Positions 1 to 64,000 of a stretch of DNA of 64,000 bases are shown here, in pieces. The notes below the pieces were generated by a model that was given only the letters and a program-made list of their open reading frames with translations, had not been told where the DNA came from and ran no database searches. The translations under genes and the position numbers were made by a program. Origin of the DNA: Thermoplasmata archaeon (lineage in GTDB: Archaea; Thermoplasmatota; Thermoplasmata; Halarchaeoplasmatales; Halarchaeoplasmataceae); contig PUNK01000024.1 of NCBI GenBank assembly GCA_003552585.1, positions 1 through 64,000 of the forward strand, read 5' to 3'. How positions within the stretch are numbered: position 1 is the stretch's first letter; every line of letters starts with the position of its first letter.

Positions 1-510
1 GATAACGATTACAATCCTTCTGATAAGCTATATTACGAAGAGATAAGTGATTGGATGGACGCGTATATAGGTGACAACTATGCGAGGAAATCTATAACCA
101 TACTGTCGTGTTACAGCGGGGCAGCTATCGAACCGCTTTCAGTGGATGGAGATGGAAATGAACGGGAACAGATGATCATAATGACATCGTCCGATGAGGA
201 TGAACTATCGTACACTACAGTAGGTTCAGATGCAGAGAGTTCAGCATTTTCCTGGGAAGGTAGAGTACTAAAAATCGATCGAGATACCGAAGAGATAGTA
301 GATATAATAAGTTCCACTGGATTTTTGAAAAATTTGGGTGATATATCTTCCCCTTATTCATTAAAAAAATCTTATTTGAACGGGTATGATGCAGCTGAAT
401 ACAACGGGGTAATATATTTAGATGACGAAGGTGATGAAATATATAGAGTGATGTATTCATCGACTCCCCAAATTTATGGTAGTGAAATAGCGGAGGTAAC
501 ATATCTGTGA
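1..510 (+). CDS. Clan CD (C13/legumain-like) cysteine peptidase homologue, 5'-truncated by the window
   Basis: The reading frame is open from base 1, so the N-terminus lies outside the window. The visible part has the block ITILSCYSGAA followed about 30 residues later by IIMTSSDEDELSY. In legumain-type (C13) peptidases the nucleophilic Cys sits in a short hydrophobic strand followed by small residues, and the next strand carries a Ser-rich T-S/A-S motif, so the match is to the second half of a caspase-fold domain. The catalytic His would lie upstream. No membrane anchor is seen in the C-terminal 100 residues. It is followed after 21 nt by the beta-propeller gene, probably co-transcribed. Fold assignment is from motif reading only. 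Confidence 0.55.
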   Translation, partial: DNDYNPSDKLYYEEISDWMDAYIGDNYARKSITILSCYSGAAIEPLSVDGDGNEREQMIIMTSSDEDELSYTTVGSDAESSAFSWEGRVLKIDRDTEEIVDIISSTGFLKNLGDISSPYSLKKSYLNGYDAAEYNGVIYLDDEGDEIYRVMYSSTPQIYGSEIAEVTYL

Positions 511-531
511 ATTGATGGAGGTCTTATAGCG

Positions 532-1920
532 ATGTTTAGGGATAATATTGAAAAACAGAGGATATTAAAAATATTTACAATTTTTTTAATTGCTAGTATT
601 ATTTCATCTGTAGCTCTTTTCCTATTCTCCACAGGAAACTCAGTCGAAGAAATGTGGCGAGCTGAAATCGGTCAGCAATGGAGAAAGGAGGAAGGGATCA
701 TTTACGCTAGTACACCAAATGAAAGGGGGGTGATCGCCTTTGATGTAAATGGTAATGAAATGTGGAGTTATAATCCCGATAATTCTTTAGAAGACATCGG
801 TGAGATCCGGCGGTTATCTATGGGAAAAGATGGTAATGTTCATGCGATCTATAATTCTACTTCTACAGTGACGGTAGTAACGGTCAATTCAAATGGACAG
901 GAAGTTTGGTCACTTAAAATAGAAGGTTACGATCCTTCTTCACCTGCAATCGCTGAAGACGGTACGATATACTTTATTGTAAACGGAAGAACTCTAGTTT
1001 CGATCGGGCCAGACGGTAGCCAAAGGTGGTACTATGAAACTGAACCACTTTTTGATAGAGCACCGATAATAGGCGATGATGGTACTGTATATATAACATC
1101 TAGAGAATACTACCTCCACGCTATCAACCCAGATGGAACGTTAAAATGGCAGATTCCAGCAGGATTTCCAGTGACGGTAAAGAATGATATAATCTATTAC
1201 GTTGATACACCTGAATATAATAAGGGGGTAGTAGTCGCTTTAGATTCAGATGGTGATGAGATATGGAAATATTATTTTCAAGGAATTGAGAGAGAAGGGT
1301 ATATTACTCGGATATTATTTAATTCTTTGTCTGTTATAGATGATGATATATATATCAGATATGTGTATTGTAGGCAAGAGGAAGGTCGAATAGGTATAGC
1401 ACCTTGTCCTGGTCCATATTGGGGGGTAATTATAAAACTTGATTCTGATGGCCTGGAGATGTGGTATAATCCTTTAGGCACCAGTAACGTCTTTCTTCAA
1501 CAACCTGTAATTGGTGATGATACTGTATTCATAGGAGGATGGGATTATCGATATGGGTTATACTCAATTTACGCTATAGATATAGAGGGTGAAGTAAAAC
1601 AATCATATCAATTTAGCAATCTAACAAACGCCCCTTTCATAGATGAACGAGGTATGGTATATCTATATGAACCTAATAATTTATCCTACTATACTCCAGA
1701 AGGTGAAGTGAAATGGGAATTTACAACTGAAGGAGAATTAGAACCTCGTAGGATATTAAGGGAGGACAATTCAATGTTTTTTAGATGCACCGAAGGATAC
1801 TTGTATGCGATCAAAGAGGAAAAAATTGAAGAGTATCTTAAAGTTGGTTTATTTTTATTTACTGCGATCTTGGCTGGAACCATAATTAGTGTATTTGTTT
1901 ATCAAACGAAGGAGGAATGA
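532..1920 (+). CDS. Membrane-anchored PQQ-like beta-propeller protein
   Basis: 462 residues with an N-terminal membrane helix (about residues 13-35), a large extracytoplasmic body and a second helix near the C-terminus (about 437-457) ending in a short charged tail. The body repeats short units of the type G-x-V/I-x-A-I/F-D-x-x-G-x-x-x-W, such as ALDSDGDEIWK and INPDGTLKWQ, which is the Trp-ending blade pattern of PQQ-binding-like (WD40-like) propellers. Such domains usually act as binding scaffolds. No catalytic signature is visible. It sits between a clan CD peptidase homologue and a beta-helix surface protein, so a cell-surface role is likely; the ligand is unknown. Confidence 0.7.
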   Translation: MFRDNIEKQRILKIFTIFLIASIISSVALFLFSTGNSVEEMWRAEIGQQWRKEEGIIYASTPNERGVIAFDVNGNEMWSYNPDNSLEDIGEIRRLSMGKDGNVHAIYNSTSTVTVVTVNSNGQEVWSLKIEGYDPSSPAIAEDGTIYFIVNGRTLVSIGPDGSQRWYYETEPLFDRAPIIGDDGTVYITSREYYLHAINPDGTLKWQIPAGFPVTVKNDIIYYVDTPEYNKGVVVALDSDGDEIWKYYFQGIEREGYITRILFNSLSVIDDDIYIRYVYCRQEEGRIGIAPCPGPYWGVIIKLDSDGLEMWYNPLGTSNVFLQQPVIGDDTVFIGGWDYRYGLYSIYAIDIEGEVKQSYQFSNLTNAPFIDERGMVYLYEPNNLSYYTPEGEVKWEFTTEGELEPRRILREDNSMFFRCTEGYLYAIKEEKIEEYLKVGLFLFTAILAGTIISVFVYQTKEE

Positions 1921-1964
1921 CATAGATAAATTATCCATCTAAACTTATTTATTGGAGAAAAACC

Positions 1965-3588
1965 ATGTTAGAGATGAGAAAGATGGAAGGAAAATCCCGT
2001 CTTTTGACCTTGTGCATTATAGTGTCCATAATGCTAACATTGACCGTCACCCCCATCGTTTTTGCGGGCGAAGGAGAAGTACGGACAAGTGATAGTAGAA
2101 CACTTTCAGAGTCTGAAACAACTCTTTTACCACCTGAAGAACTAGTACCTAGAGAACCTATACGTATCCGTGGAGATGAGGAGTTCGCTGACAAAGCTGG
2201 TGAAGAAGGGTGGCCCGGAGATGGTAGCAAGGATGATCCGTATATCATACAGGGTTACAAAATAGATGGCGAAAATCAGGGATATGGTGTCTCAATTAGA
2301 GATACGGAATCATTTTTTATTTTAAGAGACTGTTATATATTCAATGCTAGTGGTTATCCTTATCCTACACACGGAGTCGAACTCCATGGTGTAAGATATG
2401 GAGTGATAGAGAATAATACTATTGCATATAACGAAGGTGATGGTATATATTTAAGAGAATCTGATAGTAATAAGTTAGTCGATAATGAGTTATTCGATAA
2501 CGGACATTCTAGTATCCGGATTGTGATGTCTAAAAACCACACTCTGACTGGTAATCGTATGGTCAACAATGGCATCGTAATAAGAGGGGACATTTTTTCA
2601 CCGGATCTTACGACTGATAAAATATCGTACTGGAACACGCACGAGATAGACACTACTAATACCGTTGAGGGGGAACCAGTTTATTACTGGAAGAATAAAA
2701 TAGGGGGCACTGTTCCTACAGGAGCGGGGCAGATTATCCTGGCAAATTGTACAGAAGTGACTGTAAAGGAACAAAATATTGAAAACGTTGAAATCGGTAT
2801 ATTGTTAGGACATTCCAGCGGCAACTTCGTCACAAACAACACCATAAATCACGGTTCTCGTGGTATTTCACTTTGGCACTCGAATGATAATAAAATTTCA
2901 AGTAACGAGATTAACGATAAATACAACGGCATCTATGTTTGGATATCAAAAAATAATCTAATTCAGAATAATAATATCAATGATAATCACGGATCAGGTA
3001 TGTTGATTAGAGCTTCTACGGAAAACAGAGTTTTGAAAAATGTAGTCAAATCAAACTCTAAACATGGAATCTATGTATTACGAGGGCAAATAATAAAATC
3101 GCCATGCGTTGATCATATTCCTACACTCTTTTCCAATGAAAACGTTGTAAACGATAATATCTGAGAATGGTAGGTCTGGTATATACATCAGAGGGAACCA
3201 GCTTAATGTTTTATCAAATAACACGATTTCAAACAACGAGTACGGGATCTATCTTAAAGATGCTAGAAACAACGAGATCTATCACAACAATTTCATAGAC
3301 AACGATGTTCAGGCCTTCGATGACGGTAACAATCATTGGAGTCTGGATCTTCCTAAAGGGGGAAACTACTGGTCGGACTGGTCCGGTCCGGAGGAAGATG
3401 GTATCATTCAGGAACCTCGTCCCATCGAAGGCGGTGACAACTATGATGAATATCCTTGGGCAGAATCTGACGGGTGGGTGGAGGATCCATCTAGTTACTT
3501 ATGGCTGGTGTTAGTGCTGGTCTTGGTAGGGGGTGTATCTGCTTATTGGTGGTGGTCTAAAAAGGATTCTTCGGAGGAGGTGTGGTAA
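1965..3588 (+). pseudogene. NosD-type right-handed beta-helix surface protein, broken by one frameshift
   Basis: An N-terminal signal helix (about residues 10-30) precedes a long run of Asn-rich beta-helix coils (patterns such as NNTIxxNxxGIxL), including the family-typical block YYWKNKIGGTVP followed by GAGQIILANCTEV. The first frame ends at 3164. The coils resume at once in another frame from 3163 (ENGRSGIYIRGN) and run through a typical NosD tail (GGNYWSDWSGPEEDG) to a C-terminal membrane helix and stop at 3588. Removing one base near 3162, or adding two, restores one continuous protein of about 540 residues. This is either a real inactivating frameshift or an assembly error. A surface or anchored role is inferred from signal and anchor. 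Confidence 0.75.
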
Positions 3589-4914
3589 GTGATCTGGGGC
3601 GGCGACGGACTGACCAACTTGGATGAGGCCGACGTGTACGGCACCGATCCGCTGAGTCCTGATACCGACGGCGACGGTGTATCGGATTACCATGAAATCA
3701 AGGGATGGAGTATTGACGATGCGGGAGAAGTAGTCCATGATGAAGATGGGATAACGACGGATCCGATAAATCCAGACACCGATTTCGATGGTTGGTTTGA
3801 TGGTCCCACCAACAGGGATGGCATATTGAAACTTCATTCGATAGATTGTTTTGTAAGCGATGGGATCGATTACATCTATCTGATATCTGATTGTATGAGA
3901 AGATATCCGGGATACGGTGAATGGTGGGAATTCACCCCAGGAGAGTATGAATATCCCAAAGCTGTCATCGACCGGCGTGTGGAAACACGATGGCCGACCT
4001 GGAACGAAGAATTTAATACCGTGTTCGACATATGGATAGATGACATAATCTTGGAGGAGATCGTACTTGATTGGGAGGCACCCGATGATCCTGACGGATA
4101 CAACGAATACGAGGTCGATATCGTGAGAGAAAATCAATGGGGCGAGGTGGTGCGGGATTACACCTTCACATTCCGCTCATACGTCAACTACTTCGCCGAC
4201 CCGGATCCTTTGGACTTCGACCACGAGCACGACACATCCGGCGACGGTATCTCGGATGCGGATACGTACCGGCTGTCCAGCGACCCACAGATAGACGGCA
4301 GGGCGCACCCGCTGCGTAAGGACGTGTTCGTAGAAGTCGATTGGATGGAGGGTGTGGATAGGTTGTCCGATGAGGCGAAGTGGCGTATCGGCACCCGCTT
4401 CTACGAGAACGATATCTGGCTGCACATCGACGACGGCAAGATGGGCGGTGGCGGAGAATTAGATGACTACGAAGAGAAAATAAGAAACTCAAACTGGGGA
4501 TTAGATAGAGGATATTTTTATCATCAAGAGAAGCCCGGTTTCCATTACTCTTTGTTGGCATATAAACAAGAAGAGGATAGTTTCCTTAATAGGATTCGAG
4601 GTAACGCCCCAGCGCCAGGTCTACGGTTTGCAATATATACAAAAAGAGCTTCAGGTACTGATTGGCAGGTCCATGTGTTTTTGCATGAGATAGGCCATAA
4701 CTTGATAGGACGCTACTATGTTGACAATCCAGATCATCCCCGTCATAATCCCCTCGCAAATCATTTTGTATATGAGGATGATCGAGATTATAGGGTACAT
4801 TGTGGTTGTGATGATTGTGCGCTTAGGCAGGGTTCATGGAGTCCGAGATCTGACCTTTGTGGTAATTGTTGGGATGCAATGAATTTCCAGTGGGAAGGAT
4901 GGAGGTCTAGATAG
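3589..4914 (+). CDS. TSP3-repeat zinc metallopeptidase homologue, cassette 1 (array head)
   Basis: The GTG start directly follows the TAA of the preceding frame, with no signal peptide. The protein begins inside a thrombospondin type 3-like Ca-binding repeat (GGDGLTNLDEA, then DTDGDGVSDYHE and DTDFDGWFDG), so the N-terminus looks lost. Residues about 193-290 are the block shared with cassettes 2 and 3 (KDVFVEVDWMEG, NDIWLHIDDGKMGGGGE). The zinc motif HEIGH is near residue 366, a possible Met-turn is DAMNF near the C-terminus, and a Cys-rich stretch (HCGCDDC) lies between them. The classical HExxHxxGxxH third His is absent. A membrane protein gene follows one base after the stop. Likely a secreted-type protease or protease toxin relative; export is uncertain without a signal. 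Confidence 0.75.
   Translation: MIWGGDGLTNLDEADVYGTDPLSPDTDGDGVSDYHEIKGWSIDDAGEVVHDEDGITTDPINPDTDFDGWFDGPTNRDGILKLHSIDCFVSDGIDYIYLISDCMRRYPGYGEWWEFTPGEYEYPKAVIDRRVETRWPTWNEEFNTVFDIWIDDIILEEIVLDWEAPDDPDGYNEYEVDIVRENQWGEVVRDYTFTFRSYVNYFADPDPLDFDHEHDTSGDGISDADTYRLSSDPQIDGRAHPLRKDVFVEVDWMEGVDRLSDEAKWRIGTRFYENDIWLHIDDGKMGGGGELDDYEEKIRNSNWGLDRGYFYHQEKPGFHYSLLAYKQEEDSFLNRIRGNAPAPGLRFAIYTKRASGTDWQVHVFLHEIGHNLIGRYYVDNPDHPRHNPLANHFVYEDDRDYRVHCGCDDCALRQGSWSPRSDLCGNCWDAMNFQWEGWRSR
4164..4456 (+). repeat. Cassette-conserved block, copy 1
   Basis: This GC-rich coding block of about 290 bp recurs at 6267-6569 and 7727-8092. Between 4291-4430 and 7853-7992 only one of 140 bases differs. GC is 67/120 over 4321-4440 but 37/100 over 4461-4560, just after the block. 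It encodes the N-terminal half of the peptidase domain and ends at the Gly-rich GGGGE hinge. Confidence 0.9.
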
Positions 4915-4915
4915 G

Positions 4916-5545
4916 ATGAGTTTGGTATCTTCAATAATAGACCCGAAAACACGTATCGGAAAGGTGATAGTTTTTCTAGCGGTCTTGATACTTCCGATGA
5001 TTGCGATATCGGGAACTTTAGAGGTTTATTCGAACGTAAGACATTCGGTACTGTTTTCTCCTCGTTCTCCAACACCTTACAGGTTTTCGTATAGCGTCGC
5101 TATCGAAGTAGAAGATCCAGTTCCATATACGATATATCTTCCAACACTTGTGCGGGAAGATGAGATGGGGCCGGTTCAAGAAATGCTTGATATTGAATTT
5201 CGAGAGGGAAACGCTGAAGTGGACCTTATCGAAACAGAGAAAGGTCATGCACTTAGAATCGAATCTGCCGATTCAATTGAACTCTATTTTTCCACTACAT
5301 TAGATGAAATGGAGGTTCCCCCGATACCAGGTCCTAATATGACCATGATGCTATCTAATAGTGATTCAGAGGTATCATATTATGCTTATCTGGGATCGGA
5401 AACAGATAATTTTGAAGCAGAATTATCGCTCAGATATGAAGTGGATTATCGTTCTAGTGATATTGAAGAATTTTCTGTAGTCAATATAGACCAACATTTA
5501 GAAATAGGTTGGAACGTTTTAGAAGGTCGATACTATCCGCCGTAA
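4916..5545 (+). CDS. Single-span membrane protein with extracytoplasmic beta-rich domain, partner of cassette 1
   Basis: 209 residues. One membrane helix (about residues 18-38) follows a short cytoplasmic start, and the remaining ~170 residues are hydrophilic and acidic with alternating beta-type patterns. The ATG lies one base after the stop of the metallopeptidase gene, implying tight translational coupling. No database family is recognised. Position directly behind a protease gene makes an inhibitor, immunity or anchoring role possible, but that rests on context alone. Unlike the other cassette partners it is not multipass and lacks the SGYHSS tail. Confidence 0.6.
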   Translation: MSLVSSIIDPKTRIGKVIVFLAVLILPMIAISGTLEVYSNVRHSVLFSPRSPTPYRFSYSVAIEVEDPVPYTIYLPTLVREDEMGPVQEMLDIEFREGNAEVDLIETEKGHALRIESADSIELYFSTTLDEMEVPPIPGPNMTMMLSNSDSEVSYYAYLGSETDNFEAELSLRYEVDYRSSDIEEFSVVNIDQHLEIGWNVLEGRYYPP

Positions 5546-5566
5546 GGATATATGAGATGATTATAC

Positions 5567-6244
5567 ATGACCGAAAGAGAGAAGATAAAAGGTGATGAGG
5601 TCGCAGATAGTTGCAAACCGATTTTATACCGCTTTTGGCCTATGATAGTGGGTATATTTTACTCTCTACTTATAGGTTCTTTTCTAATGTTTGCAACCGA
5701 TCACGATGTGGAACTTAACTTACTATCATCAATATCTACTATGATCCTGTTCGTTTCTATAGGAGTACTGCTTATTACAGTTAAGCATAGATTACAAGGA
5801 GAAAGGCTGTATTCCTATGGTGAAAAGGAAATCAGTATTCCTTTTATATCTCTCCCCCTTGCTCTATCCGGATGTGTATGCATTTTTATCAGTCTTTCTT
5901 TCTTAGCTGAACTGAGGTATCCAGGTGAATGGTTGTGGAATTTTTTTGAGATAAGGTTTGGATTTTCATTCTTATGGTGGCTTATCTTCCCTTTATTAGT
6001 TGGCATCTCTCTCTCCTTACTAAGTGTTCATTTTGAACAGGGCACTGTCCAGGACAAAACGTCCTGGGGCATCGGCCTGTTACTTATATTTTTGATACCT
6101 CTTCATGGTATAATATTTTTAGAGAAACTCTACACTGGTAAAAATTTCCTCTTACTTGTATACTCGATCGTAGCTATAGTGTTATTATGCATCATCTCCG
6201 GCTACCATTCATCAAAGATGCTTGAGGAATGTAATCATGAATAA
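5567..6244 (+). CDS. Six-helix membrane protein, cassette partner family (member 1)
   Basis: 225 residues with about six hydrophobic segments and the C-terminal sequence CIISGYHSSKMLEECNHE. The same tail (CI-x-SGYHSS-x-x-L-x-E-x-NH) ends the proteins at 7159-7710 and 8642-9214, so the three are paralogues with the same spacing of helices. The stop overlaps the start of the next metallopeptidase gene by 8 bases. The family is not recognised. In a toxin/immunity reading it would be the membrane-located protector. Alternatives are a protease-processing or export partner. Confidence 0.65.
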   Translation: MTEREKIKGDEVADSCKPILYRFWPMIVGIFYSLLIGSFLMFATDHDVELNLLSSISTMILFVSIGVLLITVKHRLQGERLYSYGEKEISIPFISLPLALSGCVCIFISLSFLAELRYPGEWLWNFFEIRFGFSFLWWLIFPLLVGISLSLLSVHFEQGTVQDKTSWGIGLLLIFLIPLHGIIFLEKLYTGKNFLLLVYSIVAIVLLCIISGYHSSKMLEECNHE

Positions 6245-7073
6245 CTATGAACATAGATACGAACAGTTCACCTTCCGCTCGTATGTGAACTACTTCCCCG
6301 ACCCTGATCCGTTGGACTTCGACCACGAGCACGACGCGTCCGGCGACGGTATCTCGGACGCCGATACATACTGGCTGTCCAATGACGAGTTGGTCGCGGG
6401 CCGAGCGCACCCGTTCCGCAAAGACGTGTTCGTGGAGGTCGATTGGATGGAGGGTGTGGAGAGGTTGTCCGATGAAGCGAAGTGGCGTATCGGCACCCGC
6501 TTCTACGAGAACGATATCTGGCTGCACATCGACGACGGCAAGATGGGCGGTGGCGGGGAAGTGCCTTATTTATCAACGATATATAACAATCATGATAATG
6601 AAGCATTGACCCTTGATGGCTACCAGGACGCTTATTTTACGCCGGAGAGAGAAGGGCTGTTCCGCTATGGTCTGATGGCGGATTATGTTTACCATGATAA
6701 CCCCGGATGGCCTTTAGACGTGGATGACTGGTGGCCAGACTGGTTCCCATGGGATCCCTTTGAAGGACGAAATGTACTAGGTTTTGCCAGCTCCGGTAGG
6801 TTCGTGGTAAGTCAACGAAGAGACCTCCTCGCTGATTTGACTACAAATCCGGGTACGGTGTTCATGCACGAATTAGGGCACACCGTTGGTCTTTGGTCTG
6901 GCGTATATGAGGGTATAGATAGCTGGCGATTTCACGATGAATATCCAAGTCTGATGAGCTATTGGACACTTTGGACACGTTCAAATTTCTACAATTACTC
7001 GGATGGTACTAATCATGAAGATGATTTCGATGATTGGGGCTATATCCGGGAAAACTTACACGAGGGGATCTGA
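6237..7073 (+). CDS. Zinc metallopeptidase homologue, cassette 2 (orphan form without leader)
   Basis: Starts at the ATG homologous to that of cassette 3, with GAGG about 9 bases upstream; an in-frame ATG at 6222 is less likely. After about 10 residues it enters the conserved block (FTFRSYVNYF to GGGGEVPY), then a region similar to cassette 3 (YFTPEREGLFRYGLMAD) and the zinc motif HELGH at about residue 211. The Met-turn candidate is SLMSYW. The residue at the usual third-His position is Ser, and an Asp in YEGID follows. There is no signal peptide and none of the TSP3 region found in cassette 1. That is the layout expected of an orphan C-terminal module able to recombine with a full-length gene. 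Confidence 0.75.
   Translation: MNNYEHRYEQFTFRSYVNYFPDPDPLDFDHEHDASGDGISDADTYWLSNDELVAGRAHPFRKDVFVEVDWMEGVERLSDEAKWRIGTRFYENDIWLHIDDGKMGGGGEVPYLSTIYNNHDNEALTLDGYQDAYFTPEREGLFRYGLMADYVYHDNPGWPLDVDDWWPDWFPWDPFEGRNVLGFASSGRFVVSQRRDLLADLTTNPGTVFMHELGHTVGLWSGVYEGIDSWRFHDEYPSLMSYWTLWTRSNFYNYSDGTNHEDDFDDWGYIRENLHEGI
6267..6569 (+). repeat. Cassette-conserved block, copy 2
   Basis: Second copy of the GC-rich block, more diverged than copies 1 and 3 (for example a different stretch at 6387-6420). It is followed by the hinge plus GAAGTGCCTTAT, shared only with copy 3. Similarity then drops sharply and base composition becomes AT-richer. Confidence 0.9.
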
Positions 7074-7158
7074 TTGATCCCGATTCCCTATTCGAATAAC
7101 CGGCAGTTTAATAGAGTAGAAACTGCTTCAGAACATACTCAAAGAGGTACGAACGAAT

Positions 7159-7710
7159 ATGAGTAAAAAAGGTGAGCAACCTTTAAAATATAGTATATTA
7201 TTCGGTACAGGGGCTTTCTTATATACGTTCAGTTTCATCTTTTTTGCATCGGATGGTGGTGAAGGTTCTTTTATTTTTTTCTGTAGTTTCGTATTACCAA
7301 CATATTTGTTTTTGGTGATACTGTCTTTGGTGACTGTTTCTGTTTACCGTGAAAACACGTTGACAAAAAGATTGTTGATCGCTGGATCTGTAGTTCTAAC
7401 CCTTTCTTTTTTATTTTTACTAGCATTAGGTGATTTATTCAAAATCTCCTTTATAATATTTTATCCTAGCCTCACTCTTGTTATGTTGGGTTTTCATTAC
7501 CTATCCCCATCACCCAGTAGGTTTTCAAGATATGTCGGTTTGGCTTTAGCAATCTCTATCTCTTTCATAGGGATGATTCTTTTTATGATATTATTCGAGT
7601 ATCCGTATCATCTGTATCTTTTACTAGCGATATGTACAGCGACCTTATGCATTCTCTCCGGTTATCATTCATCTAGGATGCTTAAGGAGGACAACCATGA
7701 TAAAATGTGA
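7159..7710 (+). CDS. Six-helix membrane protein, cassette partner family (member 2)
   Basis: 183 residues with six predicted membrane helices and the family tail CILSGYHSSRMLKEDNHDKM. An AGAGGTA ribosome-binding site precedes the ATG. The last 14 bases overlap the start of cassette 3, whose ribosome-binding site (AAGGAGG) lies inside this gene, so the two are translationally coupled. Helices 1-5 diverge from the 5567 and 8642 paralogues while the C-terminus is nearly fixed, which fits recombination at the cassette junction. Function unknown; candidate immunity or partner protein for the preceding metallopeptidase. Confidence 0.65.
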   Translation: MSKKGEQPLKYSILFGTGAFLYTFSFIFFASDGGEGSFIFFCSFVLPTYLFLVILSLVTVSVYRENTLTKRLLIAGSVVLTLSFLFLLALGDLFKISFIIFYPSLTLVMLGFHYLSPSPSRFSRYVGLALAISISFIGMILFMILFEYPYHLYLLLAICTATLCILSGYHSSRMLKEDNHDKM

Positions 7711-7741
7711 CCGCAGATATAATGAGTTCACCTTCCACTCA
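7636..7741 (+). repeat. Junction repeat, copy 1 (membrane-protein tail plus next cassette start)
   Basis: 106 bp matching 9140-9245 with four mismatches. It covers the last ~25 codons of the membrane protein, the AAGGAGG ribosome-binding site, the ATG and the first ~15 codons of the metallopeptidase. A more diverged version spans 6189-6280. Confidence 0.9.
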
Positions 7742-8599
7742 TATGTGAACTACTTCACCGACCCGGGTCCGTTGTACTTCGACCACGAGCACGACGCATC
7801 CGGCGACGGTATCTCGGATGCGGATACGTACTGGCTGTCCAGCGATCCGTTGATAGACGGCAGGGCGCACCCGCTGCGTAAGGACGTGTTCGTAGAAGTC
7901 GATTGGATGGAGGGTGTGGATAGGTTGTCCGATGAGGCGAAGTGGCATATCGGCACCCGCTTCTACGAGAACGATATCTGGCTGCACATCGATGCCCGTT
8001 TCACTCCGATGAATCAAAGATTCATCTGCATCCTCGAAAACGGGTTTCCTGCGGACGACGGCAAGATGGGCGGTGGCGGGGAAGTGCCTTATCAACCACA
8101 ACTTGACTCTACTCAGCGAAGAGAGTATTACGAAACATATTTCACTCCTGATCGAATAAATCTGTTCAGGTATGGATTGATGGCAGATGAATTATTAGAT
8201 AGTAGTGATGATCCTCGAGCAGGATTTGCTATAGGGGATCGTTTTTATGTTGCAGACGGGTGGATTAGAACTGATCCAAAAGTTAAAGCTGGAGAGGTAT
8301 TCCAATTTTATGATATACCTACAGCCATAACTGGTACATTCATGCATGAGTTGGGACATACATTCGGTTTGTCAGGAAAAAATGAAGATGCGCCAGGTTA
8401 TTTTGAAGGTATTGATAATCCAGACACAAGGTTTTCATGGCAAACTGGTTGGTGGACATATGCAGATTATGAAAGTTGTATGAATTATAGGTATATTTGG
8501 ACGAGAATTGATTACTCAGATGGGACTGGCGAGGAAAATGACCATGATGATTGGACAGTGGTGGGAAACAACATAGGCTATCCGTTTGGAGATGATTGA
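7697..8599 (+). CDS. Zinc metallopeptidase homologue, cassette 3 (orphan form with palindromic insertion)
   Basis: 300 residues, with a strong AAGGAGG seven bases before the ATG. It begins directly at the conserved block and carries 21 extra residues after WLHID that cassettes 1 and 2 lack. It continues through GGGGEVPY, a cassette 2-like middle (YFTPDRINLFRYGLMAD), HELGH near residue 217 and a Met-turn candidate SCMNYRY. The usual third zinc ligand position again is not His; an Asp in FEGID is a candidate. No signal peptide. The 3' half is AT-rich compared with the block. A related membrane protein gene follows after about 40 bases. Confidence 0.75.
   Translation: MIKCDRRYNEFTFHSYVNYFTDPGPLYFDHEHDASGDGISDADTYWLSSDPLIDGRAHPLRKDVFVEVDWMEGVDRLSDEAKWHIGTRFYENDIWLHIDARFTPMNQRFICILENGFPADDGKMGGGGEVPYQPQLDSTQRREYYETYFTPDRINLFRYGLMADELLDSSDDPRAGFAIGDRFYVADGWIRTDPKVKAGEVFQFYDIPTAITGTFMHELGHTFGLSGKNEDAPGYFEGIDNPDTRFSWQTGWWTYADYESCMNYRYIWTRIDYSDGTGEENDHDDWTVVGNNIGYPFGDD
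7727..8092 (+). repeat. Cassette-conserved block, copy 3 (interrupted)
   Basis: Third copy of the GC-rich block, almost identical to copy 1 from 7853 to 7992 and split by the 63-nt insertion at 7994-8056. The remaining piece matches copy 2 through GAAGTGCCTTAT. Confidence 0.9.
7994..8056 (+). repeat. 63-nt in-frame palindromic insertion
   Basis: Extra DNA inside the conserved block, absent from both other copies. It contains a perfect inner inverted repeat, GATGAATC-AAA-GATTCATC, and an outer pair, CCCGTTT and AAACGGG, so it can fold into a nested hairpin. Its length is a multiple of three and it has no stop codon, so the host protein stays open with 21 extra residues. No second copy was seen in the window. 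Confidence 0.85.
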
Positions 8600-8641
8600 A
8601 ATGAGCTGGTGTGTGTTTGAAATGTGCGAGAGAGGTATAAA

Positions 8642-9214
8642 ATGATCCAGGCCATGAAAGAAAAAATTCACAATATAAAACCATTGATAATTGGTGTTTT
8701 CTTTGGGACTGGAATTATGCTTTATTCGGTGTCACCATTAACAGCGAATGATCATGAATTTGTCTTACCACTAATATTCATGGTCGGTTCTTACCTATTC
8801 CTCTTATCAGTATCTATAGCTGCCTTAATGACATACCGGGAAGATTTTGTGAGTAATTCGAGAAGATATCTTAAACTCATAGGGTTCTTTCTTATTTTAC
8901 TCTCATTTTTATCTATGATTCCCTTGCATGGTGTAATGTACATATCATCCGTCTTTTTTCTCTATGGAGGCATATCTTTAACAATGCTTGGCCTTCATTT
9001 ACAAGTAGCTGATTTGACCAACTACCTTGGACAAACAGGTGTTGTACTAGCCATAGCCATTTCATTTATGTCCGTATTTCAATTTTCAATCATATTTCGT
9101 CTAGAAACAAATTTTTACTGGATCGTATTAGGGGTAAGCACAGCGACCTTATGCATCTTCTCCGGTTATCATTCATCTAGGCTGCTTAAGGAGGACAACC
9201 ATGATAAAATGTGA
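8642..9214 (+). CDS. Six-helix membrane protein, cassette partner family (member 3)
   Basis: About 190 residues from the ATG at 8642, chosen because GAGAGGT lies six bases upstream; a GTG at 8624 is the alternative. Six hydrophobic segments are followed by the shared tail CIFSGYHSSRLLKEDNHDKM. The final bases overlap the start of a truncated fourth cassette at 9201. It is the last intact gene of the array. Same unrecognised family and same inference as the other members. Confidence 0.65.
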   Translation: MIQAMKEKIHNIKPLIIGVFFGTGIMLYSVSPLTANDHEFVLPLIFMVGSYLFLLSVSIAALMTYREDFVSNSRRYLKLIGFFLILLSFLSMIPLHGVMYISSVFFLYGGISLTMLGLHLQVADLTNYLGQTGVVLAIAISFMSVFQFSIIFRLETNFYWIVLGVSTATLCIFSGYHSSRLLKEDNHDKM

Positions 9215-9245
9215 CCGCAGATATAATGAGTTCACCTTCCTCTCA
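9140..9245 (+). repeat. Junction repeat, copy 2 (array end)
   Basis: Matches 7636-7741 with four mismatches in 106 bp and then stops. Beyond 9245 the sequence is unrelated and soon enters the 3' end of an oppositely oriented chromosomal gene, so this marks one edge of the array. Confidence 0.9.
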
Positions 9246-9314
9246 CCAGTAAATCTGCTGATACCGTCAAATCACTCCTTGATCGCATCAGGCAAAGTCA
9301 CAGAGATCAGGTAA
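9201..9314 (+). pseudogene. Truncated metallopeptidase cassette 4 (start only)
   Basis: ATG, ribosome-binding site and first ~15 codons (MIKCDRRYNEFTF) are the same as in cassette 3. The homology then ends and the frame runs into unrelated sequence to a TAA at 9312-9314, overlapping the 3' end of the opposite-strand gene at 9272. It is the remnant of a further cassette lost by deletion or left at an insertion boundary. Confidence 0.8.
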
Positions 9315-9826
9315 ACCACTGTCATGAGTAGAGCGACGAATATGATCGATACTATACCCGCAACAGTCGGTGACATGAATTCTTCGCTCCATCCGAAAAG
9401 GGCGACCATGGTGCCGGAATATGCAAGCACACCCGCCAGCACCAGATTTAAAGCCAGTTTCATATCATACTTTTTGCTGAATCTTCTGATCTCCGAAATG
9501 TCTGTTGCCGCGTGCTGTCTTATCCTCTTTATGAGCAGGTTCTTCTCGGTGTATCTCCAAGTACCGAACAGTATCAGATATATCGTGATCATTATCAAGA
9601 GGGTTTCGGTTGAAAAGTTGGCAAACCTTTGTATGAAGGCGTATGACAGGGTCGAGAAGAGCACACCAAAACCTAAGGCGTTTTTATTCTCTCGATATGC
9701 GCCTAAAAAGGCTATGATGCTCCCGACAAGAGGAAGGAACCAAAATGAGATACCGATCGAGATCATGGCTGGGAGTGAACAGGCGACGATAACCGGGATA
9801 GCTATCATGATATTTTCTCTTTTCAA
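9272..9826 (-). CDS. Hypothetical multipass membrane protein, end of DUF58 operon
   Basis: 184 residues with about five to six membrane helices in two groups, split by a basic cytoplasmic stretch around residues 95-120. No family recognised. Its start overlaps the DUF58 gene stop by four bases, so it belongs to the leftward operon that begins at 13573. Its 3' end is invaded by the truncated cassette remnant, though its own stop seems intact. Confidence 0.6.
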   Translation of the reverse strand: MKRENIMIAIPVIVACSLPAMISIGISFWFLPLVGSIIAFLGAYRENKNALGFGVLFSTLSYAFIQRFANFSTETLLIMITIYLILFGTWRYTEKNLLIKRIRQHAATDISEIRRFSKKYDMKLALNLVLAGVLAYSGTMVALFGWSEEFMSPTVAGIVSIIFVALLMTVVYLISVTLPDAIKE

Positions 9827-11178
9827 AGTCTTCTCAGGTATTGTCTCACCTCCTCTACGGCCACTTCTAACGGCTCCCTAGGATCCCAATCTATGACGGG
9901 GCAGTAACGCCAAAGCATGTTCATCGTATGCTCCCTGTCAAGGGAGTATAACTTTTCGCTTAGCTTGTCCGTTTTTTTTCCAGCCTTCAACTCGAATACC
10001 AAGGGTGATGGCGAAATTACCAATGCATCGTACTCCTTCCGTGTAATGTCGTAAACTGTATCGGTAACCTTCGTGTTTATTAGCGGGGATATAATTATGA
10101 TGAGGCATCTTTTGGGAAAGAATTGGGATAAAAGTCCCTTAACATCCTTCAACTCCCACAGTCCTCCTGCTGAAAGACCGCTCAGGCAGTTTATTATGTC
10201 GTAGAACTGCTTTCTACCGTAACCCGGATAGACCCATGAAAGCATATCACCCAGCAATATAAGACCAACTCTATTCCTGTCTTCCAGTATCTTCGATGCT
10301 AGGGAAGCGGCGGCTCTAACGGTCGCACTGAATGTATTATCTTTTTGATCACCTATCTTCGAACCTTTGAATCCGTCCACGACCAATATCACGTCACCAC
10401 TCATCTCCCCCTCGAATTCGTTGGTGATCGGTTTAAGGCTTCGAGCGGTAGCCTTCCAGTTGATGTTCCTCATCATGTCTCCAGGCTGGTACTCTCGTAA
10501 TGAAAAAAACTCGCTGCCGATACCTACTGCCCCGGAGGGTATGTTACCCGACCGCTGTTTTGGATGTCTAGGCTGTACTCTCCCTTTACGCATACTTTCA
10601 ACAGCTGGAAGCACATGGAGTGACTGATGGATTTCCCTCTCATCGTAGGTGAAGAAGAACCCAAAAGGGTCTCTAGTTCTTAATCTCACGGGGCCGATGC
10701 TGTATTCACCCCGAACAGGGGCGTTAACCTCGTATTTGAGCTTCTTTGTTTCACCTTTATCAAGCTCAAACAAGTTGTAATTTGAACCATCTTCCACTTC
10801 CAACTTTGGAGGAAGTTCGTCCTTGACCTCGAGAAACTCTAACTTATCTCCCATGTTTTTAATATCCAGTTCTACGGAGATACTATCTTCCTCGTGCAGA
10901 TGGACTTTAGTTTTTTTCCTAGATATATCTACATCTATCGTTGCTGAAGGTATGGTCAAAAGACCTACGGCCATCAAGGAGAGGGATATTATAGATAGTG
11001 TTAGAAGTGTCCAGCTGCCATAAAAGACTGCAAAGAACATTGTTACGAGGAAAAGGATAAGAAGGACAGATATCGTTTTCCCTTTCTGTCTGACACCTAT
11101 GATCTTTTCTTTTTTCTTTTCTTCCACCTCGAAAAGCTTCTGTTCCAGTTCTAGGTCTTCTACATCCCTCACCCTCAT
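9823..11178 (-). CDS. DUF58 domain membrane protein
   Basis: About 451 residues from an ATG that overlaps the preceding gene's stop as ATGA (11175-11178); an upstream in-frame start at 11217 would overlap by 43 bases and is less likely. Two membrane helices near the N-terminus are followed by a beta-rich domain and the DUF58 signature (SLREYQPGD then INWKATARS), then a vWA-like fold with VILVVDG. DUF58 proteins are usually encoded beside a MoxR AAA ATPase and DUF4129 proteins, in membrane-associated assembly or stress systems. Here DUF4129 partners are present but MoxR is not. Confidence 0.85.
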   Translation of the reverse strand: MRVRDVEDLELEQKLFEVEEKKKEKIIGVRQKGKTISVLLILFLVTMFFAVFYGSWTLLTLSIISLSLMAVGLLTIPSATIDVDISRKKTKVHLHEEDSISVELDIKNMGDKLEFLEVKDELPPKLEVEDGSNYNLFELDKGETKKLKYEVNAPVRGEYSIGPVRLRTRDPFGFFFTYDEREIHQSLHVLPAVESMRKGRVQPRHPKQRSGNIPSGAVGIGSEFFSLREYQPGDMMRNINWKATARSLKPITNEFEGEMSGDVILVVDGFKGSKIGDQKDNTFSATVRAAASLASKILEDRNRVGLILLGDMLSWVYPGYGRKQFYDIINCLSGLSAGGLWELKDVKGLLSQFFPKRCLIIIISPLINTKVTDTVYDITRKEYDALVISPSPLVFELKAGKKTDKLSEKLYSLDREHTMNMLWRYCPVIDWDPREPLEVAVEEVRQYLRRL

Positions 11179-11738
11179 TCCCACTCTTCCATCCTCCTTA
11201 TCAGGTTTTTCAACCATCTTTCGTATCCTTTATCTTTTATCAATGAACTGATCATAGCACTTACACCGTTGACATCGTAGAGGAAGGCGGTGCGGTCGCT
11301 GAGCAAAAATTCTGTTATGACCTCGTCACCGATGAATCTCTTAAGTTCATCCGGTTCCTCCATCATATTCTGAAGTTCCTCGCTGCTTATCTCCCGTACC
11401 GATCTCACCTTGCTCAGGAACCAACCGCGAAGCTTACTCTCTAATTTTTCCCGGGAAAATTCGGACCCTTTGAGAGCTCCCCTCACATAAACTTTTACAC
11501 TAGGCATGAGCAGATGAGTGATATCTTCGAATCCGCTCATATCAATCCACTCATCTGGATCCGAGCTATCTCTCAATACTTTATCTAGTACTACGAGGCC
11601 TGAAAATACAAAAAAACCCAGCAAAAAAATGCTCCGTAGAGGACCGCCGATAGCGAACATAAGGATCATGGATGCGATCGCCCCGAGCAAAAAGACAGGA
11701 GCTGAACCGGACTGTTCAAAAAATCCGCTCTCTTTCAT
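11175..11738 (-). CDS. Hypothetical membrane protein of DUF58 operon
   Basis: 187 residues. Two adjacent membrane helices (about residues 13-50) are followed by a soluble, mainly helical, charged domain. Four-base overlaps on both sides (with the DUF4129 gene upstream and DUF58 downstream) place it firmly in the operon. Family not recognised; small two-helix proteins of this kind often sit between DUF4129 and DUF58 genes in archaea. Confidence 0.65.
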   Translation of the reverse strand: MKESGFFEQSGSAPVFLLGAIASMILMFAIGGPLRSIFLLGFFVFSGLVVLDKVLRDSSDPDEWIDMSGFEDITHLLMPSVKVYVRGALKGSEFSREKLESKLRGWFLSKVRSVREISSEELQNMMEEPDELKRFIGDEVITEFLLSDRTAFLYDVNGVSAMISSLIKDKGYERWLKNLIRRMEEWE

Positions 11739-12625
11739 AATCTCTCTCCAAGTTCGTTTTTCAAAGTTCGCAAACTTTCCATGGCTGAGTTCTTATCCTT
11801 TTCACCAAGTTCATGCGAGCTGTATCTTGCTTCCTCGAATATCGAAGTGATGCTCGAGATGCTTTTCTGGGATACATCCAATTCGTTCATCGCTTTTTCT
11901 CTGAACTCTCTCGGAGTGAAGGATTCGTCTTCCCTCACACCCTGCCTCTCCAGATGTTTACTCATCTCGGCGTAACATCTGATTATTGTTGATCGGACAT
12001 CCTTTCCTTTGATGAGGTCGTCCAGCGTCCTATCTATAGTATCACTCATCTGCTCTTTAACGGTGATTTCTTCTGTTTCCCGTCTCTCCATCTTGTATAA
12101 TACAAATTTAACGAGAAGTATTATCGATATCGCTCCTACGAGAAATGCAGGTATGATAAACGAACCGCTGGCAGATATAGTTCCACTGTCCGCGTTATAA
12201 GAGGATGGATCAGGTACACCTCCTGAAACATCAGGCCAAACAGTATCAGGTCTAGGATTGGCGAATGCATATAATAGATAATAGAAAAAACCAACGATGA
12301 CGACCGCAAAAATAAATGACCAGGCCAGCTTTGCAGGAGAATCGTAAATCGAATACATTATGTTGGCGATGATGGTAAAAACTATGAGGACTAGAAATGT
12401 TGCTAGCAAAAATTGTCTCGTTCTAATTCCTAGATTTTCAAATAGAAGAAGATCTCCCCCTGTCTCAGTACCGGTCCCTCTTTCACCGGTATATCCTACA
12501 GCACCTTCTGCGAGCTCTGGGAATATGAATACCAAATTTCCCATGAGCCATGCAGCTAACAGCACAAGCAAAAGTGCAAAGGACGTGATTGTTTTTTTAT
12601 CGAATTCCAGGTGGATCATCTCCAT
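11735..12625 (-). CDS. DUF4129 membrane protein, copy 2
   Basis: 296 residues with helices near residues 12-33, 75-95, 100-125 and 155-175, then a cytoplasmic C-terminal domain with the DUF4129 pattern (CYAEMSKHLERQG, FTPREFREKA, IFEEARYS). It is clearly paralogous to the protein at 12698-13573 over the whole C-terminus. DUF4129 domains accompany MoxR/DUF58 systems; the biochemical role is unknown. The ATG at 12625 has an in-frame alternative two codons on. Confidence 0.8.
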   Translation of the reverse strand: MEMIHLEFDKKTITSFALLLVLLAAWLMGNLVFIFPELAEGAVGYTGERGTGTETGGDLLLFENLGIRTRQFLLATFLVLIVFTIIANIMYSIYDSPAKLAWSFIFAVVIVGFFYYLLYAFANPRPDTVWPDVSGGVPDPSSYNADSGTISASGSFIIPAFLVGAISIILLVKFVLYKMERRETEEITVKEQMSDTIDRTLDDLIKGKDVRSTIIRCYAEMSKHLERQGVREDESFTPREFREKAMNELDVSQKSISSITSIFEEARYSSHELGEKDKNSAMESLRTLKNELGERL

Positions 12626-12697
12626 ACTTTCTAAAGCTTTTTATTACTTCTCATAAGGATGATGTGGATAAATCTTTTGGGGAAAGGTATAAGTGCT

Positions 12698-13573
12698 TCA
12701 TCGGTCCACCTCTAACTCCTTTTTCAGCTTCTCGAGATTTTCGATCGCTGTTTCTTTCTCTTTCTCACCTAATTCATGGTTGCTGTATCTCGCTTCCTCG
12801 AATATGGATGTGATTTTATATACACTCTCCTGAGACACGTCTAGTTGTTTTATGGCTTGGGCTCTGAACTCTCTCGGTGTAAATGAATCCTCTTCACTTA
12901 TCCCCTTCTCTTCCAGCTTATCGATCATCTCAGCATAGCATCTCATTATGGAGGAACGTACATCCTTCCCCTCGTAGAGATCCTCTAGTGTGCGGTCTAT
13001 GGTTTCAGCTACTACCTCTTTTACCTCCTCCTCCTCTTCTCCTTTATCCTTAAGCCATAAAACGACCATGGAAAAGACGAACACACCTGAAAGGGCTCCC
13101 ATTAGCAAAACAGGTATCATGAAGGGGGAAGTTGCACTTTCGGGTAGATCAACACCATTTTCTAAAGCAGGAGGATCCACGGGAACGTATCCCCTTCCGG
13201 GTATGGACTGAGCACAGATATCGGTCCTTGGGATAAGTGTGAAAAGCAGGAGGAATACGGATAAAGATACTATTGCGATCAAAAATTGTTGGGGCAATTC
13301 TAATTCTGAATCGAATAGGAAGTAATACAGGTTCAACATCACGGCAAGGGCGATGATAGCAGCTGCTAGAGAGATAAGAAAGCGTTTGAGGTTCGGGGAA
13401 AAAAAGCCGGGAGTTTCCTCCCCTTCATCGGGAGCTCTCATCTCTCTTCTGAGAATACCGAACTCCCCATCTGACAGTTCTGAAAAAGTATAGACTATAT
13501 TACCCATGAACCAAGTAGCAAATAGCACCAGGATTATAGCTATCGCACCTATATTCTTTTTGTTGAATTCCAT
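12698..13573 (-). CDS. DUF4129 membrane protein, copy 1 (operon head)
   Basis: 291 residues, four membrane helices and an acidic linker (DKGEEEEEVKEVV) before the DUF4129 domain (CYAEMIDKLEEKG, FTPREFRAQA, IFEEARYSNHELGE). First gene of the leftward operon. About 140 bp separate it from the divergent alaS, so both promoters lie there. It duplicates the next gene, which is unusual for this operon type. Confidence 0.8.
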   Translation of the reverse strand: MEFNKKNIGAIAIILVLFATWFMGNIVYTFSELSDGEFGILRREMRAPDEGEETPGFFSPNLKRFLISLAAAIIALAVMLNLYYFLFDSELELPQQFLIAIVSLSVFLLLFTLIPRTDICAQSIPGRGYVPVDPPALENGVDLPESATSPFMIPVLLMGALSGVFVFSMVVLWLKDKGEEEEEVKEVVAETIDRTLEDLYEGKDVRSSIMRCYAEMIDKLEEKGISEEDSFTPREFRAQAIKQLDVSQESVYKITSIFEEARYSNHELGEKEKETAIENLEKLKKELEVDR

Positions 13574-13712
13574 GTATTTAGATCCATCAATGATACGGTC
13601 TTTTACCGTATTTAAATCAGTTGTTAAAGTACGATAAAAAATTTGTTGTAAAAACCGATTTTCTCTTTTACGTTGGCGAATATTTATTATATCCCGATGA
13701 TTTCGTGAACTT

Positions 13713-16439
13713 ATGTTCGAAGAGGAGTATCGGCTGGAATTCTTCGAAGAAAAGGATTATATAAGGAAGGAATGCAGGGAATGCGGCTCATATTTCTGGA
13801 CCCTCGATGTGGACCAAGAACACTGCCAGGATGCACCCTGTGTGGAATACGGTTTCATCAACGATCCCCCTTTTGATAGGGAGATAACAGTTTCAGAGAT
13901 GAGAGAATACTTTTTGACCTTTTTCGAAGAGAGGGACCATACCCGTGTCGAGAGATATCCCGTGGTAGCGCGCTGGAGGAACGATGTGTTCCTTGTTCAT
14001 GCAAGTATTTACGATTTCCAGCCGCATGTAACTTCGGGACTGGTACCCCCACCCGCCAATCCTTTGGTCGTTTCTCAACCGTGTATCAGATTACCGGATC
14101 TAGATGAAGTAGGTAAAACCGGTAAGCACCTCACCAGCTTCGAGATGATGGGACACCACTCCTTCAACTCCGAAGAGAATTTCGTATATTGGAAGGAAGA
14201 AACCGTGAAGTTCTGTCATGAGATGCTTCTAGAGATGGGTGTTCCTGAGGAGGAGATAATTTACAAGGAACATCCTTGGATCGGAGGAGGGAACGCAGGT
14301 CCTTCTTTGGAAGTTAATGTAAGGGGTCTGGAATTGGCGACCCTCGTCTTCATGAATATGGAAAGGGATGAAGACGGGGATGTGGAAATCGATGGGGAGA
14401 GATACAGTCCTCTTGACCTCAACGTGGTGGATACTGGCTACGGTCTTGAGAGATGGGTATGGATGTCTGATGGCTCCCCTACTATTTACGACTCTTTGTA
14501 TCCCGATATAGTGCAGATGGTGTGTAAAAGTGCTGGTGTAAAGCACGATCTAGATGATCCCGATTACAAAAAATTGCTCGAAGAATACACCAAGCTGGCC
14601 GGTGCCATGGACAGCGATTATCAGGACGAAGTGTTGATAGATGAACTCATGGAAAGGGTGGGTGCTTTCGACAGAGGATGGATTGAGAAACAGATGGAGA
14701 AGCTTGGCTCAGTTTATACGATAGCCGATCATGCAAGAACGATCGCTTTCATGCTGACCGACGGGGTGGTTCCATCGAACGTTGAGGAGGGATATCTGAC
14801 AAGGATGGTTATCAGAAGGGCTCTAAGACAGATGGGAAGGTTAGGTGTAGATAGACCTCTCCATGATCTTGTGGCAGCTCAGCTGAAAAAATTCGATGAT
14901 GTTATAGACAAATCTAAAAAAGATTTAGTTTTTGATATGCTGGACTCCGAAGTGGAGCGTTATCGGGAAACCTTAGAAAGAGGTAAAAGGCTTATAGAAA
15001 GAGAACTCGATAGTATATCCGGGGACAAGATATCTTTAGATAAACTGATCGAGTATTATGATACTCATGGTATCCATCCGACCGTGGTCAAAGAGGTCGC
15101 AAAAGACCATGATGTCCAGGTGGAGATCCCTGATAATTTTAATGCGATCCTGGCAGAGATGCATTCTGCTCCCTCTCTAGAGGCAGAATCTGTCAAGGCT
15201 AAAGGATGGGACTTACCGGATACCGAACTTCTTTTCTACGATGCAGAATCACAAAGAGAGTTCGATGCCCGGGTGATCTGGTCCGAAGAAGGGGAAGTGG
15301 TCTTAGACCGAACAATTTTCTACCCTGAGGGCGGAGGACAGCTGACAGACAAAGGTTTGCTTCAGGTTGAAGGGAAGGAATTTCAGGTCACAAATGTTCG
15401 AAGGGAAGACGAGGTCGTGATCCACGAGATCGATGGTGAAATCAGGGTGGGGAAAAGGGTTCATGGCGTGGTCGACTGGGAGCGTCGAATGGCACTCACC
15501 CGGAATCACACGGCCACTCACTTGATCATGAGCAGTGCACGGGAAGTTTTGGGCTCTCATATCTGGCAGAGGGGTGCTCATAAGGATGTGGATAAAGCTA
15601 GACTTGACCTATCACATCACCGAAGAATAAACCGGGAAGAATTGAAAAAAATCGAGAAGAGGGCTAACGAACTCGTCCTTGAAGGCATTCCTGTAGTCAA
15701 AGAAGAACTATCCAGAGATGAAGCGGAGAGCAGGTTCGGTTTCGAGCTCTACCAGGGCGGCGTTCCAACCAGTGAAGTCATAAGGGTTGTTCACATATCT
15801 GATGTTAGGGATTACGATGCACAGGCCTGTGGGGGAACCCATGTAGATAATACTGCTGAGATCGGGTTCATCAAGATCTTATCTTCTCAGAGGATACAGG
15901 ATGGAGTGGAGAGACTTGTTTATTCCGCGGGCATCTCGGCTTTAGATCACGTGCAGCATCAAGAAGACATACTCCGAAGGACTTGTGATGTCTTCAGCGT
16001 CGATCCTGAAGAGCTACCTTCGACAGCCAAGAGATTCTTCGAAGAGTGGAAGGAACGTGGAAAGGAGCTTGAAAAGTTGAAGGAATACCGCTCTATCGCG
16101 GTGGCTGATAGTCTTCTCCCAGGGGAAGTTGAGGATGATATAGAGTTTGTTATAGCCGAACTTGATATGGGCACAAAAGAGATGCTCGCCACAGCTGAAA
16201 AGATATCCCAGGAGAACGGAAGAGTGGTGTTGTTCGCCTCTCGGAAGGAAGGAGTGAATTTAGTATTTTCCCGCAGTGGAGACGTAGATGTTAATATGGT
16301 TGATATATTGAGAGAATCTGCTAAGCTTATCCAGGGCGGTGGAGGAGGCACACCTCGAACAGCTCAAGGCGGGGGAAGTGATCCATCTAAGATAGATGAA
16401 GCTTTGAAAAAAGGAAAGGAATTGGTGTTAGAGGGTTAG
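13713..16439 (+). CDS. alaS: Alanyl-tRNA synthetase, archaeal type
   Basis: 908 residues, the usual length of archaeal AlaRS. The archaeal N-terminal extension with CRECGSYFW is followed by the class II catalytic core (motifs around EMMGHHSF and GYGLERWVW), tRNA-recognition helices, then the editing domain with the zinc-binding pairs HTATH (about residue 598) and CGGTH (about 704), and a DHHA1-type C-terminus with the Gly-rich GGGGGTPRTAQGGG. It charges tRNA-Ala and clears mischarged Ser/Gly. A TATA-like TATTTATTATAT at about 13680 lies so close to the ATG that the mRNA is probably nearly leaderless. A tRNA-Ala gene with the G3:U70 identity pair sits 0.7 kb downstream. Confidence 0.97.
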   Translation: MFEEEYRLEFFEEKDYIRKECRECGSYFWTLDVDQEHCQDAPCVEYGFINDPPFDREITVSEMREYFLTFFEERDHTRVERYPVVARWRNDVFLVHASIYDFQPHVTSGLVPPPANPLVVSQPCIRLPDLDEVGKTGKHLTSFEMMGHHSFNSEENFVYWKEETVKFCHEMLLEMGVPEEEIIYKEHPWIGGGNAGPSLEVNVRGLELATLVFMNMERDEDGDVEIDGERYSPLDLNVVDTGYGLERWVWMSDGSPTIYDSLYPDIVQMVCKSAGVKHDLDDPDYKKLLEEYTKLAGAMDSDYQDEVLIDELMERVGAFDRGWIEKQMEKLGSVYTIADHARTIAFMLTDGVVPSNVEEGYLTRMVIRRALRQMGRLGVDRPLHDLVAAQLKKFDDVIDKSKKDLVFDMLDSEVERYRETLERGKRLIERELDSISGDKISLDKLIEYYDTHGIHPTVVKEVAKDHDVQVEIPDNFNAILAEMHSAPSLEAESVKAKGWDLPDTELLFYDAESQREFDARVIWSEEGEVVLDRTIFYPEGGGQLTDKGLLQVEGKEFQVTNVRREDEVVIHEIDGEIRVGKRVHGVVDWERRMALTRNHTATHLIMSSAREVLGSHIWQRGAHKDVDKARLDLSHHRRINREELKKIEKRANELVLEGIPVVKEELSRDEAESRFGFELYQGGVPTSEVIRVVHISDVRDYDAQACGGTHVDNTAEIGFIKILSSQRIQDGVERLVYSAGISALDHVQHQEDILRRTCDVFSVDPEELPSTAKRFFEEWKERGKELEKLKEYRSIAVADSLLPGEVEDDIEFVIAELDMGTKEMLATAEKISQENGRVVLFASRKEGVNLVFSRSGDVDVNMVDILRESAKLIQGGGGGTPRTAQGGGSDPSKIDEALKKGKELVLEG

Positions 16440-16450
16440 GATGAAAATTG

Positions 16451-17086
16451 TCATAAGTCAGCGATATCTCCTGATTGATTAGGGTGGGTTGGAAATATAT
16501 GTGTTTCTTCGGCCTCCTCCATGATCATCAATTCTCCAGTTTCTCCTCGGTAGAAAACAAAACCATATACTTGTGTGATGGGCATCGGAGAAAGGTATGT
16601 ATAGGTGATTATGTATCTTTCTCCTGTCAAACGGTATATAGCTAGTCTACCAGGTATACTGGTTAACTCATCGAGATCGACGACCTCCTTTACCAGTTCT
16701 GGTAGCCAAAAGTGACTTCTAGCTTCCATTTCATTGATTATCGAGTCTGTATCATAAGATGGTCCTAGCTGGTCTATAACTGGATCCCTGATGATAGGGC
16801 GAAAACCTTCGCCTCCTACGATCTCTTCTCTCATGGCCGAGTCGCTTATTTCGCTAGCTATGAAACCCCAGGAGGATAATAATATCAAAGAGCAGACCAA
16901 GAAAAGGACTACCGCCTTGTTAAAATCCATTCTTTTTTTTCTGGATTCTTCAGCCTTTGATCTGTTCGGCCAACTCTTTTGATCGGTTTTGATCCATTCA
17001 CTGGAATCCCACACTTTCCATGCTAGAATGAATAGAATTAAAGGTATGAGTATGAAATATCCTGTTGTATAGATTACGCTCAACAT
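16451..17086 (-). CDS. Hypothetical membrane protein with extracytoplasmic domain
   Basis: 211 residues: one helix at residues 3-24, a basic cytoplasmic loop (KSWPNRSKAEESRKKR), a second helix at about 55-75, then about 135 residues outside the membrane that look beta-rich. No family recognised. It converges on alaS with an 11-base gap and lies beside the tRNA-Ala gene. Confidence 0.55.
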   Translation of the reverse strand: MLSVIYTTGYFILIPLILFILAWKVWDSSEWIKTDQKSWPNRSKAEESRKKRMDFNKAVVLFLVCSLILLSSWGFIASEISDSAMREEIVGGEGFRPIIRDPVIDQLGPSYDTDSIINEMEARSHFWLPELVKEVVDLDELTSIPGRLAIYRLTGERYIITYTYLSPMPITQVYGFVFYRGETGELMIMEEAEETHIFPTHPNQSGDIADL

Positions 17087-17159
17087 GGTTTTATGTACCT
17101 ACAGAGGTGTTTAATAAATCTTTTCAAGATAAGAAAGACAAATAAAGTAATATTGATAG

Positions 17160-17266
17160 TGGACCGGCGGGGATTTGAACCCCGGGCCTCTACCATTTTG
17201 GCCATGAAGTTTTGTAAACTTCATCCGTTGCCAAGGTAGCGATCTGCCGAACTGATCTACCGGCCC
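17160..17266 (-). tRNA. tRNA-Ala(GGC) with a 33-nt intron
   Basis: The reverse strand folds into a full cloverleaf: acceptor GGGCCGG with CCGGUCC, D arm GAUC/GAUC, anticodon stem CUACC/GGUAG, T arm with GGTTCAAATCC. The anticodon loop reads UU-GGC-A then U, so the anticodon is GGC. The acceptor has the G3:U70 pair that defines tRNA-Ala, and base 73 is A; CCA is not encoded. A 33-nt intron (17196-17228) sits at the canonical position 37/38. It forms a UUGG/CCAA helix flanked by 3-nt bulges (CAA and AAU) and a 9-bp intron stem, as cut by the archaeal splicing endonuclease. A TTTAAA box lies about 30 bases upstream. Confidence 0.95.
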
Positions 17267-17606
17267 ATATGATCCTCAGTAGATGGCCAGCGTTCTTTAA
17301 ATCAACATCTTACTGGCTCGAATTGTTTTTCCTTTGTAAAGTAAACCGTTGAAACCTCCACTCACATAAAAAACTTTTCTTCGATTATACCGATCTAAAC
17401 CATTTGTCTTTGAATCAAAACAAATTTTTGGCGAACTCTCGTTCAAGTTCCTTCAGTAGATTTCCCACTATGCTCTTCGGAAATTTTTCAAATTATTATA
17501 ATGATGCATATTATTGAATAACTATTAGAACTATTTTAAATGGTTCTACTAATATTTGACAAGAGGTTTAAATAGATTAAAACATATCACGTTAAATATG
17601 TAGACT
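17267..17606. other. Intergenic region between tRNA-Ala and a GTPase gene
   Basis: No open frame of note. On the minus strand it holds the tRNA promoter (TTTAAA near 17295). On the plus strand a TATA-like TTTAAATA near 17566-17574 fits the GTPase start at 17607. A near-palindrome, TATTAGAAC (17523-17531) against GTTCTACTAATA (17543-17554), lies just upstream of that promoter and could be a regulator site. The rest is AT-rich with no recognised content. Confidence 0.5.
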
Positions 17607-18440
17607 ATGAAGAGGTATAAGAAAAAGATTTTACTGCTTGGAGAGGGAGCAGTGGGAAAAACTTCCCTTGTTAGACAGTTCGTCGAGGGTAGATTCAGTG
17701 ATGAATACATCGCTACCATCGGAGCTAACATAAAAAAGAAAGAAGTTTCGTATCCTGAAGAAGGCATGGAGATAAATCTTGTGATAGCTGACCTAATAGG
17801 GCAACAGGGTTATGAAAACACGCAGCGTATGAACATGATGGGTGCTAACGGCGCTTTGATGGTAACCGATCTTACACGATATGAAACCATTGATGCACTA
17901 GAGGAGTATTGGATACCACTTCTGAAAGAAGTATTGAAAAAAGTCCCTCCTATCGTATTTTTCGCTAACAAATCCGATCTCGTCGATCTTGAAGGAGAGG
18001 AGGCTAAAAAATTTCGCGCGGAGTTGCTTTCATTGTCTGAGGAATACCGTTCAAAGTTCTATCTATCCAGTGCTAAAACTGGAGAGAACGTAGAAGAGGG
18101 TTTCAGAGATATAGGACTACTTTCCGTTGGCTATGAAGCAGAGGATCGCTACGGGCCGGATCTTTACAATGTAAAGGGTGAGATAAATTCAAAGAGATTT
18201 TTAGACCTGCTGCAATCGCAGTTATATATGGAGATCGGGAGCCAGGAATTCGCAAATTCGATCATCAAAAAACAAACTGGAGATGTAGGTCTCAATGTTA
18301 GGGATGTCAGCCATCCTCAGGAAAAACTAAGTGACCTGATCGATCGGATAAAAGAGGTAGAGATGACTCTTCTTCCCTCAGATGTCGTGGAAATCCTTCA
18401 CCGGAAACGGATAGGTCTATTGAACAGGGTCAGGGACTGA
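17607..18440 (+). CDS. Ras-like small GTPase with C-terminal extension, copy 1
   Basis: 277 residues. G1/P-loop GEGAVGKTS (about residues 12-20), G3 DLIGQQGYE, G4 NKSD and G5 SSAKTGEN are all present in Rab/Ras order, so GTP binding is well supported. A C-terminal part of about 100 residues, largely helical, has no recognised family. No lipidation motif is seen. It converges with a second GTPase of the same build, overlapping its 3' end by 11 bases. Archaeal Rab-like GTPases are known but their pathways are mostly undefined; polarity, motility or membrane roles are possible. Confidence 0.85.
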   Translation: MKRYKKKILLLGEGAVGKTSLVRQFVEGRFSDEYIATIGANIKKKEVSYPEEGMEINLVIADLIGQQGYENTQRMNMMGANGALMVTDLTRYETIDALEEYWIPLLKEVLKKVPPIVFFANKSDLVDLEGEEAKKFRAELLSLSEEYRSKFYLSSAKTGENVEEGFRDIGLLSVGYEAEDRYGPDLYNVKGEINSKRFLDLLQSQLYMEIGSQEFANSIIKKQTGDVGLNVRDVSHPQEKLSDLIDRIKEVEMTLLPSDVVEILHRKRIGLLNRVRD

Positions 18441-19281
18441 GAGATTTTGAGCTATAGTAATTGTTTACAAGTTTCAGAAAAATATTCGCTCTCTGTCTGT
18501 ATTTGAAGTACTCATCTTCATCAGCATTTTCAGCCATATTATAATACCAGTTAGACAGAGCTGATGCGAAGTAAAGGGCATTGCTCTCAGATATATCATC
18601 TTCTAGAGCAAATTTATCGATCCCGCTCGTTTTTAATATATATTCTCTTATCTCATATGGCATCAGTCTCATCTCAGAAGATAAAGCAAGGGATGCACTA
18701 ACGAGCTCTTTTGGACTTGTTAACTCCTGTTCCATGACGATATTTTCGATCTCCTTCTCTCTCTTACCTCGTGTACTCAATGTTCTTGTACCTATATCTT
18801 TGAATAATTGTTCTACGTAAAGCCCTATCTTGGCTGATGTATATACGTAGCTGTCGAAATTACCCACTAACTCGTCTACCACCATATCTGGAGTGATATT
18901 GATTTCATCAAGGTCACACTTGTTCACTGCCAATGCAACCGGTTTATCCTCGCCGGCCACATCGTGAAATCGAGGAAGCCAGTCATCGACAAGGCTGTAG
19001 AGAGTACTTTTATCGGTAACATCGGCCACTGCTATAGCTCCGTTTGAGTTTTGAAAAGCTCCTTTTTGAACAGCTGTGTATTCTTTCTCGCCCATTATAT
19101 CATGGATGACTATTTTTAATACTGCCTCATCTAATTCGATCTCTTTGGTGTAGATGTTCGTACCGATGGTTTTGAGGTATTTTTCTCCAAAAATATCTTT
19201 TACAAACCTCAGTGTGAGAGAAGTTTTACCCACCGAAGGATCTCCGAGTAAATTGATCTTCTTTTTGATTAATTTCTTCAT
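18430..19281 (-). CDS. Ras-like small GTPase with C-terminal extension, copy 2
   Basis: 283 residues with P-loop GDPSVGKTS, G3-like DIMGEKEYT, NKCD and TSAKIG. The usual Gln after the G3 Gly is Glu here, which could change hydrolysis. It keeps a C-terminal helical extension like the convergent partner at 17607-18440. The two genes are diverged tandem-inverted paralogues rather than a recent duplication, since identity is mainly in the G motifs. Confidence 0.85.
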   Translation of the reverse strand: MKKLIKKKINLLGDPSVGKTSLTLRFVKDIFGEKYLKTIGTNIYTKEIELDEAVLKIVIHDIMGEKEYTAVQKGAFQNSNGAIAVADVTDKSTLYSLVDDWLPRFHDVAGEDKPVALAVNKCDLDEINITPDMVVDELVGNFDSYVYTSAKIGLYVEQLFKDIGTRTLSTRGKREKEIENIVMEQELTSPKELVSASLALSSEMRLMPYEIREYILKTSGIDKFALEDDISESNALYFASALSNWYYNMAENADEDEYFKYRQRANIFLKLVNNYYSSKSLSP

Positions 19282-19382
19282 CGAAAATAGTAGTAGGTTT
19301 GAGAGTTAATTAGTTTTCTATTAGATATCCTCCTAAGCTTTAAATAAATCCATAGGTTCACTACCCTCAAAGAGTGATCGCT

Positions 19383-20480
19383 ATGAAACTCCAGGAATAT
19401 GAAGCCATCGAGATCTTCAGGGATTATGGGATACCAGCCGCTGAAGGATACCTGATAGAAAGGCCAGAGGATATAAAGGAAGTGGATAGACCTGTCGTAC
19501 TTAAATCTCAGGTGACCGTAGGAAAGAGAGGAAAGGCAGGAGGAATCCTGTTCGCGGATAATAGAGATGAAGCAGTCGAGAAGGCTGAGGAACTGTTTTC
19601 CAAAAAGATCAGGGGGCTGGATGTGAATAAAGTACTGGTCGCGGAAAAAGCAGAAGTTCTGGACGAATATTACGTTGGTGTAGTAATTGATCGGGAATTG
19701 AAAAGGAGCACACTGATAATGACGACAGAAGGTGGGATGAATATAGAAGAGGTGGCTGAAGAATATCCTGACAAGATAATCAAGCGGACTATAGATCCAG
19801 TGATGGGTTTGCAACCACACGATGCCCTTTACATGGCGGAATCCATAGGTTTGGAAGGGGAAGAGATGAAACAGATGGCAAAGGTTGCCCAGAAACTTTA
19901 CCAAGCCTTTGTAGATTATGATTCAGAGCTAGCGGAGATCAACCCCATCGTGGTCACACCAGACGGTCTTCTTGCGATAGATGCCGTGTTCAACCTTGAT
20001 GATAACGCTCTTTTCCGTCAAAAGTTCGATAGAAAGGAAAGTCCAAGGTTGAGTGAGAGAGAAAAATTGGCCAACGAATACGACCTTGCATATGTGGACC
20101 TGGATGGTGACGTAGGTATCATCGGCTCAGGAGCAGGACTTGTGATGGCAACCCTTGATGCAGTGGCCGAGTTCGGAGCGAGTCCAGCGTGCTTTTTGGA
20201 TCTGGGTGGTGGAGCCAGTGCTGAAGACACAAAAAACGCTCTAGAGATCGTTGAGATGAAAGAGGGCATCCGTTCGATCTATCTAAATATATTCGGTGGT
20301 ATCACAAGGTGTGACGAGATAGCGAAGGGGATAATAGATTTTGCACCAACGAAACCCGCTGTTGTTAGGATGCTCGGTACTAATGAAGAAGAAGCACAGA
20401 AGTTGCTGAAAGATGCAGGTTACGAAGTAGTCGATGGTATGGAAGAGGGAGCTAAAAAGGCGGTAGAGATCAGGGAGTAA
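19383..20480 (+). CDS. sucC: Succinyl-CoA synthetase beta subunit (ADP-forming type)
   Basis: About 365 residues: ATP-grasp N-terminal half (MKLQEYEA, VVLKSQVTVGKRGKAGG) and CoA-ligase C-terminal half with FLDLGGGAS and NIFGGITRCDEIA, typical of SucC. It joins succinate and CoA with nucleotide phosphorylation in the TCA cycle. ATG 19383 is preferred over GTG 19374 because the family starts MKL-x-EYE and a TTTAAATA box at about 19340 fits it. The alpha subunit gene (sucD), normally next, is not here; the next gene is trmO. Confidence 0.93.
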   Translation: MKLQEYEAIEIFRDYGIPAAEGYLIERPEDIKEVDRPVVLKSQVTVGKRGKAGGILFADNRDEAVEKAEELFSKKIRGLDVNKVLVAEKAEVLDEYYVGVVIDRELKRSTLIMTTEGGMNIEEVAEEYPDKIIKRTIDPVMGLQPHDALYMAESIGLEGEEMKQMAKVAQKLYQAFVDYDSELAEINPIVVTPDGLLAIDAVFNLDDNALFRQKFDRKESPRLSEREKLANEYDLAYVDLDGDVGIIGSGAGLVMATLDAVAEFGASPACFLDLGGGASAEDTKNALEIVEMKEGIRSIYLNIFGGITRCDEIAKGIIDFAPTKPAVVRMLGTNEEEAQKLLKDAGYEVVDGMEEGAKKAVEIRE

Positions 20481-20598
20481 ACTATTACTGCAGGAAATCT
20501 AGATCTTATGCTCGGAATCGGTTAGCTTGGGATATTTATAGCCGATTTTTTGCCTTTCGACCCCAAATACATTTATCGAGTGCTACAATTTACCTGGT

Positions 20599-21057
20599 AT
20601 GAGTGATGAAGAGATGAAGCTGACCAGAGTAGGCGAGGTGTCCAATTCCTTTTTAGATGAGATACCCGATGACTATAAAGAGAGGCTTTCTGAAATACAT
20701 ATACACGAAAAGTACACTGATTCTCTTTTGGGTATCGAAGATCATTCTCATATCGTTGTTTTGTGCTGGTTTCACAAGGGGGATAGAAGCATCCAGAGGG
20801 TTCATCCTATGATGGATGATAACAACCCTCTCGTTGGGGTATTTGGAACGAGGAGTCCAGTTAGACCGAATCCTCTATCCATCACCGTTTGCGAGTTGGT
20901 GGAACGTAAGGGGAATGTTTTGGTGGTTAAAGGATTGGATGCTTACAACGGCACGCCCGTTATAGATATAAAATCGTACACGACAAAATACGTCGTCGAT
21001 AGCCCCGTTTTTCCCGACTGGATTCCAGATAGATGGAGGGATAAAAATGATCGGTAA
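20599..21057 (+). CDS. trmO: TrmO-family SAM-dependent tRNA methyltransferase (TsaA/YaeB)
   Basis: 152 residues with the family signature FGTRSPVRPNPL, IHIHEKYTDSLLGIEDHSH near the N-terminus and GLDAYNGTPVIDIKSY. TrmO enzymes N6-methylate the threonylcarbamoyl group of t6A37 in tRNA. Length equals the single-domain archaeal form. The ATG follows a TATA-like ATTTATC by about 27 bases, suggesting a leaderless transcript. It overlaps folD by 11 bases. Confidence 0.88.
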   Translation: MSDEEMKLTRVGEVSNSFLDEIPDDYKERLSEIHIHEKYTDSLLGIEDHSHIVVLCWFHKGDRSIQRVHPMMDDNNPLVGVFGTRSPVRPNPLSITVCELVERKGNVLVVKGLDAYNGTPVIDIKSYTTKYVVDSPVFPDWIPDRWRDKNDR

Positions 21058-21889
21058 AAAGATAGACGGTCGAAAGATAGCCTCTGCAGGTGAAAAGCGG
21101 CTGAAAAAGAAGATAGTTGATATGGAAAGACCTCCATCTTTGCACACGATCTTTGCGGGAGAGGACGAGGGTTCTAAAGTTTACCTTGGTGTGAAGGAGA
21201 GAGGATGCAAAAGGGTTGGTATAGAGAGCAAGACCCACCGTTTTGAAGAGGATGTGCCTCAGCAAGAGCTGATCGAGAAGATAGAAGGATTGAACGGGGA
21301 TGACAGTGTGGATGGTATCCTGGTTCAGATGCCTTTACCCAGGGGGATAGAAGCCGATGTCCTTATATCTCATATAGACCCTGTTAAGGATGTGGAGGGA
21401 CTTCATCCTTCCAATCTAGGTGTATTGTTGTGGGGTGACGAAAGGAGACCTCCCTGCACACCGAAGGGGATAATTACGATGCTGGAAGCAGAAGGGGTGA
21501 AATTGAAGGGAAAAGAGGTCTGCGTTGTTAGTCACAGCACCATAGTCGGTAAGCCGATGGCTCTGATGTTACTCAATAGGGATGCAACCGTTCATGTCGT
21601 TCACGTGCATACAACGGAGCTTGCATACCACACACGTAAAAGTGATATACTCATAGTGGCTGCAGGTGTGCCGAGGTTGATAGGACCTGATGAAGTCAGA
21701 GGGGGAGCAGTGGTGATAGACGTAGGCATGAACCGTCTGGAGAGTGGAGAATTGGTGGGTGATGTTGATTACGAAGAGGTGAAGAAGGTAGCTTCTAAGA
21801 TCACACCCGTCCCCGGTGGTGTAGGTCCGACGACTGTACTATCCTTACTGGAGAACACCTATGACGCGGCCGTATCCAGGAGAAAATAA
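21047..21889 (+). CDS. folD: Bifunctional methylene-THF dehydrogenase/cyclohydrolase
   Basis: 280 residues with substrate motifs (VDGILVQMPLPRG, KDVEGLHPSNLG) and the nucleotide-binding region VVSHSTIVGKPMA, closing with ITPVPGGVGPTTV. It interconverts methylene-, methenyl- and formyl-tetrahydrofolate, so this organism uses THF-type one-carbon carriers. Translationally coupled to trmO through an 11-base overlap. The usual VxGRSxxVGxP motif reads VVSHSTIVGKP, with Gly-Arg replaced by Ser-His, a small variation. Confidence 0.93.
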   Translation: MIGKKIDGRKIASAGEKRLKKKIVDMERPPSLHTIFAGEDEGSKVYLGVKERGCKRVGIESKTHRFEEDVPQQELIEKIEGLNGDDSVDGILVQMPLPRGIEADVLISHIDPVKDVEGLHPSNLGVLLWGDERRPPCTPKGIITMLEAEGVKLKGKEVCVVSHSTIVGKPMALMLLNRDATVHVVHVHTTELAYHTRKSDILIVAAGVPRLIGPDEVRGGAVVIDVGMNRLESGELVGDVDYEEVKKVASKITPVPGGVGPTTVLSLLENTYDAAVSRRK

Positions 21890-21892
21890 AGG

Positions 21893-22654
21893 TTATATAT
21901 CCATCGTCATTTCGTCACCGGAGTTTGAGTAGCTAAATATACTCGTATCCGGAAATCCCCTCTGATCGAGTCGCTTTATGATCTCCACCCTTCCAAATGT
22001 GTGCATCGGTACGAAGTATCGAGGTCGGACATGTTTTATGAAATCAACCGGACCTGCCATGCTCTCCAGCCGTGGGTCACAGTTGGAGAAGGCGATGTCC
22101 ACTTTTTTTAGTTTTTTGATAGTATTTTCGAACATACGTATGTGTTCTCTTCTTTCGTTTTCTGTCCATTCTGGCCAATCCCACTTCGCCAGATCTCCAC
22201 CGTAATATATGCGAACTTTGTCGATATCTATCAAGAAAGCTACCCCTTCATCGTTGCTTTCAAATGTTTTTACAAGAAACGAGTCATCGATCAGACGCTC
22301 TTCGTCTTTATCCAGGCGGATGGCATTTTTTCCATGGAGTGGAACATCGTTTGATACGATATGGTGTGTTCGCCCGGCTGTGGATTCTAGTTCCGTTACC
22401 TTCGGAGTGAAATGATCACCGTGACCGTGGGAGATGAAGGTGTAAAGTTCTCTTTCTCTTATCATCTTTCGGATTTGTTTCCAAAGTTCTTTGGGTAGAA
22501 ATCCTCTGCTAGGGGGATCGAAAAGCAGCACTTTTTCATCCAATTCCACTACGAAACAGCTGTGATATATGTATGTAACTTTGATATTCCGCTTCACGAA
22601 TAAGGGTAAGGTCCGATCATATTTACTTCTTGTTACCACAAAAGTTAAAGACAT
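21893..22654 (-). CDS. Metallo-beta-lactamase fold hydrolase
   Basis: 253 residues. YHSCFVVEL and LFDPPSR precede the metal motif SHGHGDHF (about residue 92), with later YYGGDLAKW and MHTFG supplying further ligands. This matches the UlaG-like/UPF0173-like branch of the superfamily; the substrate cannot be predicted. The first ~27 residues before VTYIYHSCF are unusual, so the true start may be internal. It converges on folD with a 3-base gap. Confidence 0.8.
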   Translation of the reverse strand: MSLTFVVTRSKYDRTLPLFVKRNIKVTYIYHSCFVVELDEKVLLFDPPSRGFLPKELWKQIRKMIRERELYTFISHGHGDHFTPKVTELESTAGRTHHIVSNDVPLHGKNAIRLDKDEERLIDDSFLVKTFESNDEGVAFLIDIDKVRIYYGGDLAKWDWPEWTENERREHIRMFENTIKKLKKVDIAFSNCDPRLESMAGPVDFIKHVRPRYFVPMHTFGRVEIIKRLDQRGFPDTSIFSYSNSGDEMTMDI

Positions 22655-22682
22655 CTTCCTGATAGGTTTTAATCACCCTGAA

Positions 22683-22755
22683 GCTGGGGTGACAGAGCGG
22701 CTAATGTGACCGCCTGCAGAGCGGTTTTCCGAGGGTTCGAATCCCTCCCCCAGCT
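22683..22755 (+). tRNA. tRNA-Cys(GCA)
   Basis: Full cloverleaf: acceptor GCTGGGG with CCCCAGC, anticodon stem ACCGC/GCGGT, loop CU-GCA-GA giving anticodon GCA, and T loop GGTTCGAATCC. Discriminator base 73 is U, as expected for tRNA-Cys. No intron, and CCA is not encoded. Confidence 0.96.
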
Positions 22756-22778
22756 CTATTATAATAAAATATTCAGCT

Positions 22779-22910
22779 TCACTCAACTCTAGGTATAAGT
22801 CTTGCCTGACCTACGTAGCTCTTGGTAGTATCTACAAGATCTAAAAACCTCACTTCGGGAAAGATCACAAAACCATCTCCCATGTCTATAGTGTTCTCAG
22901 GTAGACGACC
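22779..22910 (-). pseudogene. Short ORF remnant, unidentified
   Basis: A 43-codon open stretch on the minus strand (LPENTIDMGDG to LIPRVE) runs from a stop near 22911 to TGA at 22779. It reads like the C-terminal end of a protein but I cannot name it. On the plus strand the same area has an imperfect hairpin (CCTCACG and CGTGTGG near 22910-22930) that resembles an IS200/IS605 right end. Confidence 0.3.
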
Positions 22911-22963
22911 TCACGGTTCTGGCGTGTGGGAGGATGTCACGGAGGTAGGCTAATCCGCAGGGT

Positions 22964-23230
22964 TCAAAATAATCGCGAGAGATCATCATAAACTTCCTTC
23001 CTGTGCCCAATATACAGAACGATCACATTATCATTGTCGCGATCGATCTCATAGATCGCGCGATAATCACCGATCCTCAATCGCCAAAAATCCGAATGCT
23101 TCAACCTTTTTCCACTTTCTGGTTCGTTGTTCAACGTGCGGAGCTTATTCCTGATCCTGACCCGTAGATCGGCATCGGCGTTTTCAAGGAAATTATTTGC
23201 TTCCGGGTGGAGCAATACTTGACAGGCCAT
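22964..23230 (-). CDS. RelE/ParE-family toxin
   Basis: 88 residues with the RelE pattern: [12 protein letters not shown] helix, then [24 protein letters not shown] and [14 protein letters not shown]. Basic residues in the LRIGDYR and HRKEVY segments correspond to the mRNA-cleaving surface. Five bases separate it from the upstream antitoxin gene, in the usual antitoxin-then-toxin order. It probably cleaves mRNA at the ribosome unless bound by its antitoxin. Confidence 0.88.
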
Positions 23231-23235
23231 CCCAT

Positions 23236-23448
23236 CTACTCCAATGGGACCAAATATTCAGGATGTTCTTTAGCTTCTCTGCTCCGCTCGGTCAGCATCT
23301 TAAAGAATTCACGGGTCCTTTCACGTTCTTCATACTGACTCAGAACCATCCTGATCGCATCGCTTCGACTTTTAAATTTTCCTTCCTTTACCCATTCGTC
23401 CATGGATTTGAGCAAATTTTCTGGAACTCTTACCTGTACTTGTACCAT
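23236..23448 (-). CDS. Ribbon-helix-helix antitoxin
   Basis: 70 residues from the ATG at 23448 ([13 protein letters not shown]). The longer in-frame start at 23526 adds a 26-residue leader without family support. The N-terminal beta strand VQVQVRVP and the helix [15 protein letters not shown] are the RHH DNA-binding fold, and the C-terminal acidic tail would wrap the RelE toxin. It likely represses its own promoter just upstream. Confidence 0.85.
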
Positions 23449-23615
23449 GCGATCACGCAAACATATGTGTTTACATACTATTAAGTCTTTTGCGTCAAGT
23501 TTTGCGGGATTTTGTCCTCCGCTCACTAATAACTAGTTCTACTGGAAGATCTCGTAATTTTAGTGATATCTGATCATTTCATAAGAATCTATTTCGGAAT
23601 ATATTACACTGGGCA

Positions 23616-23638
23616 AATTTTCATGGTTCATGAAAATT
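23616..23638. repeat. 23-bp perfect inverted repeat
   Basis: AATTTTCAT-GGTTC-ATGAAAATT is a perfect 9-bp inverted repeat with a 5-base loop. It overlaps the 3' end of the truncated BNR fragment at 23628, so it may be a deletion scar or a terminator. Confidence 0.6.
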
Positions 23639-24069
23639 GTAAAATCATCAAACTTTTGACCCATACCACATGTATTATATCGCCTACTACTGCAATCGAC
23701 GGTCTTATTGAAACATGTGCTTCTAAGCTAAGTTGCTGAAATTCACTCCATGTTTCTCCTGCATCATTAGATCTGGTGTACGCAACCTTTGATCTGCCTG
23801 AAATCACGCTTGTCCAAACGGTATGAACGTTTTCACCACTTGTAGCTATCGCTGGTTTCCTATCCGGTGCATCTTGATTGACTGTTATCCTCACATCCTC
23901 ACTCCACCCTTCGGGACTCCTCGTCCTGTGATCAGATCCGCTGGAACTGTAATCCTCATCAGAGAACATCGTACCGCCCAGCACGATCGCTAACCATCAT
24001 CAACCCTGCCACGATCACAGAAACATACTCTCGCCTGCCTCTTTCCCTCTCCTGTCGTGCCCGCCGCAC
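23628..24069 (-). pseudogene. BNR/sialidase-like repeat protein, truncated and frameshifted
   Basis: The frame 23628-23984 encodes sialidase-like units (VHTVWTS then KVAYTRSNDAGETWSEF, and a second IIHVVWV) and stops in the middle of the second blade. Its natural N-terminus seems to lie in another frame: from a GTG at 24069 a basic segment and hydrophobic anchor (YVSVIVAGLMMVS) run to about 23990. There a frameshift would join AIVLGGTMF. So the gene has lost its 3' part and carries a frameshift. Confidence 0.55.
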
Positions 24070-24218
24070 ACCCAATTTAGGGGGCCTTCCATGCCTCTAC
24101 CCTCATAGATAACGGTGTCAGAGCCTCTGATGATCGGGGTAGACCCTCCGATGCACGCTATCCCGTCACCACAGTTGTCACTCACCACCGTATCCTGTAT
24201 TAACCCAAACTCGGCGTT
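24015..24218 (-). pseudogene. Beta-helix protein fragment
   Basis: A stretch between two stops encodes NAEFGLIQDTVVSDNCGDGI followed by GGSTPIIRGSDTV, a pattern of right-handed beta-helix coils. It has no start, signal or end domain. It overlaps the proposed N-terminus of the BNR pseudogene in another frame, so these are pieces of decayed surface-protein genes. Confidence 0.4.
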
Positions 24219-24316
24219 TTAACCCCCAGTTGAAGGTGCAACTTTTTTGTCCAGAATAATTAATTTTTAGCTGAAAGCAGACGGATGTTACCGAATGCCC
24301 AGTTCTATTTTCATGT

Positions 24317-24451
24317 TCACCCGATGATCCCTTGACTGTGGAGATACCATAGAGCGAATATAATCGCAGCGATTATGATGAAAATGAGTCTTCTGATGTA
24401 TCGTCTCAATAATCTACCCAATGGATTACTTCTCGGTCCAAACGGTCTCAT
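24317..24451 (-). CDS. Small single-helix membrane protein
   Basis: 44 residues from the ATG at 24451 (GGGGTGGT about 5 bases upstream); a start at 24517 would add 22 residues without clear signal. A basic segment (RLLRRYIRRL) precedes one hydrophobic helix (IFIIIAAIIFALWYL). Function unknown. Its reality rests on length, charge pattern and ribosome-binding site only. Confidence 0.4.
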   Translation of the reverse strand: MRPFGPRSNPLGRLLRRYIRRLIFIIIAAIIFALWYLHSQGIIG

Positions 24452-24631
24452 TATGACCACCCCACTTCGATGAAAGGACCATCCAACTTGGCTCTGCAAG
24501 GCTGTTTGGTTAGGCATGATTTTGAACTTGGATCCTTTTTTCCATTATACATAGACGTATATATGTTAGCAAATATATTAAGTTTGGGTTAAACAAAGAT
24601 TTATTAACCAATGTTTTCAATCTTACTCCAC

Positions 24632-25414
24632 ATGAAAGACCAGATACTCTCTATCTTCATAGAATGTGCCGACCTTGTCCAGGAAGAAGTCCGCAACAAT
24701 CTGTTGGAAGAATTCGGAACCGATGTGGGAGAGGGTGCAGATGGTACCCCTATCAAGTTCATAGATCAGCAGGCAGAGAAGGTAGCCTTAGATGTTTTAG
24801 AAAAAAGATGCGATTGTGATATACTCAGCGAAGAGATAGGCTTACTGGAAGGAGATGGACAAGGTACTGTGATAATGGACCCTATAGATGGCACGAGTAA
24901 TTCAGTACTGGATATTCCTTTTTATGCGATATCCCTCGCATATACGACTGGGACCGATCTGGATGGATTGCAAGTGGGTTATGTCAGAAATTTAGTCACA
25001 GGTAAAGATTATCGAGCCCGATATGGAGATGGGAGTTTCACCGGTAAAAGAAGACTTGCTCCAAAGCTGGGAGAAGATAGTAACTTTTCAGTTTACATGG
25101 GCAAAAAAGCCCATCGTGATTGTAAAAGGGTTGCATTCATACCACGCAGGACCAGGTCATTGGGCTCTGCAGCACTCGAGATCTGCATGGTCGCAGAGGG
25201 TGCTCTTGATCTTTATTTCCTGAAAACACCTGGTAGAGTCAGAAGCCTTAGGATAACCGATGTGGCTGCAGCAACCCTAATACTCAGGGAGGCGGGGGGA
25301 GAGATATACGATGGTAAATACCAGCCATTGAACATGTCATTAGATCCTAAGGAAAGGAGCGATGTGATAGCTGTGTATGATGATAGAGTTTTGGAGGAGG
25401 TAATGTGGGCTTGA
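24632..25414 (+). CDS. suhB: Archaeal bifunctional inositol-1-phosphatase/fructose-1,6-bisphosphatase
   Basis: About 260 residues. IDQQAEKVAL, SEEIG and the metal-binding signature DPIDGTSNS followed by ITDVAAATLIL belong to the inositol monophosphatase fold; archaeal members often hydrolyse both inositol-1-phosphate and fructose-1,6-bisphosphate. It serves gluconeogenesis and inositol-lipid or solute synthesis. The start may be 24611 or 24632; a TTTATTA box about 26 bases before 24632 favours the latter, as a leaderless transcript. It overlaps the NAD kinase gene by 10 bases. Confidence 0.88.
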   Translation: MKDQILSIFIECADLVQEEVRNNLLEEFGTDVGEGADGTPIKFIDQQAEKVALDVLEKRCDCDILSEEIGLLEGDGQGTVIMDPIDGTSNSVLDIPFYAISLAYTTGTDLDGLQVGYVRNLVTGKDYRARYGDGSFTGKRRLAPKLGEDSNFSVYMGKKAHRDCKRVAFIPRRTRSLGSAALEICMVAEGALDLYFLKTPGRVRSLRITDVAAATLILREAGGEIYDGKYQPLNMSLDPKERSDVIAVYDDRVLEEVMWA

Positions 25415-26226
25415 GTATTGGAGTGTATGGAAATATTTATTCGGATGATCTATTAGACGTGGTGAAGGATATCAAGAGCCATCCCTCCGTGTCTGAGGTG
25501 ATGTATTATAAGGATTTAGCAGACAAGATAGGGGAACGTGGATATATCTTAGATGAGATGGAGTCCTCTGTTGACTTCATCGTCGCTTTGGGTGGTGATG
25601 GGACTCTGCTTCATCTGTTTCAGAGAACCGAAAAACCCGTCCTCGGTGTGAACACTGGTACAGTCGGTTTTCTTACCGCTGTAGAGTTAAAAGATTTAAA
25701 CAGGGCTTTAGAAAGGATCGAAAACGGAGATTATCTTGTGGATGAAAGGATGAAGCTGAAGAGCATACTCAATGGAGAAGAGATCGTTGAGTGTACCAAC
25801 GAGGCAGTGGTCCATACGAACAAGGTTGCTAAGATCAGGGAGATGGAGATATATCAGGGAGATACGTTGATAGAAAGATTCAGGGCCGACGGGGTGATCA
25901 TATCGACACCAACCGGCTCAACCTGTTACTCCATGAGCTCTGGAGGACCGATAATCCATCCGGATGTAGAAGCCTTTGTTATAGTGGCGATATCTCCTTT
26001 CAAACTTGCCAGCAAACCATATGTTGTCCCCGTTGATGAAGAAATACGTGTTGTCATAACTGAAAAAGATAAGCCTTGCCTACTGGTACTAGATGGTAAG
26101 AAAGAGATAAGTATCAGCAGCGAGGATGATGTTGTTTTTCAGAAGGGAGAAGGCAAGGCCCGGTTCATCACCTTTGACAAAGACTTTTACAAAAAAGTCA
26201 GGCAGAAGCTGGTGAGGAGATTGTAG
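25405..26226 (+). CDS. nadK: NAD kinase
   Basis: 273 residues with the NAD-kinase hallmark GGDGTLLH (about residue 62), TGTVGFLT, the conserved TNEAVVH and PTGSTCYSMSSGGPI. It phosphorylates NAD to NADP. The GTG start at 25405 has GGAGG seven bases upstream inside the phosphatase gene, and the two overlap by 10 bases. The JAMM gene follows with no gap, forming a three-gene operon. In many archaea IMPase and NAD kinase are adjacent or fused. Confidence 0.93.
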   Translation: MGLSIGVYGNIYSDDLLDVVKDIKSHPSVSEVMYYKDLADKIGERGYILDEMESSVDFIVALGGDGTLLHLFQRTEKPVLGVNTGTVGFLTAVELKDLNRALERIENGDYLVDERMKLKSILNGEEIVECTNEAVVHTNKVAKIREMEIYQGDTLIERFRADGVIISTPTGSTCYSMSSGGPIIHPDVEAFVIVAISPFKLASKPYVVPVDEEIRVVITEKDKPCLLVLDGKKEISISSEDDVVFQKGEGKARFITFDKDFYKKVRQKLVRRL

Positions 26227-26613
26227 ATGTTGTTCGGCCGAAAGAAGATAGAAGGTATAGCTAAAAGAACTCTAAATATGATAATGGAATCTGCGAAGGA
26301 TTCCCATCCCCGGGAGTTTGCGGCAGGTTTGCGGGAAATTGATGGAGTGATATCAGAACTGGTACTGGTGCCCGGCACTATATCCGGAAATAGGAGTGCT
26401 TTATTGCGCCTTCATAATCTACCGATAGATTACTCGCTGGTCGGTGTGGTCCATTCTCATCCCTCACCCAACGTTCGTCCTTCTAGGAATGATATCAACC
26501 TATTTGGAAAATTTGGTAGAGTGCATGTGATCGTCGGTTTTCCCTACAATGAAGACAGCTGGAGAGCTTATGACTGGAAGGGAGATGAGATAGAACTCGA
26601 AGTGATCGATTGA
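26227..26613 (+). CDS. JAMM/MPN-domain metalloprotease-like protein
   Basis: 128 residues. The metal motif HSHPSPNVRPSRND (H-x-H-x10-D, about residues 77-90) and the upstream acidic ReiDGVISELV region fit the JAMM signature. Prokaryotic members remove ubiquitin-like SAMP or sulfur-carrier proteins from conjugates. A TtuA-type thiolase that depends on such a carrier exists at 60688, so a shared pathway is possible. The role next to NAD kinase is not explained by known biochemistry. Confidence 0.85.
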   Translation: MLFGRKKIEGIAKRTLNMIMESAKDSHPREFAAGLREIDGVISELVLVPGTISGNRSALLRLHNLPIDYSLVGVVHSHPSPNVRPSRNDINLFGKFGRVHVIVGFPYNEDSWRAYDWKGDEIELEVID

Positions 26614-27738
26614 TCAAACCAGATCTTCGTAGACCTCTTCGATCTGCTCCGCAACAGTACTCCAAGTCAGATCCATTTCCACCCTTTCCCGCCCCTTTTT
26701 TCCCATACTTTTGGCGAGTTCGGGATGATTGAGTATGGTTCGTATCTTCCCTGCTATATCCCTTGGGTTCATCGGTTCGGCAAGAAGTCCGTGTTCCCCT
26801 TCAACGATCACCTCCCTAACTCCCGGTATATCTGAAACGACCACGGGTACTTCAGATGCCATGGCTTCCAATGCTACTATGCCGAATGCTTCAAGTCTTG
26901 ATATCGAGGGGAGGACGAAAATGTCAGTAGCGGCGTAGTACTTGGGCAGTTCTTTGTTTGGAATCCTTCCAGGGAAAATTATCCTGCCTTCTAACTCAAA
27001 ACGCTTCACAAGGTTCTCGAGTTCCGGTCGAAAATCACCTGTGCCGCCGATGACATATTTTACATCGTCACCGAGGTACTTGGCTGATTCTATCAGGTAG
27101 TCCAATCCCTTGTGAAAAACCAGTCTCCCTACGTATAAGACCATCTTATCATCTTCTTTGATACCCAGTTTTTTTCTCACGTTCCCCGGTTTATTTGATG
27201 GATGGAACCTATCGGCGTCCACCGCATTAGGTATGATGTGGCTATCTCTATGCCAAACAGCCCTGGATGTAGCTCCATAGGTGGTAGTTGTTGTTATTAT
27301 CCTGTCAGATTTTCTTACGGTGTAAGCACCCAAAGTGTTTTCATAGAGTTGAACTATCAAACTTCCAAGGGGAACGGGTATCTCTAGATCACAATGGTAT
27401 GTTAATACATGAGGGACCTTTTTTCTTTTGGCAGCCCTCACGGTGAAGAAAGATGAAAGAGGAGGTGGAGAGTGTGAATGTATGATATCACACTCGGTCT
27501 TCACAAGTTCATGTCCGATATGAGGCATTATAGGAGTAGAAAAGATAATACTCAGTGGTTTAACTCTTTTTACTGGAACTCCTTCGACAACGCCCCTCTC
27601 TTTCGTACCTTCGAGCTGTGTAGTAAACACGACTACTTCGTGTCCTCTTTTTATGAGCTTTTTTGAGAGCTCCAACACGTGGGACTCTACCCCACCAAGG
27701 TGCGGATAAAAGTACGGAGAAACTTGTATTATCTTCAT
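26614..27738 (-). CDS. GT4-family glycosyltransferase
   Basis: 374 residues with the GT-B layout: N-terminal YFYPHLGGVESHV (acceptor side), KSDRIITTT linker region, and C-terminal YVGRLVFHKGLDYLI plus the E-x7-E donor motif LEAFGIVALEAMA. It probably transfers a nucleotide-activated sugar to a lipid or glycan carrier. It is the last gene of the glmM-glmU-GT4 operon with a 4-base overlap, so UDP-GlcNAc or a derivative is a plausible donor. Confidence 0.9.
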   Translation of the reverse strand: MKIIQVSPYFYPHLGGVESHVLELSKKLIKRGHEVVVFTTQLEGTKERGVVEGVPVKRVKPLSIIFSTPIMPHIGHELVKTECDIIHSHSPPPLSSFFTVRAAKRKKVPHVLTYHCDLEIPVPLGSLIVQLYENTLGAYTVRKSDRIITTTTTYGATSRAVWHRDSHIIPNAVDADRFHPSNKPGNVRKKLGIKEDDKMVLYVGRLVFHKGLDYLIESAKYLGDDVKYVIGGTGDFRPELENLVKRFELEGRIIFPGRIPNKELPKYYAATDIFVLPSISRLEAFGIVALEAMASEVPVVVSDIPGVREVIVEGEHGLLAEPMNPRDIAGKIRTILNHPELAKSMGKKGRERVEMDLTWSTVAEQIEEVYEDLV

Positions 27739-28958
27739 CTTATCCTGCTTTTTGGTCCGATCTCGCCTTTTGCAACTGCTCCAGGACCTATATAAGTGTC
27801 CTGCCCTATTATCGCTCCTGGGTTGATTATACTGTTTATCCCTGTTTTAACATTATTGCCCATTATCACACCAAGTTTTCTTCGACCGGTGTTCAATCTA
27901 TTTCCATCGTGGTATACGTAGATATTTGCATCGTCCAGTCTAAGGTTGGCTACCTTGGTACCCGAACCGAAGTTGCACCCGCTGCCGATAACACTATCTC
28001 CCACGTAGTTGTGATGAGGAATGTTTGTATCATCCATTATGATGCTGTTTTTGATTTCAACCGCGTTCCCCACTCTGCATCTGTCTCCGATTGAAGTGCA
28101 TGGGCGGATGAAGCAGTTTGGTCCTATATCTGAATCTTTGCCTATACAAACGGGCCCTACGATATAGCTACCTCTTCTCACTCTAGCACCATCATCTATC
28201 GAAACCCATCCCTCTATATGGACACCATCTTCTACATGACCCTCTCTCTTTTCCTCCAGATCTATCAGATCGAAGACCCTTTCGTTAGCATCAAGGAGGT
28301 CCCAGGGACGACTCAACTCTATCCAGTGTCCGTCACGTATCTCGTGTGCATAAACACCTTCTCTTTCCATAAGTATCCTGAAGGTGTCGGTGATCTCGTA
28401 TTCTCCCCTGGGTGATCTCTCAGTGTCCTCGATAGCACTGAAAACGTCAGGCGTGAAGCCGTAGATACCGGCATTTATCGTATCCGTAGATGGATGTTTT
28501 GGCTTCTCTATTATCGCCCTGATCATATCTCCCTTCGTTTCTATCACTCCGTAGCTGGAGGGGTCATCCACTCGGGCCAATCCCATGAGATGATGGTTTT
28601 TATCTCTGAAATCATCGACGAAAGATTCTATCGCCTTTCTTGAAAGGATCACGTCTCCGTTTAGGCATAGGAAGTTTTCATCTACGTATTCCTTGGCCTT
28701 ATCTACAGCATCAGCGGTCCCGAGTGCTTTTTCTTGTCTTACATATCTGATGGGTATCCCAGTAGAGTTCAGAGATTGTTTGATCTTTTTACCTTTCCAT
28801 CCTACCAGTACTATCACCTCATCGACCAGCCCTTCTAAATTATCTATGATCAGTTTAAGTATCGGTTTACCGGCTACAGGGAGTAACGGTTTGGGTCTGT
28901 AGGCGGTGAGCGGTCTCATTCGAGTTCCTTCGCCAGCTGACATTATAAAAGCCTTCAT
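27735..28958 (-). CDS. glmU: Bifunctional sugar-1-phosphate nucleotidylyltransferase/acetyltransferase (GlmU-like)
   Basis: 407 residues. The N-terminal nucleotidyltransferase domain shows SAGEGTRMRPLT and RPKPLLPVAGKPI; the C-terminal ~170 residues form left-handed beta-helix hexapeptides (for example IGSGCNFGSGTKVANLR, MGNNVKTGINSIINPG). In archaea such proteins acetylate GlcN-1-P and make UDP-GlcNAc (or act on glucose-1-P/dTTP). The preceding GlmM-like mutase supports the amino-sugar role. Overlaps neighbours by four bases on each side. Confidence 0.9.
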   Translation of the reverse strand: MKAFIMSAGEGTRMRPLTAYRPKPLLPVAGKPILKLIIDNLEGLVDEVIVLVGWKGKKIKQSLNSTGIPIRYVRQEKALGTADAVDKAKEYVDENFLCLNGDVILSRKAIESFVDDFRDKNHHLMGLARVDDPSSYGVIETKGDMIRAIIEKPKHPSTDTINAGIYGFTPDVFSAIEDTERSPRGEYEITDTFRILMEREGVYAHEIRDGHWIELSRPWDLLDANERVFDLIDLEEKREGHVEDGVHIEGWVSIDDGARVRRGSYIVGPVCIGKDSDIGPNCFIRPCTSIGDRCRVGNAVEIKNSIIMDDTNIPHHNYVGDSVIGSGCNFGSGTKVANLRLDDANIYVYHDGNRLNTGRRKLGVIMGNNVKTGINSIINPGAIIGQDTYIGPGAVAKGEIGPKSRIR

Positions 28959-30250
28959 CTCATCACCTTTTCTAGGTTATCTTTTTCTTCTTTTTTCAGT
29001 TCTTTAAGAGAGTTTTCATCCTTCGCCTCAACTGTCAACCTCAGCTTAGGCTCCGTACCCGAGGCACGTATCAGGCTCCATCCTTCAGATGTTTCCCTTC
29101 TGATGCCATCTATAAGATTCAATGAGCTCATAGGGTATTTTTCTTTGTAATTATCCTCTAACTCCTCCATGATCTGGTGACGGTTTTTTGTTCTGAATGA
29201 GACCGTTTCCCTTGGGAACGAAGGTTGATATTCGATCATATCATCCAGTTCACCTTCTTCTGCAAGCTCTATGAGTACGGCTGAGGCGTAGAAAGCATCC
29301 GGTGCATAGGATATGGGTGGGAATATCCATGTGCCAGAGGGTTCGCCACCGAAGGCCGCATCGTGTTTCTTCATAGCTTCTGCAACGAAGACGTCTCCAA
29401 CCTTTGTCCTGATCACTTCGTCGGCCACCTCGTCGATGGCCATCGATGCGTTTATCGGGACGACCACCTTTTCCGAGTAAAGAGATGCGAACAAGGTCAG
29501 GAGCTTATCTCCTCCAAGGTATCTACCTCTGGAATCGAAAGCGACCATCCTGTCCCCGTCTCCGTCATGTGCGATACCCAGATCCGCACCTGTTTTTGTT
29601 ACCGCTTTCGATAGACTTGTGAGATTTTTTTCAGTGGGTTCGGGTGGATGGGCTGGAAAGGTTCCGTCGGGATTGGCGTTCAACGTGAAGACATCGCAGC
29701 CCATCTCTCTCAGGAAGAAAGGGCTGACGGCACAGCCAGCGCCGTTGGCACAGTCAACGACAACTTTTAGAGAATGATCAGTACCGAATTCTTCTAGAAG
29801 GTATTTTATGTAATGATTGACAAGCCCGTGATGTTCTCTAACTCGGCCGACAGAGTCCCAAGGCGGCAGTTTTGATTGGGTTTCCATTTCATATTCAGTT
29901 CTCTTCATCTGCTCTGTGTTGAAAGAACTTCCATCTGGATTCCACAGCTTAACACCGTTGTAAGGTGCAGGATTATGGGATGCTGTTATCATTATGCCGC
30001 AGTCGTAATCCCTCGCACCGAAAGCTAGTGTTGGGGTGGGGACCATCCCCGTGTCGTAAACATCGGCTCCCTCTGAAGTAAGTCCCGCAGTTACAGCTGA
30101 TAAAAGCATCTCACCGGATTGACGTGGATCCCTCCCTATAAGCACTCTTTTGTAGTCCCGGCCGATGGCCCTGCCTATCTTGATGGCCAGTTCTGGCGTC
30201 AGCTTTTCATTCACGATTCCTCTTATACCTGAAGATCCAAAAAATTTCAT
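28955..30250 (-). CDS. glmM: Phosphoglucosamine/phosphohexose mutase
   Basis: 431 residues with the alpha-D-phosphohexomutase motifs: SSGIRG at the N-terminus, phosphoserine loop TASHNPAPYNG, metal loop AHDGDGDRM, sugar-binding GGEPSGTWIF and phosphate-binding RASGTEPKLR. It converts GlcN-6-P to GlcN-1-P (or the glucose/mannose equivalents) for the following GlmU-like enzyme. First gene of the leftward operon. Confidence 0.92.
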   Translation of the reverse strand: MKFFGSSGIRGIVNEKLTPELAIKIGRAIGRDYKRVLIGRDPRQSGEMLLSAVTAGLTSEGADVYDTGMVPTPTLAFGARDYDCGIMITASHNPAPYNGVKLWNPDGSSFNTEQMKRTEYEMETQSKLPPWDSVGRVREHHGLVNHYIKYLLEEFGTDHSLKVVVDCANGAGCAVSPFFLREMGCDVFTLNANPDGTFPAHPPEPTEKNLTSLSKAVTKTGADLGIAHDGDGDRMVAFDSRGRYLGGDKLLTLFASLYSEKVVVPINASMAIDEVADEVIRTKVGDVFVAEAMKKHDAAFGGEPSGTWIFPPISYAPDAFYASAVLIELAEEGELDDMIEYQPSFPRETVSFRTKNRHQIMEELEDNYKEKYPMSSLNLIDGIRRETSEGWSLIRASGTEPKLRLTVEAKDENSLKELKKEEKDNLEKVMR

Positions 30251-30376
30251 GAGTCACCACTTTTGCTATATCTAAAGTCGGAATTACAAATAAAAACTTT
30301 GCCGAAAATATTAGAAGGTGACCACAAAACATTAAAATAAACTACTTCTATCTGTGTATAGCTTATAGTGGTCTAC

Positions 30377-31150
30377 ATGGCAGAAAAACAACTAACTATC
30401 GTTCCCGACAGGAAAAGAGAAAGGTGCGTTACAGGAATAGAAGGTTTGGATACGATCTTGAATGGGGGTATACCTCGAGGGAACTCGGTGCTGGTCACCG
30501 GTAGCTGTGGCACCGGGAAGACTACCCTGAGCCTTGAATTCCTGGTTCACGGAGCACTGCAGGGTGAAAACTGTCTTTTCATCTCTGTAACAGAAGCTTC
30601 GGAGAAGATGCTCAACAATATCGTACCCTACGATTTTTTCGAAGACAGGCTGATAGACGAAGGAAAACTGTTGTTCGTCGATATGCCCGACATCTATGAT
30701 GAGATGGACATCCTCCACAAGAGCGAGTTTTCTTTCGAGGAGATAAACGAGATCGTTGAAAGGATAAGCGACCTGGTGGAGAAGGGGAACATAAAAAGAT
30801 TGGTCGTGGATTCGGTAACATCCGTCTGCTTTCAGCTAAAAACCGAGGAAAAGATAAGGGATTTCATACTGAACCTGATGAAAACACTATCCGCGAAGGG
30901 ATGCACTTCCATTCTGGTCTCAGAGATATCGCCGGAAGAACCCCGTTATTCTCTGTACGGTGTTGAGGAAGCGATCGCTGATGGTATAGTGATGATGGGC
31001 AATCTTGAGAGGCAGGGAGATCTGCTGCGAACACTTCAAGTGGTCAAGATGCGGGGCACGGAGCACTCGAGGGCAAAGTATGTGCTCGACCTCACTCCCG
31101 TAGGAGTCTTATTGGTGCCCCTGCTCAAAGGAGGAGGTTTGGAGGACTGA
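30377..31150 (+). CDS. KaiC-like RecA-family ATPase
   Basis: About 257 residues from ATG 30377 (GTG 30368 is the alternative). It has GIEGLDTILNGGIPRGNSVLV, Walker A GSCGTGKTT (about residue 42), Walker B LVVDSVTS and the single KaiC domain ending with LLVPLLKGGG. Archaeal single-domain KaiC proteins are signalling ATPases, often next to motility or taxis genes (as with FlaH). It precedes a P-loop-less partner and three pilin genes, so control or assembly of surface filaments is a reasonable inference. Confidence 0.88.
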   Translation: MAEKQLTIVPDRKRERCVTGIEGLDTILNGGIPRGNSVLVTGSCGTGKTTLSLEFLVHGALQGENCLFISVTEASEKMLNNIVPYDFFEDRLIDEGKLLFVDMPDIYDEMDILHKSEFSFEEINEIVERISDLVEKGNIKRLVVDSVTSVCFQLKTEEKIRDFILNLMKTLSAKGCTSILVSEISPEEPRYSLYGVEEAIADGIVMMGNLERQGDLLRTLQVVKMRGTEHSRAKYVLDLTPVGVLLVPLLKGGGLED

Positions 31151-31154
31151 TCAT

Positions 31155-31721
31155 ATGGTTACTGTAAATGAACTCAGCAAAAAACTAAAAACCCTTGAAC
31201 CGGGCTCTGCCATAGCACTCAAGTTTGACGTCGATGCATACTTCGAACTGATAACAAGCGTCTGTGATGATTTCGTGAAGAATGGTAAGATGAACGTGAT
31301 CTACACCACATCGACGATACCAGCGGAGTCCATCATCAATGTACTCGATGCTCTTGAGATCGAAAGGGATTCGATACACTTCACCGATGCCGTTTCTTAT
31401 ATGACCATGGCATCCACAGGAAGGTCCAAGGGAGTGACATTCGTAGAGAGCCCAACCATGCTTGAGTATATCATGCTGAAGGTCGAATACTTGCTCAGGA
31501 AGTATCCTGCGGAGGAGAATGCGGTGGTCATAGATTCTATAAACTCGCTGGCTATCCACAATGATAACAGGATACTGGCAGAGTTCCTGCACATCCTTGT
31601 ATCCAACCTGCGTTCCTACGACTGTTACACGTTGATATTCGCAGTTGCTGAGCAGGAGTCGGAGGATATAGATAACATACTGGCCATGGTTTGTGACGAC
31701 ATAATCGAGGTGACCGCCTGA
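31155..31721 (+). CDS. KaiC-like fold protein lacking Walker A (DUF7504-like)
   Basis: 188 residues. The order of strands resembles the RecA/KaiC core (NVIYTTSTIPAESIINVLDAL, then VVIDSINSLAIH as a Walker B-like strand), but the N-terminal G-x4-GKT loop is missing. It starts four bases after the KaiC gene stop, so the two are co-expressed and probably form a catalytic/non-catalytic pair. The DUF7504 label is by resemblance only. Confidence 0.65.
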   Translation: MVTVNELSKKLKTLEPGSAIALKFDVDAYFELITSVCDDFVKNGKMNVIYTTSTIPAESIINVLDALEIERDSIHFTDAVSYMTMASTGRSKGVTFVESPTMLEYIMLKVEYLLRKYPAEENAVVIDSINSLAIHNDNRILAEFLHILVSNLRSYDCYTLIFAVAEQESEDIDNILAMVCDDIIEVTA

Positions 31722-31757
31722 CCCTTTTTTGGATAAATTTTGAGTATGTTTGCGTAA

Positions 31758-31816
31758 AGCATATATATCTCCCTCCGTTATTATTCAAGCGCTAGGTGTA
31801 AAAACCTACAGGAGGA
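31758..31816 (+). promoter_or_regulatory. Promoter and leader hairpin of pilin gene 1
   Basis: TATA-like CATATATATCT near 31760 predicts a transcript start around 31787. The leader then forms TAGGT-GTAAAA-ACCTA (31793-31808), followed at once by the ribosome-binding site AGGAGG. The two later pilin leaders keep the hairpin position but not its sequence. Confidence 0.6.
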
Positions 31817-31824
31817 CACAACAT

Positions 31825-32310
31825 ATGAAAAGAAGAAATATATTGAAAGAAGACAAGGAAGCTGTGTCTCCCGTCATCGCGACCATCCTGATGGTAGCGA
31901 TCACCGTGGTCCTGGCAGCCACCCTGTGGATGATGCTGGATACGGATGAGGACGTTGGACGGGATCTATACGGTACCACGAGCATAGGAGATAGGAGTAC
32001 AAGCGGAGGTTGGGTCAGAGTGGATATAGGCAGTCTGAACCCCTCTTCTGTAAACATAGAAGATGTGACGGTTCGACTCTATGATGTAAACGATGAACTG
32101 GTCGTCACCTTACGTGGTGAAGAAGACGTGGAAACCGAAAATGATGGAAATTACAATCTTAGATGGACCCGTTTGGAAGACGAGGAATTGACTTCCCGAG
32201 CTCGACTTTTTGTGGAGTATGGTGAAGACGAAGATAATCACGACTTCAGCGGTTATGAAGTCGAGATAGTCGCCAGCGGCTACTCCGGTTCACTGACCCG
32301 AGAGTTGTAG
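31825..32310 (+). CDS. Archaeal type IV pilin-like protein 1
   Basis: 161 residues from the ATG at 31825 behind AGGAGG; the longer open frame upstream runs into the leader. A class III signal of the type RRNILKEDKEAVSPVIATILMV directs prepilin-peptidase cleavage before the hydrophobic helix, typical of archaeal Pilin_N (DUF1628) proteins. The mature acidic beta domain has LNPSSVN, YNLRWTRLE and GYEVEIVASGYSG. It is almost identical to pilin 2 through residue 60. Extracellular filament subunit. Confidence 0.88.
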   Translation: MKRRNILKEDKEAVSPVIATILMVAITVVLAATLWMMLDTDEDVGRDLYGTTSIGDRSTSGGWVRVDIGSLNPSSVNIEDVTVRLYDVNDELVVTLRGEEDVETENDGNYNLRWTRLEDEELTSRARLFVEYGEDEDNHDFSGYEVEIVASGYSGSLTREL

Positions 32311-32340
32311 AACACTTGTCTTCGAACCCGAACTAAAACC

Positions 32341-32365
32341 CCTTTCCACACCTTTCCTTTTTTTA
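32341..32365 (+). terminator. T-tract terminator after pilin 1
   Basis: Pyrimidine-rich CCTTTCC followed by a run of seven T in the CCTTTTTTTA context, just after the stop. This is the usual archaeal intrinsic terminator form. Confidence 0.6.
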
Positions 32366-32370
32366 TACAA

Positions 32371-32443
32371 AATGTTTATATCCTTCTAAAACGGTATATC
32401 ATCTTACACCGTTTCAAATCAATGGGCCAACCCCGTTGGGAGG
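32371..32443 (+). promoter_or_regulatory. Promoter and leader hairpin of pilin gene 2
   Basis: TTTATATC (32375-32382) within ACAAAATGTTTATATC, the same promoter sequence as for pilin 3. The leader has CCAAC-CCC-GTTGG (32427-32439), whose 3' arm runs into GGGAGG, so pairing could hide part of the ribosome-binding site. Confidence 0.6.
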
Positions 32444-32452
32444 ACACGACAT

Positions 32453-32923
32453 ATGAAAAGAAGAAATATATTGAAGAATGACAAGTCTGGAGTATCCCCC
32501 GTCATCGCGACCATCCTGATGGTGGCGATCACCGTGGTCCTGGCAGCCACCCTGTGGATGATGCTGGATACGGATGAGGACGTTGGACGGGATCTTTACG
32601 GTACCACGAGCATAGGAGATAGGAGTACGACTGGCGGATACGTCAGAGTGGATATAGGCAGTATCAATCCATCTTCGGTAAACATAGACGATGTAACAGT
32701 TAGGCTATATGATGTAAACGATGACCTGGTCGTCACCTTACGTGGTGAAGATGACCTGGATCCTGAAAACGATTACAATCTTAGATGGACCCGCTTGGAA
32801 GATGGTCGCCTAACCTCAAGAGGCCGACTCTATGTGGAATATGAGGGAGAACACGACTTCAGCGGTTATGAAGTCGAGATAGTCGCCAGCGGCTACTCTG
32901 GATCGTTGACTAGAGCACTGTAA
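32453..32923 (+). CDS. Archaeal type IV pilin-like protein 2
   Basis: 156 residues, start MKRRNILKND after GGGAGGACACGACAT. Same class III signal and helix as pilin 1 with near-identical DNA from 32502 to about 32630, then moderate divergence in the acidic beta domain (NPENDYNLRWTRLEDGRL-type region). It has its own promoter and terminator, so the three pilins are transcribed as separate units rather than one operon. Likely minor variants of one filament subunit. Confidence 0.88.
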   Translation: MKRRNILKNDKSGVSPVIATILMVAITVVLAATLWMMLDTDEDVGRDLYGTTSIGDRSTTGGYVRVDIGSINPSSVNIDDVTVRLYDVNDDLVVTLRGEDDLDPENDYNLRWTRLEDGRLTSRGRLYVEYEGEHDFSGYEVEIVASGYSGSLTRAL

Positions 32924-32944
32924 AACACTCGTCTTCGAACATAA

Positions 32945-32971
32945 AAAAACCCTTTCATTTTCTTTTTTTAT
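32945..32971 (+). terminator. T-tract terminator after pilin 2
   Basis: Sequence AAAAAACCCTTTCATTTTC followed by seven T and A, directly downstream of the stop and upstream of the next TATA box. Confidence 0.6.
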
Positions 32972-32975
32972 ACAA

Positions 32976-33032
32976 AATGTTTATATCTTATCCTGTCATC
33001 TATTAATACAGCAGGCGAACGCCTGCAGGAGG
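32976..33032 (+). promoter_or_regulatory. Promoter and leader hairpin of pilin gene 3
   Basis: TTTATATC (32980-32987) predicts a start near 33010. The transcript would thus begin almost exactly at the hairpin GCAGGC-GAAC-GCCTGC (33011-33026), which is followed directly by AGGAGG. Confidence 0.65.
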
Positions 33033-33040
33033 ACACAACC

Positions 33041-33517
33041 TTGAGAAGAAACATATTGGGTGAGAAGGAAGCGGTCTCACCTGTGATCGCGATCATACTT
33101 ATGGTTGCGATAACGGTGGTCCTGGCAGCCACCCTTTGGATCATGCTGGATGCGGATGAAGAGATACGATACGAGCTGTACGGAAGTATGGAGCGTGGAG
33201 ACTGGAGCAGGAGTCAGGGATACGTTAGAGTAGACATAGGTTCTATGAATCCATCTTCCTTAAGCGTGGAAGAAGTTACGGTCAGACTATACGACGAGTA
33301 TGACGAGGTAAAAGCCATACTTGAAGGTGAGTTGGAGAATACGACCGAGAACGATGACACATACACACTGCGGTGGGCTCGTACAGACGACACGATAGAT
33401 TCTACCTCAAGACTCTATGTGGAGTATGGTACGCGAGATGATGCATACGACTTCGAGGGCTATGAGATAGTGATCAGTGCTGACGACTACACCGGCTCTC
33501 TGGAGTTAGTGCTCTGA
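33041..33517 (+). CDS. Archaeal type IV pilin-like protein 3
   Basis: 158 residues with a TTG start (LRRNILGEKEAVSPVIAII) set by the conserved AGGAGGACACAACC spacing. Signal and hydrophobic helix match pilins 1 and 2, but the beta domain is more diverged (YTLRWARTDD, GYEIVISADDYTG). Use of TTG where the paralogues use ATG predicts lower translation, fitting a minor subunit. Confidence 0.85.
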   Translation: MRRNILGEKEAVSPVIAIILMVAITVVLAATLWIMLDADEEIRYELYGSMERGDWSRSQGYVRVDIGSMNPSSLSVEEVTVRLYDEYDEVKAILEGELENTTENDDTYTLRWARTDDTIDSTSRLYVEYGTRDDAYDFEGYEIVISADDYTGSLELVL

Positions 33518-33540
33518 AACACCCTACCCATCCCGCATCA

Positions 33541-33560
33541 AAACCCTTTCCTTTTTTTTG
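33541..33560 (+). terminator. T-tract terminator after pilin 3
   Basis: AAACCCTTTCC followed by eight T, immediately after the pilin 3 stop region. Confidence 0.6.
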
Positions 33561-33606
33561 ATCATCCCTAAAGACTATATTGTAGAGCCTACAATGGAAA
33601 GGTCGG

Positions 33607-34431
33607 ATGGATAAACTAAAAATCCTGTTGCTCCTGATCCTCATCCTCACCTTGGCAGCCTCCGGATGTCTGGAAGACGAGCTCCCTGAGCCCGGAGATA
33701 CTCCCGAAGGAACTTTTCACGAGTACGTGGCCAGGGTTAACGATAGAGACGGAGAAGGAGCACTGCGGTGGACCACAGCTTCCTTCATGGAAGGAACGAT
33801 TTTTGAGGAAGAGAACGAAGAGTTCGTGAAGGCAGTAGATAATGGATACATGAGTATCGTCGATTATGAGATATTAGACGTGGTTCATGAAGAGGACATG
33901 ACGAGAGATGAAAGCATAAAGGCCCAGGATGTTGCAGATCATGTTGAAGAATATGGGAACGTTTCGGTACAGGAAACTTCGATACTGGAAGTGGGTATAG
34001 AAGTCATGTTCGATTTCCCAGATATGGATGAACCGAAGGGTGATGCAGGCATAACCCTGACCACCGCTTTAAAAATAGAAAACATTTGGTATCTTTCCGA
34101 GCTGAAGCTTCAACACGCTTATTTTGAAGAGATAGATGGTTCTCTTAGTGTGGACGAACTCGAGGATCATCAGGTTGAATTAGGTCTGATGCTGAACAAT
34201 CCTTCGTCGGTCAACGAGGGAGATATAATAATACGAGTGTTCGACCAGCATGATCATGAAATGGATCCCGAAGAATTTGATATCCGGTGGTATAATCCAG
34301 ATGTCAGCTACATGGTTACTACCGGTTCTTCTTTGGAGTTGACCTTCGACGATGTGGATAGTTTGGCAGGGTTCTATGTTGTGATGGAAGTCGAAGGTTA
34401 CGAAGGCCGGATTTCAAAAACACTTGGTTAA
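33607..34431 (+). CDS. Lipoprotein with NTF2-like region and pilin-like C-terminal domain
   Basis: 274 residues. A hydrophobic signal ends in the lipobox LAASGC, so the mature protein is lipid-anchored through Cys21 or an equivalent residue. Residues about 35-170 (GTFHEYVARVNDRDGEGALRW onward) look like an NTF2/DUF4878-type fold. The last ~90 residues copy the pilin beta domain: LNNPSSVN, IRVFDQHDHE, IRWYNPDV and VEGYEGRISKTL align with LNPSSVN, VRLYDVNDE, LRWTRLE and ASGYSGSLTREL of the pilins just upstream. It is probably a surface protein that docks onto or ends the pilus. The lipid anchor is inferred from motif. Confidence 0.75.
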   Translation: MDKLKILLLLILILTLAASGCLEDELPEPGDTPEGTFHEYVARVNDRDGEGALRWTTASFMEGTIFEEENEEFVKAVDNGYMSIVDYEILDVVHEEDMTRDESIKAQDVADHVEEYGNVSVQETSILEVGIEVMFDFPDMDEPKGDAGITLTTALKIENIWYLSELKLQHAYFEEIDGSLSVDELEDHQVELGLMLNNPSSVNEGDIIIRVFDQHDHEMDPEEFDIRWYNPDVSYMVTTGSSLELTFDDVDSLAGFYVVMEVEGYEGRISKTLG

Positions 34432-34506
34432 TTCTATCGAAGAAACATCGTTAAAAAATTTTCAAAAGTCTTTAATATGTCCTTTCCAATGCTTTTCCGT
34501 GATTTT

Positions 34507-34770
34507 ATGAGTGCAAAGAGGAGTTCAAAGGCGAAAGGCGAGAGGATAAGGGACAGGGCGAGCAAAAAAGAAGATAAGGCAAAGATGTTGAAACAGCAGG
34601 CAAAATACGAGAAGAAAGCAGCGAGACAGGAAAAGAAGATAGCTTCTTACCAGGACAAGATCAGAAATTACAAAGATAAGATCAAAAAATATCAGCAGAA
34701 AATCAAGGATGCGAAGAAACAGGAAAGGGAATACTTAAAAAAAGCCAGAGAGGCAAAACCAAGTAAATAA
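34507..34770 (+). CDS. Lys-rich coiled-coil small protein 1
   Basis: About 87 residues from ATG 34507; an earlier ATG at 34477 overlaps the TATA-like TTTAATATG and is unlikely to be used. Almost all helix-forming, with heptad-like repeats (KKIASYQDKIRNYKDKIKKYQQKIKDAKKQ) and high Lys content, no membrane segment. A paralogue follows at 34982. Possible nucleic-acid or filament-associated protein; no family recognised. Confidence 0.6.
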   Translation: MSAKRSSKAKGERIRDRASKKEDKAKMLKQQAKYEKKAARQEKKIASYQDKIRNYKDKIKKYQQKIKDAKKQEREYLKKAREAKPSK

Positions 34771-34981
34771 TACTCTCCTTTCTTATATTTTCCAACATAA
34801 GTAGATTCAATCTGATAGAAAACCTTCATCATGGGAGAGTGATGAAGGGGGTCATGGAAGTTTTTTCAGGCGTTATCTTGATCCAAATATCTAAATCATC
34901 ATGTATAACGGTTATCTACAGTGCCTCGTTCTCAAAATCTTTTTATATCTTATGCACTATCTTGGTAGATAGGTGTATATA

Positions 34982-35218
34982 ATGTCAGAAAAGAGTAATA
35001 AGATGAAAGAGGGTGCTAAACGAAAATCAGACGCTGCCAAAGATTTGCAGAAAGAGGCAAAGTACGAGAAGAAGGCGGCCAAAGAGGAACAGAAGATAGA
35101 CAAGTACCATAAAAAAATAGAGGATCTTAAAGAAAAAATCGAAGAATACAAGACAAAAGTAGAGGAATCAAAAAAAAGAAAAAGTGAATACCTCAAAAAG
35201 GCTGGAAGAACGAGTTAA
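34982..35218 (+). CDS. Lys-rich coiled-coil small protein 2
   Basis: 78 residues from ATG 34982, about 30 bases after TTTTTATATC (near 34941). It shares KYEKKAAKEEQKI, the helix of K-I/K-D repeats and the ending EYLKKA with the protein at 34507, so the pair is a tandem duplication with separate promoters. About 210 bp of AT-rich sequence without a gene lies between them. Confidence 0.6.
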   Translation: MSEKSNKMKEGAKRKSDAAKDLQKEAKYEKKAAKEEQKIDKYHKKIEDLKEKIEEYKTKVEESKKRKSEYLKKAGRTS

Positions 35219-35267
35219 ATAGTTTCAAGCCGGCCGTCTAACTTACTTTCAATCAAGTTGAGGTAGG

Positions 35268-36530
35268 CTAACCATTCATCTTTTTTATCAGGTCTTTTGC
35301 ATAGTCAACCCTGATCTTTCCATCGGAGATCATCTTATCGGCGACCTTTTCAATCAGATCTCCAGAGGCACCGGCTGAAACGGCCATGTTTTTTGCGTGC
35401 AACTTCATATGCCCTTTCTGGATACCTTCTGACGCTAGAGCTCTCAATGCGGCAAAGTTCTGAGCTAATCCAACACTCGCAAGCACCATACCCAGCTCAC
35501 TAGAACTCTCAACTCCCAGTATGTTCAAAGCGGTTTTTGCCACAGGATGTAAAGATGTTGCCCCTCCTATGGTCCCTACAGCCACCGGTATCTCTATGCT
35601 TCCCACCAGATCTCCTTTCGAATCACGTTCCCATCTGGTGAGTGGAGCATATCCTCCACCGGTTGCAGCATATGAGTGTGCTCCCGCTTCCACCGCCCTG
35701 GTGTCGTTACCCGTGGCAGTGACCACGGCTGTAACTCCGTTCATTATCCCTTTGTTGTGAGTGGCACATCGGTAGGGATCAACCCTCGCGAATTCATAGG
35801 CCTGGATGATACCTTCGATAGTTTCTTCACCAAGGGTATCCGAGCTGAAGGCTACTCTAGCCCTCGCCAGTCGTCTATCAGCCATGTTTGAGAGTATCCT
35901 CAAGTAGGATCTCCCTCCAGTTATATCCTCTATGCGTGGTGCGAGCGCCTCGACCATGGTGTTGACTGCATTGGCCCCCATAGCGTCTCGACAGTCCACA
36001 AGGAGATGCACTATAAGATATGGTCCGAAGGAACTTTCCAGCACCCTCCCCTCCAAACCGACGACACCTCCACCGTGCTCCACGAGTACAGGGTCCTGCT
36101 CGTTAGCCAGTTCTATAAGTTCAGAGGTATGTTCGAGCAGTTCTACCCTGGCCCCGTGAGGGTTCGATAGCCCCGTGATCTGTATCTGCCCGATCATCAC
36201 CGGTTCAGTAGTAGATGCTGAAAAACCACCGCCCTCCCTTGCCAATTTTGCTGCATAGGAGGCAGCGGCGACCACTGAGGACTCCTCTATCACCATCGGT
36301 ATTAGATAGTCCTCACCATTAATCATGAAATTGGTGGCTATGCCTACAGGCAACTCATAAGTACCTACAACATTCTCTATCATCATGTCAGCATCTTGGT
36401 TACTCAATCCCTTCTTCAAAAGGGAAGATATCTCTTCATCGGACAGGTCACATTCGGATCTGATGATCTCTAACCTTTCTTCAAGTTCTTTTCTATGAAA
36501 TCCGGATAATCTTGAATTTTTGACAGACAT
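35268..36530 (-). CDS. hmgA: 3-hydroxy-3-methylglutaryl-CoA reductase, class II
   Basis: 420 residues without membrane segments. ENVVGTYELPVGIATNF (substrate Glu), DCRDAMGANAVNTM, NKGIMNGVTAVVTATGNDTRAVEAGAHSYAA and a C-terminal HMKLHAKN (catalytic His) match the class II enzymes (Pseudomonas mevalonii/Thermoplasma/Archaeoglobus type) rather than the class I enzyme of most archaea. It makes mevalonate for isoprenoid ether lipids. Class II type is a useful lineage marker. Confidence 0.92.
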   Translation of the reverse strand: MSVKNSRLSGFHRKELEERLEIIRSECDLSDEEISSLLKKGLSNQDADMMIENVVGTYELPVGIATNFMINGEDYLIPMVIEESSVVAAASYAAKLAREGGGFSASTTEPVMIGQIQITGLSNPHGARVELLEHTSELIELANEQDPVLVEHGGGVVGLEGRVLESSFGPYLIVHLLVDCRDAMGANAVNTMVEALAPRIEDITGGRSYLRILSNMADRRLARARVAFSSDTLGEETIEGIIQAYEFARVDPYRCATHNKGIMNGVTAVVTATGNDTRAVEAGAHSYAATGGGYAPLTRWERDSKGDLVGSIEIPVAVGTIGGATSLHPVAKTALNILGVESSSELGMVLASVGLAQNFAALRALASEGIQKGHMKLHAKNMAVSAGASGDLIEKVADKMISDGKIRVDYAKDLIKKMNG

Positions 36531-36625
36531 GATATCATCTTCAAATATAGGCTAGTTATATATTACGATTCGCATCACCAAAACATTTATCAACGTTCCC
36601 TATTTCCCTAAACAGAGTGGATATA

Positions 36626-37333
36626 ATGATTAGGGAATGTGAAGCTCACGGGTATTACCGTAATGAAACGTGTCCCGAGTGCGGTGAGCGTGGGAAGTTT
36701 ATAATGAGTGAGGAAGAGATGAAGAACCTGGGGAAGACGACAGCGGGGATCTTGAGACACTTTCCAGACAAGTACGGACTTGATATGGATGATCGCGGCT
36801 GGGTTGATCTAGAGCATTACATCAAGGCACTGAGAAACCGCCAAAAGAGGTTCCACTGGTTAAGGAGATATCACATGGAAGCTCTGGTAGCAACGGATCC
36901 CAAGGGAAGGTACCAGGTAGAGGAGGGTTACATAAGAGCTACCTATGCACATTCAGTCGAAGTGGAACTCGATCACCCGACTGAAGGTATTCCGGATATA
37001 CTTTACTTTCCAACTACTGAAAAAGAGAGCGAACTTCTTCTTGAAGGCGGTATCAAAGCCTCCGACAGAACATATGTACACCTTAGCGAGACCTATGAAT
37101 CAGCTGTAGGTGCGGGGGTCGTAAGAACTGAAAATCCAGTTATCCTTGAAGTCGATGCATCCTCAGCTCTTGAAGATGGGGAAAACATAATGAAAGCAGG
37201 AATCAGTGTTTACATCGCAAAGGAAGTGAAACCAGAATATCTCACCTTAAGTGAAAAACAGCCAGACGAAGAAGAGATAGCGGGGTATACTGAGGAAACC
37301 AAAAAGCGAGAAGACAGAGCTAAGCGGGGTTGA
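36626..37333 (+). CDS. kptA: RNA 2'-phosphotransferase (Tpt1/KptA)
   Basis: About 235 residues from ATG 36626 (GTG 36617 is possible). An N-terminal zinc-ribbon-like CPECGERGKF precedes the KptA body: TTAGILRHFPDKYGLDMDDRGWV, IRATYAHSVEVEL, LYFPTTEKESELLLEGGI and VHLSETYESA. The family removes a splice-junction 2'-phosphate with NAD+. Archaeal tRNA splicing does not leave that phosphate, so the real substrate is unknown. Overlaps the convergent lsm gene by 14 bases. Confidence 0.9.
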   Translation: MIRECEAHGYYRNETCPECGERGKFIMSEEEMKNLGKTTAGILRHFPDKYGLDMDDRGWVDLEHYIKALRNRQKRFHWLRRYHMEALVATDPKGRYQVEEGYIRATYAHSVEVELDHPTEGIPDILYFPTTEKESELLLEGGIKASDRTYVHLSETYESAVGAGVVRTENPVILEVDASSALEDGENIMKAGISVYIAKEVKPEYLTLSEKQPDEEEIAGYTEETKKREDRAKRG

Positions 37334-37535
37334 TGCTGACCACGTTATTTCCTCTCAATACTATAGTTCCAATCCTTCTCCGTCTTTCTTCCGTTTGTTC
37401 AGTAGTATCGTCGAGGACGAGGTTCATGTAATCGTCATATCCTCTCAATACACCACTCAATACCCTTCCATCTTTCAATAATAATTCTATCCTTTCACCA
37501 AGGGAGTCGTTTAGGAACTTTGTAGGTTTGGTCAT
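37320..37535 (-). CDS. Sm-like archaeal protein (Lsm)
   Basis: 71 residues, typical of Lsm. Sm1 motif region LKDGRVLSGVLRGYDDYMNLVLDD and Sm2 IVLRGNNVVSI (RG-N pattern) are clear. It forms a heptameric ring that binds U-rich RNA. Upstream on its strand lies the TPR gene; downstream it runs into kptA convergently. Archaeal lsm genes often neighbour rpl37e, which is absent here. Confidence 0.93.
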   Translation of the reverse strand: MTKPTKFLNDSLGERIELLLKDGRVLSGVLRGYDDYMNLVLDDTTEQTEERRRRIGTIVLRGNNVVSINPA

Positions 37536-37550
37536 ATTACCCGCATTGAA

Positions 37551-38852
37551 TCAACTTTGTTTTAAAAGTTTTGTTACTTCCTCTAAGTCTTCCTCCACAT
37601 TCTCTCTTCTATCGTCCAATCCTAACCTGCTGTAGATTTCCAATGCTCTCTCCATATGCTGATTTGCCTTTTCAAACTCCTTCAATTCCTTTTCAGCCTT
37701 CCCTAGCTCGTGAAAAGCATCGGCTAGATATCTAGGGATACCGAGATCCTCTAATTTTTCTATACCCTTTTTCAAATGCCTTGCAGCTTTTTCATACTCT
37801 CCTTTCTCGACGAAGAGCTGTCCGTACTTTATCTGTGCCCCTGCTTCACCGAAGGGGTCCTGCTGCTCCTTCAACATCTCGATAGACCTGAGCAGGGCTT
37901 CCTCAGCAGATTCGTAATCCCCCATATAGATGAATGACTCTCCGAGGTTAAATAGCGACCATGCTTCCATGTTTGGAAAGCGGTGTTCAGCAGCCATCTC
38001 TCTGCTCTGCTGGTAGTACTCAGAAGCTTTTTCCCAATCTTTTTTCAGGGAGTAAACTACGCCGGTGTTCATCCTGAGAACAGTTCTTTTATAGTGCTTA
38101 TCGGATTTATCAAATATCTCATCCGCTTTTTCATAAAACTTGATACTCTTGTCATATTTTTCCATCTCACCGTAGAGGTCACCAAGGCTTGAGTAGCAAA
38201 CAGCCAATGCATTCTTATCGTTCATTTCTTCGTATAGGGCGAGTGCTTTTTTAAAGTAATTTTCAGCGTGTTCAAATTTTCCACGTCTCCATGAAATTAT
38301 ACCCTTCTTATCGAACAGATCACCGATCTTACCTCGGAACTTTTCTCTCTCAGACAAATCGAATGCCTTGTTGATCCATGTTTCAGCATCATCCAACTCT
38401 CCTATCTCCAGATGGCAGTGGCCTATGTTGATCATACCCTCCAAAATAAGTTCTTCTTTTTCTACCTCCTCAGCAAGCTTTAAGGCCTTATTGTAGTGTT
38501 TCCAACTCTCATCCATATTTCCGAGTGAGAGGGTCACATCACCCAGTTCGTGAAGAAGTTTGCACTTCTTGATGATTTCTACAAAACCCTCTTTTTGGGT
38601 TTTAACGTTGCTGAGTTGATTCAAAAGACTATAACGGCGGATACTGTTCTTGACTTTTTCAGCTTTACTTACTCCCATGAAGTACCTTACCGCTTCGAAA
38701 ACGTTATCGGATAAAGTATCCAAGTTTTCGTATCCTAGCTCAGATGGTGGGACCCCTAGGTCCCAGCATTGCTTTTCATAAATGCTTTCACCTAGATCAC
38801 CCAATTCTTTTCGCAAGGTCTCCCTGACCTTGTGACTGACCTCCTTTACCAT
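37551..38852 (-). CDS. Tetratricopeptide repeat protein
   Basis: 433 residues. After about 75 N-terminal residues the protein is made of roughly nine TPR units (patterns such as ALKLAEEVEKEELILEGMIN, YYQQSREMAAEHRFPNMEAW), each with the A-x-x-x-G/L-x-x-L spacing. No signal, membrane or enzymatic domain. A protein-interaction scaffold; partners unknown. About 15 bp upstream of the lsm start on the same strand, so the two may share a transcript. Confidence 0.85.
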   Translation of the reverse strand: MVKEVSHKVRETLRKELGDLGESIYEKQCWDLGVPPSELGYENLDTLSDNVFEAVRYFMGVSKAEKVKNSIRRYSLLNQLSNVKTQKEGFVEIIKKCKLLHELGDVTLSLGNMDESWKHYNKALKLAEEVEKEELILEGMINIGHCHLEIGELDDAETWINKAFDLSEREKFRGKIGDLFDKKGIISWRRGKFEHAENYFKKALALYEEMNDKNALAVCYSSLGDLYGEMEKYDKSIKFYEKADEIFDKSDKHYKRTVLRMNTGVVYSLKKDWEKASEYYQQSREMAAEHRFPNMEAWSLFNLGESFIYMGDYESAEEALLRSIEMLKEQQDPFGEAGAQIKYGQLFVEKGEYEKAARHLKKGIEKLEDLGIPRYLADAFHELGKAEKELKEFEKANQHMERALEIYSRLGLDDRRENVEEDLEEVTKLLKQS

Positions 38853-38903
38853 GACAAATCGATGTGAGATTGTTTTTAATTATAATAAATTTACTGTAAT
38901 CCA

Positions 38904-39794
38904 TCATAGAGCTTTTTTGTTAATGATGTATTCCGCCAGTAGAAGTGGGACCGCTATCCAAATCACTAGTAATGCTAGTAACCCCCAGGTCTGGTAGAAT
39001 TCGGGATGTTCCGCAGCCCTTGTCCCTCCCAGTTCGATGGCCATGTAGTCCCGTAAAGCGGTAAGATTGGTAGCTAATAGGGAGTACCACACCACCACAG
39101 GATTAATGAGTTGAAGCGCGAAGTACCATGTCGGAGTGGGCTTGTCGGTTGTTAGTGCATCCCATCCAAAGCTTAGTTCGGCTACAAAGTACATCAAGAA
39201 CAACCACAGTATGTTGAAAAGGAAGAAAAAGAAGACCGAACCGGCCATTGAAGAATTGTTGCTGGTAAAATAGGTGGAGCACAATAGAGAGAGAGATAGG
39301 AAAACTCCTCCCATCAGCACGGAAGAGAGGATGAAAAGGTAGTACTCGCTCCATATCATGTGCTCAACCGTGAACGCGATGACCACACCTCCTACTGCAA
39401 GTCCTCCTGCCACGCAGAGGGAAAGAACCGCCCACAATCCTAAAAATTTTCCACCTATAACCTCGCCCCTATCTAGAGGGTAGGACATCAATAGTTCCAA
39501 GGAACCGTCCTCCCTTTCCTGTACAACCGCTCCGAAACCTAGTACTATTCCAAGGACAGCCCCCATGTACTCCATATAGGCCACAAGATAGACGATGGTC
39601 TGCTCGTACCCTCCCCAGTCACCGTTTCCCACTGCCGCACCGAAGTAGGAAACGAACACCGATAATAGTACGAATATGGAAAAGATCGCTATGACCCATC
39701 CGTTTCTTAGACAGGCCTTCACCTCCTTTTGTGCTATATTGATCATCCGAGACCACATATCTTTTGAAAAAAGCCCTTTAAGATAGTCAATCAT
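38904..39794 (-). CDS. ABC-2 type transporter permease
   Basis: 296 residues with six membrane helices and the ABC-2 signature QEREDGSLELLMSYPLDRGEVIGGKF after helix 2. It pairs with the ATPase whose stop overlaps its start by four bases. This family (NosY/gliding-type) exports unknown substrates or works in membrane organisation. Confidence 0.88.
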   Translation of the reverse strand: MIDYLKGLFSKDMWSRMINIAQKEVKACLRNGWVIAIFSIFVLLSVFVSYFGAAVGNGDWGGYEQTIVYLVAYMEYMGAVLGIVLGFGAVVQEREDGSLELLMSYPLDRGEVIGGKFLGLWAVLSLCVAGGLAVGGVVIAFTVEHMIWSEYYLFILSSVLMGGVFLSLSLLCSTYFTSNNSSMAGSVFFFFLFNILWLFLMYFVAELSFGWDALTTDKPTPTWYFALQLINPVVVWYSLLATNLTALRDYMAIELGGTRAAEHPEFYQTWGLLALLVIWIAVPLLLAEYIINKKAL

Positions 39795-40690
39795 CTCGCT
39801 CCCTCCGTCAGTTTAACGAATACCTCTTCGAGGTCAGGTTCGTGTACATTTAGATCACGGACATCTATCCCCTCATCGATCAACATCTTGATTATCCCGA
39901 TCTTGTCACTACCTTTACCGTAGGTAATCAATTTGCCATGGAGAATCCTTGACCTGCGGGCTTCTTCAGTTTCTTTCAGTAACTCTAGCGCTTTTTTCTT
40001 CGGATATGCGTCTAGTATCAAGCGGTCCTCGAGTTCAAGGTCATTTACCAGCGAATCAACTTTATCCTCGACCAGCATCCCTCCGTCGCTTATTATACCT
40101 ACCCTGTCACACACCTCCTGAGCCTCTTCAAGGACATGGCTGGAGAGTAGTATTGTAACTCCCTTTTTCTTCAGATCTTTGATCTTTTCCTTAACCCATT
40201 TTCTGACGTTGGGATCTAGACCGGAGGTGGGCTCGTCCAAAACCAATAGCCTTGGTTTACCAATAGATGCCTGAGCCAATCCCAGCCTTTGCAGTTGACC
40301 TCGAGAAAGGTTCTTCACTAACTGTCCTTTGAACCGCTCAAGCTTGAACTCGGTTATGACTCTGATACACTCTTTTTCAGCTAAGCCTTTGATCCTGCAA
40401 AAGAATCTGATATTCTCTTCAACTGTCATCCTACCATATAATGACACCTTTTCAGGCAGATAACCGATCTTCGATCTGCTGCTGCGTGTTAGATCCTCTC
40501 CAAAGACTTTCACCTCACCTTCGTCACCTTCTAGCAGACCCATTATCACTCTCAAGGTCGTGGTCTTACCGGCACCATTTGGCCCAAGAAAACCGTATAT
40601 TTCTCCCTCCTTCACCTCCATGTCAACCCCGCCTAGGGCAACTATTGGTCCGAAAGTCTTTTTGAGATTCTTAACCTCTACGGCATTCAT
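39791..40690 (-). CDS. ABC transporter ATP-binding protein
   Basis: About 299 residues from ATG 40690; a TTG at 40708 is the other option. It has Walker A GPNGAGKTT, Q-loop region LPEKVSLYGRM, signature LSRGQLQRLGLAQA, Walker B LLVLDEPTSGLDP and the H-loop SSHVLEEAQ, with a C-terminal ~80-residue domain as in ABC-2 exporters. Forms a two-gene unit with the downstream permease. Confidence 0.93.
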   Translation of the reverse strand: MNAVEVKNLKKTFGPIVALGGVDMEVKEGEIYGFLGPNGAGKTTTLRVIMGLLEGDEGEVKVFGEDLTRSSRSKIGYLPEKVSLYGRMTVEENIRFFCRIKGLAEKECIRVITEFKLERFKGQLVKNLSRGQLQRLGLAQASIGKPRLLVLDEPTSGLDPNVRKWVKEKIKDLKKKGVTILLSSHVLEEAQEVCDRVGIISDGGMLVEDKVDSLVNDLELEDRLILDAYPKKKALELLKETEEARRSRILHGKLITYGKGSDKIGIIKMLIDEGIDVRDLNVHEPDLEEVFVKLTEGAR

Positions 40691-40712
40691 CGATAACCAT
40701 ATAATCAAGGCA

Positions 40713-41513
40713 CTAATAATTATTTTTGATATTCAACCATACTGAGTGGTTTACAGGTCTTTCCCCCCTCCCCACACCAGATCCCATCTTTATAGCATCC
40801 TCTACGAATCTTCGTGAAATCGTCACGGCCTCTCTCATATCTTTGCCCAGGGCAAGCAAGGCGGTTATCGCTGCAGAATACGTGCATCCACTCCCGTGCT
40901 TGTTTCCTTCAAATTCCTCTCCTTTTAACAATTTCACTTCCTTTCCATCGTGGAACACGTCTATGACCTTTTCATCGAATTCACCACCCTTTACCACGAC
41001 GCTCCGTGCACCTTCATCTATCAACAATTCAGCAGAGTGGACCATATCTTCTATTTTACGTATTCTAATACCTGTCAACACTTCCACTTCTCTGATGTTA
41101 GGGGTCAAGAGTTTGGCACGAGGCACTAGTTCTGACGAGTATAGATCGACTGCATCCTGTTTCAACAGCATATCGCCTCCCTTGGTCACCATGACCGGAT
41201 CGACAACAGGCTCCAGAAAGAACTCGTCTACTCTCTTCACTACCTCCCTTATTATGCCTCTGTTTGAGAGCATACCGGTTTTTACAGCATCTGTACCTAT
41301 ATCAGTGAGCACCGCTTCGATCTGAAGTCCTACCATCTCTGGTGGTATGTCTTGTATGCCTAGAACACTCCTGGTATTCTGGGCGGTTATCGACGTTATT
41401 ACGGAACTACCGTAAACCCCGAAAGCGGTGAAGGTTTTCAAGTCAGCCTGCAGCCCAGCACCTCCTCCAGAGTCTGAACCTGCTATGGTCATAGCCCTGG
41501 CAGTATTTTTCAT
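40713..41513 (-). CDS. thiD: Hydroxymethylpyrimidine/phosphomethylpyrimidine kinase
   Basis: 266 residues, ribokinase fold: [20 protein letters not shown] at the N-terminus, [26 protein letters not shown] and the ATP site [11 protein letters not shown]. It phosphorylates HMP twice for thiamine synthesis. No ThiE-type or ThiN domain is fused, unlike many archaeal ThiD proteins. The thiazole enzyme Thi4 is elsewhere in the window (58188). Confidence 0.93.
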
Positions 41514-41566
41514 AATTTGAAATACGATATGTTGGATATTAAATCTATTGAAATAGGTTTTTTATC

Positions 41567-44305
41567 TTAAAGCTCCTCTTCTTCTAACTCTTGCAGACTT
41601 TCTTCTCCCTTTTGGCCGTGTTCATCCCTGATCCTTTCCCTCTCAGGCTTTATCACTCCCAGATAGTACATCGTACCGAACATCACTGCAACCAACAGTA
41701 GTATCGAGATGATTATCAGGGTGGTCCTTGATAAGAGCGGACTTTCAAAGGTGAATTCAACAGAAACGGTATCCGTGTTTCCCGCTCTATCATGTGCACG
41801 GACCTCTACCGTGTGTTCACCTTCATCCAATCCATCTAGCTCGTATGAAGTGTCCGTTCCAACATCTATCCATTCATCCTGGTTGACACGTACCTCATAT
41901 CTCTTTATACCCGACATATCATCTTCTCCGCGCCATTCAACTAACACAGACTCCCTGTGCAACCTTTCACCCTCCTCTGGGGACGTGATCTCTATCGAAG
42001 GAGGGGTCCTGTCAATCATGAAGGATACATCATCCTCTGCAGTATGACCTCCCTCGTCCTTCACACGCACATGTACGGTGTAGAGCCCATCGTCTAAATC
42101 TATCAAAGTGTGTTCATTTTCTGAATGAGCTTCTTCCCATATTTCACCATCCAGACTTACGTTGTATTCGACGATCTCTGTGATATTTGGTACGGTTTCC
42201 CACTGGATCGTTACCTCCTCGTGGTTGAGCATATCATCATCTAAAGGAGATATAATCTTGATATCCGGGGGGATTGTGTCGACTATAAATGAAACACTAT
42301 CAGTGTCTTCCCTACCATTTTCGTCTCTGACTCGTACGTATACTGTGTTTTCACCATCTTCCATGTCTCCAAAGGTGTGTCGGTCATCCCTTTGAGCTCT
42401 TGTCCACTCATCACCGTCCGTGCTCACCGATATCTCGACCACTTCGTTATAGCTTATTATATCCCATTCTATAAGAACTACATTAGTGTCCACTACTTCC
42501 CCCTCCTCCGGGGATATTATTGTTACCTCAAGGAGGGGTGCGATAGCGAAGTGATCTCGACTCATATCGCTGTCTGTTAGTTCGTTTTCGTCCTCCACGT
42601 AGACCTTTACCAGCACCTCTTCACTCGGTTCATCAGGTATCGTCCACAGATAACTGCTCTCTCCTTCTAGTCCCGAGGTGATGTCTTCCCACTGCTCTCC
42701 TCCGTCCGTACTGTATTCAAGACTTACATGGGTTATTTCGCCGTCCCCTTCTTCTATCTCCCACCTTATCTCTTCCTCCGTATCCACAAACCATGTCTCT
42801 CCTCCAGATGGTGAAGTGAGTTCAACGGTGGGATGTAGATGGTCTGCAGTGGTGAAGGACCAGGTGTTGGAGGTGGCTATCGTCTCTCCGTCGTCACCTT
42901 CAGCATACCACGAGTAGCTCGTACTCTTTTCCAAACCATCCCAAACCGTCTTGGCTCGACTACCGCTCGCTACCTCTTTATCTTCACCTATCAAAGTGTC
43001 ATCCGAAGCATCGTAAAAGGAAACACCCATCTCTTTTCCATCGGTATGGACCACGTATACACTCAATTCAGGATCGGTTCTAGCTTTCTCCTCACCATCC
43101 CTGGGAAGAGGGTCTAGAGGTCTGTTGTCGTGATGTATAACAAGGGTGCTTACAACATACTCCTCTTCAGGATCCTCGTCGAGATGAGCAACAAATCCGA
43201 CAGAAGCAAAATCAACCAATGTTTCCGTATTATCTTCTGCCAAGGGCACTTCTATCTGCTTGCTAAAATACCCCTCTTCATCGGTGGTCGTACTCCACTC
43301 GGAGCTTGGTATCGCTCCTTCTGGGAGCCATATAGTGATATCTTCTTCCGGGTATTCTGGGAACTCTCCGTAAACAGTGATCTCTTCAGTCGCATACGCT
43401 TCATAAGGATCGAATGAAAGCTTGTTGGTTGTCTCATAGGTATGAAAATCTTTCAAAACCATGACCCTGTAACTTTCTTCCGTATCCCATACTTCTTTCA
43501 CATAAGACTGAACTTCGGGGGAATACCATCTATATTTGTATCCTTCATCGAGATCGGTAGTCAGGTTGAAAACATCGAAGCTTCCCGCGGGAACGCTTAT
43601 AGTCGAAGTGGCGGGGATGGTAGTCTCACCTTTTACAGTGATGTTCTCGTCGAAACTCTCGGTGTCGTTGCCTATCCATCCCGCATCGTAGGAATAGTAT
43701 CCTTTTGAACGCATCGTAGTATTAGCCCAGAAAAGTTCGTTTTTAGACAAAGGGAAATCGTAGTCCTCCACCACGGGTTGGTAACTGTTGGTCATCTTTA
43801 TCTCTATATCTAGATCATTACCTAAAGCCTGCCCCTCTATATGTCTATGCTGAGCATCGATCACAACTCCCAGATCGCTCATCTTACAGAAAATATAGCC
43901 TTCAACTACACCTCCGGTTATATCGATAGAGATGCCTTCTACTTCCCCCTCCCCTTCCAAAACTTCTCCTTCGAGGGTTAGATTGTAACCGTAATATTCT
44001 GTTTCATTATAGCTCAGATATTCAACAGCATCTACTGTGTAAGTGAGCTCTTCTTTCAGGTAGATCCAGTCGTCGCTGTCGGTGTAGTTATACCATATTT
44101 CATGATCGTATGCCCAATAAGAACTAGTTATCCAAGTGGGTATATCAGTACTTTCCATCTTTAATATCTCATCTTCCAGCACATCGACATCTTCTGCATT
44201 TGTAATAAAAAGGGTATTTACTACTGAGGATAAGATAAACAAAAGTATGATCATGGTCGATAGAGCTGTCCGACCGTCCCTTTCATCAGGATCGTTATTA
44301 AGCAT
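41567..44305 (-). CDS. Large surface protein with Ig-like repeats and C-terminal membrane anchor
   Basis: 912 residues: N-terminal signal helix (about 15-35), a unique ~350-residue domain, a fibronectin-like region (ARTDPELSVYVVHTDG), a Ser/Thr-type Kre9-like module (PSGGETWFVDTEEEIRW), then three Ig-like repeats that each start V/I-x-I-x-S-P-x-x-x-x and end G-x-x-T-V-x-V-R-x-x-D. A membrane helix (about 865-885) and an acidic cytoplasmic tail close the protein. Strongly acidic throughout. Likely an anchored cell-surface or adhesion protein; the N-terminal domain is not recognised. Confidence 0.8.
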   Translation of the reverse strand: MLNNDPDERDGRTALSTMIILLFILSSVVNTLFITNAEDVDVLEDEILKMESTDIPTWITSSYWAYDHEIWYNYTDSDDWIYLKEELTYTVDAVEYLSYNETEYYGYNLTLEGEVLEGEGEVEGISIDITGGVVEGYIFCKMSDLGVVIDAQHRHIEGQALGNDLDIEIKMTNSYQPVVEDYDFPLSKNELFWANTTMRSKGYYSYDAGWIGNDTESFDENITVKGETTIPATSTISVPAGSFDVFNLTTDLDEGYKYRWYSPEVQSYVKEVWDTEESYRVMVLKDFHTYETTNKLSFDPYEAYATEEITVYGEFPEYPEEDITIWLPEGAIPSSEWSTTTDEEGYFSKQIEVPLAEDNTETLVDFASVGFVAHLDEDPEEEYVVSTLVIHHDNRPLDPLPRDGEEKARTDPELSVYVVHTDGKEMGVSFYDASDDTLIGEDKEVASGSRAKTVWDGLEKSTSYSWYAEGDDGETIATSNTWSFTTADHLHPTVELTSPSGGETWFVDTEEEIRWEIEEGDGEITHVSLEYSTDGGEQWEDITSGLEGESSYLWTIPDEPSEEVLVKVYVEDENELTDSDMSRDHFAIAPLLEVTIISPEEGEVVDTNVVLIEWDIISYNEVVEISVSTDGDEWTRAQRDDRHTFGDMEDGENTVYVRVRDENGREDTDSVSFIVDTIPPDIKIISPLDDDMLNHEEVTIQWETVPNITEIVEYNVSLDGEIWEEAHSENEHTLIDLDDGLYTVHVRVKDEGGHTAEDDVSFMIDRTPPSIEITSPEEGERLHRESVLVEWRGEDDMSGIKRYEVRVNQDEWIDVGTDTSYELDGLDEGEHTVEVRAHDRAGNTDTVSVEFTFESPLLSRTTLIIISILLLVAVMFGTMYYLGVIKPERERIRDEHGQKGEESLQELEEEEL

Positions 44306-44409
44306 CTATTGTGTTAGATTGTTTTTTTTCCACCATAAAACTTTCGTTTGGTATTCTACAGACATATCCATCGGAAAACTTATTTTATTCTTTTCATTCC
44401 TATCGTCAG

Positions 44410-45684
44410 GTGTTGACTTTGACACTAAAAGAATTGAAAGGAAAATTAGAACGAGGAAAGGCGGTTGTTTGTATAGTCGGGATGGGCTATGTGGGATTGC
44501 CCTTGGCCAAGGCATTTTCGCCCCACCTTGAGGTGATAGGATTCGATATAAATGAGGATAAAATCTCAAAGCTGAAAGATAGATTGAAGGGCCTGACTCT
44601 CACTTCTGATCCGGAAAGCATATCGAAGGCGGATTTTGTGATAGTTTGTGTGCCCACCCCCGTAAAGAGAACAAAAGAACCGGACCTGACCTTCGTTGAG
44701 TCAGCATCCGAAATGGTGGGAAAGCACATGAGTAGAGGTTCAGTGGTGATCTACGAGAGCACCGTATACCCCGGTGTAACCGAGGAGGTCTGTCTTCCGA
44801 TCTTGGAAGAAAAAAGTGGGTTGGAAACAGGGGTCGATTTTTACGTCGGATACTCCCCCGAGAGGGTAAATCCAGGGGATGAGGAACACGATGTTGATAA
44901 GATAACCAAAATCGTGGCGGGAATGACCCCTGAAGTGGGTTCGCTATTGAAAAAACTCTACTCGATGGTGACCGATGCTTATTTGGCCGCAGATATTAAA
45001 ACGGCCGAGGCGGCGAAGGTAATCGAGAACGTTCAGCGTGATCTGAATATAGCTTTGATGAACGAGCTTTCAGTGATATTTTCTAAGATGGGTATCGATA
45101 CAAACGCAGTTCTGGATGCAGCAGCCACCAAGTGGAATTTTCATCGTTACCATCCAGGGCTAGTGGGAGGACACTGTATTCCCGTGGACCCCTATTATCT
45201 AGTTTACAAGGCCAAGGAACTGGACTACCACCCTCAGGTGATACTAGCCGGTCGTTCGATAAACGACCAAATGCCCAAGCACGTTGCATGGCAGTCCATC
45301 AAGGCCATAAACAGGACAGGTAAGGGGCTGAAAGGCTCAAAGGTGCTGATAATGGGACTTACTTACAAGGAGAACGTTCCTGATACTCGCGAATCTCCTG
45401 TGAGGGCCCTGGTGAAGGAACTGAAGGAGTTCGAGCTGGATGTGTACGGATATGATCCACTGATATCCGATAAAGAGATCGAGGGATTCGGAGCTAAAAT
45501 CAGTGAATTGGAAAGAGATAAGTTCGACTGCATAATCATAACCGTAGCTCATGAACAGTTCAAGAAGCTATCTCTTGATGAGCTGAAGGACAACATGAAT
45601 GAAAGTCCAGTTCTTGTTGATATCAGGGGCCTGTTCGAGCAAAAGGCATGTGAAAAAGAAGGTATCGAGTATGTGACGTTGTGA
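44410..45684 (+). CDS. Nucleotide-sugar dehydrogenase (UDP-ManNAc/UDP-GlcNAc dehydrogenase family)
   Basis: About 424 residues from a GTG at 44410, set by the dinucleotide fold that begins shortly after (VVCIVGMGYVGLPLAKAF). Further motifs are VPTPVKRTKEPDL, YSPERVNPGD, the catalytic region GGHCIPVDPYYL and NVPDTRESPVRAL. It oxidises C6 of a UDP-amino sugar to the uronate for surface glycans. WecC is the best analogue, but substrate cannot be told from sequence. The glmM/glmU/GT4 operon could supply UDP-GlcNAc. Confidence 0.9.
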   Translation: MLTLTLKELKGKLERGKAVVCIVGMGYVGLPLAKAFSPHLEVIGFDINEDKISKLKDRLKGLTLTSDPESISKADFVIVCVPTPVKRTKEPDLTFVESASEMVGKHMSRGSVVIYESTVYPGVTEEVCLPILEEKSGLETGVDFYVGYSPERVNPGDEEHDVDKITKIVAGMTPEVGSLLKKLYSMVTDAYLAADIKTAEAAKVIENVQRDLNIALMNELSVIFSKMGIDTNAVLDAAATKWNFHRYHPGLVGGHCIPVDPYYLVYKAKELDYHPQVILAGRSINDQMPKHVAWQSIKAINRTGKGLKGSKVLIMGLTYKENVPDTRESPVRALVKELKEFELDVYGYDPLISDKEIEGFGAKISELERDKFDCIIITVAHEQFKKLSLDELKDNMNESPVLVDIRGLFEQKACEKEGIEYVTL

Positions 45685-45770
45685 GTGGTTCAAAATATTT
45701 GACAAATCGGATAGGGAAAGAATTATATATACTCAGACTTATCTCCGCTCCACCTAAGTAAGGGATTTAA

Positions 45771-46139
45771 ATGATACTGATGAACAGCGTGATAGCTAAT
45801 GCGATTAGTGGTTTAGATAAATTTGCACCTCTGGTCGATGAATGGGAACCAGTAGGATGGGGCTTGGCAGGTGCCGCCTGTCTTCTGGTACCCATAATCA
45901 CCTTCATAATCTGGTTAGCTATCGCAATATGGATGTACAAAGACGCGAAGAAAAGAGACGAAAATGCAGTACTTTGGCTGATCATCGGATTGATACTCGG
46001 TTTGATCGGGTTGATAATCTGGATTGTTGTACGACCAGACATGGATGAAGTGATGCGCAAGAGAAGAGAAAAACAGCAGTACCAACAACAACAGTACCAA
46101 CAGCCACCCCCACCTGGACAAGGCGGAAACAACTGGTAG
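45771..46139 (+). CDS. Small two/three-helix membrane protein with Gln/Pro-rich tail, copy 1
   Basis: 122 residues: helix about 28-53 (GAACLLVPIITFIIWLAIAIWMY), charged KDAKKRDENA, helix about 68-88, then RPDMDEVMRKRREK and a low-complexity tail of Q/Y/P (QQYQQPPPP). The layout resembles the short-membrane PLDc_N/SHOCT-like proteins. Function unknown. Its TATA (ATTATATATAC near 45725) gives a normal leader. Confidence 0.6.
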   Translation: MILMNSVIANAISGLDKFAPLVDEWEPVGWGLAGAACLLVPIITFIIWLAIAIWMYKDAKKRDENAVLWLIIGLILGLIGLIIWIVVRPDMDEVMRKRREKQQYQQQQYQQPPPPGQGGNNW

Positions 46140-46247
46140 AGCGTCACCTAAACCTTTTCCACATCTCTTTTTTAATTTATTAATTATCATAGTTAGAAAA
46201 AGAGTTATATATGGATCATCATATATACTCAAAAAAGGTGTAAGAAG

Positions 46248-46631
46248 ATGTTTGAGATGATGATCGATAAAATCGATTTAATATCTGCTTTGAACTATCC
46301 TATATTACAGCAATTTGAACCGATTGGAATAGGTCTAGCTGGTCTTGCCTGCCTGTTACCTATTTTAGGTATTGTAATCTGGATAGCCATAGGTATATGG
46401 ATGTATAAGGATGCAGAGAAAAGAGACGAGAACGGAGTACTTTGGCTGATCGTCGGTCTTGTAGCCGGTATCATCGGAGTTATAATCTGGTTGGTGGTTA
46501 GACCCGATATGGATGAGGTGATGCGTAAGAGAAGAGAGAAACAGTGGCACCAACAACAGTATCAACCTCCGCCACAGCAGCAGTACCAGCAACAATATCA
46601 ACCACCACCAAAGCAAGACCAAGACAAGTAG
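46248..46631 (+). CDS. Small membrane protein with Gln/Pro-rich tail, copy 2
   Basis: 127 residues, tandem paralogue of the previous gene: GLACLLPILGIVIWIAIGIWMYKDAEKRDENGVLWLI and VVRPDMDEVMRKRREKQ are nearly the same, and the Q/P tail is longer. Own TATA (GTTATATATGG near 46205). Retention of the basic RKRREK followed by a Q/P tail suggests a cytoplasmic interaction segment. Confidence 0.6.
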   Translation: MFEMMIDKIDLISALNYPILQQFEPIGIGLAGLACLLPILGIVIWIAIGIWMYKDAEKRDENGVLWLIVGLVAGIIGVIIWLVVRPDMDEVMRKRREKQWHQQQYQPPPQQQYQQQYQPPPKQDQDK

Positions 46632-46746
46632 TGAACATCCCAACTTCTTTCTCTCTTTTTTTAAGGACTCCTCCACAAATTATTTAAGAGGGACCTATTC
46701 TCCGCTCCCTGTCGTAAATGACCCTCAAGGATGAAAGGAGCCCACC

Positions 46747-48162
46747 ATGATGATCCCATCCCGCCTGACGAGGAAAGACGTTAGCTCCGTTATTGTGTAT
46801 ATATTGTGTTTTCTGGTCATCATACTGGTCAGCGTTCTATCGCCACCTTTTGGTCTGCCTGACGCTGGTTTTAAAATGCTCGGGATAGCCATCGTGGCAG
46901 CATTATTGTGGTCCTCTGAAGCCATACCTATCCCTCTTACCGGTTTCGTGATAATTCTTTTACAGCCACTTTTGGGCATCACCGACCTTCCCAGTGCTCT
47001 AAGTTATATAGCACATCCCGTGAACTTGTTGATATTCATAGGCCTATCCCTGGGAGTTGCCATGGGCAAAGTTGGGTTGGACACAAAGATAACTGTTGAA
47101 GCTCTGAAGCTGGGAGGGACCGAGGTGAAAAGATTGTTGATGGTGATGATGGTGGTGGTCGCCTTTCTTTCGATGTGGATAGCTAACACCTCTGCAGTAG
47201 CGATCATGGTGCCCATAGCTGTTGGCATAATCAGGTTAGCAGAGAAGAATTATGAGAATATTGGTAAACTGTTCACCATCGGTATCGCATATGCGGGGAC
47301 CATCGGTGGGATGGCAACACCCGTAGGGACCACGCCGAACCCCATAACCATCGGTTTTTTGAGCGATATGGCGGATATCGATATAACCTTCCTCGACTGG
47401 GTTATGATAGGTTTACCTTTCGTGGTCGTGCTCCTGCCTTTGGCATGGTATGTATTGCTTCGTATTTTTCCTCCTGAAGTCGATGAGGTGGAGATAGGAT
47501 CTATAAGAGAGAAGGAGAGGGAGGTGACGACCAGTTTTGAAGACCCTGAGGTTCGTAAATTCCTAGTGATCTTCTTACTTTTGGTCCTATTGTGGATACT
47601 CGATTCTTTTCTCACTTTACCCGGTAACTGGCTTTATATGGTCTCCCTCTTCGGTATAATCCTGCTGTACTTCCCTAAATTGGGTGTGCTGGGATGGGAG
47701 GATACTAACAAGATAAGCTGGGGCACGCTGATCCTGATAGGGGGTGGTCTGTCGCTCGGTGGCGGTTTAGTGGCTACCGGTGTTGTAGAATGGATAGTCG
47801 ATCTATTGATCCCCATGATGCACGACCAGCCCTTGATGTTCATAGCCCTGGCGATAGTGATAGTCACCAGTTTGAGTACTCTGGTGTTCTGCAGTCTTAC
47901 TGCAACCTCTTCCACCTTCGTTCCTATAGCGATAGCCATCGCTATACAGTTCAACATCAACCCGATAATCCTTGCAGCTGCGGCGGGGATCGCTTCATCC
48001 TTTGCTTTCCTGCTGCCTGCGAACACACCTCCTAATGCCATCGCACATCAATCGGGATATTTTGACAGCAAAGATATGTTCAAGGCAGGGATAGTCCTGC
48101 TGTTGTTATCCATCGCAGCATTTCCGATAGTATATCTTCTCGTTTGGCAGTGGATCTTCTGA
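46747..48162 (+). CDS. DASS/SLC13-family sodium:anion symporter
   Basis: 471 residues with about 11-12 membrane segments. The two inverted-repeat signature loops are visible: MWIANTSAVAIMVPIA and SLTATSSTFVPIA, each holding the SNT-like Na+/carboxylate site, and ANTPPNAIAHQSG closes the second repeat. Transports dicarboxylates, citrate, sulfate or similar anions with sodium. Substrate not predictable. A DASS transporter upstream of an amino-acid-type operon could be linked but has its own leader. Confidence 0.9.
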   Translation: MMIPSRLTRKDVSSVIVYILCFLVIILVSVLSPPFGLPDAGFKMLGIAIVAALLWSSEAIPIPLTGFVIILLQPLLGITDLPSALSYIAHPVNLLIFIGLSLGVAMGKVGLDTKITVEALKLGGTEVKRLLMVMMVVVAFLSMWIANTSAVAIMVPIAVGIIRLAEKNYENIGKLFTIGIAYAGTIGGMATPVGTTPNPITIGFLSDMADIDITFLDWVMIGLPFVVVLLPLAWYVLLRIFPPEVDEVEIGSIREKEREVTTSFEDPEVRKFLVIFLLLVLLWILDSFLTLPGNWLYMVSLFGIILLYFPKLGVLGWEDTNKISWGTLILIGGGLSLGGGLVATGVVEWIVDLLIPMMHDQPLMFIALAIVIVTSLSTLVFCSLTATSSTFVPIAIAIAIQFNINPIILAAAAGIASSFAFLLPANTPPNAIAHQSGYFDSKDMFKAGIVLLLLSIAAFPIVYLLVWQWIF

Positions 48163-48200
48163 TAGAAACTTTATAAGCCCCGATTTCAATAGGTAAAAAC

Positions 48201-49145
48201 ATGACATATGGAATCGGTAACACTTCTTTGGTTAGGGCAGAGGTGTTGGAAGAGCTCCTCTCTATCGATGAGCTGTACCTCAAACTAGAGGGTGAGAATC
48301 CTACTGGTACCCATAAAGACCGGTTGGCAATACAACATGTCGATGATGCCATAATAAGAGGTTTTGATACGATCACCGTAGGGTCATGCGGCAATTACGG
48401 AGTAGCTATGAGCTTCGTCGCCTGTAAATCGAACTTGGACTGTGTTGTATTCATGCCGAAAAATTACTCGGGAAGCTGTACAACACAGCTCAACGAGTAT
48501 GGTGCGGAAATACGCAGGGTAGAAGGAGGATACGAAGAAGCGGTGATGGCTAGTAGGGATTATGCAAAGGAAGAGGGATGGTACGATGCGAATCCGGGCA
48601 ATAAGAACACCCCGACATCCATGGTGGCCTATGTTGATATATCTGACGAGATACAGGAACAGCTCAAAGAAACCCCAGCATCCGTATCGGTCCCGGTAGG
48701 GAACGGTACGACGTTAGCAGGGATACATCTGGGATTTAGATTGCTGTGGCACAAACATCGTGCCAAAACGATACCTCGGATGATAGGAGCTTCGAGCAAA
48801 GGTAACAATGCGGTCATTGAGAGCTTTTCTATAGGTCTGCAGGAGATGGTGGATCTTTCTCCTGAAGATATCGATGAGACCGTGGTCAACGAACCTCTGT
48901 TGAACTGGCATTCTTACGATGGTCAAGAGGCTCTCAATGCGATCTACGACACCGATGGCTTGGCGGTCGGGCTGACGGATGAAGAGCTGCTCCACTATCA
49001 AAGGCTCCTCAAGAAAGAGAAGGTGGATGCCCTTCCAGCTTCTGCAGCGGCTCTAGGTGGATTAAAAAGATTTTTAGAGGAGAACCGATTAAAAGGAAAG
49101 CACGTTGTCGTGCTAACATCAGGTGTTAAAAATGTTCGGGATTAA
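48201..49145 (+). CDS. PLP-dependent fold type II enzyme, threonine synthase-like
   Basis: 314 residues. KLEGENPTGTHKDR contains the Schiff-base Lys (residue 39), SCGNYGVAMSFVA is the substrate loop and VPVGNGTTLAGI the phosphate-binding Gly region. Closest to threonine synthase/threonine dehydratase but shorter than threonine synthase and lacking its N-terminal part. It overlaps the DUF1611 gene, which in turn overlaps a GNAT gene, so a dedicated three-step pathway on an amino acid is likely. The true substrate is unknown. Confidence 0.8.
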   Translation: MTYGIGNTSLVRAEVLEELLSIDELYLKLEGENPTGTHKDRLAIQHVDDAIIRGFDTITVGSCGNYGVAMSFVACKSNLDCVVFMPKNYSGSCTTQLNEYGAEIRRVEGGYEEAVMASRDYAKEEGWYDANPGNKNTPTSMVAYVDISDEIQEQLKETPASVSVPVGNGTTLAGIHLGFRLLWHKHRAKTIPRMIGASSKGNNAVIESFSIGLQEMVDLSPEDIDETVVNEPLLNWHSYDGQEALNAIYDTDGLAVGLTDEELLHYQRLLKKEKVDALPASAAALGGLKRFLEENRLKGKHVVVLTSGVKNVRD

Positions 49146-50196
49146 AGAAAGGATACCTGCACTCATATTTGCAGAGGGAGAATTTGGAGGATTGGATGGT
49201 AAAACCGCGAACGGACTTGTAAGGTTTTCACCAAAATACGAGATAGTAGGAGTCATAGACAGCACTCAAGAGAACGAGTACGTGCACCAGGTATTGGGTG
49301 ATGTGGAAGAAGAGATACCCATTTTCTCCACGCTCGAGGACGCTTTGGATAACGTGTTAAAAAAGCCGAAAGCCTTTATCAATGGGATCGCCAGAGATGG
49401 AGGGGCGTTCCCATACGAACATAAAGACATCTTTTTCAAAGCGATGGATAACGGGATGGACGTAGTGACCGGTACGCAGGATTATCTTACCGATGATGAA
49501 GAGTTTGTTCGGAAGGCTAAGGAATCTGGTGTGGACATCTGGGACGTTAGAAAGCCTGTCGATGAAGCTCACTTCATTTCAGGAAAGATACGGAAGGAGG
49601 GGTTGCCACCGAGGATACTGCTGGTTGGTACTGACTGTGCCATAGGAAAACGAACAACATGTGTCAAGATTTACAAAGAGCTGAGGGAACGCGGATACAA
49701 TCCTGCGTTCATCGCCACAGGTCAGACAGGTTTGATGCAGGGAGCTAAGTACGGAACACCACTCGATGCGGTAAAAGGTGATTTTCTCAGCGGAAAGGTG
49801 GAGCACGAGATATGGAAAGCTTCTGAGGAAGCGGATATTATCATAATCGAGGGCCAGGCTTGTATAACTCACCCTCAGGGGGGTGTACCATTAGCACTTC
49901 TTAAGGGTTCTCATCCTCACGGGGTGATAATACAACATGCCCCAGGACGTGAACATCTAGACGGTCTACCAGATTTTCCACCGCCGGATTTAGATGCAGA
50001 ATGGTTGACGGTAGAGTTCTTTTATCCCGGAGTCATATTCGCCATCACGATCAACCACGAGAACGGTATCGATCCCGACGAATGGGTTGATACTTACGAA
50101 AAGAAGTATAATGTTCCTGCAGCCGACGTACTCGTTCATGGGGCAGGAAAGATCGTTGATGAAATAGAGAGGAAATTTTTGAAGGACCATGACTGA
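49132..50196 (+). CDS. DUF1611 P-loop protein (DgcN-like)
   Basis: About 354 residues from ATG 49132 (overlap of 14 with the PLP gene). An N-terminal Rossmann-like domain (LVRFSPKYEIVGVID, FINGIARDGG) is followed by a P-loop domain with GTDCAIGKRTT (about residue 165), TGQTGLMQGAKYG and EGQACITHPQGGVPLALLKGS. DUF1611 proteins are found with D-amino-acid or dipeptide-epimerase genes, and DgcN-type members act in D-glutamate use. Context here is a PLP enzyme and an acetyltransferase. Confidence 0.85.
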   Translation: MFGIKERIPALIFAEGEFGGLDGKTANGLVRFSPKYEIVGVIDSTQENEYVHQVLGDVEEEIPIFSTLEDALDNVLKKPKAFINGIARDGGAFPYEHKDIFFKAMDNGMDVVTGTQDYLTDDEEFVRKAKESGVDIWDVRKPVDEAHFISGKIRKEGLPPRILLVGTDCAIGKRTTCVKIYKELRERGYNPAFIATGQTGLMQGAKYGTPLDAVKGDFLSGKVEHEIWKASEEADIIIIEGQACITHPQGGVPLALLKGSHPHGVIIQHAPGREHLDGLPDFPPPDLDAEWLTVEFFYPGVIFAITINHENGIDPDEWVDTYEKKYNVPAADVLVHGAGKIVDEIERKFLKDHD

Positions 50197-50599
50197 AGAT
50201 ATAGAGTATGTAGAGGCCCACATCCACGAGCAGGATAAAAAGAAAGAGTATTTTGAACTGTTCTATTCTCACCTTCACCATTATATCTCTAAAAAAGAGC
50301 TCAAAGAGGATGTGCTTTACTGCTTCGAAAAGGGAAGGGTTCTCGCTGCTTATAACAAAGACCGGATGGTGGGTGCTGTTTGTGGAGTACGGACCCCATT
50401 CTTCGATTCTTTCCACGTTGCTCACCTGGCGGTCGAGGAGGATTTTCGGGGAAAAGGCATAGGTGGAGAATTGATGGATAGGATAGTTCCAACTGGCTCT
50501 AATGCATCTGTTCACCTCAATGTGGAGAATGAGGAAACTCAACGTTTCTACAAACACATCGGTTATGTCTCCACCCATATACGATTTCTCAAAAAGTGA
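50189..50599 (+). CDS. GNAT-family N-acetyltransferase
   Basis: 136 residues. The acetyl-CoA motif A is HLAVEEDFRGKGIGGELMD (R/Q-x-x-G-x-G/A pattern) and the closing VENEETQRFYKHIGY fits the GNAT fold. It overlaps the DUF1611 gene by 8 bases. Acceptor unknown; an amino acid or small amine made by the upstream enzymes is a fair guess. Confidence 0.85.
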   Translation: MTEDIEYVEAHIHEQDKKKEYFELFYSHLHHYISKKELKEDVLYCFEKGRVLAAYNKDRMVGAVCGVRTPFFDSFHVAHLAVEEDFRGKGIGGELMDRIVPTGSNASVHLNVENEETQRFYKHIGYVSTHIRFLKK

Positions 50600-50621
50600 C
50601 CGATTTTTCCAAGCCCCTTTA

Positions 50622-50640
50622 CCGAAATATTTATATAGAA
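50622..50640 (+). promoter_or_regulatory. Heat-shock cluster promoter (BRE/TATA)
   Basis: CCGAAATATTTATATAG contains a purine-rich BRE next to a TATA element (50628-50637). The expected start is near 50657-50662, giving a leader of about 40 bases before hsp20. Confidence 0.65.
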
Positions 50641-50667
50641 CCTCTAACTAATTACTTAATGCAAACA

Positions 50668-50686
50668 TTACAACAAGGTGTTGTAA
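50668..50686 (+). promoter_or_regulatory. Perfect 19-bp palindrome, candidate operator
   Basis: TTACAACA-AGG-TGTTGTAA is a perfect 8-bp inverted repeat with a 3-base spacer, placed just downstream of the predicted transcript start and upstream of the hsp20 ribosome-binding site. A winged-helix regulator is encoded two genes on. Archaeal heat-shock repressors (Phr, HSR1) bind palindromes at this position, so autogenous repression is likely. Confidence 0.65.
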
Positions 50687-50702
50687 AATAGAGGTGATAT
50701 AG

Positions 50703-51278
50703 ATGGCAAAAGAAGAAAAAGAGGAAATCGAGGTCGAAGAGAAAAAAAAGGAAGGTGAAAAAGAGGAACCCCATGAGCTGATGAAACGGCCCAAAGATCT
50801 ATTCGAATCAGATTGGTTCCCGATGGATTGGTCAGACTGGATGGATAGACCGATTACGGAGATGGACAGAGTGTTTGATGAATTCGACAGGACGTTCAGA
50901 AAGTATTTCGGCAGTCCCCTTCGCCGCAGAAGAAGGATGATCCCAGAATTCAGGAGACCGGTCTTGGATATACAGGACAGGAAAGACCATTATTTGCTCG
51001 AGGCTGAGCTTCCAGGTGTTTCAAAAGATGATATAAACGTTGAGATCGAAGATGACAAGTTGAGCATCAAGACCGAGCAAAAGAAGGAAAAGAAAGAAGA
51101 GGGCGAGGGCTATGTACGGCATGAAAGAGGTTACCGGTCATTCTACAGGGAGATAGCTTTACCAGATGACATCATCACCGATAAAATCAAGGGAGAACTG
51201 AAGAACGGAATACTAAATATCAAGATGCCGAAGAAGGAACAAGAAAAGAAAGAACCAAAAAAAGTCGAGATAAAGTGA
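50703..51278 (+). CDS. hsp20: Hsp20/alpha-crystallin small heat-shock protein 1
   Basis: 191 residues. A charged N-terminus and a W/D-rich segment precede the alpha-crystallin domain (VLDIQDRKDHYLLEAELPGVSKDDINVEIEDDKLSIKT) and the closing motif ELKNGILNIKMPKK (G-I-L). ATP-independent holdase that keeps unfolding proteins soluble for DnaK. First gene of the heat-shock cluster with the palindrome in its leader; a hairpin terminator follows it. Confidence 0.93.
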   Translation: MAKEEKEEIEVEEKKKEGEKEEPHELMKRPKDLFESDWFPMDWSDWMDRPITEMDRVFDEFDRTFRKYFGSPLRRRRRMIPEFRRPVLDIQDRKDHYLLEAELPGVSKDDINVEIEDDKLSIKTEQKKEKKEEGEGYVRHERGYRSFYREIALPDDIITDKIKGELKNGILNIKMPKKEQEKKEPKKVEIK

Positions 51279-51308
51279 GGGGGATAATATTTCCCCCTTA
51301 TCTTTTTC
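51278..51308 (+). terminator. Hairpin plus T-tract between hsp20 and the regulator gene
   Basis: AGGGGGA (51278-51284) pairs with TCCCCCT (51292-51298) around a 7-base AT loop, followed by CTTTTTCC. It would stop some transcripts after the first hsp20 and lower expression of the downstream genes. Confidence 0.6.
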
Positions 51309-51321
51309 CAGGAGTGGATTC

Positions 51322-51969
51322 ATGACCCTCGAAGAATTCGATGAGATGTTGAAGCTCTTACAGAATCCCACACGAAGAAGGATACTGGATATACTCTCTC
51401 GTGAGGAGCACTACCCCCTTCAGTTATCAAGAGCGCTCAACAGCAGTCAGCAGGCTGTATCGAAACATCTGAAAGATATGGAGGATAAAGGGATCGTTGT
51501 CTCGAAGGTGTCAAAAAGTGAAAGAGGTGGACCACCTACGAGGAGATACACGGTGAACAGGAAGTTCTCACTGAGGATCGATATCGGTCCCTCACTGTTC
51601 GAGACCAGAATGGACAACATAGCTGGGAAGAGGGTCAAGGAGTATTCCCATCTCGAGGACAGGTTGGATGTAGGTACGGATGATCGCTTCCTGGAAGAGA
51701 GTCGGCGTCTCATAGAAGATATCGATTCGGAGATGAAGGAATTGGAAAAGAAGAGAAAGTATCTTCTTTCGCTCAAGGAAAGGACTCTTGATAAGGCCTT
51801 TAGTTATATTCACGATAACTTTGATAATTATCTGCAGAGGAATGTTCTTTATTACGTTATAAGATCGGGAAGGACCGATCCAAAGATCATAGCTAGGGAC
51901 TTACATATGAGAGAAGATGATGTTGAACTCTTGATAAATGAAATAAAAGAAGAGCTGGATATATGGTAA
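51322..51969 (+). CDS. ArsR-type winged-helix transcriptional regulator
   Basis: 215 residues. The N-terminal HTH (LLQNPTRRRILDILSREEHYPLQLSRALNSSQQAVSKHLKDMEDKGIV) has a recognition helix SSQQAVSKHLKDM and a wing GGPPTRRYTV. The C-terminal ~120 residues contain a coiled coil (EEIDSEMKELEKKRKYLLSLKE-like) and a possible second HTH (RTDPKIIARDLHMREDDVELLINEI). It lies between two hsp20 genes and is likely the repressor of this cluster, comparable in role to HSR1 or Phr. Direct homology is not shown. Confidence 0.8.
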   Translation: MTLEEFDEMLKLLQNPTRRRILDILSREEHYPLQLSRALNSSQQAVSKHLKDMEDKGIVVSKVSKSERGGPPTRRYTVNRKFSLRIDIGPSLFETRMDNIAGKRVKEYSHLEDRLDVGTDDRFLEESRRLIEDIDSEMKELEKKRKYLLSLKERTLDKAFSYIHDNFDNYLQRNVLYYVIRSGRTDPKIIARDLHMREDDVELLINEIKEELDIW

Positions 51970-51979
51970 GGTGACCGAT

Positions 51980-52522
51980 ATGGTTAAGAAAGATGAAGAT
52001 GAAGAAGAGGAATACTCCCGTGGAAGAAGAGATCCTTTCAGGGATTTCTTTGGGTTCACGGATATCGAAAAAGAATTTCAAAAGATGCAGGAACTTGCCG
52101 ATGAGCTGATGCGTAGGGGTCTCTCGGATGAGGAAAGAAATCCTTTTGTCTACGGATTCTCTTTAAAAAGAGGCCCTGACGGAACACCGAAGATACAGGA
52201 ATTCGGAAATGCTAGGGGATACTTCGGTAAGAGAGAACAAGACGAAAAGACTGAGTGGACTCCATTGACAGATGTGCAAGATCAGGGCGATGAGATCTTG
52301 GTCACGGTGGACATACCTGGCGTTGAGAAAGAAGATATCAAGTTGGAGTCTAGGGATCACACTCTGATAATTGACGTGGACGGAGCTCGCAGATACAGGA
52401 CTAGGATCGATCTTCCGTCGGAAGTGGAAGCAGGCGAGTCCGAGGCGAGCTATCACAACGGTGTTTTAGAGGTAAAATTAAAAAAGAAGGACCAAACTGG
52501 CGAGAGAATCGAGATAAAGTGA
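51980..52522 (+). CDS. hsp20: Hsp20/alpha-crystallin small heat-shock protein 2
   Basis: About 180 residues from ATG 51980 with AAGGTGA six bases upstream; GTG 51971 is the alternative. The N-terminal half is acidic and Phe-rich (DPFRDFFGFTDIEKEF), and the crystallin domain shows VQDQGDEILVTVDIPGVEKEDIKLE and a final NGVLEVKLKKK. It lacks the bulk of the loop strands found in hsp20-1, so its oligomer is probably different. It directly precedes grpE. Confidence 0.88.
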   Translation: MVKKDEDEEEEYSRGRRDPFRDFFGFTDIEKEFQKMQELADELMRRGLSDEERNPFVYGFSLKRGPDGTPKIQEFGNARGYFGKREQDEKTEWTPLTDVQDQGDEILVTVDIPGVEKEDIKLESRDHTLIIDVDGARRYRTRIDLPSEVEAGESEASYHNGVLEVKLKKKDQTGERIEIK

Positions 52523-53058
52523 TGAAAATGACAGAGGAAGAGAAAAGCGAAGAGCAAAACTCAAAAGAAGGCTCCTCAGAGGGCGAAGAGGACGGGCAGG
52601 TATCACTTGAGGAAAAGATAGAGCAGCTCGAATCCGACCTCAAGAGAGTGATGGCCGATTTCGAAAATTACAAAAAAAGGATGATAAAAGAGAGGACACG
52701 CTTGGTTCAACAGGCGAATGAGAGTCTTATGAAGGATCTTATCGAGGTAGTAGATGATCTCGAAAGGGCTGTCGACACCAAGGGTTCTTCAGAAGACGAT
52801 GGTATAGGTATGATACATAAGAAGTTCAAACGGATAGTAGAGAACCACGGACTCCAGGAGATAGATGCTGAAGGGGAGGAATTCGATCCTTTCTTCCATG
52901 AGTGCTTGGTTTCGGAGGAAGTGGGAGAAGAAGAACTGGACGATGTGGTATTGGAACAATTCGAGAAAGGTTACAAATTAAATTCTAAGGTCATAAGACC
53001 AGCTAAAGTTAAAGTAGGAAAAAAAGCAACTGATGAAGAGGTGAATGAAGATGTCTAA
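52522..53058 (+). CDS. grpE: Nucleotide exchange factor GrpE
   Basis: About 178 residues with an acidic Ser-rich N-terminus, long helix ([25 protein letters not shown]) and the GrpE beta domain ([29 protein letters not shown]). It releases ADP from DnaK. The start overlaps the hsp20 stop; ATG 52522 or 52528 are both possible. Stop overlaps dnaK by 8 bases. Confidence 0.93.
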
Positions 53059-54892
53059 AATATTAGGAATAGATTTAGGAACGACGAACTCAGCGATGGC
53101 TATAATGGAAGGAGGAGAACCAACTTTGATCCCCAATTCAGAGGGGAGTAGGACCACTCCTTCTGTTGTGGCTATAAAGCAGGACGGTGAACGGTTGGTA
53201 GGCGAGCTTGCCAAAAGGCAAGCAGTGAAAAACCCAGAAAGAACAGTGGCTTCCATCAAGAGAAAGATGGGAACTGACCACAAGGTGACTATAGATGGCA
53301 AAGAATACACTCCAGAAGAGATCTCTGCCATGATCATACAGAAGCTGAAGAGGGATGCTGAAGAGTATCTCGGTACTAAATTGGACCGGGCCGTTATCAC
53401 CGTTCCAGCTTACTTTAATGAACCTCAAAGAGAGGCCACCAAGACGGCGGGAGAGATAGCAGGCTTCAAAGTTGAACGGGTATTTAACGAGCCCACCGCC
53501 TCAGCTATGGCGTATAAGATGGGTGAAAAGGGTGCGGAAACCATACTCGTTTATGATCTGGGAGGAGGTACATTTGACGTGTCCATCCTTGAAGTTGGAG
53601 AGGGTGTCTATGAAGTTCTTGCGACCTCCGGTAATACTCAACTGGGTGGCGACGACTGGACAGAGCGTATAGTTGATTGGTGTATAGACAGATTCAAGAA
53701 AGATACGGGTATCGACCTTAAAAAGGACCGGGAGGCATTACAGAGGGTGGTAGAAGCCTCAGAAAAGGCAAAGATCGAACTATCATCCCGCCAGAAAACA
53801 GAGATCAATCTTCCTTATATCACTGTTGGGGCAGATGGACCAGAACACCTTGACCTGGAGTTATCTCGAGGCAGATTCCAAAACATGACTACAGACCTGG
53901 TGGATAAGACTAAAGGACCGGTTAAAACGGCTATGGATGATGCAGGGTTATCTCCTTCTGATATAGATGAGATCATCCTCGTTGGCGGTTCCACTCGACT
54001 TCCGGCAGTTAGAGACTTTGTGGAGGAATATTTCAATAAAAAACCCCACATGAAGATCAATCCTGATGAATGCGTAGCTATCGGTGCAGCAATCCAAGGA
54101 GGCATAATGTCTGGAGATGTTAAGGATGATATAGTGCTGCTAGACGTCACCCCTCTCACTCTCGGTGTAGAAACCCTAGGAGGTGTCGTAACCCCTCTCA
54201 TAGAGAGGAACACGACCATCCCTACTGAGGAAAGTAAGATATTTACAACCGCTGCAGACAATCAGACAACAGTAGATATTCATGTCGTACAAGGTGAGAG
54301 AGCCATGGCAAAGGACAACCACAGCTTGGGCAGATTCCAGCTAACGGGCATCCCTCCAGCACCCAAGGGTATACCACAAATCGAGGTCACTTTCAACCTT
54401 GATGAGAACGGTATTCTGAATGTAGAAGCGGTCGACAAGGGCTCTGGAAAGAAGGACAGCATAACTGTAGTTTCTACTGGGCAGCTTTCCGAGGACGAGA
54501 TAGAACGCATGAAGCAAGAGGCTGAAAATTACGAAGAAGAAGACCGTCGCCAGCGCCAGGAGATCGAAGAAAAGAATGAGGCCATGACCATGGCTACGTC
54601 TGCAGAGCGTACACTGGAAGAGTTCTCAGATAAGATCGACTCCTCGTTGAAGGAAGAGATACAGAAGAAGATCGACGAATTGAACGATGCGCTGGAAAAG
54701 GACGATCTCTCTCTTATCAAAAAGAAGAAGGAAGAGCTTTCCAAAAAGCTCAGTAAGATCGGTGAAAAGATGTATCAGGCCCAACAGGCCCAACAGGCAG
54801 CTGCTCAACAGAGAACTTCGGAGGATGAAGAGGCATCTGAAGAAGGAGACTATGTGGACGCTGATTACGAGGTAGTCGACGAAGAGGAATGA
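53051..54892 (+). CDS. dnaK: Chaperone DnaK (Hsp70)
   Basis: 613 residues from ATG 53051, eight bases after AGAGGTGA (ATG 53045 lies too close). ATPase motifs [26 protein letters not shown] and [12 protein letters not shown], linker [16 protein letters not shown], peptide-binding domain and lid, with a Gln/Ala-rich acidic end (YEVVDEEE-type). Full-length and intact. Bacterial-type DnaK in archaea is a laterally acquired chaperone, here with complete co-chaperones. Confidence 0.97.
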
Positions 54893-54896
54893 AAAA

Positions 54897-55460
54897 ATGA
54901 AGTTTCCTCCCGGCAAAGCTGAAAGATTGGACAGAGATGGGAGGAAAGAAACTCAAAAACTGGAAGAACTGCTGGATCTGATGTCGCCTTCAGAAGATTC
55001 GGTAATGATCGATGTCGGATCCGGCACAGGTTTCTTCACCATCCCCGCATCTGATAGAGTGCCTCTTGGAAAAGTTTACGCTGTTGATATCCAGGAGGAG
55101 ATGCTGGACATTTTACGGGAAAAGTTAGTACGGAAAGGCAACGTAGAAACGGTGCTTTCAACTGAAAATTCTATAGATATAGAGGACTCTTCAGCAGACT
55201 ACGCATATATGGGAAACGTCCTTCATGAACTAGACGGTGACGGAACACTGAAAGAAGTGTACCGTATTCTTAAAGACAAAGGACTTCTTTTTGTTTTAGA
55301 TTGGAAAAAAGGCCAAACAGAAGGAGGCCCTCCCACCGAAGAGAGATTCACCATGGATGAAGGCAAAAAGATAATAGAGAGTACCGGTTTTAAGGTGGAG
55401 GAAACACGGGAATGGGGCGACTCCCATTTCCTGATCAAAGCTAAAAAGGTACGGCATTGA
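54897..55460 (+). CDS. Class I SAM-dependent methyltransferase
   Basis: 187 residues. SAM motif I VMIDVGSGTGFFTIPA (about residue 40), then VYAVDIQEEMLDILREKL and ENSIDIEDSSADYAYMGNVLHEL, the UbiE/COQ5-like arrangement. Target unknown. It is four bases after dnaK and one base before dnaJ, so it is fully embedded in the chaperone operon, an unusual position for a methyltransferase. Confidence 0.85.
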   Translation: MKFPPGKAERLDRDGRKETQKLEELLDLMSPSEDSVMIDVGSGTGFFTIPASDRVPLGKVYAVDIQEEMLDILREKLVRKGNVETVLSTENSIDIEDSSADYAYMGNVLHELDGDGTLKEVYRILKDKGLLFVLDWKKGQTEGGPPTEERFTMDEGKKIIESTGFKVEETREWGDSHFLIKAKKVRH

Positions 55461-55461
55461 T

Positions 55462-56601
55462 ATGTCTGATGATTACTACGAGGTACTAGGAGTCTCAAAA
55501 GACGCATCGAAGGATGAAATCAAAAGAGCTTATAAGAAAAAGGCCAAAAAATTTCATCCCGATAGGAATCCTGAACGTGCGGATTGGGCTAGAGAGAAGT
55601 TTAAAGAGATCTCTGAAGCGTATGAGATACTGGCCGATGACGAAAAAAGAAGACAGTATGATAGATATGGTAAAGAAGGAGTCCAGGACCAGTACTTCGG
55701 ACGCAATGGATTCACTTGGTCGGACTTCAGTCACAGGAATGATGTAGAAGATATATTTTCAGAGTTTTTTGGGGGTGGAGGATATAATGATATTTTCAGC
55801 GATTTATTTGGCCGTAGGACATCTAGGAGAAGCAGTAGAAGGCGGAGAAAGGGGAACGATCTTCGCATAAGTTTAGAAGTGGATTTAAAGGATGTTAAAG
55901 ATGGGACTGAAAAAACTATTCGAATTCACAGAAAAGAAAGATGCGACGTGTGTGGAGGTAAAGGGAGTAAAAGTGGAAAAACCACGACATGTTCTCAGTG
56001 CAACGGTACTGGTGAAGCGAGGCAGGTTCAGAGGAACGGTTTCCAGCAGATAATTCGAGTTACCACTTGTCCATCATGTAGTGGTACGGGGGAATCAATC
56101 AGCGATCCCTGTCCTAACTGTGATGGTGAAGGCATCGTTGATACTGTGGAGAAATTGAACGTGAGGGTCCCGCCAGGAGCAGAACAGGGGTCAAGATTGA
56201 GAGTTCCTGGAAAGGGAGATGTTGGTAAACGCGGTGCACCTGCTGGTGATCTTTACATAGATCTCAGAGTACGACCCCATGAGAACCTGGTTCGAAAAGG
56301 TGCTGATCTTTATACTGAAGTGAACATACCGATGACGAAGGCTGTCCTTGGTGGTAAGATAAGAGTTCCTACCCTGGAGGGGAAGATCGATATGAAAATA
56401 CCTGCAGGAACACAGCCCGGTCAGAAGTTTAAACTTGCTGGAAAGGGACTCCCGAGGCGTACTGGTGGGTATGGAGACTTGATAGTTTTAACTAGAGTGA
56501 AAATACCTGAAGACTTAACCTCTCGTCAAAAGGAACTTATGGATGAGTTTTCTGAAGAGGAAAATAAAAGTAAGAAAGGTGGTTGGTTCAGTCGTAAATG
56601 A
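55462..56601 (+). CDS. dnaJ: Chaperone DnaJ (Hsp40)
   Basis: 379 residues. J domain with HPDRNPERA, Gly/Phe-rich segment (EFFGGGGYNDIFSDLFGR), four zinc-binding C-x-x-C-x-G-x-G repeats (CDVCGGKG, CSQCNGTG, CPSCSGTG, CPNCDGEG) and the C-terminal client-binding domain (VRVPPGAEQGSRLRVPGKGD). It stimulates DnaK and delivers clients. Last gene of the chaperone cluster. Confidence 0.97.
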   Translation: MSDDYYEVLGVSKDASKDEIKRAYKKKAKKFHPDRNPERADWAREKFKEISEAYEILADDEKRRQYDRYGKEGVQDQYFGRNGFTWSDFSHRNDVEDIFSEFFGGGGYNDIFSDLFGRRTSRRSSRRRRKGNDLRISLEVDLKDVKDGTEKTIRIHRKERCDVCGGKGSKSGKTTTCSQCNGTGEARQVQRNGFQQIIRVTTCPSCSGTGESISDPCPNCDGEGIVDTVEKLNVRVPPGAEQGSRLRVPGKGDVGKRGAPAGDLYIDLRVRPHENLVRKGADLYTEVNIPMTKAVLGGKIRVPTLEGKIDMKIPAGTQPGQKFKLAGKGLPRRTGGYGDLIVLTRVKIPEDLTSRQKELMDEFSEEENKSKKGGWFSRK

Positions 56602-56604
56602 CCG

Positions 56605-57033
56605 TCACTTTAATTCAACCTTTCTTAGAGTGTTTCCGGAGGGGCACTCGATCTTGTCGCCCAATTTTTCTATGTGGTACTTACCGCCGAACTCTATCCC
56701 TATAGGGAAACACAGTCGATAATTTTCGCAGTCAACGTTGCTACACTTTTTCCGTTCTTTTAGGGTCACCATGGACCCTTCAACAAGTGATTTATCGTGG
56801 ATCGCTGTCTTGAGAGGTACTTCGTTCACCTCCACTACTTTCACTTTTCCCTCATGTACTTTGCATTCGTGTGTGCGATCTCGCACGTCGACTATCCTAT
56901 ACCACCTGTTCTTTTTCAGGCCACAACAAGATATCTTTATTTCGCAGCTCTGACATCGGGAGAGACATCCTCCAAATACGAATTCTACTCCCTCACGAGC
57001 CAGGTTTTCTCCTATCAACGTCACTTCTGTCAT
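56605..57033 (-). CDS. UPF0179 family Cys-rich protein
   Basis: 142 residues, a length typical of this archaeal family. Two Cys groups stand out: GGCLSRCQSCEIKISCC at the N-terminus and KKCSNVDCENYRLCFP in the C-terminal half, suggesting a metal or iron-sulfur site. Broadly conserved in Euryarchaeota with unknown function. Converges on dnaJ with a 3-base gap. Confidence 0.85.
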   Translation of the reverse strand: MTEVTLIGENLAREGVEFVFGGCLSRCQSCEIKISCCGLKKNRWYRIVDVRDRTHECKVHEGKVKVVEVNEVPLKTAIHDKSLVEGSMVTLKERKKCSNVDCENYRLCFPIGIEFGGKYHIEKLGDKIECPSGNTLRKVELK

Positions 57034-57048
57034 CTTTTAACCTCCTTT

Positions 57049-58137
57049 TTAAATAACTCCTGTTTCTTTTGCGGCGGATCTGGCCGCATCTCTATTCATC
57101 CTCCTGTTCCCCAATATCGTGTAACGCTCCGGTCTGATCTCCGGAGCCCTGACCAAAGCTTCAACGATGTCTTCTTCATCCTGATCCAGTCCTCTTGCAG
57201 TAGTCGGTGCTCCCATGGATTCGAGAGCTGACTTGATCTTTTTCCAATCTCCTCCGTGAAGATACATCATTGTTATCGTTCCTACCCCACACTGTTCACC
57301 ATGAAGTGCAGGTTGTTCAACTAACATGTCCAAAGAGTGGCTGAACTTGTGTTCGCTCCCGCTTGCTGGTCTTGAAGAGCCGGCTATGCTCATTGCAACG
57401 CTAGAGCTGACCAGTGCTTTTACCACCATCCAGGCGCTCTCTTCGAGTCCCGGTTTGATGCTGTCGGCGTTTTCTATAAGAGAGTAAGCCGTCATCTTAG
57501 AAAGATTAGCGGCATAATGGGAATAAGGTTCATTTCTTAGTTTTTTGGCCAGCAACCAGTCTTTTACGGCTGTTGCGTTAGCCAGTATGTCGGCGCATCC
57601 GGATGAAAGCAACCTTGGGGGGCTATTGGCTATGATGCCTGTATCTGCGACCAGTGCCAAAGGTGTATGTGCACCGACGGAAACCTTGTTTCCATTCCTT
57701 GCTATAGATGCCCTACCCGAAGCTATACCGTCATGAGAAGCTGCTGTCGGAACGCTTATGAATGGTATCTTTAGTAGATGTGATGAGTATTTTGCCACAT
57801 CGATGGGCACACCCCCTCCAACACCAAACATGAAATCAAAATCGCCCTTGGCTTTATCCACAACATCGTCAACTGTCTGCTGTGTGGCACCTTCGATTTC
57901 TATAATTTCTATGCTATAATCTTTATTTTCCATGATCTCTTTTACCCTATCTCCAGCCACTTTTCGTGTTGTGGTATCACATATGACCGCAGCGGTACCT
58001 TTCAGCTTAAGCTGTGCACAGGTATCTCCGATCTCCTCTAAAGCTTCGTTACCTACAACTACCAGTCGAGGAAGTTCCATGCTTCTGAACTTATCAAAGG
58101 TATTGGTGTTCTCTGCAGATTCTATTATATCGGTCAT
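57049..58137 (-). CDS. egsA: Glycerol-1-phosphate dehydrogenase (NAD(P)+)
   Basis: About 362 residues from ATG 58137. GVGGGVPIDVAKYSSH (nucleotide loop), PFISVPTAASHDGIASGRASI and the metal-binding His residues in ASGSEHKFSHSLDML and LHGEQCGVG match G1PDH. It makes sn-glycerol-1-phosphate, the archaeal lipid backbone, and so is firm evidence of archaeal origin. The gene upstream on this strand is thi4. Confidence 0.94.
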   Translation of the reverse strand: MTDIIESAENTNTFDKFRSMELPRLVVVGNEALEEIGDTCAQLKLKGTAAVICDTTTRKVAGDRVKEIMENKDYSIEIIEIEGATQQTVDDVVDKAKGDFDFMFGVGGGVPIDVAKYSSHLLKIPFISVPTAASHDGIASGRASIARNGNKVSVGAHTPLALVADTGIIANSPPRLLSSGCADILANATAVKDWLLAKKLRNEPYSHYAANLSKMTAYSLIENADSIKPGLEESAWMVVKALVSSSVAMSIAGSSRPASGSEHKFSHSLDMLVEQPALHGEQCGVGTITMMYLHGGDWKKIKSALESMGAPTTARGLDQDEEDIVEALVRAPEIRPERYTILGNRRMNRDAARSAAKETGVI

Positions 58138-58187
58138 TTCCAACACTCATATACTAACTTTAAGGGGGGGATATAGAACTTTCCCCA

Positions 58188-58955
58188 TTATAGTTTTTTA
58201 TCGATCTCTTCAGCCACGCGCTTACCAGAAAGCAGCATACCACCGAAGATCGGACCCATACGGGGTGCACCCATAACTGCGTTAGCACACATTCCCGTTA
58301 CCCAAAGCCCAGGGAATACTTCACGGGTGTTCTCTACTACCGTTTTTTCACCGATTTCAGCACACATGGATTTTTCACCCATGATGGTACCGGTTTCGGT
58401 ATCCAAAGAACCGGTTTTCCACTCAACTATTCTGCACACCTCCGCATCATGCCCTGTGGCATCTATACATTGTTTTGCCCTGATGGTTATCGGGTCCACA
58501 TGCAGACCCGCCATATTGATCGGTGAAGAATTGATCACGAAGCCGTTGACCCTATCATTCTCATAAAGTACGTCTTCCACCGTTACTAGATTGAATACCC
58601 TTGCTCCGGCATCTATGGCTCCTGCCAATAATTTTGCAACGGACTCCAACGAATCAGCGGTATGATAGCCTTCACCAGCCTCTTCCGTTTTAACCCCTAC
58701 TTTATGTAGTTCTTCCAATGATTGGTCCTGCACCACTATTACCGGGTATCCCATACCTCCTCCCCACATCCCTCCTCCTGGAGAGAGCTTCCTTTCGAAA
58801 ATCGTTACGGTGTATCCTTCCTCTGCAAGGTATCTTGCTGCTACCAATCCGGCTGGTCCTGCTCCTGCGATAGCCACATCATTCTCTACCCGTTGGGAGA
58901 ATTCTCTAAAATGTCTGTCTACGATCTTCCTTGTAACCTCTATGTCGTCTATCAT
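58188..58955 (-). CDS. thi4: Thiazole synthase Thi4, archaeal type
   Basis: 255 residues. GAGPAGLVAARYLAEEGY (dinucleotide fold), SPGGGMWGGGMGYPVIVV, ATGHDAEVCRI and the C-terminal GAPRMGPIFGGMLLSG are Thi4 hallmarks. Archaeal Thi4 makes the thiamine thiazole from NAD and glycine, usually with external sulfide; which sulfur route applies here cannot be read safely. ThiD is at 40713, so both thiamine branches are represented in the window. Confidence 0.9.
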   Translation of the reverse strand: MIDDIEVTRKIVDRHFREFSQRVENDVAIAGAGPAGLVAARYLAEEGYTVTIFERKLSPGGGMWGGGMGYPVIVVQDQSLEELHKVGVKTEEAGEGYHTADSLESVAKLLAGAIDAGARVFNLVTVEDVLYENDRVNGFVINSSPINMAGLHVDPITIRAKQCIDATGHDAEVCRIVEWKTGSLDTETGTIMGEKSMCAEIGEKTVVENTREVFPGLWVTGMCANAVMGAPRMGPIFGGMLLSGKRVAEEIDKKL

Positions 58956-59001
58956 GTATGGAGCGATACATGATTCAGTATAAAAGATTGATGCCGTTCA
59001 C

Positions 59002-59475
59002 TCAGTAAACAGGTGTTGTTTCTTCAACTTCCGCAGTGATCGGCTCAGGCTCTTCTTCATCCTCCTTCTCAATAAAGTACTCTATCACATGATAAACGCC
59101 CTTAAGGGCGACAGCCACGAGGATAAGGATAATCAATCCTCCTTTGGTTATAGTGTAAGTGAAGGTGTCGGCATCCCAACCGAGAGATATACTTCCCGTA
59201 ACGAAGTAAACATAAAGGGCCATGATCACGGTGGTGATCAGGCATAATATCAAACGCAGAGTTTCACCTGGCCTGAAATAGGCTGAGAGCCCTGCGAAAA
59301 TAGACATGGGGATCCCGAAAGCCAGTGCATAAGTGATGGTATTTTGAAAAAAATCCTCAAATCCAGGTTCTAGTGCGGTTAGTTGTGATATGACGATGTA
59401 TATCACTATAACTGATATCACTAGATATGCAGAGAGGACTAAAACCGCTCTCAGAGGTCGACCCTTATCATTCAT
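59002..59475 (-). CDS. Hypothetical four-helix membrane protein
   Basis: 157 residues with four membrane segments and an acidic C-terminal tail (EKEDEEEPEPITAEVEE). Overlaps the upstream gene by 8 bases, so the two are co-expressed. No family recognised. Confidence 0.6.
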   Translation of the reverse strand: MNDKGRPLRAVLVLSAYLVISVIVIYIVISQLTALEPGFEDFFQNTITYALAFGIPMSIFAGLSAYFRPGETLRLILCLITTVIMALYVYFVTGSISLGWDADTFTYTITKGGLIILILVAVALKGVYHVIEYFIEKEDEEEPEPITAEVEETTPVY

Positions 59476-60616
59476 CTATCCACACCTCCTCACGGTGTTC
59501 CATCTCCGTATCATCCTCGTAGAAGTAGACTTCGATATACGCTGGTTCTCCCTCCACTTCTATAGAGATCATATCATCTATGCTCACTCCTGATTGCACG
59601 TAATGGGCTGTTTCATCACTTCCTATTAAATTTCCATCTGAATCAAATACCTCTATCTCTGGAAAGAGGATTAAGGTTCGAGGACTGTCATTTTCGAAAG
59701 AATAACTAGTGTTTACCTTGTTACCATCTCTTGAAACCTCTATCTCCAGTTCATTCAGTGGTGCCCCCCAATCGTGAGAAGTGGTGTGTTCAAAGGTCAG
59801 ACCTTCCTCACCCAGTTCTATGTCCGATACGAAATCAAGCCTTTGGCTTCGGGTTATGAATTCACGTGTACCTTCCTCGTCCAATTGAAACCGAAGGTCC
59901 TCTTGGACTCTTGTTCCAAGGGGGATATCCAGCGAGTAAGTTGAATATAAGTCGCCATCTTTATCTTCCATATAGATATCAACGTTAGATGTTCCTGAAA
60001 GGAGATCGTTGGTTTCCACAACGAATGGCAACTCCAGCACACTACCTTCATCGTTTCCGAATGTGTGAACTGACGCTTCTTCATGATGGAACTCCAGCTC
60101 CTGGACTACACCGTCCCACTCGATTATTTCATGATAAACAAGGTCTAAGTGCATCAAAGAAAAAGGGTATCTAGCGCTCATCTCTGAGGAAACCTGGAAT
60201 TCCAAGCTTTCAAAAATAAATTCTTCCATCTCCTCCTCAGAAAAATCCTCAGTAGAAAGATTCAAAGTGATACTTTCAGTCCTACTCTCTCCTACTTCGA
60301 GGCTCTCTATAAATATCGTATCAGAATAGAAAGTTTCTACATCTTCACCATTATCCAAGCGAAGTAGATCGATACGTATATCGATGTCCTGTAGATCGAA
60401 ATATCCCGTGTTCTTCATCTCTAATTCGGATTCCACGATCAAGGACTCCTCTTCGAACCGCCAGTCTATATCTTCCTCCGAAGGTAGAACTACGAACATC
60501 TCCCCTTCGATCATAGGGTTTATGAAGGAGGAGTAAACAGCCAATAAGAAAATTATTATCACTATTATACTGAAGACCATGGATGATGCTTTAAAAGCTA
60601 ATAATCTCCTGTCCAT
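59468..60616 (-). CDS. Hypothetical membrane-anchored extracytoplasmic protein
   Basis: 382 residues with one N-terminal helix (about 10-32) and a long acidic beta-rich exterior region holding two similar LEA/CARDB-like stretches (EEDIDWRFEEESLIVESELEMKN and SHDWGAPLNELEIEVSRDGN). Such LEA-type domains are common on archaeal surfaces. Family uncertain; forms a pair with the four-helix protein downstream. Confidence 0.6.
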   Translation of the reverse strand: MDRRLLAFKASSMVFSIIVIIIFLLAVYSSFINPMIEGEMFVVLPSEEDIDWRFEEESLIVESELEMKNTGYFDLQDIDIRIDLLRLDNGEDVETFYSDTIFIESLEVGESRTESITLNLSTEDFSEEEMEEFIFESLEFQVSSEMSARYPFSLMHLDLVYHEIIEWDGVVQELEFHHEEASVHTFGNDEGSVLELPFVVETNDLLSGTSNVDIYMEDKDGDLYSTYSLDIPLGTRVQEDLRFQLDEEGTREFITRSQRLDFVSDIELGEEGLTFEHTTSHDWGAPLNELEIEVSRDGNKVNTSYSFENDSPRTLILFPEIEVFDSDGNLIGSDETAHYVQSGVSIDDMISIEVEGEPAYIEVYFYEDDTEMEHREEVWIDE

Positions 60617-60687
60617 GTTTTATTAATTGAGAGGACAGATATAAGAATTGTGATAGTTTTTTATATCATTAAAACTACGGAGAGGGT

Positions 60688-61593
60688 ATGCACTGCGATA
60701 AATGCCCAGAAAGGCCAGTCACCTTCATAAGATACAGTGGTGCACATCTGTGTAAGGACCATTTTGTAGATTATTATGAAAAAAGGGTTTACCGAGAATT
60801 CAGGAAACAGGTTGACCTAAATAAGGTGGATAAGTTGGTCATTGCTGTATCCGGTGGCAAAGATTCTATGGTCGCATTGACGATATTGAAAGATATATTG
60901 GGTGAAAGGAGAGATGCTGAGCTTTGGGGTTTGACGATAGACGAGGGGATCGAGGGTTACAGACCTTCCAGTATCGATATGGCCGTTGAAGCCTATGAAG
61001 AGATGGATATACCCTACAGATTGGTTTCATTTGAAGATGAGTTCGGATCAACACTGGATGAGATGATAAATGAGGTGGACAAGAATCCCTGTACCCTCTG
61101 CGGTGTGCTGCGTAGATGGTGTATGAACACTGCTGCAAAGGAGATAGGGGCAGATCTACTAGCTACAGGATTGAATCTCGACGATACCGCCCAGTCTATA
61201 TTGATGAATTTTTGCAGAGGAGATATCGAAAAATTATCCCGGTTAGGGCCCCACGAAAAGGTGAAAGAAGGTTTGATACCTCGGGTTGCACCGTTAAGAA
61301 GATGTCCAGAAAAGGAAACATATCTATATGCACTTTTGAAAGGGATAGAGATACACGAGAAGGAGTGTCCTTACGCGGTTAGTGCTTTACGCGGTCTTTA
61401 CAGGGAAGTCCTGGGCATGCTGGAGGAGAACACTCCAGGAACAAAGTACGCTCTTTTGAGTTCTCACGAGCAGTTAAAACCTCTCCTCCAAGATGAGTAC
61501 CGGCTTCCAAACGGGTTGGATACTTGCAGCCAGTGTGGTGAGCCCTCAGTAGAGGACAATTGCAGGGCCTGCGATTTTTTGGAGAAGTTGTGA
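60688..61593 (+). CDS. ttuA: TtuA/Ncs6-family tRNA 2-thiolation protein
   Basis: 301 residues. N-terminal zinc finger CDKCPERP, PP-loop SGGKDSMVAL (about residue 54), the central cysteines CTLCGVLRRWC that hold the Fe-S cluster, and a C-terminal zinc motif CSQCGEPSVEDNCRAC. It thiolates tRNA U54 or U34 using a ubiquitin-like sulfur carrier. TATA (TTTTTTATATC near 60657) suggests a nearly leaderless mRNA. The IS element begins right after its stop. Confidence 0.92.
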   Translation: MHCDKCPERPVTFIRYSGAHLCKDHFVDYYEKRVYREFRKQVDLNKVDKLVIAVSGGKDSMVALTILKDILGERRDAELWGLTIDEGIEGYRPSSIDMAVEAYEEMDIPYRLVSFEDEFGSTLDEMINEVDKNPCTLCGVLRRWCMNTAAKEIGADLLATGLNLDDTAQSILMNFCRGDIEKLSRLGPHEKVKEGLIPRVAPLRRCPEKETYLYALLKGIEIHEKECPYAVSALRGLYREVLGMLEENTPGTKYALLSSHEQLKPLLQDEYRLPNGLDTCSQCGEPSVEDNCRACDFLEKL

Positions 61594-61601
61594 GTGAACT
61601 A

Positions 61602-61621
61602 CACCGCCCCAAGTGACGGTG
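61602..61621 (-). repeat. Right-end hairpin of the IS element
   Basis: CACCG (61602-61606) and CGGTG (61617-61621) form a 5-bp stem with a 10-base loop. It follows the tnpB stop at 61626, the place where the guide (omega) RNA and the TnpA binding site lie in this family. Confidence 0.65.
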
Positions 61622-61625
61622 CTTC

Positions 61626-62840
61626 CTACGAGTACAATGCCTGTTCTTGTATGGCAATGCCTGTTTGTCGTAGATTATCAACAAAACGTTGATAGGCTGT
61701 CCACAAGCCATTCTGGGATAGGTAGCGCGACATAATGTTTATGGAAGAGTTTTCATCTCTATCCATCTCACTACCACAATCTCCACATTCATATGTCCTC
61801 TTATGTATCGGCATATCCTGTTCACTTCCACACACGCAGCATCGTTTTGAGGTCTTCCTTTCATTGATCTCTACTACTCTCTTGCCTACAAGCCGTGCCT
61901 TGTAGGTCAGAAATCTAACAAATCTTCCGATGTGTCCTGTGTTGTGGAGTGATGTGTGCAGTCCTTTCTGGTACTTGTTTTGACTGCACATCTCTTTTAC
62001 GGATAGATCGCCGACTATGATGGTGTTTGATCTTGTATTATCTACTATCTTTCTGCTGAGTTTATGCTGAAAGTCCTTCATCTGATCAGCACACTTTCTT
62101 TTCATCCTTTTCAACGCTATATCATATCGTTTATAGCGTCGGCTATCCTTTTTACAATGGTCTCGTTTACTCTGTACCGCTCTGATCTTATCTTCCCAAT
62201 ATCTATCAGGACGTTCATTCGTGAACTCGATAGTCTTACCTTTGCTATTCACAGCAGTATGTTTCAACACTCCTAAGTCAAAGGCTTGATACAGTCCATT
62301 ATCTACGTACTCTTGTTCTTCTTCCTCATAATTTACAGAGATGTAGTACTCACCATCTTTCTTATAGATGCTGACCTGTCTCACTATATCGAAGGAGAAC
62401 TTTTCTGGGATATCAAACTTGAGCTCGATCTTCGAAGGATGTTTATGAGAGAATCGTACCCAACCTTCACCGAACTTGAACCCCGATTGGTTGTACACCA
62501 TCGTTGTGAAGTACCGTTTTCCTTTGAACTTGGGTGGTCTAGCCGACTCATCGCCTTTCTTCTTTAGAGAATAAAAACTCTTGAAATCCGCATCGAGTGC
62601 CCTCAGAGTAGATTGTAATACTTTACTGTATACCCACTTGTATTCCGGATATTCTTCCTTTGTCTTAGGTAGTTGATTTTGCTGTTCGATATAAGATATA
62701 CGCTTATCGTCCTCTTCGAATGCCTTCTTTCTCTCTTCCAGTGCAAAGTTGTAGATAAGCCTACACTTCTCAGAGAGATCATCCAATACATCTTCCTGTG
62801 CCTCGGTCGGCCATATCCTGATCTGCTGTGTGAGCTGCAT
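61626..62840 (-). CDS. tnpB: TnpB RNA-guided nuclease/IS605 OrfB
   Basis: About 404 residues from ATG 62840 (MQLTQQIRIWPT), whose start overlaps the tnpA stop. Helical N-terminal region (YNFALEERKKAFE), RuvC-I Asp in AFDLGVLKHTA, zinc ribbon CCVCGSEQDMPIHKRTYECGDCG and RuvC-III MDRDENSSINI. At the RuvC-II strand the sequence is IIVGDLSVKEM: Gly occupies the place where E of the common V-E-D-L motif sits. It may use a shifted Glu (the E of VKEM) or be a variant site. Works with an omega RNA from its 3' end. Confidence 0.9.
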   Translation of the reverse strand: MQLTQQIRIWPTEAQEDVLDDLSEKCRLIYNFALEERKKAFEEDDKRISYIEQQNQLPKTKEEYPEYKWVYSKVLQSTLRALDADFKSFYSLKKKGDESARPPKFKGKRYFTTMVYNQSGFKFGEGWVRFSHKHPSKIELKFDIPEKFSFDIVRQVSIYKKDGEYYISVNYEEEEQEYVDNGLYQAFDLGVLKHTAVNSKGKTIEFTNERPDRYWEDKIRAVQSKRDHCKKDSRRYKRYDIALKRMKRKCADQMKDFQHKLSRKIVDNTRSNTIIVGDLSVKEMCSQNKYQKGLHTSLHNTGHIGRFVRFLTYKARLVGKRVVEINERKTSKRCCVCGSEQDMPIHKRTYECGDCGSEMDRDENSSINIMSRYLSQNGLWTAYQRFVDNLRQTGIAIQEQALYS

Positions 62841-63253
62841 TATTTCTTTTCCTTCCCTTGTTCTTCCACGTACCTCTTCAGGCAATCAAGTGTTACTTGT
62901 CCTGTTGTGGCAAGGAAGTACGAACGTGACCAGAACTTTCCTTCCCATAACATCTCCTTGACTTCCGGAAAATTCCTTTGTATCTCTCTGGAAGTCAACG
63001 TCTTGACAGCATTGATATACCTGGTCAATTCTAACGTCGGGTGTCCTTTGAATATCATGTGGAAATGATCTTTATCCGTTTCGATATTAAGTACTTTCAC
63101 ATCGAATGTTTCACTGATATTGTGTACCTGTTCTTTGAGTTTGTCGATGACTCCAGGATCGACCAGAGCCTTTCTCCGATATTTAACGCACTGAACAAAA
63201 TGATATTGAAGTGCGTACACCGAGTGTCTTCCTTTATCAAGCTCATATCCCAT
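62840..63253 (-). CDS. tnpA: IS200-type Y1 transposase TnpA
   Basis: 137 residues from ATG 63253, the usual length of the family; a longer open frame to 63394 would run into the left-end hairpin. HUH motif DHFHMIF and the catalytic Tyr in TLDCLKRYVEEQGK are present. It cuts single-stranded DNA at subterminal hairpins for transposition. Shares bases with tnpB as TAATG. Confidence 0.9.
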   Translation of the reverse strand: MGYELDKGRHSVYALQYHFVQCVKYRRKALVDPGVIDKLKEQVHNISETFDVKVLNIETDKDHFHMIFKGHPTLELTRYINAVKTLTSREIQRNFPEVKEMLWEGKFWSRSYFLATTGQVTLDCLKRYVEEQGKEKK

Positions 63254-63311
63254 AGTTGTGTGAAAGAGTTGCATACTATAAACAGTTTTCCCCGTGATAG
63301 CGTTCCTTTCA

Positions 63312-63333
63312 TCTCCCAGCCGAGTCAAGGAGA
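63312..63333 (-). repeat. Left-end hairpin of the IS element (candidate)
   Basis: TCTCC (63312-63316) and GGAGA (63329-63333) form a 5-bp stem. On the element strand it is preceded by GAAG, as is the right-end hairpin, supporting a paired end structure. Confidence 0.5.
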
Positions 63334-63462
63334 CTTCTCGCAACATGTAGTTAAATCTAGAAAGATCACTCAAAATATTTGATGTGAAAGACAAACTTAG
63401 AACAAATAATAGTCCAAGGGCCAGAAACTTTATTTATCGGTTTGAAAATCTGGTTTTAAAAG

Positions 63463-64000
63463 ATGGGATGCAACGTGGATTCTATAGCTGAAAAACTTGC
63501 AGAAAAGCAGAAAGAGATTTCCATAGGAGAATTCTTCGAGCGTAACAAGCATATCCTTGGATTCGACACTCTAACCAAATCTTTAGTCACCGCGGTGAAA
63601 GAGGGTGTGGATAATTCCCTGGATGCATGCGAAGAGGCCGATATACTTCCAGATATAACTGTAAAGATCGATGAAATCGCTTACCAGGAGTATAGGGTTG
63701 TGATAGAGGATAACGGACCGGGTATAGTCAAGAGAAAGATCCCCGATGTTTTCGGTAAATTGTTGTATGGCTCAAGGTTCCATGATATCCGGCAGAGCAG
63801 AGGACAGCAGGGGATAGGCGTATCGGCGGTAGTGATGTACGGTCAGTTGAGCACTGGCAGACCTACAATAGTTAGGTCGAAGATAGCAGAAAAGGAATAC
63901 GCCATAGAGATGGAAATAACCATGGATACCAAAAGGAATGAGGCCGAGATAGTTTCTGAGGAGGTGGTTTTATGGGAGGGGAAGGAACACGGAACCAAGT
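63463..64000 (+). CDS. top6B: DNA topoisomerase VI subunit B, 3' end outside window
   Basis: The N-terminal ~179 residues of the GHKL ATPase subunit: N-box [14 protein letters not shown]1 box EDNGPGI and G2 box [12 protein letters not shown] with its ATP-lid Gly residues. Together with subunit A it relaxes and decatenates DNA. TTTATTTATC near 63430 suggests a leaderless transcript. Subunit A is expected just downstream. Confirms an archaeon and argues against Thermoplasmatales. Confidence 0.95.

What the first reader, a model, noticed from the sequence alone, without database searches (positions are those of the whole stretch)
3589..9314. Array of metallopeptidase cassettes with fixed front block and divergent active-site halves, each paired with a membrane protein
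Three genes share a block of about 290 bp at very high identity, then diverge through the part containing HExGH. Each is followed by a membrane-protein gene, and a fourth cassette is reduced to its start. Only the first carries the TSP3 region; cassettes 2 and 3 begin at the shared block without a signal. This is the layout of polymorphic-toxin loci (complete gene followed by orphan toxin/immunity modules), here in an archaeon with protease tails. Alternative: a protease family kept similar by gene conversion. Because the tails of cassettes 2 and 3 are homologous, diversity may lie within one fold.
Basis: partly seen in the sequence, partly recalled or inferred. Interest (0 to 1): 0.88.

Follow-up and report, generated by a model that had tools for sequence, protein, structure and literature searches.

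The report
Archaeal protease cassettes with swapped tails
An uncultured archaeon of the Thermoplasmata carries a row of half-protease genes that share one nearly identical front piece but have different active-site halves, each followed by membrane-protein genes; relatives show the pieces being exchanged by recombination, as in bacterial toxin cassettes, although toxicity itself is unproven.

Summary
Three genes share a ~290-bp block (85-94% identical) and then diverge through the HExGH half. The block exceeds the tail by 43-73 identity points in 13 of 15 array pairs, against 7.9 +/- 7.5 (maximum 31) in 703 control pairs. The repeat also includes the last ~20 codons of the preceding membrane gene. 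A related genus (G012) holds the complete form: a 1755-aa signal/beta-helix/PKD/TSP3 gene ending in block + tail, then orphan cassettes. There the window's first tail sits in orphan position, while the window's orphan tail 2 matches the complete gene's tail. Block and tail trees conflict (AU p=0.005). The partner genes are 99.9% identical across the two genera, where a housekeeping protein shares 49%. So this is cassette exchange with polymorphic-toxin layout. Two qualifications: the 'fixed front' is the N-terminal half of the catalytic domain, so recombination splits one metzincin-like fold; and most distant homologues are single secreted proteases without partners, so toxin/immunity function is only inferred. 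In the window the array has no signal-bearing head. Best reading: a headless archaeal polymorphic-protease array with membrane partners that may be inhibitors.

The parts
3589..4914 (+). cassette 1 (c1): TSP3 repeats + linker + block + type A tail (HEIGH, Cys-rich end); no signal peptide, 5'-truncated relative of the 1755-aa gene of G012
   Evidence: ORF; TSP3 weak Pfam match; front homologous to L029 9787-10032 and 10567-10767
4165..4467 (+). block copy 1 (N-terminal half of the metzincin-like domain: FVEVDWM strand, helix, LHIDDG strand)
   Evidence: GC 0.58 against 0.42 in its tail
4468..4914 (+). type A tail with HEIGH; 90% aa identical to the orphan cassette of G012
   Evidence: ORF; AF2 pLDDT 70; family found next to zincins in other genomes
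5567..6244 (+). partner gene 1b: multipass membrane protein, 225 aa, 100% aa identical to the G012 copy
6181..6569 (+). repeat arm 2: end of partner 1b + start of c2 + block copy 2
6237..7073 (+). cassette 2 (c2): block + type B tail (HELGH)
   Evidence: its tail is 71% aa identical to the tail of the G012 full-length gene
7159..7710 (+). partner gene 2: multipass membrane protein, 183 aa
7622..8092 (+). repeat arm 3: end of partner 2 + start of c3 + block copy 3, with 63-nt insert at 7991-8053
7697..8599 (+). cassette 3 (c3): block + type B-like tail (HELGH), 42% aa identical to c2 tail
8642..9214 (+). partner gene 3: multipass membrane protein, 190 aa (alternative GTG start 8624)
9126..9245 (+). 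repeat arm 4, truncated
   Evidence: 92.5% identical to 7622-7741
9201..9314 (+). cassette 4 stub, 37 aa, cut off after about 15 codons of shared sequence

Best explanation
A headless cassette array of an archaeal polymorphic-protease system. In the complete form (G012) a large secreted surface protein (signal, beta-helix, PKD, TSP3 stalk) ends in a metzincin-like protease. Downstream lie orphan cassettes, each made of the N-terminal half of that protease domain (the constant arm), an alternative active-site half and the membrane-partner gene(s), ending in the next constant arm. Homologous recombination between the arms replaces the active-site half together with its partner, and modules or parts of them move between genera. 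Shown: layout, homology arms, different histories of block and tail, exchanged front and orphan positions, near-identical partner genes in two genera. Inferred: the protease acts on neighbouring cells or their surface proteins, and the membrane-anchored ectodomain (with or without the multipass protein) protects the producer, i.e. acts as immunity/inhibitor. Orphans without a signal are probably silent stock.
For: Complete gene + orphans in G012. Window 4165-6532 equals G012 13423-15790 ungapped at 96.9%, front position here, orphan there; conversely the tail of the G012 front gene is 71% identical to window orphan 2. Block joins c2+z (100/99) and rejects c2+F (AU p=0.0048), whereas the tail joins c2+F (99/97). 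Block dS 0.14-0.69 against mostly saturated tails. Block/tail split far outside 703 control pairs. 4966-6532: 2 mismatches in 1567 bp between genera, whose CCA-adding enzyme shares 49% aa. Ectodomain partner directly downstream of the protease in G000, G012 (x3), G003, G039, G029, L024 and G098. Same TSP3 stalk joined (across a frameshift) to a different, Vps62-like tail + 3-TM protein in G003.
Against: No toxicity or inhibition data. c2 and c3 lack the ectodomain gene. F and c2 tails are alike (71%) with different partners (multipass 32%). The window array has no secreted head in the 91%-complete MAG. Homologues elsewhere in the phylum are mostly single secreted proteases, several per genome, fitting a digestive role. 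All are MAGs; the near-identical 1.57 kb could in principle come from chimeric assembly.
Confidence: 0.55

Rival explanations
1. A secreted digestive or surface-processing protease family with tandem copies, in which gene conversion keeps the front half alike and tails diversify for different substrates; the membrane partners are anchors, maturation factors or self-protection against a digestive enzyme, with no role in conflict.
For: The same protease family is widespread in the phylum (81 of 390 genomes, often 3-6 or more matches each) as full-length secreted proteases without partners; bacterial members are also single genes; tails stay within one fold.
Against: Ordinary tandem paralogues show no block/tail split; orphan cassettes have no signal and would not be secreted; tails exchange positions between front and orphan genes and travel with partner genes between genera.
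Confidence: 0.27
2. A surface-variation system: silent tails recombine into one expressed surface protein to change what the surface shows to viruses or predators, the protease activity being secondary.
For: Stalk with beta-helix, PKD and TSP3 domains and silent headless cassettes; arm-mediated exchange.
Against: HExGH is kept in every tail and partner genes move with the tails, which surface variation does not need.
Confidence: 0.07
3. A decaying relic: a 5'-truncated front gene, orphan copies and a stub left by unequal recombination, without present function.
For: c1 lacks a signal and starts directly after the stop of the upstream beta-helix gene; stub at the 3' end; no head found elsewhere in the MAG.
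Against: All three cassettes and all four partner genes are intact ORFs, catalytic motifs are kept, block dN/dS is low (dN 0.03-0.06 against dS 0.14-0.53 within the window), and the partner genes were exchanged recently.
Confidence: 0.11

Closest known systems
Bacterial polymorphic toxin systems (Zhang et al. 2012, PMC3482391), including CDI and Rhs orphan toxin/immunity cassettes
   Same: Long secreted front protein with constant body and variable C-terminus, downstream standalone cassettes with adjacent partner gene, exchange by recombination; zincin toxin domains (Tox-MPTase1-5, HopH1-like) are known there
   Different: The constant arm contains the N-terminal half of the enzyme domain, so the swap lies inside one fold; partners are membrane proteins; no toxicity shown; archaeal; protease related to metzincin/TSP3 zincins and not tested against the Tox-MPTase families
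VARTIG modules of Thermococcales (Makarova et al. 2021, PMC8416519)
   Same: Archaeal, long surface protein first, recombining variable part, downstream membrane-protein genes, organisation compared to polymorphic toxins
   Different: VARTIG varies Ig domains and has no recognised toxin or enzyme; here the variable part carries a zinc-protease motif
TSP3-associated metzincin-like secreted proteases of Thermoplasmatota and bacteria (G101, G038, L019, L022, L028 and others)
   Same: Same domain, including the D-FVEVD ... LHIDxG...GG ... HExGH pattern
   Different: Single full-length genes, no orphan cassettes, no block/tail split, mostly no partner
Serralysin / adamalysin / archaemetzincin metzincins
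   Same: HExxH, Met-turn-like motif, predicted strand-helix-strand then active-site helix
   Different: Usual third zinc histidine (HExxHxxGxxH) is missing in the array tails; PDB similarity is weak (sequence E 6e-5, fold E 0.013)

Membership tests
Polymorphic toxin system (definition after Zhang et al. 2012) | Long multidomain secreted protein with constant N-terminal trafficking/presentation part | tested here: met
   Met in G012 (1755 aa: signal, beta-helix, PKD, TSP3), but not in the window, where c1 is 5'-truncated without a signal
Polymorphic toxin system (definition after Zhang et al. 2012) | C-terminal domain replaced by recombination with standalone cassettes | tested here: met
   Tails in exchanged positions, conflicting block/tail trees, block/tail identity split
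Polymorphic toxin system (definition after Zhang et al. 2012) | Constant part ends before the toxin domain, so a whole toxin domain is exchanged | tested here: not met
   Shared block holds conserved residues and predicted strands/helix of the protease domain; only the active-site half is exchanged
Polymorphic toxin system (definition after Zhang et al. 2012) | Diverse, structurally unrelated toxin domains on one body | tested here: inconclusive
   All array tails are zincin-like; one Vps62-like tail on the same TSP3 stalk in G003, but across a frameshift and with a weak Pfam match, E 0.0023 below cut-off
Polymorphic toxin system (definition after Zhang et al. 2012) | Adjacent gene gives immunity to the cognate toxin | not testable with these tools
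   Adjacency shown in at least seven genomes; pairing not strict (F and c2); function unknown
Polymorphic toxin system (definition after Zhang et al. 2012) | C-terminal domain is toxic to other cells | not testable with these tools
Metzincin zinc peptidases | HExxHxxGxxH/D zinc-binding consensus | tested here: not met
   HE[LI]GH is kept, but the third ligand position is not His/Asp in c1-c3; bacterial homologues L022 and L028 keep GLGH
Metzincin zinc peptidases | Met-turn and metzincin fold | tested here: inconclusive
   MSY/MNY after HExxH in c2/c3; AF2 pLDDT 50 with zincin-like order of elements, Foldseek best hit archaemetzincin E 0.013; PDB profile search finds serralysin E 6e-5
VARTIG | Hypervariable Ig-domain protein of Thermococcales | tested here: not met
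   No Ig domain in the variable part; PKD/TSP3 stalk with protease tail

The most novel reading that the evidence does not exclude
An archaeal polymorphic-weapon system in which the exchanged unit is half an enzyme: recombination inside the metzincin-like domain creates proteases with new specificity, each protected against by a co-moving membrane-anchored inhibitor, and partner (immunity) genes spread between genera on their own.
Probability: 0.3. Interest if true: 0.85.

Novelty: new variant of a known kind. Interest (0 to 1): 0.6.

Why it matters
Per Makarova et al. 2021 (PMC8416519), archaeal polymorphic toxins are predicted mostly with nuclease tails and none had then been experimentally characterised. 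A protease version with recombination inside the enzyme fold, visible exchange between two genera and a conserved membrane-anchored partner gives a concrete, testable archaeal case, and a candidate family of protease inhibitors.

Tried and rejected
Palindromic insert as a repeated element: only one copy in the own genome and weak folding (z -1.6), so no claim. Polyphyly of array tails with respect to other families: not shown (array tails form one weak clade, 70/68); I therefore rest on block/tail conflict and the identity split. Ectodomain fold: no PDB match below E 0.001. Protease structure: low confidence, used only for order of elements. Viral origin: no relative in viral contigs. Known defence families: no PADLOC hit. 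Plasmid search gave one single, partnerless homologue in Halorussus salilacus. G425 alternating zincin/lipoprotein genes looked like another array but share no block. Makarova et al. 2019 (mBio) was not held, so its archaeal toxin list could not be checked.

Full report
What is there. The window is the start of contig C10 of a 1.84-Mb MAG, 91% complete, of the Thermoplasmata: its family member G012 corresponds to the record 'Thermoplasmata archaeon isolate T1Sed10_113R1' by matching contig lengths and positions. Three ORFs (3589-4914, 6237-7073, 7697-8599) share a block of about 290 bp and then diverge; a 37-aa stub starts a fourth copy. Each is followed by a multipass membrane protein of one family (25-38% identical among the window's cassettes). 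The repeated DNA begins in the last ~20 codons of each membrane gene, crosses the overlapping stop/start and ends in the block. The cassettes thus form a chain: [tail + partner] units separated by ~350-bp homology arms.

Not chance and not ordinary conservation. Aligning 44 relatives, 703 pairs that exclude the array show block-minus-tail identity of 7.9 +/- 7.5 points (maximum 31). Thirteen of 15 array pairs show 43-73 points; the exceptions are c1/o2 and c2/F, whose tails are of the same type. Tandem paralogues elsewhere in the phylum show none of this. Block dS is 0.14-0.69, while most tail comparisons are saturated. GC is 0.55-0.58 in the blocks, 0.39-0.46 in the tails and 0.34-0.40 in the partners.

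The complete form. In G012 (same family, other genus) L029 holds a 1755-aa gene with signal, beta-helix, PKD and TSP3 domains, ending in block + type B tail, followed by an ectodomain gene and a 410-aa multipass gene (itself a duplication, halves 27% identical). Then comes an orphan cassette (block + type A tail), ectodomain and multipass genes, and the start of a third block at the contig end. The window's first cassette carries the type A tail, 90% identical to that orphan, and the window's second cassette carries a tail 71% identical to that of the G012 front gene. A second G012 contig (L030) has a further copy with partners.

Recombination. Block sequences unite c2 with z (100/99) and reject c2 with F (AU p=0.0048); tails unite c2 with F (99/97). 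Compared with G012, window 4165-4965 differs at 9.4% of positions, but 4966-6532 at 2 of 1567. That stretch covers nearly all of the ectodomain gene, the multipass gene and the next arm. A housekeeping protein (CCA-adding enzyme) of the two genomes is only 49% identical. So the partner genes moved between genera very recently, and later than the tail next to them. Chimeric assembly cannot be excluded without reads.

What the block is. Relatives in archaea and bacteria conserve, within the block, D-FVEVD and LHIDxG...GG, and within the tail HExGH and a Met-turn-like motif. The predicted order is strand-helix-strand in the block and active-site helix in the tail (low confidence). The profile resembles serralysin/adamalysin/myroilysin metzincins (E 6e-5 at best). 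The block is therefore the first half of the protease domain, not a delivery or pre-toxin domain, and recombination joins two halves of one fold.

The partner. The ectodomain family lies directly downstream of this protease in G000, G012 (three times), G003 (at a contig end), G039, G029, L024 and G098, in several families. More distant members also stand alone beside housekeeping genes. The multipass family was found only in the G000 and G012 arrays among 61 genomes. In G003 the same TSP3 stalk (80% identical) follows an ectodomain gene and runs, across a frameshift, into a Vps62-like domain (Pfam E 0.0023, below cut-off) and a 3-TM protein: a possible non-protease tail.

Interpretation. The mechanics are those of polymorphic toxin cassettes (Zhang et al. 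2012, PMC3482391): one recombination replaces the tail and brings its partner. The likeliest role is antagonism with the membrane-anchored partner as immunity, but this is inference. Against it: outside this group the family is mostly single secreted proteases, several per genome (81 of 390 genomes of the phylum); c2 and c3 lack the ectodomain; F and c2 have similar tails but different partners; and the window's array has no secreted head. I give 0.55 to the polymorphic-protease reading and 0.27 to a digestive protease family with gene conversion.

Noticed in passing
window 7991-8053; also L029 15783-15856 and L030 end: A 63-nt in-frame insert with inverted repeats splits the block of cassette 3 (adds ARFTPMNQRFICILENGFPA-like residues); the same insert lies at the ends of two G012 contigs, where assembly stopped. 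Single copy in the own genome.
   Followed up: partly
window 1965-3588: Beta-helix (NosD-like) surface gene with a frameshift near 3164; its second half is in frame with cassette 1 and separated from it by a single stop codon (TAAGTG), as if a deletion had joined it to the truncated protease gene.
   Followed up: partly
window 532-1920 and L030 1-6937: PQQ-type beta-propeller surface proteins lie upstream of the arrays in both genomes, suggesting an island of large surface proteins.
   Followed up: no
L092 (G003:C63) about 4299-5936, minus strand: TSP3 stalk fragment followed across a frameshift by a Vps62-like domain and a 103-aa 3-TM protein, directly behind a zincin tail and ectodomain gene.
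   Followed up: partly
L165 (G425:C40): Two diverged HELGH proteases (one with many TSP3 repeats) alternate with a small lipoprotein and a small 2-TM protein in another class of the phylum.
   Followed up: partly
G541:C50, G535:C26, G545:C178, G543:C215, G412:C1: Adjacent or nearby full-length proteases of this family in other classes, several further copies per genome, without ectodomain partners.
   Followed up: partly
window 11735-12625 and 12698-13573, minus strand: Two adjacent paralogous membrane proteins whose C-terminal coding parts are 70% identical over 269 bp.
   Followed up: no
L117 (Halorussus salilacus plasmid NZ_CP099994.1, 310809-312293): A single homologue of the protease on a haloarchaeal plasmid, without partner, in a cultivated species.
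   Followed up: partly
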